Below, one piece after another: positions 1 through 34,560 of a stretch of DNA of 34,560 bases (positions within the stretch are counted from its first letter, which is position 1; each line of letters starts with the position of its first letter). The notes beneath the pieces are model-generated. The model had not been told where the DNA came from, searched no databases, and saw only the letters and a program-made list of their open reading frames with translations. The stretch spans positions 1-34,560 of IMG/VR virus record IMGVR_UViG_3300024354_000042; one strand, written 5' to 3'. Source of the stretch: a virus. The translations under genes were made by a program, and so were the position numbers.

Positions 1-1
1 G

Positions 2-1393
2 GATAAATTTATAAAATTTGTCGAAAAAGTGTGGCCGACGTTCATTTCGGGGCGGCACCACAAAAGAATGGCTGAGGCGTTCGAAAGAGTGGCGCGCGGG
101 GAGTGTAAACGGCTGATTATTAACATGCCGCCACGTCATACCAAGTCAGAATTCGCTTCTTACCTGCTTCCGGCGTGGTTTTTGGGCAAATTTCCGCACA
201 AAAAGGTAATTCAAACGTCTCACACAGCCGAATTGGCTGTAGGCTTTGGTCGTAAGGTCCGTAACTTAGTTGATACGGATGTATACCATGAAATTTTCCC
301 CAAACTTGAGCTCCAAAGCGACTCAAAAGCCGCTGGACGATGGAACACCAGCAAAGGCGGTGACTATTTTGCGATTGGTGTGGGCGGTGCGGTGACGGGA
401 AAGGGTGCCGACCTGCTCATTATTGACGACCCGCACTCAGAACAAGAGGCTGCGATGGCCGCAGTCAACCCAGAGGTGTACGACAAGGTATACGAGTGGT
501 ATACATCAGGTCCGCGGCAGCGTCTGCAACCGGGTGGTGCGATTGTTATTGTGATGACGCGCTGGGCTCAGCGTGATTTGACAGGACAGGTGCTTAAAAA
601 TGCAGCGTTACGTGGTGAAACTGACTGGGAAGTCATTGAATTTCCTGCAATCTTGCCCTCGGGCAACCCGCTTTGGCCGGAGTTTTGGAGTCTGGGCGAA
701 CTTTCTGCGCTACGCGAAGAACTGCCTAACGCGAAGTGGCAAGCACAGTATCAACAGAACCCAGTGGGCAACGAGAGCGCTATTGTCAAACGTGATTGGT
801 GGCAGTGGTGGGAAGAGGAAGAGCCGCCCCGCTGCGAGTACATCCTCCAGACTTGGGACACTGCGTTCGAGAAACACCAACGCGCCGACTATTCTGCGGG
901 CACGACTTGGGGCATATTCACGCACCACAAAGACAACACGAAGAACATCATTCTGCTGAACACATATAAGAAGCGGGTGGAGTGGGTTGACTTGAAGCGA
1001 GATGTACTGCGTGAGTACAACGAGTACGAGCCTGATGGTCTGTTGATCGAGAAGAAAGCCACCGGGGCACCGCTGATCTATGAGCTCAGAGCGATGGGCA
1101 TACCCGTGCAGGAGTTTACGCCCAGCAAGGGACAGGATAAGATAGCGAGACTGAACTCAGTGTCTGACTTGATTGCATCGGGGAAGGTGTGGGTTCCACG
1201 CACGCGTTGGGCGGAAGAGTTGGTTGATGAGATTGGCGCGTTCCCCTCGGGCGAGCACGATGACTTGGTTGACGCGACGACTCTTGCGTTGATGCGATTC
1301 AGAGCTGGTGGGTTCCTCCGTCTGCCGATTGACGAGCCCGAAGAAGTTCAATGGTTCAAGAACTACCGCAAAGAGCGGTACTACACAGTGTAA
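2..1393 (+). CDS. terL: Terminase large subunit (5' end outside window)
   Basis: ATP-driven DNA-packaging motor and nuclease that docks on the portal. Counting from the GTG at 29, a Walker A-like motif NMPPRHTKSE lies at residues 32-41, Walker B LLIIDDP at 129-135 and a coupling-type VMTRW at 175-179. The RNase H-like nuclease carries D277 (QTWDTAFE), E341 (LLIEKKATG) and D411/D412 (GEHDDLVDA). The frame stays open upstream of the GTG to the window edge and reads DKFIKFVEKV before WPTF, a stretch that resembles terminase N-termini. The GTG is therefore probably an internal Val codon and the true start lies outside the window. No small terminase is visible; it may lie further upstream. Confidence 0.95.
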   Translation, partial: DKFIKFVEKVWPTFISGRHHKRMAEAFERVARGECKRLIINMPPRHTKSEFASYLLPAWFLGKFPHKKVIQTSHTAELAVGFGRKVRNLVDTDVYHEIFPKLELQSDSKAAGRWNTSKGGDYFAIGVGGAVTGKGADLLIIDDPHSEQEAAMAAVNPEVYDKVYEWYTSGPRQRLQPGGAIVIVMTRWAQRDLTGQVLKNAALRGETDWEVIEFPAILPSGNPLWPEFWSLGELSALREELPNAKWQAQYQQNPVGNESAIVKRDWWQWWEEEEPPRCEYILQTWDTAFEKHQRADYSAGTTWGIFTHHKDNTKNIILLNTYKKRVEWVDLKRDVLREYNEYEPDGLLIEKKATGAPLIYELRAMGIPVQEFTPSKGQDKIARLNSVSDLIASGKVWVPRTRWAEELVDEIGAFPSGEHDDLVDATTLALMRFRAGGFLRLPIDEPEEVQWFKNYRKERYYTV

Positions 1394-1402
1394 GGAAACA
1401 AT

Positions 1403-3886
1403 ATGGCAATGGACAAAGGCTTGTACGCCGCACCACAAGGCTTGGCAATCCTCACGGACGCCCCAGAGATTGAAGTCGAGCTGGAGCTTGAACCTACTGA
1501 AGAAGGTGAAGAATTAACAGAGGAAACCGAAGGCACTGCCGACGACTTTGATGCCAACCTCGCTGAGTTCATGGACGATGGCGTGCTCGACACACTGGGC
1601 AAGGACTTGGTTGAAGACTTCGACAAGGACGTTGGTGACCGCAAGGATTGGATTCAAACCTACGTTGATGGCCTGAAGTTGCTGGGCTTGAAGTACGAAG
1701 ATCGTACTGAGCCATGGCAAGGTGCTTGTGGTGTGTTCCACCCCATGTTGACCGAGAGCGTTGTGCGATTCCAGAGTGAGTCCATGATGGAGACGTTCCC
1801 AGCCATGGGTCCTGTCAAGACGCAAATCGTTGGTGCGATTGACTTGTTGCGTGAAGAAGCCGCCGCGCGCGTGCGTGATGACATGAACTACCAGCTCACC
1901 GAAGTGATGACTGAGTATCGTGCCGAGCACGAGAAGCTTTTGTGGTCCCTGCCACTCGCAGGTAGTGCGTTCAAGAAGGTGTACTACGACCCAAGCAAAG
2001 GTCGTCAAGTTGCTACGTTCATCCCCGCTGAAGACATCGTCGTGCCCTACGGCGCAAGTAATTTAGAGGACGCCGAGCGTGTTACGCACGTGATGCGTAA
2101 AACTAAAAATGAACTGACTAAGCTGCAACACGCTGGGTTCTATCGTGACTGTGATCTGGGTGACCCAGTCGTTGAGTTAGACGACATCGAGAAGCAGAAA
2201 GCTGAAGAGAACGGCATGAGTGCGATCCAAGATGATCGCTATCGTGTGCTTGAGATGCACGTGATGCTGGACTTGGAAGGGTTCGAGGACAAGGATGACA
2301 AGGGCGAAGAGACCGGTATCGCTCTGCCATACGTGGTGACAGTTGAAAAAGGCACAGGCAAGGTCTTGGCCATTCGGAGAAATTGGTATGAAGAAGACAC
2401 GCTCATGCTCAAACGACAGCATTTTGTGCATTACCAATACATTCCGGGGTTCGGTTTTTATGGATACGGACTCATTCACCTTATCGGTGGATATGCAAAA
2501 TCCGCGACGATGCTCATTCGTCAGCTCGTCGATGCTGGTACGCTCTCAAATCTCCCCGGAGGACTCAAATCTCGCGGCCTCAGAATTAAGGGCGACGATA
2601 CACCTATCCAACCCGGTGAGTTCCGCGACGTAGACGTGCCGAGTGGTTCGATCCGCGACAACATTCTCCCTCTGCCATACAAGGAACCAAGCCAAGTTCT
2701 GTTCACTCTGTTCAACCAGATCGTGACGGAAGGTCGTGCGTTTGCTTCGAGTGGTGATATGAGTGTGAGCGACATGAGCTCGCAAGCGCCGGTGGGCACA
2801 ACTCTGGCCCTCTTAGAACGTACCCTCAAAGTCATGTCCGCTGTGCAGGCGCGCTTGCACTTTGCGATGAAGCAGGAATTCAAACTGCTCAAGGTCATCA
2901 TCGCCGACTACTGCCCAGAAGAGTACAACTACGAGCCTGCGAACGGTGAACGTCAAGTTCGCAAGAGCGACTATGACATGGTGGACGTGATCCCAGTGAG
3001 CGACCCCAACGCCGCGACCATGGCGCAGAAAGTTGTTCAGTATCAAGCGGTTCTTCAGTTGGCACAAAGCGCCCCTCAGTTGTATGACCTGCCCTTGTTG
3101 CACCGTCAGATGATTGAAGTGTTGGGTGTGAAGAACGCCGCCAAGCTTGTGCCTGTGGACGAGGACGCTGTGCCGACCGACCCAGTGCAGGAGAACCAGA
3201 ACTTGTTGACTGGCAAGCCTGTGAAAGCGTTCATGGAGCAGAACCACCAAGCTCACTTAGGTGTGCACATGGCTGCGATGCAAGACCCCAAGATCATGCA
3301 GATGGTTGGTCAGAACCCACAAGCACAGGCGATCCAAGCCGCGGCTTTGGCGCACATCAACGAGCACATTGCCTTCGAGTACCGTCGTCAGATGGAGGAG
3401 AAGATGGGTATGGTGTTGCCGGGTGAGAAGGAGCAGAAGAACCTCACTCCAGAGCAAGCCGACCAGATCGCGATGGTGGCTGCACAAGCAGCGCAAGCTA
3501 TGCTCCAGCAGAACAAAGCGGAAGCTGCACAACAGCAAGCCGAGCAACAAATGCAGGACCCTGTGGTCCAGATGCAGATGCAAGAACTCCAGATCAAGCA
3601 GCAAGAGTTGGCACTCAAGCAGCAGAAACAACAGATCGACGCCGCGGCCAAGGCCGACCAGCTTCGCATCGAGGAGGAGCGCATCGCCGCACAGAAAGAA
3701 ATCGCAGCCATGCAGGTGGCTGCTACGGCTGCCGCAGCTAAAGACAAAGCACAGCGCCAGCAAGAAACTGAAGGTGTACGCATGGGCATCGACGCTGCTA
3801 AACATCGCGCTCAGATGGCCGTGCAACGGGCTGCTCAACAGAGCCGCCAACAACCGCAACCACCTAAGAAAAAGAAGGAAGACTAA
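1403..3886 (+). CDS. Portal protein (P22-like, with long helical C-terminus)
   Basis: Forms the dodecameric head vertex through which DNA enters and leaves. The 827 residues begin with a very acidic segment (about 20-50). A conserved portal body follows, containing WQGACGVFHPMLTES near 105-120 and PAEDIVVPYGA near 210. The last 150 residues are almost pure Gln/Ala/Lys/Glu helix (for example QQELALKQQKQQ) and end in a KKKKED tail. This layout resembles the P22 portal, whose C-terminal helices form a long barrel inside the head. The start is supported by AAGGA 5-6 bases upstream of the ATG, and the gene lies directly after terL. The family call rests on motif, length and position. Confidence 0.9.
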   Translation: MAMDKGLYAAPQGLAILTDAPEIEVELELEPTEEGEELTEETEGTADDFDANLAEFMDDGVLDTLGKDLVEDFDKDVGDRKDWIQTYVDGLKLLGLKYEDRTEPWQGACGVFHPMLTESVVRFQSESMMETFPAMGPVKTQIVGAIDLLREEAAARVRDDMNYQLTEVMTEYRAEHEKLLWSLPLAGSAFKKVYYDPSKGRQVATFIPAEDIVVPYGASNLEDAERVTHVMRKTKNELTKLQHAGFYRDCDLGDPVVELDDIEKQKAEENGMSAIQDDRYRVLEMHVMLDLEGFEDKDDKGEETGIALPYVVTVEKGTGKVLAIRRNWYEEDTLMLKRQHFVHYQYIPGFGFYGYGLIHLIGGYAKSATMLIRQLVDAGTLSNLPGGLKSRGLRIKGDDTPIQPGEFRDVDVPSGSIRDNILPLPYKEPSQVLFTLFNQIVTEGRAFASSGDMSVSDMSSQAPVGTTLALLERTLKVMSAVQARLHFAMKQEFKLLKVIIADYCPEEYNYEPANGERQVRKSDYDMVDVIPVSDPNAATMAQKVVQYQAVLQLAQSAPQLYDLPLLHRQMIEVLGVKNAAKLVPVDEDAVPTDPVQENQNLLTGKPVKAFMEQNHQAHLGVHMAAMQDPKIMQMVGQNPQAQAIQAAALAHINEHIAFEYRRQMEEKMGMVLPGEKEQKNLTPEQADQIAMVAAQAAQAMLQQNKAEAAQQQAEQQMQDPVVQMQMQELQIKQQELALKQQKQQIDAAAKADQLRIEEERIAAQKEIAAMQVAATAAAAKDKAQRQQETEGVRMGIDAAKHRAQMAVQRAAQQSRQQPQPPKKKKED

Positions 3887-4084
3887 TTGAACGACTACAA
3901 GCTGCTGAGCCACATCGTCCGGGAGATTGACAAACTCCGGGCCGATCAGCAAACCCACCTCTCAGGAGGCGGTGCCAAAAGTTTTGACGAGTATCGTCAT
4001 GTCACGGGTGTGATCCGGGGTCTCACACACGCTGAATCCATTGTCAAAGACCTTGTGCAAAGAATGGAGCAATCCGATGAGTGA
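3887..4084 (+). CDS. Small conserved helical protein, function unknown
   Basis: A 65-residue, charged, probably helical protein. It starts with TTG immediately after the portal stop codon. The portal's last codons (AAGAAGGAAGAC) supply the Shine-Dalgarno, so translation is probably coupled to the portal. Motifs include KLLSHIVREIDKLRADQ and a C-terminal VKDLVQRMEQ. Similar short proteins sit after the portal in aquatic podoviruses, but I know of no assigned function. It could be a head-assembly accessory factor. The TTG start is the weakest part of the call, since no ATG is available until close to the C-terminus. Confidence 0.7.
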   Translation: MNDYKLLSHIVREIDKLRADQQTHLSGGGAKSFDEYRHVTGVIRGLTHAESIVKDLVQRMEQSDE

Positions 4085-4487
4085 GTTTGATGTTTCCGCC
4101 GTGGACCTATCCGGCGTGCTGAATAGAAGCAACGAAGAGAAAGCGAAGCAACTGCCCGACCCCAAAACGTTCCACTTGCTCTGCGTGGTGCCAGAGGCGA
4201 TGGAGCAGTATGCCGACAGTGAGATTGGTATTGTCAAGTCAAGCGGTGACATCTGGCGTGAGGAAATGCTCACACCGGTGCTGTTCGTCGTGAAGCTTGG
4301 CCCTGACTGTTACAAAGACCCGACCCGCTTTCCCAGCGGTCCGTCGTGCAAGGAAGGTGACTTTGTCATCGTCCGCCCCAATTCAGGCACCCGCCTGAAA
4401 ATCCATGGCCGTGAGTTCCGCATCTTGAATGACGACTCAGTTGAGGCTGTGGTTGAAGACCCCCGTGGTATCACACGTGCATCGTAA
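4077..4487 (+). CDS. GroES-like co-chaperonin
   Basis: A 136-residue protein with a GroES (Cpn10) pattern. A strand HLLCVVPE is followed by a loop EIGIVKSSGDIWREE that matches the GroES mobile loop in position. After it come VLFVVKLGPDCYKDP, the KEGDFVIV strand (GroES has VGDIVIF), GTRLKIHGREFRIL and DDSVEAVVEDP (GroES ends SDILAIVEA). GroES caps GroEL; phage versions such as T4 gp31 retune the host chaperonin to fold the capsid protein. The ATG at 4077 overlaps the previous gene by 8 bases and has GGAG 6 bases upstream. An in-frame upstream start at 4041 has no comparable site. The place between portal and scaffold suggests a role in capsid folding (inference). No GroEL partner is in the window. 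Confidence 0.85.
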   Translation: MSEFDVSAVDLSGVLNRSNEEKAKQLPDPKTFHLLCVVPEAMEQYADSEIGIVKSSGDIWREEMLTPVLFVVKLGPDCYKDPTRFPSGPSCKEGDFVIVRPNSGTRLKIHGREFRILNDDSVEAVVEDPRGITRAS

Positions 4488-4497
4488 GGAGTAATAC

Positions 4498-5502
4498 ATG
4501 CCATTGCCAAAGTTTGAAGGCGACGAATTCGAGTTTCCCGACGAGAAAGAAGCCAAGGAAAAGAAGCAGGCCGCTGCTGAAGACGATTTCTCATTTGAAA
4601 TCGAAGACGACACACCTGAAGAGGACCGTGGCCGCAAAGCTGCGCCCCCTCCAGAGGACCCAACCGAAGACGAGCTAGCCTCGTACGACGAGAAGGTTCA
4701 GTCGCGTATCAAGAAATTCACCCGTGGGTACCACGACGAGCGCCGCGCCAAGGAAGAAGCCTTGCGTGAGCGTCAAGCCGCTGAAGCCTACGCCAAGCAA
4801 ATTCTTGAAGAGAACAAACGCCTCCAACAGCAACTTGCTACTGGTAGTCAAGCGTACATTGAGCAGTCCAAATCGACCGCTGAGATTGAGCTGGGCGCCG
4901 CCAAGAAGAAGTACAAAGAGGCCTATGAAGCAGGTGACGTTGACGCTCTCGCCGACGCACAAGCCGAGATTGCGCGTGCTACGCTGAAAGTCGAGAAGGC
5001 CCAAGGCTTGAAGCCAATCGAGGTGGAAGAGAAGGATGACTTCAAACCTGCCGCCGAAGAATCCGCACAACCTAAGCTGGCTCCACGCACACAAAAGTGG
5101 ATTGAAACCAACAGCGACTGGTACGGAGTTGACGACGAGATGACTATGACTGCGTTAGGGCTTGACAAAAAGCTCGCGAGGCAGTATGGTCCTGACTATG
5201 TAGGTACAAAAGAGTACTTCGACACCATCGACAAAACGATGCGCAAAAGATTTCCTGAGCATTTTGAAGATGCTCAGAGCCATGAGGAAGACGAAGATCC
5301 TCCAAAAAGATCGTCAGAACCGGCAGATGAGGAAACTCCCCGCCGTGCAACAAAACCCGCTAATGTTGTGGCTCCGGCCTCACGTAGCACCCCGCCTAAC
5401 CGTGTTCGGTTGAAGGCATCCGAAGCTGCGATTGCTCGCAGACTTGGGGTTCCTTTGGAACAGTACGCGAAACAGGTTGCTTTGCTTAGAAAAGGTGAAT
5501 AA
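4498..5502 (+). CDS. Head scaffolding protein (probable)
   Basis: A 334-residue, highly charged, low-hydrophobicity protein. It has an acidic N-terminus (residues 1-60), a long coiled-coil segment (about 75-180, for example EENKRLQQQLA), a short conserved island near KWIETNSDWYGVDDEMT, an acidic/Pro linker, and a basic C-terminal helical motif KASEAAIARRLGVPLEQYAK. This composition and the place just upstream of the head proteins are typical of scaffolds, which use a short basic C-terminal helix pair to bind the coat protein. AAGGAG lies 6-7 bases before the ATG. The role is inferred from architecture and order, not from a specific signature. Confidence 0.75.
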   Translation: MPLPKFEGDEFEFPDEKEAKEKKQAAAEDDFSFEIEDDTPEEDRGRKAAPPPEDPTEDELASYDEKVQSRIKKFTRGYHDERRAKEEALRERQAAEAYAKQILEENKRLQQQLATGSQAYIEQSKSTAEIELGAAKKKYKEAYEAGDVDALADAQAEIARATLKVEKAQGLKPIEVEEKDDFKPAAEESAQPKLAPRTQKWIETNSDWYGVDDEMTMTALGLDKKLARQYGPDYVGTKEYFDTIDKTMRKRFPEHFEDAQSHEEDEDPPKRSSEPADEETPRRATKPANVVAPASRSTPPNRVRLKASEAAIARRLGVPLEQYAKQVALLRKGE

Positions 5503-5504
5503 GA

Positions 5505-5978
5505 ATGGAAAACGTAACTAAGGCCGAAAAAGGTCAAAACCGTTTGGCTCGTGAGTTGGATACCCGTCAAGTGATGCAGCGCCCAGAAGCGTGGCGTCCT
5601 CCCGAGGTTCTCCCAAGTCCCGATCCTCGTGATGGTTGGTCACACCGTTGGGTGCGTACCGCTACCATGGGGGCAGCCGACCCATCTAACATTTCTTCTA
5701 AGCTTCGCGAAGGATACGAGCCCTGCAAAGCAGAGGACTATCCCGAGCTCATGATGCACGCCACCACAGAAGGTCGCTTTAAAGGCAACATTGAAGTGGG
5801 CGGACTGTTGCTCTGCCGTATTCCGGCTGAGTTCTTGCAACAACGGGCAGCGTACTACGCTAACCAGAACAAGGCTCAAATGGACTCAGTGGACAACAAC
5901 TTTCTTCGTGATAGTGATCCGCGGATGCCTCTTTTCTCTGAGAAGAAGTCCAAAGTCACTTTCGGTTCTGGTAATTAA
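5505..5978 (+). CDS. Conserved head-region protein, function unknown
   Basis: A 157-residue protein rich in Trp, Pro and Arg, with a striking conserved-looking core WRPPEVLPSPDPRDGWSHRW (residues 26-45). It also has a module EGRFKGNIEVGGLLLCRIP and a C-terminal DNNFLRDSDPRMPLF. Proteins with this pattern recur between scaffold and capsid genes in uncultured aquatic phages. I know of no structure or function. The location suggests a minor head component or assembly factor. No signal peptide or membrane segment is present. The ATG follows the scaffold stop codon after two bases, so translation is probably coupled. Confidence 0.7.
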   Translation: MENVTKAEKGQNRLARELDTRQVMQRPEAWRPPEVLPSPDPRDGWSHRWVRTATMGAADPSNISSKLREGYEPCKAEDYPELMMHATTEGRFKGNIEVGGLLLCRIPAEFLQQRAAYYANQNKAQMDSVDNNFLRDSDPRMPLFSEKKSKVTFGSGN

Positions 5979-5993
5979 ATTTTGGAGTCCTAA

Positions 5994-6590
5994 ATGGCAT
6001 ACCCTACCGTTTCGGCACCTTATGGCCTGAAGCCTGTCAATTCGATTGACGGCAAGCCATACGCTGGTGCCTTCCGTCAGATTCCTGTTGCCGCTGGTTT
6101 TGGCACCGCTATTTTCAATGGCGATGTGGTTGAGATCAACAGCGACGGTTATCTTGTTAAAGCAACTTCTACCAACGCCGCTACACCCGTGGGTGTCTGC
6201 ATGGGCGGTCAGTACGTGAACTCTAACGGTCAAACCGTGCAAGGTCAGTACATCCCCGCTTTGGCGTCTACCGCTTCCAACTTGGCTTACGCCTACGTTG
6301 TGGATGACCAACAAGCTTTGTTCAAAGTGGCTGTCGTGACTAGCGGCACTACCATGGGCACTGCCGGTCGCACTGTTGTGGGTTCTAACCTGCCTCTGGT
6401 GTTGAACGCTGGTTCTACCACTACTGGTGATTCCGCTGTTGGTGTGACATTGACCGGTGCTGGCACTACTGCCACCATCCCAATGCGTGTTATCGACGTG
6501 GTTCCCGAGACCGCAACCGCCGCTGACACTTACACCGAGTTGTTGGTGAAGATCAACACCCACCAGTACAACAGCACCACCGGTGTTTAA
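5994..6590 (+). CDS. Probable capsid decoration/head protein
   Basis: A 198-residue protein rich in beta strand, Gly and Thr. It starts with AYPTVSAPYGLKPVN and continues with a strand-rich core (GTAIFNGDVVEINSDGYLVK, PVGVCMGG). It has no helices of note, no Cys cluster and no membrane segment. Its position immediately before the major capsid gene, with its own GGAG site, fits a small decoration or stabilising protein made in high copy. This N-terminus is familiar from aquatic phage head modules. I cannot assign it to the lambda gpD or phage L families from sequence alone. Confidence 0.65.
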   Translation: MAYPTVSAPYGLKPVNSIDGKPYAGAFRQIPVAAGFGTAIFNGDVVEINSDGYLVKATSTNAATPVGVCMGGQYVNSNGQTVQGQYIPALASTASNLAYAYVVDDQQALFKVAVVTSGTTMGTAGRTVVGSNLPLVLNAGSTTTGDSAVGVTLTGAGTTATIPMRVIDVVPETATAADTYTELLVKINTHQYNSTTGV

Positions 6591-6600
6591 GGAGTAAAAA

Positions 6601-7509
6601 ATGGCTATTTCACGCGCACAGTTACTTAAAGAACTGCTCCCCGGCTTGAACGCTTTGTTCGGCATGGAATACGCTCGCTACGGCGAAGAGCACAAAGAAA
6701 TCTACGAAACAGAGACATCTGAGCGTAGCTTCGAAGAAGAAACCAAACTGTCTGGTTTCTCTGCTGCTCCCGTCAAGAACGAAGGTTCAGCGATCCAGTA
6801 TGACAACGCACAAGAAGCATGGTCAACTCGCTACAACCACGAGACTATCGCCCTCGGTTTCTCCATCACTGAAGAAGCTGTGGAAGATAACTTGTACGAC
6901 AGCTTGTCTGCCCGCTACACCAAGTCTTTGGCTCGCGCCATGGCTTACACCAAGCAAGTCAAGGCTGCTTCAGTTTTGAACAACGGCTTCAGCGCTAGCT
7001 ACCCCGGTGGCGACGGCGTTGCTTTGTTCAGCACTGCTCACCCCTTGATCTCTGGTGGCACCAACAGCAACACTCCTTCTACCCAAGTTGACCTGAACGA
7101 GACTTCTTTGGAAGCCGCCGTGATCCAGATCGCTGCTTGGACTGATGAACGTGGTCTGTTGATCGCTGCTAAACCCAAGAAATTGGTTGTGCCCCCAGCA
7201 TTGATGTTCACTGCTAAGCGTTTGTTGGACACCGAACTCCGCGTGTCTACTGCTGACAACGACATCAACGCTATCAAGCAAATGGGTGCAATTCCTGAAG
7301 GCTACACCGTCAACCACTTCTTGACCGACAGCAATGCTTGGTTCTTGACTACAGACGTGCCTAACGGTATGAAGCACTTCGTTCGTACTCCCTTGCAGAA
7401 CAGCATGGACGGTGACTTTGACACCGGCAACGTGCGCTACAAGGCTCGCGAGCGTTACAGCTTCGGTTGGTCTGATCCCCTCGGTATGTGGGGTTCTTCA
7501 GGCTCCTAA
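6601..7509 (+). CDS. Major capsid protein (Mu gpT-like, HK97 fold)
   Basis: A 302-residue coat protein. Signals are an N-terminal helical region (RAQLLKELLPGLNALFGMEY), the E-loop-like segment around GFSAAPVKNEGSAIQYDNAQ, a spine-helix region NLYDSLSARYTKSLARAMAYT, the motif LFSTAHPLISGGT, PKKLVVPPALMFTAKRLL, and a C-terminal RYKARERYSFGWSDP. This resembles the Mu gpT-type major head protein family. It has a strong site (AAGGAG) and is the last gene before a Rho-independent terminator, fitting high expression. No head-maturation protease is encoded nearby, and the protein lacks a long N-terminal delta domain. Confidence 0.92.
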   Translation: MAISRAQLLKELLPGLNALFGMEYARYGEEHKEIYETETSERSFEEETKLSGFSAAPVKNEGSAIQYDNAQEAWSTRYNHETIALGFSITEEAVEDNLYDSLSARYTKSLARAMAYTKQVKAASVLNNGFSASYPGGDGVALFSTAHPLISGGTNSNTPSTQVDLNETSLEAAVIQIAAWTDERGLLIAAKPKKLVVPPALMFTAKRLLDTELRVSTADNDINAIKQMGAIPEGYTVNHFLTDSNAWFLTTDVPNGMKHFVRTPLQNSMDGDFDTGNVRYKARERYSFGWSDPLGMWGSSGS

Positions 7510-7518
7510 GCCAACTAA

Positions 7519-7548
7519 GAAAAGCTCCTTCGGGGGCTTTTCTTTTTT
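7519..7548 (+). terminator. Rho-independent terminator after the capsid gene
   Basis: A 10-bp stem pairs 7519-7528 (GAAAAGCTCC) with 7533-7542 (GGGGCTTTTC), with a single G-U pair. It is closed by a TTCG tetraloop at 7529-7532 and followed by six T at 7543-7548. It sits 10 bases after the MCP stop codon, and I found no other clear terminator in the window. It should end or thin the head-gene transcript. Confidence 0.93.
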
Positions 7549-7656
7549 CTAATTTCGTGTATATTCAACACATCCCCGGGGTCCCCGGTGTATCTGACTA
7601 GTCCCGGCTAGACGACATGCAGACAGATACGCCTAACTTGCATGTAAGGAAAAGAC
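7549..7656 (+). promoter_or_regulatory. Structured leader between terminator and next gene
   Basis: This is the largest stretch without a gene. It holds two perfect 7-bp inverted repeats: GTATCTG at 7590-7596 pairs with CAGATAC at 7624-7630, and ACATGCA at 7615-7621 pairs with TGCATGT at 7639-7645. Together they have H-type pseudoknot topology. The second stem ends right at the AAGGA ribosome site (7646-7650) of the next gene. A CTAG/CTAG mini-hairpin (7598-7601, 7608-7611) lies inside. A -10-like TATATT (7560-7565) is present but has no credible -35. A promoter here is plausible because of the terminator just upstream, but it is not shown. Confidence 0.4.
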
Positions 7657-8196
7657 ATGGCACGCACTACATTCCAAGGCCCAGTTCGTTCTTTGGGCGG
7701 CATTTACCAACAAGGTCCCGAAGCTGTTGTTGCAATCACAGCTAGCACCACATTGAACCCCGTGTCACACGGCGGTCGTATCCTCACTGTTGGCGGCTCT
7801 TTGGCCTCTACTTTGACAATCACTTTGCCTGCGATCAATACCAGCGCAAACCCCTCTTCTTCTGGCCCCGGTCAAGACCCCAACACCCTGAACAACGAAG
7901 GTGTTGTGTACACCATCTGGGTGCCCACCACTATCTCTACCAGCTCTTTGAAGATTGGTACAAACGGCACCGACAAGTTTGTTGGCACCATCTTGGGTGT
8001 GGACACTGACAGCTCTAACGCTTTGGTTGCCTACACTGCTGGCTCTACCAACGACTTCATCAACTTCAACGGTACTACCACCGGTGGCGTTGCTGGTACT
8101 TGGGTCGAGATCGTTGCAATCGCTGCAAACAAATATGTGGTGAACGGTATCGCTTTGGGTTCTGGCACTGTCGCAACTCCATTTGCTGACGCCTAA
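7657..8196 (+). CDS. Beta-rich virion protein, probably head-associated
   Basis: A 179-residue Ser/Thr/Gly-rich beta protein. It starts ARTTFQGPVRSLGGIYQQGP and continues with alternating short strands (STLTITLP, YTIWVP, GTWVEIVAIAANKYVV). It has no catalytic motif, no Cys and no membrane segment. The strong site AAGGA is 6 bases before the ATG, and the gene is first in the transcript after the MCP terminator. Composition and place suggest an abundant structural protein, such as a second decoration protein, but this is inference. Confidence 0.6.
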   Translation: MARTTFQGPVRSLGGIYQQGPEAVVAITASTTLNPVSHGGRILTVGGSLASTLTITLPAINTSANPSSSGPGQDPNTLNNEGVVYTIWVPTTISTSSLKIGTNGTDKFVGTILGVDTDSSNALVAYTAGSTNDFINFNGTTTGGVAGTWVEIVAIAANKYVVNGIALGSGTVATPFADA

Positions 8197-8209
8197 TTAG
8201 GAGGTCTTC

Positions 8210-8491
8210 ATGACCATGCAAACCGACGTCCTTAGTGCCACGGCTACGGCTGATGGCACTATGGTAGCGGGCCCAGCCCGTGTTAAAGGTATCCTTCTGA
8301 CCACAACTACCTCTGCGGGTTCTGTGGTTTTGAAGGACGGCGGTGCTTCTGGCACCACCCTTGTAACGCTCAACACACCTGCTGTGGCGGAAATGTTCAA
8401 CGCTTTGCTTCCCGGCGAAGGTATTCGTTTCAGAACAAACGTCTATGTGGATGTGACCAACGTTAGCAGCGTAACAGTGTTTTATGGCTGA
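8210..8491 (+). CDS. Small beta structural protein
   Basis: A 93-residue protein of short strands with the motif SATATADGTMVAGPARVKGI, then GSVVLKDGGASGTTLVTL, and a C-terminal GIRFRTNVYVDVTNVSSVTV. Small proteins of this pattern recur in the head modules of aquatic phages, and a jelly-roll or Ig-like fold is likely. A near-perfect site AGGAGGT (8199-8205) points to high expression. It overlaps the following glycosyltransferase gene by 8 bases. The function is not known; capsid decoration or head fibre is a reasonable guess. Confidence 0.65.
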   Translation: MTMQTDVLSATATADGTMVAGPARVKGILLTTTTSAGSVVLKDGGASGTTLVTLNTPAVAEMFNALLPGEGIRFRTNVYVDVTNVSSVTVFYG

Positions 8492-9233
8492 TACCGAGAA
8501 GAGCATTAACCTAGCTGGGCGCAAACTCATGGTTTGCGTTCCGGCTTACGACAGCAAGCTGAATATTGATTCAGCCTTTGCGTTGGCCAACCTCGCCGTC
8601 AAGGCGGGGAACTTGGGGGTTAAGCTCTACCTCACCCATATCTCTGGGTGCTCACTTATCACGAAGGCCCGCAACGGTTTGGTTGCCGACTTCTTGGAGT
8701 CCGATGCGGACTCTATGTTGTTCATCGACGCCGACGTGGTTGTCAACGCTGACGCTATCCTGCGTTTGTTTGCGTTGAGCCTAGATAAAGACATCACCGC
8801 TGGCATCTATCCTCGCCGTGGCTCCGACCGTAAGTTCTTTTTGGACTACCACTTGGACGACAAAGGCGCTCTGGAGTTTGATGCCAACGGCCTGTTGCGT
8901 ATCAGTCGTATTGGTACTGGGTTCATGATGATCCAACGCCATGTGCTTGAGACCATGATCGCCAAGCACCCTGAGTGGGCGTACGATAACAACGTAACCA
9001 ACCGCACTGAACACGCAATTTTTGATCTTGCTATCGTCAATGGTGAGTACTACGGCGAGGACTATTTGTTCTGCGACCGTGCAGCCGCTGATGGTTTCAC
9101 AGTTTTCCTTGACCCCTCTATCAGCCTTCCCCACGTTGGCTCCGAGAAGTTCACCCGTGACTTTGAGGCAGATGTGTTGAAGCCGCTGTTGGAGCAACAT
9201 TGCACCCCGGTGCTGAAAGTTGTAAATGGCTAA
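8484..9233 (+). CDS. Glycosyltransferase, GT-A fold
   Basis: A 249-residue protein with the nucleotide-sugar transferase layout. There is an N-terminal strand LMVCVPAYDSK, a KARNGLVADFL helix (R63, N64), then MLFIDADVVV carrying the D82-A-D84 metal/nucleotide motif, ITAGIYPRR, and IGTGFMMIQR. A C-terminal GEYYGEDYLFCDRAAADGF holds acidic residues typical of a catalytic base site. It would transfer a sugar from an activated donor. The acceptor cannot be read: virion proteins, phage DNA or host surface sugars are possible. It overlaps both neighbours by 8 bases, so it belongs to the structural transcription unit. Confidence 0.85.
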   Translation: MADTEKSINLAGRKLMVCVPAYDSKLNIDSAFALANLAVKAGNLGVKLYLTHISGCSLITKARNGLVADFLESDADSMLFIDADVVVNADAILRLFALSLDKDITAGIYPRRGSDRKFFLDYHLDDKGALEFDANGLLRISRIGTGFMMIQRHVLETMIAKHPEWAYDNNVTNRTEHAIFDLAIVNGEYYGEDYLFCDRAAADGFTVFLDPSISLPHVGSEKFTRDFEADVLKPLLEQHCTPVLKVVNG

Positions 9234-9480
9234 GTCACCAGCATGGCAGAGAAAAGAAGGCAAATCCGAGAAGGGCGGCTTGAACGCGAAGGGGCGCGCC
9301 TCCTACAACAAAGCCAACCCCGGAAAGCCCGGTTTGAAGCCTCCACAACCGGAGGGCGGAAGCCGTCGCGACTCTTTCTGCGCCAGAATGACTGGGATGA
9401 AGAAGAAGTTGACTTCCGCGAAGACTGCGAAAGACCCAAACAGCCGGATTAACAAAAGCCTGAGAGCATGGAATTGTTGA
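9226..9480 (+). CDS. Small basic protein (SPAWQRKEGK family)
   Basis: An 84-residue, very basic protein. It begins MAKSPAWQRKEGKSEKGG and continues GRASYNKANPGKPG and RRDSFCARMTGM. This pattern recurs in many environmental phages (I recall it as a DUF family, perhaps DUF6321) and has no known function. Its Lys/Arg/Gly composition and lack of hydrophobic core suggest an extended or nucleic-acid-binding protein. It overlaps the glycosyltransferase gene by 8 bases and opens the block of mini-proteins. Confidence 0.75.
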   Translation: MAKSPAWQRKEGKSEKGGLNAKGRASYNKANPGKPGLKPPQPEGGSRRDSFCARMTGMKKKLTSAKTAKDPNSRINKSLRAWNC

Positions 9481-9481
9481 G

Positions 9482-9730
9482 ATGGAAAACGTTTGGAACA
9501 TCATACTGACGGCTGGCTTGGGTCTTTTGAGCTGGGTGTTGAAGGAAAAATCAGATGAGCTCAACCGAGTCACAATCCTCCTCAACCGTACCCGCGAAGA
9601 GATCGCGAAAGAGTACGTCACAAAAACCGAAGTCCACGCCGACATCAACCGCGTCTTGGACCGGCTTGATCGCTTGGATGAGAAACTGGATCGCCTTATG
9701 GAGAACAAGCATGCCAGCGGTAAGCAGTAA
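9482..9730 (+). CDS. Membrane-anchored coiled-coil protein
   Basis: An 82-residue protein with one N-terminal hydrophobic segment (VWNIILTAGLGLLSWVL, residues 4-20). A continuous charged coiled coil follows, with a clear leucine/isoleucine heptad (INRVLDRLDRLDEKLDRLME). The layout recalls XhlA-type hemolysin/holin accessory proteins and similar phage membrane proteins. The lysis genes lie 14 kb downstream, so a lysis role is uncertain. It starts one base after the preceding stop codon and its end overlaps the next gene by 20 bases. Confidence 0.7.
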   Translation: MENVWNIILTAGLGLLSWVLKEKSDELNRVTILLNRTREEIAKEYVTKTEVHADINRVLDRLDRLDEKLDRLMENKHASGKQ

Positions 9731-10109
9731 ACAAAAGCGTTTTATGGACGCCGCGGCGCACAACCCAGACTTTGCGAAGCAAGCGGGTGTGCCTCAAAAG
9801 GTGGCCAAGGAATATAGCGAAGCTAGCAAAGGTCTGAAGTTTGGCAAAGGTACCCAATCCCGCGCCGATCTACAGAAGGTAAACGAGCCCAAGACACATC
9901 AGGGCAAATCTGAACTTTTTTCAAAAGGAGGCCAAGTCATGGCTAAATCATCTGGTAACGGTATCACTAAAGCAAAAATGGGTGCAGTTCGCACCGCAGC
10001 TCCTAGCCGTGACGGCTTGGCTGCTAAAGGCAAAACCAAAGGCACTCAAGTCAAAATGGCTGGCAGCAAGCCACTGGGTATGAAAAAGGGCGGCAAGGCC
10101 AAGTGCTGA
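9711..10109 (+). CDS. Small basic protein with KGG motifs; possible internal start
   Basis: A 132-residue basic protein. The ATG at 9711 has GGAGA 6 bases upstream; the longer upstream reading has no site and translates as a shadow of the previous gene. The N-terminus SKQKRFMDAAAHNPDFAKQA and VPQKVAKEYSEASKG form a helical module that recurs in aquatic phages. The second half is a Lys/Gly/Ala-rich, probably disordered stretch ending MKKGGKAKC. An in-frame ATG at 9939 is preceded by AAAAGGAGG (9923-9931), so a separate 56-residue product may also be made. No function is known. Confidence 0.7.
   Translation: MPAVSSKQKRFMDAAAHNPDFAKQAGVPQKVAKEYSEASKGLKFGKGTQSRADLQKVNEPKTHQGKSELFSKGGQVMAKSSGNGITKAKMGAVRTAAPSRDGLAAKGKTKGTQVKMAGSKPLGMKKGGKAKC
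9923..9941 (+). promoter_or_regulatory. Strong internal ribosome site with in-frame ATG
   Basis: AAAAGGAGG at 9923-9931 is a near-perfect anti-SD match, 7 bases before ATG 9939-9941, inside and in frame with the 9711-10109 gene. It also encodes Lys-Gly-Gly of the recurrent KGG motif, so it could be a by-product of coding. However, most other KGG sites in the window use GGC or GGT for the first glycine. Confidence 0.5.
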
Positions 10110-10129
10110 GCTAAATAAAGGAGCCGATC

Positions 10130-10636
10130 ATGGCACGTAAAAAAGACCTAGCTGGTCTCGCCACGCTGGCGGGCATGGCTTATTTGGCGTCTCGCGACAA
10201 AGAGGGTGGTGGCCCAGTGCCTTCTACCCCCGCAGCTGCTACTCCTGACACCGGTGGAGACTTCATTGAAGCTGGTTCGGGTGCGGCGTCAGAAGACGCT
10301 GACTATGGCAACGAAGGGCGCCGTGAGGGTTATGGTGTTGGAAAGGTAGCACCCAGTGCTACACCTCGTCCTCGTCCAGCCCCCAACGCTGGTATGTCTA
10401 TGACTCGTATGGACCCTGCTAAGGCAGAAGAAGCACGACGCATGGAGCGCCAGATTGTTGCCCGCGATACCGCTTTGCGTATGCAAGAAGGTGAACGTGC
10501 CGTGGCTGCCAACAAGGCTAAACGTCTGCGCCAGAAGGAAGCCGACGAAGGCGCGTCCTTGGGTGGCTACAAAAAAGGCGGTTCCGTCAAAGGCTGGGGT
10601 GCCGCGCGCGGCGCTCGCAAGGCAAAAATTTACTAA
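10130..10636 (+). CDS. Basic low-complexity protein with C-terminal YKKGGSVKGWG tag
   Basis: A 168-residue protein with a short hydrophobic N-terminal stretch (DLAGLATLAGMAYLAS, residues 6-21). A Pro/Ala/Gly linker, a charged helix (KAEEARRMERQIVARDTALR) and the terminal tag GYKKGGSVKGWGAARGARKA follow. The C-terminal tag is a pattern I recognise from many environmental phage proteins. The N-terminal segment could be a weak membrane anchor. Function unknown. AAGGAG precedes the ATG, and the next gene follows after 10 bases. Confidence 0.65.
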   Translation: MARKKDLAGLATLAGMAYLASRDKEGGGPVPSTPAAATPDTGGDFIEAGSGAASEDADYGNEGRREGYGVGKVAPSATPRPRPAPNAGMSMTRMDPAKAEEARRMERQIVARDTALRMQEGERAVAANKAKRLRQKEADEGASLGGYKKGGSVKGWGAARGARKAKIY

Positions 10637-10646
10637 GGAGCCAACC

Positions 10647-10826
10647 ATGGCAGACGACGCAGAAACAAGACGTGCACGAGAAGAAGCTCGTGAGATGGCC
10701 GAGCAAAAGAAGCTTGACCGTGCTTACGAGAAGTCTCGTACAACTCCCTACGCCAAAGGCGGTACTGCTTCAGCTCGCGCTGACGGCTGCTGCTCCAAGG
10801 GTAAAACCCGTGGGAAGATGTACTGA
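10647..10826 (+). CDS. 59-residue protein with YAKGG and DGCCSKGKTRGK motifs
   Basis: A tiny protein starting MADDAETRRAREEAREMAEQ (charged helix) and ending in SRTTPYAKGGTASARADGCC followed by SKGKTRGKMY. AAGGAG at 10635-10640 lies 6 bases before the ATG, which decides this start over the longer upstream frame. The Cys pair and the KGKTRGK ending recur in phages of this type. Function unknown. The stop codon overlaps the next ATG (TGATG). Confidence 0.7.
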   Translation: MADDAETRRAREEAREMAEQKKLDRAYEKSRTTPYAKGGTASARADGCCSKGKTRGKMY

Positions 10827-11104
10827 TGATGGCGAGCCGTGGGATGGGCGCAATCCGCCCCTCCAAGATGCCTGAGAAGAAGGTTATCCACCGCAAGGAT
10901 AACCCGAACGACGTTGACTACTACGCCGAAGGCGGCAGTGTGAACGAAGCTGGCAACTACACCAAGCCAAGCCTGCGCAAAAAGATCGTTGCCCAAGTGA
11001 AAGCCGCTGCTACGCACGGTACAAAAGCTGGTCAATGGTCTGCGCGTAAGGCACAATTGGTGGCCAAGAAGTACAAAGCTGCTGGTGGTGGCTACCGAGA
11101 CTGA
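10826..11104 (+). CDS. Small basic protein with YAEGG motif and QWSARKAQ domain
   Basis: A 92-residue protein. The N-terminal part (MGAIRPSKMPEKK) leads to DYYAEGGSVNEAGNYTKPSL and then a basic domain TKAGQWSARKAQLVAKKYKA ending GGGYRD. The last module resembles a small domain found in phages and large DNA viruses (I think of DUF5872, unverified). The high Lys/Arg content suggests nucleic-acid contact. It is translationally coupled to both neighbours, with a one-base overlap upstream and a one-base gap downstream. Confidence 0.75.
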   Translation: MMASRGMGAIRPSKMPEKKVIHRKDNPNDVDYYAEGGSVNEAGNYTKPSLRKKIVAQVKAAATHGTKAGQWSARKAQLVAKKYKAAGGGYRD

Positions 11105-11105
11105 C

Positions 11106-11339
11106 ATGAAAGCGCCGCAACAATCGCTTAAAAATTGGGGCGACCAGAAATGGAGGACCAAAAGTGGAAAACCGTCTAGCAAAACAGGTGAAAGATATCT
11201 TCCTGAAGCTGCGATCAAAAGCCTCAGCCCTGCTGAATACGCTGCGACAACGCGTGCAAAACGTGCTGGCAAAAAAGCCGGGAAGCAGTTCGTAGCTCAA
11301 CCTAAGACTATCGCCAAGAAAACATCGAGGTTCAGATAA
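11106..11339 (+). CDS. Small basic protein (QKWRTKSGKPS family)
   Basis: A 77-residue, strongly basic protein with motifs SLKNWGDQKWRTKSGKPSS, ERYLPEAAIKSLSPAEYAAT and a C-terminal KQFVAQPKTIAKKTSRFR. The pattern is one I associate with environmental phage genomes, with no defined role. The ATG at 11106 is preferred over an upstream GTG pair at 11085, although its ribosome site is weak (GAG); coupling with the preceding gene is likely. The final TAA overlaps the next ATG by one base. Confidence 0.7.
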   Translation: MKAPQQSLKNWGDQKWRTKSGKPSSKTGERYLPEAAIKSLSPAEYAATTRAKRAGKKAGKQFVAQPKTIAKKTSRFR

Positions 11340-12271
11340 TGGCAATCACATCCGGTACCGCAGCATTTAACCTTGACCTAGCCGAGCTGGTCGAGGAAGC
11401 GTTTGAGCGCGCCGGTCGTGAGCTGCGCTCTGGTTATGACCTGCGTACAGCGCGTCGTAGCCTCAACATCATGTTCGCCGACTGGGCTAACCGTGGCATC
11501 AACATGTGGACAATCGAACAGGGTCAGATTGATCTTGTTCAGGGGCAGAGCACCTATGCGCTCCCCAACGATACCGTTGACTTGTTGGAGCATGTCATCC
11601 GCACACAGGCGGGGCAGCAATCCAACCAAGCCGACCTGACAATTACCCGCATCAGCGTTTCGACCTATGCGACCCTCCCAAACAAACTTCAGCAAGCTCG
11701 TCCGATTCAGGTTTGGGTACAGCGCCTTGATGGTCAAACGGCAGCGGCAATCACGACTCTTGCGTCTGGCATTTCGGCTACAGACTCAACTATCTCGTTG
11801 ACATCCACTCTGGGCATGCCAGCAGCGGGTTTTGTGAAGATTGGTAGTGAGACCATCAACTACACCTCAATTAGCGGTAACGATCTGATTAGCTGCTTCC
11901 GTGGGCAAAACGGCACAACCGCCGCTTCTCATTTGGCAGCAGCCCCTGTATCTGTGCAGAGCTTGCCAGCCGTGACCGTGTGGCCCACACCTGATGCAGC
12001 CCAGAGCTATCAGTTCGTTTACTGGCGTCTACGCCGCACTCAAGATGCGGGCGGTGGTGTGAACGTGATGGACGTGCCTTTCCGATTCATTCCCTGCATG
12101 GCCGCTGGTTTGGCGTACTACATCGCTGGCAAGATTCCCGAGGGCGCCGAACGCCTGATGATGCTCAAGCAGCAGTACGATGAGGCTTGGGAGTTGGCGG
12201 CTTATGAAGACCATGAGAAGGCAGCGATTCGCTTCGTGCCACGTCAACAATACATCGGAGGTGCGATGTAA
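11339..12271 (+). CDS. Head-tail adaptor-like protein with inserted beta domain
   Basis: A 310-residue protein. The N-terminal helical part AELVEEAFERAGRE, then YDLRTARRSLNIMFADWANR, followed by GQIDLVQGQSTYALPNDTVD, matches the helical adaptor/tail-tube A proteins placed between portal and nozzle in podoviruses. Residues about 139-206 form a separate beta insert ending CFRGQNGTTAASH, which is shared with the nozzle-like protein at 25609. After it the parent fold resumes (PAVTVWPTPDAAQSYQFVYW, FRFIPCMAAGLAYYIAGK). It overlaps both neighbours by one base. Confidence 0.75.
   Translation: MAITSGTAAFNLDLAELVEEAFERAGRELRSGYDLRTARRSLNIMFADWANRGINMWTIEQGQIDLVQGQSTYALPNDTVDLLEHVIRTQAGQQSNQADLTITRISVSTYATLPNKLQQARPIQVWVQRLDGQTAAAITTLASGISATDSTISLTSTLGMPAAGFVKIGSETINYTSISGNDLISCFRGQNGTTAASHLAAAPVSVQSLPAVTVWPTPDAAQSYQFVYWRLRRTQDAGGGVNVMDVPFRFIPCMAAGLAYYIAGKIPEGAERLMMLKQQYDEAWELAAYEDHEKAAIRFVPRQQYIGGAM
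11753..11956 (+). repeat. Inserted beta domain, copy 1
   Basis: Encodes residues 139-206 of the adaptor-like protein. Aligned to copy 2 (26317-26523) it shares the order S.IxLTS, a central G..xI..E.I.Y strand pair, then L..C.RG.NGTTAA.H. The fold is probably Ig-like. It interrupts a helical protein, which argues for a mobile module. Confidence 0.7.
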
Positions 12272-12699
12272 TGGCTAACCGGTTTGCTTCCGGTAAGTAT
12301 GCGATTGCGCAGTGTGATCGTTGTGACGCTCGCTTCAAACTGAAGCAGCTCAAGCGCGAGATCATCAAGACCAAGAACTATGAGCTCTTGGTTTGCCCAA
12401 GCTGCTGGGACCCCGACCAACCTCAACTTCAACTGGGTATGTATCCGGTTGATGATCCACAAGGTTTGCGCAACCCACGCCCTGATCGCAGCTACATTAC
12501 ATCTGGTACAACCGGACTTCAGATCATCAACAGCAACAGCACCGACGTTCTCGCTCAAGGTTACCAAGGCGAAGGCAGTCGAGACATTCAGTGGGGGTGG
12601 AACCCTGTGGGTGGCGCGAGCTTAGACGATGACGGATTAACGCCGAACTACTTGGCTTTAGTCGTGGAAATTGGTACAGTCACTATTGCAACGACATAA
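12271..12699 (+). CDS. Zinc-ribbon virion-region protein
   Basis: A 142-residue protein. C15-x2-C18 (QCDRCDARFKLKQLK) and C42-x2-C45 (LLVCPSCWDPDQPQ) form a four-Cys zinc ribbon. A PRPDRSYITSG linker follows, then a C-terminal Gly/Asp-rich region (WGWNPVGGASLDDDGLTPN) and a beta tail. This family is common in aquatic phages near adaptor genes, and a structural role is likely. A zinc ribbon could also bind DNA or protein. It starts within the TAATG of the preceding gene. Confidence 0.75.
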   Translation: MANRFASGKYAIAQCDRCDARFKLKQLKREIIKTKNYELLVCPSCWDPDQPQLQLGMYPVDDPQGLRNPRPDRSYITSGTTGLQIINSNSTDVLAQGYQGEGSRDIQWGWNPVGGASLDDDGLTPNYLALVVEIGTVTIATT

Positions 12700-12709
12700 G
12701 GAGTCCCCC

Positions 12710-12901
12710 ATGGACAAGAAAGACCTCGCACAAGACAAAAAGACCGCTGCAAAGGCCGTGCATAAGCACGAGAAAGCCATGCACCCCGGTAAGCCTATGA
12801 CCAAGATGAAGGCCGGTGGTAAGACCAACGCCGACATGCTCAAGTATGGTCGCAACATGGCCAAGGTCATGAACCAGCGTTCTTCTGGTCGCGGAGGCTA
12901 A
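12710..12901 (+). CDS. Small basic helical protein
   Basis: A 63-residue Lys/His/Met-rich protein: KKTAAKAVHKHEKAMHPGKP, then TKMKAGGKTNADMLKYGRNM and a Ser/Gly/Arg tail. TAAGGAG at 12697-12703 sets the start. It lacks a hydrophobic core and may be disordered or nucleic-acid binding. It carries another AGG-type motif like its neighbours in the mini-protein block. No function is known. Confidence 0.7.
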   Translation: MDKKDLAQDKKTAAKAVHKHEKAMHPGKPMTKMKAGGKTNADMLKYGRNMAKVMNQRSSGRGG

Positions 12902-12902
12902 T

Positions 12903-13103
12903 ATGGCTACATACAAAACACCAAAGAAGGTCAAGTCTGTTGTAGTGGGCGAAGAGCCCGCGAAGAAAACCATGAAGGACGCAAACGTGTCCGTGGCCAA
13001 CACACGCAGCCAAGATTACAAACCCACCAAAACTTCGGGCATCAAGATTCGTGGCACAGGCGCTGCGACTAAAGGCTTGTACGCTCGCGGACCCATGGCT
13101 TAA
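12903..13103 (+). CDS. Small basic protein with IKIRGTGAATKG motif
   Basis: A 66-residue protein: VKSVVVGEEPAKKTMKDANV, then KTSGIKIRGTGAATKGLYAR ending GPMA. The C-terminal motif is highly recognisable from many aquatic phage genomes, where it sits in the same head-tail region. Its function has not been described to my knowledge. It lies one base after the preceding gene and two bases before the adaptor gene. Confidence 0.75.
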   Translation: MATYKTPKKVKSVVVGEEPAKKTMKDANVSVANTRSQDYKPTKTSGIKIRGTGAATKGLYARGPMA

Positions 13104-13105
13104 TA

Positions 13106-13816
13106 ATGACCTACGACGAACTCTACGCTTCGATCCAGTCTTACACGGAAAACCAGTTCCCTGAGACTTATCTTGCTGATGGCAGTGCTGTGTCTACCCA
13201 GACGCAGATTGACACCTTCATCAAGCAGGCGGAACAACGCATCTTCAACACGGTGCAGTTTCCATCGTTGCGTAAGAACGTCACCGGTACTACATCCCTC
13301 AACAACAAGTACTTGTCCGCGCCCAGCGACTTCTTGGCTGTCTATTCTTTGGCGGTCATTGATGCCACCGGTGCGTATGAGTATTTGTTGAACAAGGACG
13401 TGAACTTCATCCGTCAAGCGTATCCACAGCCAACAGATACCGCGATCCCTCGGTACTACGCGCTGTTTGGCCCCACAACTACCAACGATGCAACGCCTGT
13501 CATCACTGACGAGTTGTCTTTCATCTTGGGCCCCACACCTGATGCAGCTTACAGTGTTGAGCTGCACTACTATTACTACCCCGAATCAATCGTTGATGCG
13601 GCTGACGGTCGTACATGGCTGGGTGACAACTTTGATTCCGTGCTGTTGTACGGCTCGCTGGTTGAGGCTTACACCTTCATGAAGGGCGAACAGGATATGG
13701 TGCTGCTGTACAACACCAAGTACAACGAAGCACTTGCGATGGCTAAACGTCTGGGCGATGGTATGGAGCGTCAGGACGCATACCGTTCTGGCCAATATAG
13801 ACAGGCGGTGACCTGA
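13106..13816 (+). CDS. Adaptor protein (phage SU10-type)
   Basis: A 236-residue, mixed helical/beta protein. The motif DTFIKQAEQRIFNTVQFPSL followed by RKNVTGTTSLNNKYLSAPSD is typical of the SU10-type adaptor family (tail-tube A-like), which forms a ring under the portal. The C-terminal segment FDSVLLYGSLVEAYTFMKGE, then YNTKYNEALAMAKRLGDG, is the helical hairpin of the family. It ends with TGATG overlapping the next start. Together with the adaptor-like protein at 11339 it should join portal to nozzle. Confidence 0.8.
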   Translation: MTYDELYASIQSYTENQFPETYLADGSAVSTQTQIDTFIKQAEQRIFNTVQFPSLRKNVTGTTSLNNKYLSAPSDFLAVYSLAVIDATGAYEYLLNKDVNFIRQAYPQPTDTAIPRYYALFGPTTTNDATPVITDELSFILGPTPDAAYSVELHYYYYPESIVDAADGRTWLGDNFDSVLLYGSLVEAYTFMKGEQDMVLLYNTKYNEALAMAKRLGDGMERQDAYRSGQYRQAVT

Positions 13817-14244
13817 TGGCTATCACTCAAGGCGCAACAAACACATTCAAGCTCGGGTTGCCAAACGGCGACTTCGACTTTGGCACAGACACATTCAAGA
13901 TTGCGCTGTACACCGGTGCAGCGTCGATTGGTCCAGACACAACTGCGTACACAACCGACGGCGAGACTGTAGCTACGGGTTACACTGCTGGCGGCGAAAC
14001 GCTTACTGTTACGCAGACACCTACAATCGGTAACCAAACAGGTAACGCCACGGTGTACTTGTCGTTTGCTAACGTTACATGGACTTCAGCTTTAACTGCA
14101 CGTGGCGCACTGATCTACAAATCGGGTTCTGGTAACCCAACGGTCTGTGTGCTGGATTTCGGCGGCGACAAAACATCAACCACAACTTTCACGGTGCAGT
14201 TCCCCGCTGTCACCAACACAGCGGCGATCATTCGCATTTCCTAA
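13816..14244 (+). CDS. Beta-rich virion protein
   Basis: A 142-residue beta protein with a conserved-looking core FGTDTFKIALYTGAASIGPD, VNATGYTAGG-like TVATGYTAGGETLTV, WTSALTARGALIYKSG and VCVLDFGGDKTSTTTFTVQF. I recognise this as a common small structural protein of tailed phages, probably a jelly-roll or Ig-like fold exposed on the head or neck. No enzymatic motif is present. AAGGAG of the next gene follows directly after the stop codon. Confidence 0.65.
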   Translation: MAITQGATNTFKLGLPNGDFDFGTDTFKIALYTGAASIGPDTTAYTTDGETVATGYTAGGETLTVTQTPTIGNQTGNATVYLSFANVTWTSALTARGALIYKSGSGNPTVCVLDFGGDKTSTTTFTVQFPAVTNTAAIIRIS

Positions 14245-14255
14245 GGAGCCAACAA

Positions 14256-14774
14256 ATGTTGACCAACAAAGCTAAAGCCGGTGGCGTTTACAAAGTGGTT
14301 TGCCACGACGCCGATGGAAACCTTAAGTGGGAAGAAACAACCCACAACCTCGTGGTGAACACAGGTCTGCAAAACATGAACACTCAGTTCTTCAAAGGCA
14401 GCGCGTACACTGCTGCTTGGTACTTGGGTCTGATTACTGGTCCCGGCTCGGGCACCACAATCGCTGCGGGTGACACTTTGGCTACACACGCAGGCTGGAC
14501 TGAGTTCACCAACTACTCGGGTAACCGCAAGGCCGTGACATTTGGCACAGCTACAACTGCTGACCCGTCAGTGATCGACAACTCTGCTTCGCCTTCTCAG
14601 TTCACCATCACTAGCTCTGGCGGCGTGGTGGCTGGCGCGTTCTTGTGTAACGTTGCCACAGGTACATCAGGTATCTTGTTCTCGGCTTCAGATTTCCAAT
14701 CGCCCGGCGACCGTACAGTTGTGTCTGGTGACACATTGACTGTGACCTACACCTTCAGCTTGGATGCGGCTTAA
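14256..14774 (+). CDS. Beta-rich virion protein
   Basis: A 172-residue protein that begins KAKAGGVYKVVCHDADGNLK and continues WEETTHNLVVNTGLQNMN, then FFKGSAYTAAWYLGLITGPG. The opening (a polar strand pair ending in DGNLKW) and the FKGSAYTAAWYVGL-like segment are shared by many aquatic phages. Late in the protein come Ser/Thr-rich strands. It is likely a head or neck structural protein; the exact position in the virion is unknown. The start is supported by AAGGAG. Confidence 0.65.
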   Translation: MLTNKAKAGGVYKVVCHDADGNLKWEETTHNLVVNTGLQNMNTQFFKGSAYTAAWYLGLITGPGSGTTIAAGDTLATHAGWTEFTNYSGNRKAVTFGTATTADPSVIDNSASPSQFTITSSGGVVAGAFLCNVATGTSGILFSASDFQSPGDRTVVSGDTLTVTYTFSLDAA

Positions 14775-14776
14775 TC

Positions 14777-14956
14777 ATGGCAACGCAATTCAAAAAAGGT
14801 GACGTCGTTCAGCTGAAAACCGTGGCCCCACAGGGTCCGGTTCAAGCACTGCGCATGTTGGAAGACGGTACTGTTCAATGCTTGGTTGCATGGACAGACG
14901 CTGACGGCAATGCACAAGAACGTTGGTTTGACGAAGATGCTTTGACAGGGGTGTAA
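14777..14956 (+). CDS. DUF2158/YodC-like mini-protein
   Basis: A 59-residue protein: MATQFKKGDVVQLKTVAPQG, then QALRMLEDGTVQCLVAWTDA and a final QERWFDEDALTGV. It matches the DUF2158 (YodC) pattern: KxGDVVQLK at the start, a central strand, and a DEDAL ending. The fold would be a small SH3-like barrel. Function in phages is unknown. It sits between two structural genes with gaps of 2 and 3 bases. Confidence 0.75.
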   Translation: MATQFKKGDVVQLKTVAPQGPVQALRMLEDGTVQCLVAWTDADGNAQERWFDEDALTGV

Positions 14957-14959
14957 TTT

Positions 14960-15463
14960 ATGGCGTTCGTACTTGCTGATCGTGTCCGTGAGACCACGAC
15001 GACTACGGGTACGGGCACCGTCACCCTTGGTGGAGCCGCGACCGGCTTCCAAACCTTCGCTGCGATTGGCAACGGCAACTCGACCTACTACACCATCGCG
15101 GGTCAAGGCACGAACGAATGGGAAGTGGGTATTGGTACCTACACTTCCAGCGGCACTACGCTCTCACGCGACACGGTGCTCTCATCGTCCAACAGCGGCT
15201 CGCTTGTTAACTTCTCGTCTGGCACAAAGGACGTGTTTGTAACGCAGCCTGCTGGACGCACTGTGTATGTGGGCGCAAGCAACCAAACGATCTACGGCGC
15301 AAACAACGCGCAAGGTAACGGCGGCTTGCTTGTGAACGCTGACCTCATCAGCAACAACTACACATTGCCGTCTGGGTTTAACGCACTGTCTGTCGGCCCC
15401 GTTTCTGTGGCTAGCGGCGTGACGGTTACTGTTACCAGCGGCCAAAACTGGGTGACCATCTAA
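14960..15463 (+). CDS. Fibre-associated beta protein
   Basis: A 167-residue protein. FVLADRVRETTTTTGTGTVT, then FQTFAAIGNGNSTYYTIAGQ, EWEVGIGTYTSSGTTLSRDT and KDVFVTQPAGRTVYVG form a pattern I know as an N-terminal fibre or virion-attachment domain in environmental phages. Here it is a stand-alone gene followed by a Ser/Thr/Val beta tail. It is probably an adaptor that binds the fibres downstream or a short fibre itself. The stop codon overlaps the next ATG (TAATG). Confidence 0.7.
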   Translation: MAFVLADRVRETTTTTGTGTVTLGGAATGFQTFAAIGNGNSTYYTIAGQGTNEWEVGIGTYTSSGTTLSRDTVLSSSNSGSLVNFSSGTKDVFVTQPAGRTVYVGASNQTIYGANNAQGNGGLLVNADLISNNYTLPSGFNALSVGPVSVASGVTVTVTSGQNWVTI

Positions 15464-17202
15464 TGTCTACGATCAGCGCATCAACCACATCAACAACCGC
15501 GTTCAAGATCACGACGGACACCACAGGTGCGCTTGTCTTCCAGACAGGTGCTTCGCCAACTACGGCTGTAACGATTGATGCCTCGCAGAATGTGGGTATT
15601 GGTACATCAAGCCCTGCAACACCTTTACACATATATGCAAGCACACAAGAGCAGGTTCGTTTGGGGCGCAATTCAACCGCTAGCTCTGCCTATTTAACAT
15701 TTTTTGCAAACAACGCGTCTTCTGCGCAAGTGCAGTACGCTGGCATCTTGGGCGATGTTGTTTCATCAACTGCGGGTTCTCATGGCGGCGCATTACTGTT
15801 CTATACAACAGGCTCGGGCACATCTGCAGAACGCGCCCGTATCAACTCCAACGGTAACTTTGGTATTGGAACAACGTCACCAAACAGAATTGGTTTTGAT
15901 TCAAATGCTCGCGTACTGACCACTTACGGCCCCCAGCGAGGCTTTCTTGAGCTGGGAAGCGATGCGGCAATCAACAACGACATTCTTGGCGGCCTTTGTT
16001 TTGTCTCGTCCACAACAAATAAAGGGTATATCTACTGCCAACTGGACGGCAGTGCGAACGGTAGTTTATCGTTCGGAACCAACAATACAGAACGAATGCG
16101 CCTTGACGCTTCTGGCAACCTTGGCCTTGGTGTTACACCTAGTGCTTGGGGCGGGTCGGTATTCAAAGTATTTCAGCTTGGTGGGGGCGGAGGTAACTTA
16201 TCCGCTGTTAGCGCTGGGGGTGACGAGCAAATTCAACTTGTGTCCAACGCTTACTACGACGGTTCTGCATACAAGTATGTGGTTTCCGCGCATTCAAGCA
16301 GATACATTCAAAATAACAGTACCCACATTTGGGATATTGCAGGCTCAGGCACGGCAGGTGGAACAATCACATACACCTCAGCAATGACGCTTGATGCTAG
16401 TGGGAATTTGGGTGTTGGCACTACAAGCATTAATGCAAAATTAGTGGTTTATCAAAATAGCGGTGATTCTGTCCCTATGCGTGTCAGATCGCCTAGTAGC
16501 ACAACAGGTTCAACAATTGGCTACTCTGACGGCAACAGCACCAATGATTATGCAGTTCGTGCGGGAGCAATTGGGACTTCGTTTGGAATGTGGACTGCTG
16601 ACACAGAACGCGCCCGTATCGACTCCAGCGGTAACGTGCTGGTGAACATGACATCTGCGCCTATTAACTCTTCAAGGGGGCTGTATGTTGGCGGTTTGAT
16701 TTCTCCTACCAGTAACTTCTCGCCTTCTTCAAATATTGGTGGCCAAATTGCTTTTGCTGGCGCGCAAGGGTCCCCAGTGTGCGGTCGTGTGTATATGGGT
16801 GACAACACTGGATGGCAGTGGGAGTGGGGTCCTTACGGCGGTAGTGGCTGGGTTCGTCGTTTTTACTTTACAGACCAAGGCGCAGCTTACAGCACCACGG
16901 GCACATGGGGTACGATTTCTGATGCGACCCTGAAAGAAAACATTACTGACGCAACCCCCAAGTTGGCTGAGTTGATGCAACTGCGCGTGCGCAACTTCAA
17001 CTTTATTTCAGAGCCCGGCGTCAAGCAGCTTGGTTTTGTTGCGCAAGAAGTCGAACAGATTTTCCCTCGTTTGGTTGACACCACACGCCCAGACGAAAAT
17101 GGCAACTCAACCAAAGCAGTCAAAACAACCGTGTTGATACCAATGCTCGTCAAAGCCATACAAGAACTCAACGAACGCCTTGAAGCACTGGAGGCTAAAT
17201 AA
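15463..17202 (+). CDS. Tail fibre with C-terminal S74 intramolecular chaperone
   Basis: A 579-residue fibre. Five collar-type repeats of the form (I/L)(D/N)xSGNxGxGTTS start near residues 38, 127, 214, 310 and 386. The C-terminus is a Peptidase_S74 chaperone. ISDATLKENI carries S486 and K491 at the S/K spacing of the endosialidase autocleavage dyad, followed by RVRNFNF, QLGFVAQEVEQIFP and a helical tail IQELNERLEALEA. In that family the trimeric chaperone folds the fibre and then cuts itself off before the Ser, here leaving 485 residues. The chaperone domain is intact. It starts in a TAATG overlap and ends in one. Confidence 0.9.
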   Translation: MSTISASTTSTTAFKITTDTTGALVFQTGASPTTAVTIDASQNVGIGTSSPATPLHIYASTQEQVRLGRNSTASSAYLTFFANNASSAQVQYAGILGDVVSSTAGSHGGALLFYTTGSGTSAERARINSNGNFGIGTTSPNRIGFDSNARVLTTYGPQRGFLELGSDAAINNDILGGLCFVSSTTNKGYIYCQLDGSANGSLSFGTNNTERMRLDASGNLGLGVTPSAWGGSVFKVFQLGGGGGNLSAVSAGGDEQIQLVSNAYYDGSAYKYVVSAHSSRYIQNNSTHIWDIAGSGTAGGTITYTSAMTLDASGNLGVGTTSINAKLVVYQNSGDSVPMRVRSPSSTTGSTIGYSDGNSTNDYAVRAGAIGTSFGMWTADTERARIDSSGNVLVNMTSAPINSSRGLYVGGLISPTSNFSPSSNIGGQIAFAGAQGSPVCGRVYMGDNTGWQWEWGPYGGSGWVRRFYFTDQGAAYSTTGTWGTISDATLKENITDATPKLAELMQLRVRNFNFISEPGVKQLGFVAQEVEQIFPRLVDTTRPDENGNSTKAVKTTVLIPMLVKAIQELNERLEALEAK

Positions 17203-18920
17203 TGCCCGCAATCATTCTTTCTGACAACGGCGCGACCAGCGGCTCGGCTGGGCTGAAGACGTCCGGCGGCAATGACGGCGTATTGCAGTTGCAAACGACA
17301 ACGTCGGGGGGAACTCCGACCACGGCCATTAGCATTTCAAACACACAGGTCGTCACATACACCAACCAGCCAACATACACAGGCGGCACAGCCAACGGCG
17401 TCTTATATTTGAACGGCAGCAAAGCCGTAACAAGCGGCACAGCGTTGGTATTTGATGGTACGAACTTGGGTATTGGTATTGCAAGCCCAACGCAGAAATT
17501 GGAAGTTGCGGGTACGAGTTCTGCTACAGCCATTCGTGTTTCTACAACCGGTGGCGCAGCTGCATTTTATGAAGCAAGCGCACAAACCGGGACTGTGGTG
17601 TCTCGTTTGCAGTCAAATGTAAACGCCGCTTTTGTTGGGACGCTTACAAACCAACCATTCTTTTTTCAGGTTAACGGGTCTGAGGTTGCCCGTTTTGATA
17701 ATAGCGGCAACTTTGGCCTTGGTGTTACGCCTAGTGCATCAAACGGCGGGTGGATTGAGCTAGCTAACGGCAAGGGAATTGTTTCGCAGTGGTCGATGAA
17801 CGTGGGTTCAAACTGGTACTACAACGGCACAAACAACATCTACAAAAATACAGGCGCTGCTTCGTACTACAACCAAAACGCGGGGCAACACATTTGGTAC
17901 AACGCCCCATCTGGCACAGCAGGTAACGCCATCACCTTCACACAAGCAATGACGCTTACAGCGTCTGGGAGGCTTGGTATTGGGCAAACAAACCCGGGGG
18001 AAACATTGCATGTCAGTGGCTCTATCCGTGCGGATAACGGGTCTGGTACGGTTACCTCTTTGATTACTACCGGTGGCGGCAGTAACTTCCAAGTTGTTCA
18101 CACATCTGGCGATAGCGTTTTATCGTTGCTGAATTCTGCAACCGCCTACGGCGGGTTCAAGCTGGTTGGAAGCACCGGCTCCGGCATGACGCTAACTGGC
18201 GCCGAGGGAATTTTGTCCGCAGGTAACGTGCCCGCGTATCAAACGCTTGGTTACTTCCGATTTAATCTGACAAAAACAGAAGGCACTCAAATCTTCTGCG
18301 TGTCATCCTACCCAACGGTAAACGAAGATTCGATGAATCTTTATTCCGTTACTGGCGGGACGGCAAGCAGCGCTGCTACCGCAGTTCGTTTTGCAAAGAA
18401 CTCGTCCACAAACCGATCAATCAACGCCGCAGGTACAGTCAACCAGAACGGTGCTGACTACGCAGAATACATGACCAAGGCAGGTAATTTCGTTATCGCC
18501 AAGGGTGATGTGTGCGGTATCGACAGCGAAGGTAAAGTAACAAACGTATTTGCTGATGCTATTTCGTTTGTTGTTAAATCGACAGACCCCGGCTTGGTTG
18601 GTGGAGACACATGGTTTACCGAAAAGCAGCCCGTCGATGAAGAAATGAAAGACATCGTCGAAGGCCCTGAGTACGACGCATGGAAAGAGCGGCTTGAAGC
18701 AGCTCGTGCTTTGGTTGACCGTATTGCTTTCTGTGGACAAGTGCCAGTCAATGTCACAGGTGCAACGCCCGGTCAATACATCGTACCCGTGGACGACAAC
18801 GGCGCAATCAAGGGCGTAGCCGTAAGCAATCCAACGTTTGAACAGTATCAACAAGCTGTGGGCAAAGTCATTGCAATTGAGCAAGACGGTCGCGCACGCA
18901 TCATCGTAAAGGTAGCCTAA
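17202..18920 (+). CDS. Tail fibre with C-terminal G2-like autocleavage domain
   Basis: A 572-residue fibre related to its neighbours. The segment TANGVLYLNGSKAVTSGTAL and three collar repeats (for example NLGIGIASP, NFGLGVTPSA, RLGIGQTNPG) are shared modules. Its end is different: NQNGADYAEYMTKAG (D419, E422), then GDVCGIDSEGKV, SFVVKSTDPGLVGG and VPVNVTGATPGQYIVPVDDN resemble the Peptidase_G2 chaperone of phi29-type appendage proteins, which also self-cleaves. That call comes from pattern memory. A charged insert (residues about 475-510) interrupts the domain. Confidence 0.8.
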   Translation: MPAIILSDNGATSGSAGLKTSGGNDGVLQLQTTTSGGTPTTAISISNTQVVTYTNQPTYTGGTANGVLYLNGSKAVTSGTALVFDGTNLGIGIASPTQKLEVAGTSSATAIRVSTTGGAAAFYEASAQTGTVVSRLQSNVNAAFVGTLTNQPFFFQVNGSEVARFDNSGNFGLGVTPSASNGGWIELANGKGIVSQWSMNVGSNWYYNGTNNIYKNTGAASYYNQNAGQHIWYNAPSGTAGNAITFTQAMTLTASGRLGIGQTNPGETLHVSGSIRADNGSGTVTSLITTGGGSNFQVVHTSGDSVLSLLNSATAYGGFKLVGSTGSGMTLTGAEGILSAGNVPAYQTLGYFRFNLTKTEGTQIFCVSSYPTVNEDSMNLYSVTGGTASSAATAVRFAKNSSTNRSINAAGTVNQNGADYAEYMTKAGNFVIAKGDVCGIDSEGKVTNVFADAISFVVKSTDPGLVGGDTWFTEKQPVDEEMKDIVEGPEYDAWKERLEAARALVDRIAFCGQVPVNVTGATPGQYIVPVDDNGAIKGVAVSNPTFEQYQQAVGKVIAIEQDGRARIIVKVA

Positions 18921-18923
18921 ACC

Positions 18924-20168
18924 ATGACCGTCACCATCAACGGCACCACAGGTTACACCGGCCCCATCGGGGCTATTGGTGATTTATCGACCACAGGAAA
19001 CACAACGCTGGGCGACGCGTCAGGCGATACGCTGACCATCAACGGCAGCACAACAACATTCACCCAAGGCACAGCCAACGGGGTTGCTTATTTGAACGGC
19101 AGCAAGGTGCTGACCACAGGTTCGGCCTTAACCTTTGACGGCACTACTTTTGCCACGACTGCTGTTGCATCCTTCGCGGCGGGTTCTGCTTCAGCGCCAG
19201 CGCTTACAAGAACAGGGGACACCAACACAGGTATCTTCTTCCCTGCTGCTGACACTATTGCCTTTGCTGAAGGCGGTGTTGAGGCTGCAAGGTTTGATAG
19301 CGCGGGTAATTTGGGTATTGGTACTACCTCCCCCGCTGCGCGTCTAAATGTTGTTGACACGCAATACGCCCTTAACGCTGGTGGTGCGGCTGCATTCATC
19401 CGTCAATCAAGTGCGGCAGGTAATAACGGTATTGTTGTTGACGTTACGAGCACCCCCGGCGCTTATATCCAAGATTGGCGTATTGCAAACAGCAGTGTTG
19501 TTCGTATTGATGCTAGTGGGAATTTGTTACAAGGGACTACTGGTGTTACAGGCGGTTTGAACGGCAAAGTATTTAACTTGTTTGATACTGGAACTGTTCG
19601 CAGCATTGTTCAATCAACAGGCACATACGCTGTTTACAACATTGGTTCTGGTGGCACAAGCACAACGCCTACAACCGCAGGATATTTATTAACTGACAGT
19701 AGCGCCAACACGCTTACTTTGGCATCTAGCACAAGCACTCCTTTGGTGTTTGGAACAGGCGGTTCAGAACGTGCCCGTATTACCTCTGGTGGAGCGTTCG
19801 TTGTTGGCGGGACTTCAGTTGTCAACTCCGCCGTGATTACCGCCACAAAGTCTGGCTCGTCTATGGGCATATCCTCGTATTCGGGGTCCAACAACAATAC
19901 GATTAACACTGTTGCCACTAGTTCTGGATCAGGCGGTGGGCTTGTTGTTGTAAGTGGTGTGAGCTTTGGGTCTGGGCAATCATTTTCTCGACTTTATCTT
20001 GCAGGCGTCAAAGTTCCGGGCGGCGCTACATCGGTTTTTTCATCAGCCATAGCATCGGTGGGTGAGGCGGGAGTTTCGTTTTCATTTACAGAATCTGGCG
20101 GGTTTGTTACCTGCACCGCCTCGGGCCTGCCCACCGGAGCATGGACCGTAATGTTCCTCAATTGTTAA
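18924..20168 (+). CDS. Tail fibre paralogue without chaperone domain
   Basis: A 414-residue fibre. It starts TVTINGTTGYTGPIGAIGDL, shares the TANGVAYLNGSKVLTTGSAL module with the previous fibre, and carries collar repeats FDSAGNLGIGTTSPAARLNV, IDASGNLLQGTT and ITSGGAFVVGG. It has neither an S74 nor a G2 domain and ends in a Cys after a beta region (FSFTESGGFVTCTASGLPTG, AWTVMFLNC). It may fold as part of a hetero-complex or use a beta C-terminal trimerisation region. An identical 20-base block is shared with the fibre gene at 15463. Confidence 0.75.
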   Translation: MTVTINGTTGYTGPIGAIGDLSTTGNTTLGDASGDTLTINGSTTTFTQGTANGVAYLNGSKVLTTGSALTFDGTTFATTAVASFAAGSASAPALTRTGDTNTGIFFPAADTIAFAEGGVEAARFDSAGNLGIGTTSPAARLNVVDTQYALNAGGAAAFIRQSSAAGNNGIVVDVTSTPGAYIQDWRIANSSVVRIDASGNLLQGTTGVTGGLNGKVFNLFDTGTVRSIVQSTGTYAVYNIGSGGTSTTPTTAGYLLTDSSANTLTLASSTSTPLVFGTGGSERARITSGGAFVVGGTSVVNSAVITATKSGSSMGISSYSGSNNNTINTVATSSGSGGGLVVVSGVSFGSGQSFSRLYLAGVKVPGGATSVFSSAIASVGEAGVSFSFTESGGFVTCTASGLPTGAWTVMFLNC

Positions 20169-20192
20169 ACCAAAACCCATAAAGGAAACAAA

Positions 20193-20537
20193 ATGTCAGC
20201 AACAATCACTTGGGTCATCGAATGGATGAACGCATACCCCCAGTACGACGGTCAGACCGACGTTGTTATTTCAGCCGGTTGGCGATGCAACGGCGAGCAA
20301 GTTGAGGGCGACAACACCTACAACGGTAGCGTGTATAGCTCTGCTTCATTTACACTTGACCCCGAACAGCCGTTTACCCCTTACGCAGACTTGACACAAG
20401 AGCAGGTTCTGGGATGGGTGTGGGCGTCAGGTGTAGACCAAGCTGCTACTGAGGCCGCTGTTCAGCAGCAAATCGACAATCAAATCAATCCGCCCATCGT
20501 GCAGCCACCGCTGCCTTGGGTGACACCACAGGAGTAA
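20193..20537 (+). CDS. Fibre-adjacent conserved protein (YPQxDGQTDVV family)
   Basis: A 114-residue protein with EWMNAYPQYDGQTDVVISAG, then WRCNGEQVEGDNTYNGSVY, PYADLTQEQVLGWVWASGVD and a Pro-rich end PPIVQPPLPWV. This family recurs beside fibre and tail genes in environmental phages and some prophages, and I know of no tested role. The N-terminal beta part plus the acidic, helical part could fit a fibre-assembly factor. The start has AAAGGA upstream, and the next gene follows after two bases. Confidence 0.75.
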   Translation: MSATITWVIEWMNAYPQYDGQTDVVISAGWRCNGEQVEGDNTYNGSVYSSASFTLDPEQPFTPYADLTQEQVLGWVWASGVDQAATEAAVQQQIDNQINPPIVQPPLPWVTPQE

Positions 20538-20539
20538 AC

Positions 20540-20695
20540 ATGAAAGAAATCACACTGCCTATCGACTTGGCCAACGCTGTCTTGGGCTACCTCGGCAAAC
20601 AGCCATACGATCAAGTGTTCCAACTGATTCAGGGTATGCAGCAGGCTGCGCAACAACAGCAACAAGCACAGCCCACAGACGTTATCACTGAGTAA
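20540..20695 (+). CDS. 51-residue helical mini-protein
   Basis: It reads KEITLPIDLANAVLGYLGKQ, then PYDQVFQLIQGMQQAAQQQQ and a short polar tail. GGAG stands 5 bases before the ATG. The LANAVLGYLGKQPYDQV core recurs in aquatic phages next to the previous family. It is a likely two-helix protein, perhaps a tail-fibre co-factor. The stop codon overlaps the next ATG (TAATG). Confidence 0.65.
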   Translation: MKEITLPIDLANAVLGYLGKQPYDQVFQLIQGMQQAAQQQQQAQPTDVITE

Positions 20696-21477
20696 TGTTT
20701 GGCATATCAGCTTACGCCCAGTCCCCCTACGCTAGTCTAGGGGGATCGTCTTTTGTATCGGCTATTGCCGAGGGCGTAACTGCGTCTGATGTCGCCTCTG
20801 CGCAGGCGGCGTTTCTTTCCTCCATCGCTGAAATAGCCACCGGCAACGATCTGGTCTACCCCAACGTAGCCTTCGTCAGCCAAATCTTTGAGAGCATTAC
20901 TGGTGCAGACAGCGTTTCAACGCTGACCAACTTCTCAACAGCCATCAGCGAATTAGCCACCGGTGCCGACACGGTTGCCACGGCGCAAACATTCGCTACC
21001 CAGATTTCTGAAACAGCTCAAGTCTACGAAGCGGCATACGCTGGCGTGGCGTTTATTGGCCAAATTTCCGAGCTGGCTACAGGCACAGACCTGTACACCC
21101 CCGCAGGCGCATACTTTGTCACAGTGCCCGAGACATCCACAGCCGCAGACTTCGTGTACCCTACTGTTAACTTTGTGGGGCAGATCGCCGAGTCCATCAC
21201 AGGCACAGACACCACGGCCACATCCGCCAACTTTGCCGTCTCAGTTTCTGAGGTTGCCGCAGCCCTTGATACGCTCGTTGCGCAAGCTGCTTTTCTTGCC
21301 TCGGTATCTGAATCAGGCGTTGGTGCAGACACCATCCTTGGCGCGTTCCTGTGGAACATTATCAATGACAGCCAGACTGCAAACTGGCAAAATATCAATG
21401 ACGCCCAGACCCCCGGCTGGCAGACCATCAACGACGCCCAGAGCACGAACTGGAACGTCATCAAGACTCAAACTTAA
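20695..21477 (+). CDS. Fibre-like protein of ten 20-residue repeats
   Basis: A 260-residue protein. After a recurrent N-terminus (FGISAYAQSPYASLGG), residues 20-219 are ten repeats of exactly 20 residues, without any gap, of the form FxxxIxExxTGxDxxxxxxx (for example FIGQISELATGTDLYTPAGA). Then residues 220-260 hold three and a half 11-residue repeats WxxINDxQxxx (WQNINDAQTPG, WQTINDAQSTN). The regular period suggests a beta-solenoid or a trimeric beta-shaft. It sits among fibre genes, so a host-recognition or neck-fibre role is likely. It is coupled by TAATG to the gene before it. Confidence 0.8.
   Translation: MFGISAYAQSPYASLGGSSFVSAIAEGVTASDVASAQAAFLSSIAEIATGNDLVYPNVAFVSQIFESITGADSVSTLTNFSTAISELATGADTVATAQTFATQISETAQVYEAAYAGVAFIGQISELATGTDLYTPAGAYFVTVPETSTAADFVYPTVNFVGQIAESITGTDTTATSANFAVSVSEVAAALDTLVAQAAFLASVSESGVGADTILGAFLWNIINDSQTANWQNINDAQTPGWQTINDAQSTNWNVIKTQT
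20752..21351 (+). repeat. Ten tandem 60-bp units encoding a 20-residue repeat
   Basis: Each unit codes for F-x3-I-x-E-x2-T-G-x-D-x7. The DNA is well diverged while the period and the Phe, Glu and Asp positions are kept, which points to selection on protein structure rather than recent expansion. Units 5, 7 and 9 have lost part of the TGxD motif. Confidence 0.85.
21352..21474 (+). repeat. Three and a half 33-bp units encoding WxxINDxQxxx
   Basis: The units are WNIINDSQTAN, WQNINDAQTPG, WQTINDAQSTN and a partial WNVIKTQT. The Trp and the IND core are fixed. They form the C-terminus of the 20-residue repeat protein and probably a different, tightly turned structure. Confidence 0.85.
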
Positions 21478-21486
21478 GGACGCAAA

Positions 21487-22824
21487 ATGCCTAGTTCCTA
21501 CAACAACGCCCTACGCTTAGAGATGATCGGCACCGGTGAACAAGCCGGTATTTGGGGCGAGACGACCAACAACAACCTTGGTACTCTGCTCGTAGACGCA
21601 GTAGCGGGCTACACCTCAGTTTCAATCACAAGCTCAAGCCAAGCGCTGACGGCTATTGATGGTTTGGAAGATCAGTCACGCAACGCCATGATTGCGTTAA
21701 CCACGGTGACTTCTGCCAACTTCTCGGTGTTCATCCCCGCGTCGTCTAAGTCGTACATCTTTTACAACGCCACTTCTTATGTGGCGACAATTTACAACTC
21801 GACCGTTACTGGAAACACAACTGCTGCGGGTACCGGCGTAGCCATCCCTGCGGGCAAAGTCATGGCAGTGTGGAGCGAAGGCACAAACGTCGCCCAGCAA
21901 AACACACATCTAAATTCGCCATCGTTCACAACTCCTGCGCTGGGTACTCCCGCTTCCGGCACTTTGACCAATGCTACCGGCTTGCCAATTTCCACGGGTG
22001 TGTCTGGTTTGGGCGCTAACGTGGCTACATTCTTGGCTACACCATCAAGCGCTAACTTGGCCGCCGCGCTGACCGACGAAACCGGCACGGGCGCAAACGT
22101 GTTTGCCAACAGCCCCACATTGGTGACTCCCGCTTTGGGCACGCCCTCTTCGGTCACATTAACAAACGCTACTGGCTTGCCTATTGACGGCGGCACTACT
22201 GGAACTTTGCCTGTTCTTCGCGGTGGCACGGGCGTAACGACTTCTACTGGTTCAGGCAGCAATGTGCTGTCTAATAGCCCTACCTTGGTTACACCTGCTT
22301 TGGGCACACCGTCGTCGGGCAACTTGGCCAACTGCACATTCCCGACCTTGAACCAGAACACAAGCGGTAACGCTGCTACAGCCACTGCGCCACAGTCCGG
22401 CGGTTCGTTCATTACAACGAGTAACATTGGCAGTCAATCGGTTAACTACGCAAACTATTCGGGCTATACAACAGGCAATGCTGCCACCGCCACCAACGTG
22501 GCGTGGAGTGGTGTAACAAGCAAACCAACGCTTTTGTACCGCAACTATTCTGGTTCGGTGACTGGTTCAATCAACAGCTCTTCTGCCGCAGCAACCGATA
22601 CCATCGTCATTACAACAGGCGGCACTCTGGGCGTTCCAGAGGTTGCTTTTGACTACTGGGTTTGGTGGGGTTCATCATCGGTGCCCGGTGAGTTCTACAT
22701 TACTTCTTGCCGAAGAAGAATCACCGCCATTTCTGGCGGTACAAACCAAACCGTCGTGGATGTCTACCATATTGCAAACGGTGGCCCGCACGCACTCACA
22801 GCCTATATTTGGCAAGGAGGTTAA
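21487..22824 (+). CDS. Modular tail fibre protein
   Basis: A 445-residue fibre. The N-terminus ALRLEMIGTGEQAGIWGETT, then NNNLGTLLVDAVAGY, is a very common fibre-attachment domain. The middle contains three copies of a SPTLVTPALGTPSS-type repeat (about residues 144-170, 208-233 and 263-290), with the LTNATGLPI extension in the first two, plus GNAATAT linkers. The end is a Trp/Tyr-rich beta domain (VAFDYWVWWGSSSVPGEFYI, ALTAYIWQGG) that may bind receptor. No chaperone domain is present. AAGGAC lies upstream of the ATG. Confidence 0.8.
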   Translation: MPSSYNNALRLEMIGTGEQAGIWGETTNNNLGTLLVDAVAGYTSVSITSSSQALTAIDGLEDQSRNAMIALTTVTSANFSVFIPASSKSYIFYNATSYVATIYNSTVTGNTTAAGTGVAIPAGKVMAVWSEGTNVAQQNTHLNSPSFTTPALGTPASGTLTNATGLPISTGVSGLGANVATFLATPSSANLAAALTDETGTGANVFANSPTLVTPALGTPSSVTLTNATGLPIDGGTTGTLPVLRGGTGVTTSTGSGSNVLSNSPTLVTPALGTPSSGNLANCTFPTLNQNTSGNAATATAPQSGGSFITTSNIGSQSVNYANYSGYTTGNAATATNVAWSGVTSKPTLLYRNYSGSVTGSINSSSAAATDTIVITTGGTLGVPEVAFDYWVWWGSSSVPGEFYITSCRRRITAISGGTNQTVVDVYHIANGGPHALTAYIWQGG

Positions 22825-22826
22825 AC

Positions 22827-23054
22827 ATGAACGTAGCTAAAGTAATCAACGGTATTGTGTGGGACCACGGTGTTGGTACAGAAGCCGACATTGTTTACGC
22901 CGACCATGATGGCGTGTCGATTGTGCCAATGCCTGATTGGGCGTTGCAACTGCGCACGAGAAACCTTGAGGCCGGTGAAGCCCGTCAAATCCTGAAATGG
23001 AACTACGAAACCCGTCAGTTCCAAATGCTTGATCTGGGTTCGTTCGTCGCATGA
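22827..23054 (+). CDS. Small protein, function unknown
   Basis: A 75-residue protein: MNVAKVINGIVWDHGVGTEA, then DGVSIVPMPDWALQLRTRNL and a final FQMLDLGSFVA. A perfect AAGGAGG at 22814-22820, 6 bases before the ATG, sets this start over a longer upstream frame. It may be a small alpha/beta domain. I do not recognise it. The ATGA overlap couples it to the cupin gene, so the two may work together. Confidence 0.65.
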   Translation: MNVAKVINGIVWDHGVGTEADIVYADHDGVSIVPMPDWALQLRTRNLEAGEARQILKWNYETRQFQMLDLGSFVA

Positions 23055-23533
23055 AGCCGCAAGCTACCCTGCAAGGGCCGGAGGTTCAAATCTCCTGCTT
23101 GTCAAACGTTTATGTGCGCCGCATGTTCTTCCCACAGGCGGGTATCGTCGAGGTTGGCCACCGCCACCCTTACTCCCACGCTAGCCTCTTGGCCACAGGT
23201 TCGATCACAGTTCAGCTGTACGACGACAACACAAAAGAGCTGTTGGAGCCAGTGACATACAAAGCGCCAGCCATGGTGATGATCGAGAAGGATGTTGCGC
23301 ACCAGATCACTTCGTTGGAAGACGGCACGGTTGTTTGTTGTATTCACGCACTGCGTGATGAGACCGAGACCATCATCGACCCCGAGATGATCCCTGTGCC
23401 GCTGCCTTTGCGAAACACGATTGAGACGGTGTATGCCCAGACAGGAAAGAACCTGATGCCACCTGCTGCACCATTCGACGACTTGACACCAAATCGTGTG
23501 CCAAGGATGTTTGACGCTCGACAAGCCTTTTAA
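23051..23533 (+). CDS. Cupin-fold protein
   Basis: A 160-residue protein. VEVGHRHPYSHASLLATGSI followed by TVQLYDD fits the first cupin motif (two His near the start and a Gly before the next strand), and APAMVMIEKDVAHQITSLED fits the second (a single His). With three His and no clear Glu, it may bind metal weakly or only use the fold. The C-terminus (LTPNRVPRMFDARQAF) is an extension outside the barrel. Cupins of this size occur beside fibre and lysis genes in aquatic phages with no known role. It overlaps the previous gene by 4 bases. Confidence 0.7.
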   Translation: MKPQATLQGPEVQISCLSNVYVRRMFFPQAGIVEVGHRHPYSHASLLATGSITVQLYDDNTKELLEPVTYKAPAMVMIEKDVAHQITSLEDGTVVCCIHALRDETETIIDPEMIPVPLPLRNTIETVYAQTGKNLMPPAAPFDDLTPNRVPRMFDARQAF

Positions 23534-23536
23534 GAT

Positions 23537-24268
23537 GTGGACCCTTTCAGCCTTCTCATGGCGGCTCAGGCGACCGTTGCGGCGATACGCAGCGGGTGTG
23601 AGATGTTGTCTCAAGGTAAGGCTGAAATTACAAAGACGAAAGCGGCAATTGAAAAGGCTGTCGGGGACGGGAAAGCTATATATGCCGAAATCGTCGGTCT
23701 TTGGAGCTGGATTTCCAGCTTATTCGGTGGTTCAAAGAAAAGCAACGCGCCTGCGTCTACGGTCCAAACAAGTATTGCGAAACCTTCCAGCCGAGCCGTT
23801 AACTACAAACCAAAGCCTGTTGAGCAACTGAGTTACGAGGAATACCAAACCCAAGCCATCCACCAGATTTGCGAACAGCTCAAGACCTTCTTCGAGATAC
23901 GCAGGCAGTTGCAAGAATACTGTCACGAGCTTGAAGAAGAATCGAAAACCACAACCGACATTGAAGGTGCCGCGCTAGACAGGATACAGATCGAAATGCA
24001 GCTTGAACAGATGACAGTTCAGATTCGAGAGACCATGATTTACACGCCCAAGGACATTGGGTTGCAGTCGATCTACACACGGTTCTTGAAGATGTACGAC
24101 CAGATTCTGGAAGAGCGCGAGTTTGACAGAGCATTGAAGCGCAAACAGGAAATCGACGCAAGATGGCAACGCGAGTACCGCAACAATCTTCTCAAGGCAA
24201 AGCTGGGGTACGCAGTGGTAATGGCAATGGCCGTGCTGTGGATGACGGGACTGTTTTCTCTTCTATGA
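23537..24268 (+). CDS. Coiled-coil protein with C-terminal membrane anchor
   Basis: A 243-residue protein with a GTG start giving MDPFSLLMAAQATVAAIRSG, then a helical stretch with SGCEMLSQGKAEI, a Trp-rich LWSWISSLFGG segment, a long charged coiled coil (residues about 100-210) and a hydrophobic C-terminus YAVVMAMAVLWMTGLFSLL. The N-terminal pattern recurs in aquatic phages. It leads the lysis cassette, which together with the anchor suggests a membrane role in lysis, not proven. The GTG has no strong site. An ATG two bases upstream opens an unrelated 111-codon frame that I rejected. Confidence 0.7.
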   Translation: MDPFSLLMAAQATVAAIRSGCEMLSQGKAEITKTKAAIEKAVGDGKAIYAEIVGLWSWISSLFGGSKKSNAPASTVQTSIAKPSSRAVNYKPKPVEQLSYEEYQTQAIHQICEQLKTFFEIRRQLQEYCHELEEESKTTTDIEGAALDRIQIEMQLEQMTVQIRETMIYTPKDIGLQSIYTRFLKMYDQILEEREFDRALKRKQEIDARWQREYRNNLLKAKLGYAVVMAMAVLWMTGLFSLL

Positions 24269-24432
24269 AGGAGTTCTACTGGTGGGTTGCAATTGTTACG
24301 TTGCTGATCTTTTTGAACTTTGCCACATGGATGGGGCTTGTGTACATGGACAAGAAGCTAAAGCACACAGAGGCAATCTGCCTCCGGGCGGAAGAAAAAG
24401 AAAAGAAGCAAAAACTTTTTAAGGACGAATAA
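24265..24432 (+). CDS. 55-residue single-pass membrane protein
   Basis: The ATG overlaps the previous stop codon (ATGA), so I chose this start over an in-frame ATG at 24163. It has an N-terminal hydrophobic segment FYWWVAIVTLLIFLNFATWM (residues 4-23), then VYMDKKLKH and a Lys/Glu-rich tail EEKEKKQKLFKDE. Its size, topology and place directly before the holin suggest a lysis accessory such as a pinholin, anti-holin or inner spanin. No outer spanin lipobox is visible. Confidence 0.65.
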   Translation: MKEFYWWVAIVTLLIFLNFATWMGLVYMDKKLKHTEAICLRAEEKEKKQKLFKDE

Positions 24433-24936
24433 ATGTTACCAATCGTTGCAGGCATCGTAGCCAACCTCATCAACAACGGGATGCACAAGGTCGCCGACCA
24501 AGTCATCGAAAAAGGCGTGGACGCCGTGCAGGAGAAGCTGGGCATCGAGCTCAAGCCAGAAGGTGAAGCCACACCCGAGTACAACGCCAAGCTGCAAGAG
24601 GAAGCCAACCGCCACGCGGAGTTCATGGCTGAGCTGGATGAGAAGTCTGCGCAGCGTGCCACTGATATGCAGATGGCAGCAATGATGTCGTCCGACCAAT
24701 TTGTGCGTCGCTTCCTGTACTACTACGCTTGGTTCTGGGGCATCTTTGCCTGTTCGTACTTCTTTGCCGTGTCATTCCTAGAGGTGCAGAACCGCAACCG
24801 TGACTTCGTCAACATCATCTTGGGCTTCTTGATTGGTACGACTATCCCAGCGATCATCGCGTTCTTCTACGGTCAGGCTAACAAAGCGCGTGAAGACACC
24901 ATGAAGCAGATGAAAGAATTGAAAGGTGACAAATGA
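24433..24936 (+). CDS. Holin (3TM type, GTA-holin-like)
   Basis: A 167-residue protein. An amphipathic N-terminus (LPIVAGIVANLINNGMHKVA) precedes a helical charged region. Two clear membrane segments follow, FLYYYAWFWGIFACSYFFAV (about 94-113) and NIILGFLIGTTIPAIIAFFY (about 127-146), with a basic tail KQMKELKGDK. This is the layout of the 3TM holins linked to gene-transfer agents and podoviruses. It would open the inner membrane so that the endolysin can reach the cell wall. It overlaps the endolysin gene by 4 bases. Confidence 0.85.
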   Translation: MLPIVAGIVANLINNGMHKVADQVIEKGVDAVQEKLGIELKPEGEATPEYNAKLQEEANRHAEFMAELDEKSAQRATDMQMAAMMSSDQFVRRFLYYYAWFWGIFACSYFFAVSFLEVQNRNRDFVNIILGFLIGTTIPAIIAFFYGQANKAREDTMKQMKELKGDK

Positions 24937-25592
24937 CACCTGAACTCGCCGACTTGCAAGCAGCCAAGATTAAAGACCCAGCCAAGTGGCTGGAGGCAGT
25001 GCGCGTCACCTGCCGAGAGTTTGAGATCAACACACCCCAGCGCATCGCTGGGTTCTTGGCGCAGACTAGCCACGAGTCTGGCGGCTACACCATGCTGTCA
25101 GAAAATTTGAACTACCGCGCCGCTACGCTGGCTGCATGCTGGCCCAACCGCTTTGCGGTGCTCGGCCCCGACAAGAAACCCGTCAAGGATGAGAAGGGGA
25201 AACTGACTCCCACCGCTGTGGCTAACAGCATAGCCGGTAAGCCGGAGCTCATCGCGAATTTGGTTTACAGCGGTCGTATGGGCAACGGCCCCGCCGAATC
25301 TGGTGAAGGGTGGCTGTACCGCGGCAGAGGTCTGAAACAGTTGACGGGCAAATTTAATTATGAAAAATGCGGGCAAGCTTTGGGCATTGATCTTGTTGGT
25401 AATCCTGATTTGCTTCTTGAGCCTATGGCTGCTGCTCGCTCGGCTGGCTGGTTCTGGAAAGCAAACAACTTGTCTGCGTTCGCCGACGTCGGTGACATCA
25501 AAGGTATGACCAAAAAGATCAACGGCGGTTTGATTGGGTACGAGCAACGCCAAGCGTTGTACGATGCGTGCTATGGACAGTGCCGCGCCTAA
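24933..25592 (+). CDS. Endolysin, glycoside hydrolase 19 type
   Basis: A 219-residue peptidoglycan hydrolase. FLAQTSHESGGYTMLSENLN contains H47-E48 and E57; the 9-residue spacing equals that of the E49/E58 pair known in the SPN1S GH19 endolysin. The GRGLKQLTGKFNYEKCGQAL motif (T138 is a candidate third catalytic residue) is the GH19 signature. KKINGGLIGYEQRQALY at the C-terminus closes the fold. No signal peptide is seen, so export depends on the holin. The gene starts inside the holin stop region (ATGA). Confidence 0.92.
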   Translation: MTPELADLQAAKIKDPAKWLEAVRVTCREFEINTPQRIAGFLAQTSHESGGYTMLSENLNYRAATLAACWPNRFAVLGPDKKPVKDEKGKLTPTAVANSIAGKPELIANLVYSGRMGNGPAESGEGWLYRGRGLKQLTGKFNYEKCGQALGIDLVGNPDLLLEPMAAARSAGWFWKANNLSAFADVGDIKGMTKKINGGLIGYEQRQALYDACYGQCRA

Positions 25593-25608
25593 GTAGGAAA
25601 ATACAGCC

Positions 25609-27828
25609 ATGCCGTTACAAAAACTTCAATTCCGCCCCGGTGTCAACCGCGAAGGTACAACTCTAGCCAACGAGGGGGGCTGGTTCGAGTGCGACAAGAT
25701 TCGCTTTCGTTCGGGCTTTCCCGAGAAGTTAGGCGGCTGGATTCTTGATACTGGCACATATTACCCAACTGCCCCTATAGGCACACTCGTGGCAAGCGGC
25801 ACAGAAATATCGGCGACTCCCCCAGCTGGCGCATATTGGGGCGTGTGTCGTTCGATGTGGAATTGGTATTCGTTGGCTGGCAACAACTATTTGGGCATGG
25901 GCACGAACTTGAAGTTCTACATCCAAAACGGCCCTAACGGTTATTTTTATGATGTCACACCTATTCGGGATACAAACACAACTTCGGCTGGCACTGCGTT
26001 TACAACGGTCAATACTTCCACCACCGTGACTGTCAACGACCCCGGGCACGGTGCGCAGACTGGTGACTTTGTGATGATCTCTGGTGTGGGCGGCGCTGTT
26101 AACGGCATTCCCGCTTCCGCGCTCAATCGCGAATTCCAGATAACATACCTGAACGGTAACCAATACAACATCACCGTTAGCGCCCCCGCTACATCGACTG
26201 CCACTGCGGGCACTGCCACTTTGACCTATCAAATTACATCAGGTTCGGCTACATATACTGTGGCTACTGGTTGGGGCGCTGGTACTTGGGGCGGCACTAC
26301 AGCGGGTTCTATCACAACCACTTTGAATGGTTCGATCAACTCTAGCGCCACCTCTATCACATTGACATCCGCAGCATCCTTTACTGCGTCTGGCACGATT
26401 GTTATTGATACCGAGTCCATCACATATTCCGGCAAATCAACAAACACACTGACTGGCTGCGTGCGCGGTGCAAACGGTACGACTGCCGCAGCTCACACTT
26501 CCGGCGCTACCGTCACTCAAGTCGCTTCTTCTTGGACCGGCTGGGGTCAGGCTGCTGCGACGGGCGTGGGTATTCAACTACGTATTTGGAGCCAATCAAA
26601 CTACGGTGAGGACTTGATCTTCAACCCCCGTGGCGGCGCGCTGTATTACTGGTCGGTGAACGCTAACCCCAACGTATTTGATCGTGGTGTGGTTATGCAA
26701 GCGGGCACAACTGTTAATGGCGCACTCATGGATAGCACATCGCCATCAGTTGCTAACTTAGTCATGGTGTCTGACTCATCGCGTTTTGTGATTTGTTTTG
26801 GTACCAATGACCCATCGGGCGTTTTGTTTTCAGCAACCCAAGACCCACTGCTTATTCGTTGGTCGCAACAAGAAGAGTTCTACACATGGACACCTTCAGC
26901 AACGAACCAAGCAGGTGATTACCGACTGAGCCGTGGTTCCGAGATTGTTGCCGCACAGCAAACCCGTCAGGAAATCTTGGTGTGGACTGATGCCGCTTTG
27001 TATTCTATGCAGTACCTCGGCCCCCCATACGTTTGGGGCTTCCAGATCATGGGCGACAACCTGTCTATTGCTGGGCCAAACGTGGTGTCTGTGGCGAACA
27101 ACGTGACCTACTGGATGGGCACCGACAAGTTCTATATGTATTCAGGTCGTGTGGAAACACTGCCATGCACCTTGCGTCAGTATGTCTTCCAAGACATCAA
27201 CATGCTTCAGTCGTATCAATTCTTCTCTAGCACCAACGAAGGCTACAACGAGATTTGGTGGTTCTACTGCTCGGCCAACAGCAACACAATCGACAAGTAC
27301 GTGGTGTTCAACCACCTTGAACGCACTTGGTATTACGGCACGATGGCGCGCACTGCTTGGCTTGACAGCCCCCTGCGTACTGTCCCCATGGCTGCCGGTT
27401 ACAACGGCCAATTGATTTACCACGAGACAGGCAACGACGATGGCACCACAACACCCGTTTCGCCGATTGAAGCGTATTGCCAATCTTCTGACTTTGATAT
27501 TGGTGACGGACACAACTTCGGTATTGTGTGGCGCATTATTCCTGATGTGACCTTTGACGGGTCAGATACCGCAAGTCCGTCATTAGACTTCACTGTTCGT
27601 CCACGCCAAAACCCCGGCACAAACTACGGTAGTTCTGACAGCCCGACGATCACCAGCGGTAATAACTACTCAGGCCAACGCACATACAACGTGCAGCAGT
27701 TCACAGAGTACGCCTATGTGCGTATCCGTGGTCGTCAGATGGCATTCAAAATTAGTTCCAATGACCTTGGTGTTGCTTGGCAGCTCGGTACGCCGCGCCT
27801 TGATGTGCGCCCAGATGGACGACGCTAA
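25609..27828 (+). CDS. P22 gp10-like nozzle/tail stabilisation protein
   Basis: A 739-residue protein. The N-terminus FRPGVNREGTTLANEGGWFE and CDKIRFRSGFPEKLGGW and the C-terminus LGVAWQLGTPRLDVRPDGRR are characteristic of the gp10-like family, which forms a beta-propeller nozzle at the end of a short tail. Repeated blades appear around SRGSEIVAAQQTRQEILVWT and ALYSMQYLGPPYVWGFQIMG. Two beta domains are inserted, at about residues 130-210 (PGHGAQTGDFVMISGVGG) and about 237-305 (the shared CVRGANGTTAAAH module). It ends in a TAATG overlap. It supports a podovirus-type tail. Confidence 0.85.
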   Translation: MPLQKLQFRPGVNREGTTLANEGGWFECDKIRFRSGFPEKLGGWILDTGTYYPTAPIGTLVASGTEISATPPAGAYWGVCRSMWNWYSLAGNNYLGMGTNLKFYIQNGPNGYFYDVTPIRDTNTTSAGTAFTTVNTSTTVTVNDPGHGAQTGDFVMISGVGGAVNGIPASALNREFQITYLNGNQYNITVSAPATSTATAGTATLTYQITSGSATYTVATGWGAGTWGGTTAGSITTTLNGSINSSATSITLTSAASFTASGTIVIDTESITYSGKSTNTLTGCVRGANGTTAAAHTSGATVTQVASSWTGWGQAAATGVGIQLRIWSQSNYGEDLIFNPRGGALYYWSVNANPNVFDRGVVMQAGTTVNGALMDSTSPSVANLVMVSDSSRFVICFGTNDPSGVLFSATQDPLLIRWSQQEEFYTWTPSATNQAGDYRLSRGSEIVAAQQTRQEILVWTDAALYSMQYLGPPYVWGFQIMGDNLSIAGPNVVSVANNVTYWMGTDKFYMYSGRVETLPCTLRQYVFQDINMLQSYQFFSSTNEGYNEIWWFYCSANSNTIDKYVVFNHLERTWYYGTMARTAWLDSPLRTVPMAAGYNGQLIYHETGNDDGTTTPVSPIEAYCQSSDFDIGDGHNFGIVWRIIPDVTFDGSDTASPSLDFTVRPRQNPGTNYGSSDSPTITSGNNYSGQRTYNVQQFTEYAYVRIRGRQMAFKISSNDLGVAWQLGTPRLDVRPDGRR
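26317..26523 (+). repeat. Inserted beta domain, copy 2
   Basis: Encodes residues 237-305 of the nozzle protein. It has the same strand order and the CVRGANGTTAAAH signature as copy 1 at 11753-11956. The DNA copies are well diverged, so this is not a recent duplication within this genome. Confidence 0.7.
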
Positions 27829-28481
27829 TGGCAACGAACCAACGCAATCAGCTACAAACAGTGGCCCCGCCGCGCTTACCTGCGGCACCGGTGGAGTACA
27901 GCCAACGATATGGCGATGACCTCACCAACGTGCTTCGTTTGTTCTTTAACCAGCTCAGTAACGGGTTGGCATCGGTGCTTGCGCCAGAAGGCGGTAAGTA
28001 CATTAACAACGTGTACGCAGCCATCCAACGCACGACTGACAAGACCTTTACAGCAAACACGGCCACGCAGATTACGTTTGACCAGAATGATTACATCAAC
28101 GGCGCTACCAACGACGGCACCGACGGCATAAGAGTAAATCAAGCGGGCATTTACAACTACCAATTTAGCGTGCAGTGGAAAAACACTGATTCTCAAGAAC
28201 ACGATGCTTGGATTTGGTTGCGTGTGAATAATGTCGATGCCACCGGCACTGCAAGCCAATTTTCCGTAATTGCAAGGCACGGTTCTGTTGATGGCGCCGT
28301 TATTGCTGCGGCCAACTTCTTTGTGGAGTTACAAGCTGGAGATACTGTCGAGATGTGGTCTGCGGTAAGCAATACTAACGTCAGAATGGACGCTGCCGCT
28401 GCACAGACTTCACCCTTCCCCATGCCTGCAATTCCGTCGGTCGTGGCCACCCTAACATTTGTGTCTTCTATCTTGACATGA
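27828..28481 (+). CDS. C1q/TNF-like fibre protein
   Basis: A 217-residue protein. The N-terminal VEYSQRYGDDLTNVLRLFFN, then QLSNGLASVL, is a virion-attachment helix common in aquatic phages. The remainder has a C1q-like jelly-roll pattern: ITFDQNDYINGA, then DGIRVNQAGIYNYQFSVQWK, DAWIWLRVNN, FFVELQAGDTVEMWSAVSN and a final strand VVATLTFVSSIL. Such domains trimerise and make host or carbohydrate contacts. It follows the nozzle with a one-base overlap, so a short tail-tip fibre is likely. Confidence 0.75.
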   Translation: MATNQRNQLQTVAPPRLPAAPVEYSQRYGDDLTNVLRLFFNQLSNGLASVLAPEGGKYINNVYAAIQRTTDKTFTANTATQITFDQNDYINGATNDGTDGIRVNQAGIYNYQFSVQWKNTDSQEHDAWIWLRVNNVDATGTASQFSVIARHGSVDGAVIAAANFFVELQAGDTVEMWSAVSNTNVRMDAAAAQTSPFPMPAIPSVVATLTFVSSILT

Positions 28482-28515
28482 TAGACTCTGTAAACCCCCA
28501 ATTCGCGAGGCTTTA

Positions 28516-29691
28516 ATGGGCTTTTTATCTTCACTGCTCCCAACAATCGCTGGTGCTGGCCTTATGGCCGCGTCGGGCGGCACCATTAACCCAATGACCG
28601 CTGGTTTGATTGTGGGCGGTCTTCAAACTGCGCGTACTGGCGACCTTAATAAAGGTTTGATGGCCGGTCTGGGTGCTTATGGCGGTGCAGGTATTGGGCA
28701 AGGTTTGGCAGCTTCCGCAGCTACTACCGTTCCAGAAGGCGCGCAGATGGCCGCCGCTGCGGGTGACCCAACTGCTGGTATCAACGCAATGGGTGGGATG
28801 GACAAAATGACAGCCGGAGCTCAGGGGTTGGGTTCACAAGCTGGACGTGATGCCTTCATGGCTAGAGTTGGTGGTGGTTCTGGTTTACTCAAAACTGGAC
28901 TTGCAGCTACGGCACCAATGATGATGCCTACAACTGAACAACCTCAAATGCCTGTCGGTGACAGCACAATGCCCCAGCGTTTGAAATACAACCAAGGCAC
29001 CGCAACACCTTTACCCGCGCCAGATGTTCCCGGTTATGACAATTTGGGTCAAGACTTTGGCCGCCAACAACGCTACTTCCCCGGTGCCGGGTATCAACAA
29101 ATTACCCCCGAAGAAGCTAAGTCGATCCGTGGCTATGCCGCAGGTGGCTATATGAGCGGCGGCCCAGTTGAAGCCATGTCTCAAGCTAACGCCGTGGGTC
29201 AGAACACCGGATACCCACAAGCCGACATTACTGGCCATGCCTATGCAACACCATGGCAAACACCCGTGAGTCAAAACGTAGTGTCAGGCACTGCCGATAC
29301 CGGCGTGAACCGCATGACTGGCCAGATGCTGGCCGAAGGAGGCGCAGTTGAGCCGACCCCCGACTTCCAAGAACCGTACACCGCTATGGCGCGAGGTGGA
29401 CTCTCTGACTTGGGTTCTTATTCTGATGGTGGCCGACTGCTTCGTGGGCCCGGTGATGGTGTATCTGACTCTATCCCTGCTGTGATCGGCAAAAAGAAAC
29501 CTGCGCGTTTAGCTGACGGGGAGTTTGTGGTACCTGCACGTATCGTTTCTGAACTCGGTAATGGGTCTACTGAAGCAGGTGCACGTAAGTTGTACGCCAT
29601 GCTTGACCGTGTGCAGTCTGCACGCAAGAAGTCAATCGGTAAAGGCAAAGTGGCTAAAGACAGCCGCGCCGACAAACTCTTGCCAGCGTAA
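28516..29691 (+). CDS. Gly-rich internal virion protein (probable ejection protein)
   Basis: A 391-residue protein. The N-terminal 80 residues are Gly/Ala-rich and hydrophobic, compatible with a membrane-active glycine zipper. The middle is Pro/Gln-rich. The C-terminus contains RGPGDGVSDSIPAVIG, PARLADGEFVVPARIVSELG and GARKLYAMLDRVQSARK, a pattern I recognise from environmental phages in the same location. Several GG motifs occur (YAAGGYMSGGP, LAEGGAVEP, MARGGLSD). It starts an ejection-type block of four genes. The 34 bases before it hold only the ribosome site (GAGG). Confidence 0.7.
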   Translation: MGFLSSLLPTIAGAGLMAASGGTINPMTAGLIVGGLQTARTGDLNKGLMAGLGAYGGAGIGQGLAASAATTVPEGAQMAAAAGDPTAGINAMGGMDKMTAGAQGLGSQAGRDAFMARVGGGSGLLKTGLAATAPMMMPTTEQPQMPVGDSTMPQRLKYNQGTATPLPAPDVPGYDNLGQDFGRQQRYFPGAGYQQITPEEAKSIRGYAAGGYMSGGPVEAMSQANAVGQNTGYPQADITGHAYATPWQTPVSQNVVSGTADTGVNRMTGQMLAEGGAVEPTPDFQEPYTAMARGGLSDLGSYSDGGRLLRGPGDGVSDSIPAVIGKKKPARLADGEFVVPARIVSELGNGSTEAGARKLYAMLDRVQSARKKSIGKGKVAKDSRADKLLPA

Positions 29692-29693
29692 AG

Positions 29694-30101
29694 ATGCCTC
29701 TGTACCACATCCAGCCCCGAGAGCTCCCACAGGTGTGGCCCGGCGTCGCACCCATGCTCCAGAAAGCGATTGATATTGACCCCTCAGCCGTGACCATCGA
29801 GCAGGTTGAGTATGCGGTGAGAACAGGCCAATCACACCTCTTGGTGTGGGACGAACCCGGTGCAGGTGTGACCGGTGCAGTGACAGTTGAGTTTATTGAC
29901 TACCCCCGTGCGCGTGTAGCGCATGTGAATTTGATGGGTGGTAAAGGCATCGTGAGGGACCACGTGTTTGCCGAGGCTATGAATTGGATGCGCGCGCACG
30001 GGGCCACGAAAGCTCAGTGCTGGTGTAAAGATAACTTGGTGCCCATGTACGAGAAGATGGGCATGACAAACACCCATAAGGTGATGAGGATCGAGCTATG
30101 A
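29694..30101 (+). CDS. GNAT-fold protein, T7 gp13-like
   Basis: A 135-residue protein. A helix pair at the N-terminus (WPGVAPMLQKAIDIDP) is followed by LLVWDEPGAGVTGAVTVEFI, VAHVNLMGGKGIVRDHVFAE, AMNWMRAHGATKAQCWCKDN and LVPMYEKMGM. This follows the GNAT order, with the usual acetyl-CoA loop replaced by GGKGIVRD. T7 gp13 is a GNAT-like phage protein needed for virion assembly. Here too the gene lies between internal virion genes, so a structural rather than enzymatic role is possible. It overlaps the next gene by 4 bases (ATGA). Confidence 0.75.
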   Translation: MPLYHIQPRELPQVWPGVAPMLQKAIDIDPSAVTIEQVEYAVRTGQSHLLVWDEPGAGVTGAVTVEFIDYPRARVAHVNLMGGKGIVRDHVFAEAMNWMRAHGATKAQCWCKDNLVPMYEKMGMTNTHKVMRIEL

Positions 30102-32704
30102 ATATTTTGGATTTAAAGCGTAAGTTGTTGCCCTTGAGCAACTACATGGCTGACGGCGGTGGTAGCTCCAGCAGTGGCGGCGGTACGCAAATTCAAGAGC
30201 TCCCAGAGTGGGCGCGTCCTTACGCCAAATCAACCTTAGAGAAAGGCGCGGCTCTTTCTGAAAGAGGGTACCAAGCCTACGATCAACCTCGTATCGCTGG
30301 GTTTAGCCCAATGCAGTTGCAAGCGCAACAAGCCGCTGCGGGCATGGCCCCATCGGCTGCCACCGGTGCAGGTATCGACGTAGCCGCAGAAGCCGCAATG
30401 CGTGGGCTCGGCACTAACTACCAAGCTGGTCAATTTCAAAACCAATTCCAAGCCCCTGACCAGTACCAAGCAGGTCGCTTTGGTGCGCGTTCTATCCGTG
30501 CTCCTCAGTTGCAGCAGTTTCAGATGGGCCCCGCCGAGCGCGTTAGCACAGAGAGTTTTGTGCAGCCGGGTACAGCCGAAGGTTACATGTCACCCTACAT
30601 GCAGAATGTGGTGGACATTCAACAGCGTGAGGCTCGTCGCGCATCTGATATTGCTCGTCAAGGTCAACAAGCCCAAGCCGTCGGCGCAGGTGCGTTCGGT
30701 GGTTCTCGTCAAGGTTTGATTGAAGCTGAGCGTCAGCGTAACTTGGCTACACAACTTGGTGACATTCAAGCTACTGGTCAGCAAGCCGCGTTCAACGCCG
30801 CACAACAACAATTCAATGCCGAGCAAGCTCGCAACCTCGCTGCACAACAAGCCAATCAAGGCGCCGGACTTACCGTGGGCCAACAAAACTTGGCTGCGTT
30901 GCTGGGTGTTCAGAACCTCGGTGCACAACAAGGCTTGCAAGCACAACAGCTCAACCAAGCAGCACAACTGCAAGCTCAACAACTGGGTGAACAGTCACGT
31001 CAATTCGGCTACGGCAAAGGGTTGGAGGCTGCTGGCCTCGGTGCTCAATATGGCCAAGCTGCACAGCAGCTCGGTGAGCAGTCACGCCAATACGGTGCAG
31101 GTCTCGGATTGCAAGGTCTTCAGGCTGCTCTGCAAGGTGCAGGGCAACTTGGTTCTCTGGGCGGTCAGCAGTTCCAGCAAGGCATGGACATCAACAAGTT
31201 GCAATCGGCTTACGGTGGTCAGCAGCAGGCACTGCGTCAGCAAGGTCTGTCTCAGGCTTACGAAGACTTCCAGAACGAGCAGAACTACCCATACAAGCAG
31301 TTGGGCTTCATGTCCGACTTGATTCGTGGCCTGCCTCTGGGTCAGCAAACAACTCGTTCCATGTACGAGCCAACCCCCGGTATGGCGCAACAGATCGGCT
31401 CTATCGGTTTGGGTGCTTACGGTCTGAGCAAGTTCATGGCCGAGGGTGGCATGGCCTACGCCGACGGCGGTTCTGTGGACTCTCCCGACAACGTGGGGCG
31501 CATCGTAAGCAAACTGTCAGATCAGCAGCTCCAACAAGCAGCGCAGGCTGCACAAGCCCGTGGTGATATGGACCAACTTGAAGCCATCCAAAGCGAGATG
31601 GGTATGCGCGCTTCTGAGCGCCGCGGTTTGGCTTCCGGTATCACACCGCAAGTTGCCGACCGTATGGCCGGTGGTGGCGTGGTTGCGTTCGCCAAAGGCG
31701 GTGTAAATGATTACATGGATACGCTGAGCGAGCTAGGCAAGAAGGACATTTCTCAGACGCCCGAGCAAATTGAAGCTGGGATCAGTGCAGCGATGCCCGC
31801 TATTGAAGCGAGATACGGAAAAAGTGCGTTGACTCCCTACATGGAGGACGTCAAAAAAGAACGCGCTGGTTTGAGCAAAATGTCTGATGAAGGCGTCGGC
31901 CTTGGCGCACTTGCTGCGTCTCAAGCTTTGCTGCGTCCCGGTAGTACTTCTCGTGCTATTGCTGGCGCCATGGGTGCGTTCGGCCAAGAAGTTGTGAAGA
32001 TGAAGAAGGAACAGCGCGAAGCCGACCGCCTCTTGCGTCAGTCCGAAATCACTTTGGCTACCGCAGAACAAGCGCGTGCAGACGGTCTCAAAGGCAAAGC
32101 CGAGTCCCTGTACGACAAGTCAAGAGCGCAGGAGAAAGAAGCCCTCGACCGTCGAATTGGCATCGCCGAGAAGCAAGCTACCATCCAAGCAGGTATCGAG
32201 AACTCCAAGCGTCAGGCAGCGGCTTCTATGGCCAGCGTTACAAAACCCACCGACTTGGACAAGCAGGCCCAAGCTCTGTACGAAGCAAAAGTGGCGAAAG
32301 ACCCATCTATCGCTACCGACCCCGTCAAGAGAGCGGAAACCATGGCTACGGCTCGTGCTACTGCCGCCGACCAGCTCGGTCGTTACCCCGGTTCTGTTCG
32401 TGCTGAAGATGCTGCCGCTCTTGCCGGAGTTAAGGCTGAGAGTGCGGAATTGAAAGAAGCTTTGAGCGTTAACCGTCCATACCTCAAGGCAATGCAAAAC
32501 AACGACTTTGAAACCGCTGCACGCATCCGTGAGCAAGTGGCTGCCGTTGTTGCAAGCAAGAAAGCGCAGGGTGGCGGTAAACCTACTGAAACCCCTACCC
32601 AACAAACACCTGCTGCGCCTACAATTAAACCCGGGCAAATCATGCAAGGCTATCGCTTCAAAGGCGGCAACCCCGCAGATCAAGCGAACTGGGAAAAGGT
32701 GTAA
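30098..32704 (+). CDS. Large Gln/Ala-rich internal virion protein
   Basis: An 868-residue protein. A Ser/Gly-rich start (ADGGGSSSSGGG) leads to a Gln/Ala-rich helical region (residues about 60-420). That region contains two copies, 29 residues apart, of AQQLGEQSRQ[FY]G. GG motifs follow (FMAEGGMAYADGGSVDS, FAKGGVNDYM), then coiled coils and a C-terminal tag QGYRFKGGNPADQANWEKV. Length, composition and place behind the nozzle genes suggest an ejection protein that leaves the head with the DNA. The C-terminal tag recurs on other phage internal proteins. No enzymatic motif is visible. Confidence 0.75.
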   Translation: MNILDLKRKLLPLSNYMADGGGSSSSGGGTQIQELPEWARPYAKSTLEKGAALSERGYQAYDQPRIAGFSPMQLQAQQAAAGMAPSAATGAGIDVAAEAAMRGLGTNYQAGQFQNQFQAPDQYQAGRFGARSIRAPQLQQFQMGPAERVSTESFVQPGTAEGYMSPYMQNVVDIQQREARRASDIARQGQQAQAVGAGAFGGSRQGLIEAERQRNLATQLGDIQATGQQAAFNAAQQQFNAEQARNLAAQQANQGAGLTVGQQNLAALLGVQNLGAQQGLQAQQLNQAAQLQAQQLGEQSRQFGYGKGLEAAGLGAQYGQAAQQLGEQSRQYGAGLGLQGLQAALQGAGQLGSLGGQQFQQGMDINKLQSAYGGQQQALRQQGLSQAYEDFQNEQNYPYKQLGFMSDLIRGLPLGQQTTRSMYEPTPGMAQQIGSIGLGAYGLSKFMAEGGMAYADGGSVDSPDNVGRIVSKLSDQQLQQAAQAAQARGDMDQLEAIQSEMGMRASERRGLASGITPQVADRMAGGGVVAFAKGGVNDYMDTLSELGKKDISQTPEQIEAGISAAMPAIEARYGKSALTPYMEDVKKERAGLSKMSDEGVGLGALAASQALLRPGSTSRAIAGAMGAFGQEVVKMKKEQREADRLLRQSEITLATAEQARADGLKGKAESLYDKSRAQEKEALDRRIGIAEKQATIQAGIENSKRQAAASMASVTKPTDLDKQAQALYEAKVAKDPSIATDPVKRAETMATARATAADQLGRYPGSVRAEDAAALAGVKAESAELKEALSVNRPYLKAMQNNDFETAARIREQVAAVVASKKAQGGGKPTETPTQQTPAAPTIKPGQIMQGYRFKGGNPADQANWEKV

Positions 32705-32707
32705 CAG

Positions 32708-34560
32708 ATGGCGACAGGACCTTGGGATTCATTCAAAACACAACAGGCTGAAACGAGTGAACCCCAAGAACAGGGTCCTTGGGCACAATTTGCGGAACAA
32801 AAACCCGTAGAGTCTGGCCCTTGGGCACAGTTCGCTAAGCCTGAAGAAAAGCCGGAAGATCAGTCGTTCTTGCGGCAAGTTGCCGACGTCCCCTTGAAAG
32901 CCGTATCCGGTGTGGCCACCGGTGTGCGCATGATCGCTGACGCCTTCGGCGCGGGTAGTGACGTGTCCAACTCCATCAAGGGGGTCGAGGACTACATCGG
33001 GGCTTTGTATAGCGCCCAGTCCAAGAAGGACTCCCAAGAGATCGCCCGCATCATGAAGGAAGCGGAGGATAAGGGTGTTGCCGACCAAGTCACGGCAGCC
33101 GTGAAAGCGTTCTCTGTTGCTCCTATCGACACAGTCGTAAACGCGCTGGGTACTTCAGCTCCTGCAATCGTTGCCGGGCTTGGTGCTTCCGTGCTCGGTG
33201 CTGGCGCACTCGCTGCTACCGCAGTTGGCGCAGGTGTTGGTGCCACCATGGGTGCAGGTACCGTCAAGGGTTCTATCTATGACGCCGTCAAGGATGCGCT
33301 TGGTAAGACAGACATGTCGCCAGAACAGATCGAAGCCCGCGCACAGGTGGCGCAGGAGTACGGCGGCAAGAACTTAGACATGATTCTGGGCGGTGCCGCC
33401 CTCGGCACAATCGGCGCGACTACAGGTTTCGAGCCTGCCGCTGCACGTCAGTTGGCCAAGAGCATTGTTACGAAAGCAGCTACCAAAGAAGCCGCTGAGC
33501 AAGCCGCGCAGGAGACCGCAAAGATCGCTGGTCGTGGGGCTATCAAGCAAGCTGGTATTACCGGTGCTAAGGAATTCGCAGGTGAAGCGGCGGAAGGTGG
33601 CCAAGAACAACTCGCACAGAACATAGCTCTCCAGCGTGAAGGCTTTGATGTACCCACCATGCGCGGCGTGGTTGGGCAGGCTACTTTGGAGGGTTTGGCT
33701 GGCGCTGGTTTGGGTGCTACTGCCGGTGCGCGTGAAGCGTTACAGGCCAAAGAAGAGCTGCGTAGAAAAGAAGCTGGCGAAACTATCGGTAAGTTCCAAG
33801 AGGCGGCTGGAGTTACCGGCGCACCCGAAGAGCGCGTGCAGGACATTGCGCTTGAGCTACAAGAAAAGAACGGTTTGATGGAAGAAGAGGCGGTTGGTCT
33901 GGCCAAACAGATCGTCGCCGACGAAGCCAAGCAGGAGCAGGCTGCCCCAACACCCGAAGGGTTGGAAGACGTTCAAGCCGATCCCGAACGAATCATGGAC
34001 CTCAAGGAGCAGTACCAAGCTGTTGGTATGTCCGAGGCCGAAGCACTTGATGAAGCAACAGCAGTAGCAACGAAAGAGGCACAAGACGATGCGCTTGCCG
34101 AGAGAGAAGCAACAGGAGCAGCAGATGTTGGAGAACCTATCACCGAAGCAGGTGGAGTCAGCCCTGAGTTGGTTGGACAGCCCGATCAAATCGCCCCCAC
34201 CGCAGGAGTTGGAGAACCTACAACCGATGGAATGGTTCCTACTGGAGAGAATGTTGCACCTATTGTTGCAGGAGAAGCAGTCGAGCCCGCTGCACTGACA
34301 CCGTATGAAGAAGCGGAGCAACAACGCCAACAAGCATACGATGAGCTTCAGCAGGCTCAGCAAACTTTAGAAGCTGCTGGGTATAACGCTACACCTGAGC
34401 AGAGCGCGCAGTTGGCTGCGGCGGAAGCAAATTACAGCCAAGCAAACGAAGCGGCCAAAGTTGCGTTCGAACAAACTCAAGAACTCGCTGACCAACCTAC
34501 CGAGGTGATCGCCGAGGAAGAGCCCAAAGGCAAACGTGGCCGCAAAGCACTGCCGCCCGA
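32708..34560 (+). CDS. Giant internal virion protein, N-terminal part (3' end outside window)
   Basis: The frame is open from the ATG to the window end, giving at least 617 residues. Three GPWxxF motifs open it (residues 4, 23 and 37). Then come FLRQVADVPLKAVSGVATGV, QSKKDSQEIARIMKEAEDKG and AVKAFSVAPIDTVVNALGTS, followed by a Gly/Ala membrane-like segment (AIVAGLGASVLGAGALAATA), a helical region and a long acidic, probably disordered part ending KGKRGRKALPP. The first 200 residues match a recurrent N-terminus of very large phage proteins, sometimes called polyvalent proteins, that carry several enzyme domains further on. Those domains would lie beyond this window. Confidence 0.75.
   Translation, partial: MATGPWDSFKTQQAETSEPQEQGPWAQFAEQKPVESGPWAQFAKPEEKPEDQSFLRQVADVPLKAVSGVATGVRMIADAFGAGSDVSNSIKGVEDYIGALYSAQSKKDSQEIARIMKEAEDKGVADQVTAAVKAFSVAPIDTVVNALGTSAPAIVAGLGASVLGAGALAATAVGAGVGATMGAGTVKGSIYDAVKDALGKTDMSPEQIEARAQVAQEYGGKNLDMILGGAALGTIGATTGFEPAAARQLAKSIVTKAATKEAAEQAAQETAKIAGRGAIKQAGITGAKEFAGEAAEGGQEQLAQNIALQREGFDVPTMRGVVGQATLEGLAGAGLGATAGAREALQAKEELRRKEAGETIGKFQEAAGVTGAPEERVQDIALELQEKNGLMEEEAVGLAKQIVADEAKQEQAAPTPEGLEDVQADPERIMDLKEQYQAVGMSEAEALDEATAVATKEAQDDALAEREATGAADVGEPITEAGGVSPELVGQPDQIAPTAGVGEPTTDGMVPTGENVAPIVAGEAVEPAALTPYEEAEQQRQQAYDELQQAQQTLEAAGYNATPEQSAQLAAAEANYSQANEAAKVAFEQTQELADQPTEVIAEEEPKGKRGRKALPP
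32717..32833 (+). repeat. Three GPWxxF motifs
   Basis: GPWDSF, GPWAQF and GPWAQF occur at residues 4, 23 and 37 of the giant protein, with acidic/Gln spacers of 13 and 8 residues. They are probable short linear docking motifs. Confidence 0.8.

Follow-up and report, generated by a model that had tools for sequence, protein, structure and literature searches.

A candidate fibre gene with a 20-residue repeat shaft and conserved ends in aquatic phages

The stretch of DNA analysed here, hereafter the window, is a virus record of 34,560 bases that encodes terminase, portal, coat, tail-fibre and endolysin proteins. Its terminase shares 57% identity with that of the metagenome-assembled phage DSL-LC04, the closest annotated relative, and 54% with that of Pelagibacter phage HTVC027P. 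At 25609–27828 the window encodes a product of the 'stabilization protein' type, whose nearest solved relative, PDB 9nwi, is described as a head-to-tail adapter of Pseudomonas phage Pa223 (PMC13299392). On account of these relatives, we infer that the window derives from a P22-like podovirus.

The putative repeat-shaft fibre gene occupies positions 20695–21477 of the forward strand, where an ORF and its translation define a protein of 260 aa (plus stop codon) with a pI of about 4, rich in Ala, Ser and Thr and almost devoid of Lys and Arg. All three of its parts are read on the same strand. A 19-residue N-terminal cap (MFGISAYAQSPYASLGGSS; 20695–20751), conserved among relatives, is followed by a shaft of ten gap-free 20-residue units (20752–21351), defined by a periodicity test and with the family consensus FxxxVxExATGxDxVxAxxx. 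The C-terminal tail (21352–21474) has the form WxxINDxQTxN, with four Trp residues, one every 11 residues; the last shaft residues, FL, lie directly before the first Trp codon at 21352. The initial annotation had delimited the feature as 20752–21474, a span that contains the repeats but misses the cap, which on sequence comparison is among the most conserved parts of the protein. A second IMG/VR record (L001) encodes an identical 260-residue protein, so the gene is not an assembly artefact.

The gene is positioned within a tail-fibre block, with fibre-like neighbours in the window, in the IMG/VR relatives and in cultivated pelagiphages. Immediately upstream, the stop codon of a small 51 aa gene (MKEITLPIDLANAVLGYLGK...; 20540–20695, forward strand) overlaps the fibre ATG in the sequence TAATG. 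The same overlap is found in the related records L002 and L003, and suggests that the small gene and the fibre gene are translationally coupled. Downstream, at 21487–22824 on the forward strand, lies a fibre-like gene with a type A N-domain (MPSSYNNALRLEMIGTGEQAGIWGETTNNNL; phrog_31104), the product of which belongs to the same family as gp69 of phage HTVC023P, a 'putative tail protein' that additionally matches tail fibre families. Tail-fibre genes are also located on the 5' side of the repeat gene.

Other features of this neighbourhood were recorded. The upstream fibre block starts at 14960–15463 with the gene of a 'DRVRETTTTTGTG' (type B) domain. At 15463–17202 lies a tail fibre gene whose product ends in a Peptidase_S74 intramolecular chaperone domain (Pfam E 1.7e-12). 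The type B domain gene is upstream of the repeat gene in the window, and directly after it in the phages of the ALTGV class described below. A DUF7936 protein (Pfam E 3e-22) is encoded near the fibre gene at 20193–20537, and small proteins resembling it occupy the same neighbourhood in several relatives.

The shaft units begin at nucleotide 20752, and each measures exactly 60 nt with zero gaps. Column 7 is Glu in all ten units, column 1 is Phe in nine (Tyr once) and column 13 is Asp in nine (Glu once), in agreement with the earlier description of ten consecutive units with an exact 20-residue period and fixed Phe, Glu and Asp. Identities at a lag of 20 residues numbered 58 out of 180, whereas 3000 shuffles gave 17.7 on average (sd 3.8) and never more than 32, and identity at lags of 40 and 60 was likewise high. 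At the DNA level the units share a mean identity of 45% (range 37–58%), and Tandem Repeats Finder reported nothing for the unit DNA, even at a score of 30, which bears out the earlier view of a strict period carried by diverged DNA. This divergence argues that the array is old and that its period is held by selection at the protein level. The family consensus is a profile built from 322 distinct units of relatives; units were detected by a simple score and classes counted by regular expressions, making the unit and class counts given here approximate.

Scanning IMG/VR with the window protein returned at least 239 relatives, and scanning with an alignment returned at least 589 stretches encoding relatives; both are minimum numbers, and the relatives were not sampled at random. 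Among 84,980 bacterial and archaeal genomes (GTDB), a single contig matched, L159 of a betaproteobacterial MAG. A cellular origin of the gene was considered and rejected, given the phage-like neighbours on this sole contig.

The relatives follow a three-part plan of cap, shaft of quantised length and WxxINDxQ tail. The initial annotation had proposed counting units in related genomes, and their number does vary, E/D-class members having about 4 to 18 and ALTGV-class members up to about 26, with a unit spacing of 20, sometimes 21, residues. The distance from cap to tail is quantised by 20 residues (Rayleigh R of 0.92, 0.81 and 0.72 in the three main groups; the sequences are related and non-independent, so that the p-values of this test are too small). 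The closest relatives of the window protein differ by whole units, with ten in L001 and L002 and six in L004 and L005, while L003 has ten units plus two extra 11-residue units.

A DNA pattern for the cap only, applied to IMG/VR, selected 81 non-redundant complete proteins among the matches listed. A Trp tail was present in 77 of the 81; 52 contained an ALTGVxASGxVGTV repeat, with a period of 20 in nearly all, and 18 contained the E/D repeat. The two classes have the same period and the same ends, each keeps a constant register relative to the tail, and A-x-G at unit positions 9–11 is common to both. In most loci the repeat gene is directly upstream of a gene with a fibre-like N-domain, which for most E/D-class members is type A ('GxxxGxWGxTxN') and for nearly all ALTGV members type B ('DRVKETTTTTGTG').

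In some ALTGV-class proteins the lag-40 value exceeded the lag-20 value, which led us to consider a 40-residue structural repeat of two alternating unit types. This was rejected as a rule: lag 40 minus lag 20 was –0.040 for E/D-class proteins and –0.012 for ALTGV-class ones, and the profiles of odd and even units were much alike. A further shaft class, again between an MFG cap and a Trp tail, is built of units of the TGQSATSALG type, each about 22 residues long (L269, L255, L223 and L227), which resemble HTVC023P gp68. Two other proteins (L208 and L260) join an MFG cap to a different, 18-residue-like body that lacks the Trp tail.

Caps among the relatives are of two types, MFGxxAYAxxPYASLG or GWGSGTWG, and the window cap, MFGISAYAQSPYASLG, falls within this MFG or GWG definition of the cap/shaft/tail family. 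MFG-type caps share a mean pairwise identity of 60% (n=28, relatives fetched by protein similarity). At the other end of the window protein, Trp residues 220, 231, 242 and 253 are spaced by exact 11-residue steps to the end; the '3.5' Trp units first reported are a fair count of three full units and an 8-residue partial one. Pairwise identity of the Trp tail is 67% over 23 residues (96 relatives), in contrast to only 27% for the last 100 shaft residues. Across 157 non-redundant genes, tails with 4, 3, 6 and 2 Trp residues occur in 93, 36, 25 and 3 genes, respectively. None of the 157 has exactly five, which hints at a growth step of two units (22 residues).

The original description of a fibre-like protein made of two parts, each with its own period (20-residue shaft units and then 11-residue Trp steps), is thus sustained. 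The claim that these are two distinct elongated parts is borne out only in part: the tail comprises 2–6 steps and is the most conserved region, so that it looks less like a second shaft than like a terminal module. Conservation of the ends also argues against a fast-evolving receptor-binding tip at the C-terminus and for a module with a structural or docking role. We considered, and discarded, an interaction in which the Trp tail docks to the protein encoded next downstream, since tail sequence showed no correlation with neighbour type.

The GWGSGTWG module is also found after an MFG cap or within the shaft, sometimes several times, as in L170, L021, L026, L018, L078, L280:18919-19884 and L082:1150-2280. 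Such internal modules are possibly joints between shaft segments.

Within the unit, odd positions were more informative than even ones (p=0.002, at positions unused in unit selection). Alternation of conserved positions suggests extended beta strands, one face of which points inward and the other outward, and inward alternation with a turn-like ATGxD in each repeat is a pattern common to triple beta-spirals and solenoids. The AlphaFold2 monomer model of the window protein was all-beta, each unit contributing a single long strand and a turn close to TGx, at a mean pLDDT of 53.4; a C-terminal fragment modelled with 64 sequences gave a mean pLDDT of 49.7 and no such model. The solenoid or triple-stranded shaft suggested initially is therefore not established, as monomer prediction yielded no fold. 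A model of such low confidence is expected of an obligate oligomer, which it does not prove.

We considered whether the protein could be a monomeric beta-solenoid on the virion, with one coil per 20-residue unit and ladders of E7 and D13 perhaps holding divalent cations. The gap-free exact period, the inward and outward alternation and the conserved turn are as this reading predicts, as is the one strand per unit of the low-confidence all-beta model. However, AlphaFold2 reportedly assigns confident beta-solenoids too readily when given repeat sequences (PMC11795689), and the pLDDT here reached only 50–53; this is a mild argument against a simple monomeric solenoid, and not a proof. Two uncompensated inward acidic ladders in a protein with few Lys or Arg residues would, furthermore, be awkward in a closed single-chain core unless metal were bound. 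We regard a monomeric solenoid as possible but doubtful. The low pLDDT and the Ala/Ser/Thr-rich composition would also suit a disordered linker of low complexity that adopts no fold, yet the period, the F/V/E/G/D positions and the register to the tail are kept across about 100 non-redundant relatives, and we consider such a linker very unlikely.

Taken together, the exact period, the quantised length, the constant ends with a variable middle and the locus beside fibre-like genes lead us to propose that the protein is probably a fibre of the virion that most likely belongs to the tail adsorption apparatus of a P22-like podovirus, with a length set by the number of repeats. Constant ends around a middle of variable length would be the pattern of a ruler-like fibre. 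The cap would dock on the virion, and each unit would form an extended beta structure with one turn at ATGxD and its odd positions directed inward. By analogy with known fibres, the chain would more likely pack with two further copies than stand alone, giving a rigid acidic rod, which the Trp tail might register or close; alternatively, the tail may dock a partner that all these phages share. The number of repeats would then serve as a ruler that sets the distance of the outer end from the virion, and recombination may replace one shaft by another of different type and length between unchanging ends. The neighbouring fibre genes may be the ones responsible for receptor binding.

Some phages bear such fibres on the head, and head and tail virion genes of the window lie in one block, in which position alone is not decisive. 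A head fibre or capsid decoration of the same rod-like construction appears unlikely, however, given that the genes adjoining on both sides are tail-fibre-like and not head genes, and that the downstream neighbours in HTVC027P are annotated 'putative tail protein' and 'tail collar domain'.

The gene occurs in hundreds of mostly uncultivated aquatic phages and in some cultivated pelagiphages, where it is labelled 'hypothetical' and is missed by the libraries that we searched. Should the fibre assignment of the protein be confirmed, the gene would open the adsorption apparatus of these phages to study from sequence, and would provide a natural series of fibres, alike at both ends and differing by whole 20-residue units, in which fibre length could be compared with adsorption. 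The known kind represented here would be the phage fibre with a repeat shaft; what appears to be new is the family with cap, 20-residue shaft and Trp tail. More speculatively, these genes may constitute an undescribed large family of podovirus fibres of freshwater and marine bacteria, SAR11 phages included, with interchangeable shafts of the same period, constant docking ends, a ruler system and a beta-shaft fold absent from solved structures, a proposition that we find plausible rather than probable.

No credible match to the window protein or the relatives tested was found in Pfam, PHROGs or NCBIfam, where hits were sub-threshold or unrelated; phrog_12240, a family of no assigned function, matched two of 28 relatives. 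Two profiles, A1 and A2, matched no PDB sequence. The repeat thus matches no named family in these four resources, in line with the initial annotation, which could assign it to none. A direct search of 50,697 phage records gave only a partial match, in DSL-LC04 (OR003939; PMC10611076). The DSL-LC04 protein, WJZ48131.1 ('hypothetical protein'), has a Trp tail that directly matches that of the window protein (E 1e-4) and GWG caps, but a shaft of the VTGVQxxGxVG class.

Two cultivated relatives, gp68 of HTVC023P (QGZ17697.1) and gp68 of HTVC027P (QGZ17849.1), both annotated as hypothetical proteins, were found through terminase relatives and are recognized by architecture and position. Like the window gene, both lie just before a 'putative tail protein' gene with a type A N-domain, and both products have TG-type repeats and a Trp tail, with 11-residue Trp steps in HTVC023P. 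HTVC023P gp68 begins LLGITAISQSPIASLGG, compared with MFGISAYAQSPYASLGG in the window, an MFG-like cap with 11 of 17 residues in common; the HTVC027P cap is of the GWG type. Their shafts belong to another sequence class, with 22-residue units in HTVC023P and irregular ones in HTVC027P, and GWG modules are interspersed in HTVC027P gp68, unlike in the window protein. A possible, weaker relative is gp55 of Roseobacter phage CRP-345.

Curlin repeats (CsgA/CsgB) resemble the phage units in their length and presumed beta structure, and curli genes have been reported in HTVC023P-type pelagiphages (PMC9599517). A secreted amyloid-like or curli-like fibre outside the virion would accordingly share the repeat of about 20 residues and the beta-type pattern. 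Nevertheless, the Pfam curlin profile (PF07012) matched neither the protein nor 27 relatives, and the residues conserved in the phage units are F, V, E, G and D, where curlin has its Ser/Gln/Asn pattern. The N-terminus is not signal-like, the cap being a conserved short motif; the gene lies in the tail module, and no secretion gene was noticed among the window genes searched. We judge a curli-like fibre highly improbable.

The candidate phage fibre resembles in design the adenovirus fibre, a triple beta-spiral (PMC3386624, PMC8869412). Since the phage protein has no sequence match to a solved structure and its trimer is an analogy, we do not classify it as a triple beta-spiral protein. The shaft repeat differs, there is no sequence match, the virus class is another and the adenovirus knob contrasts with a Trp tail of 20–60 residues. 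What the two have in common is a similar plan, in which an N-terminal docking peptide, a rod of beta repeats and a constant C-terminal registration module follow one another.
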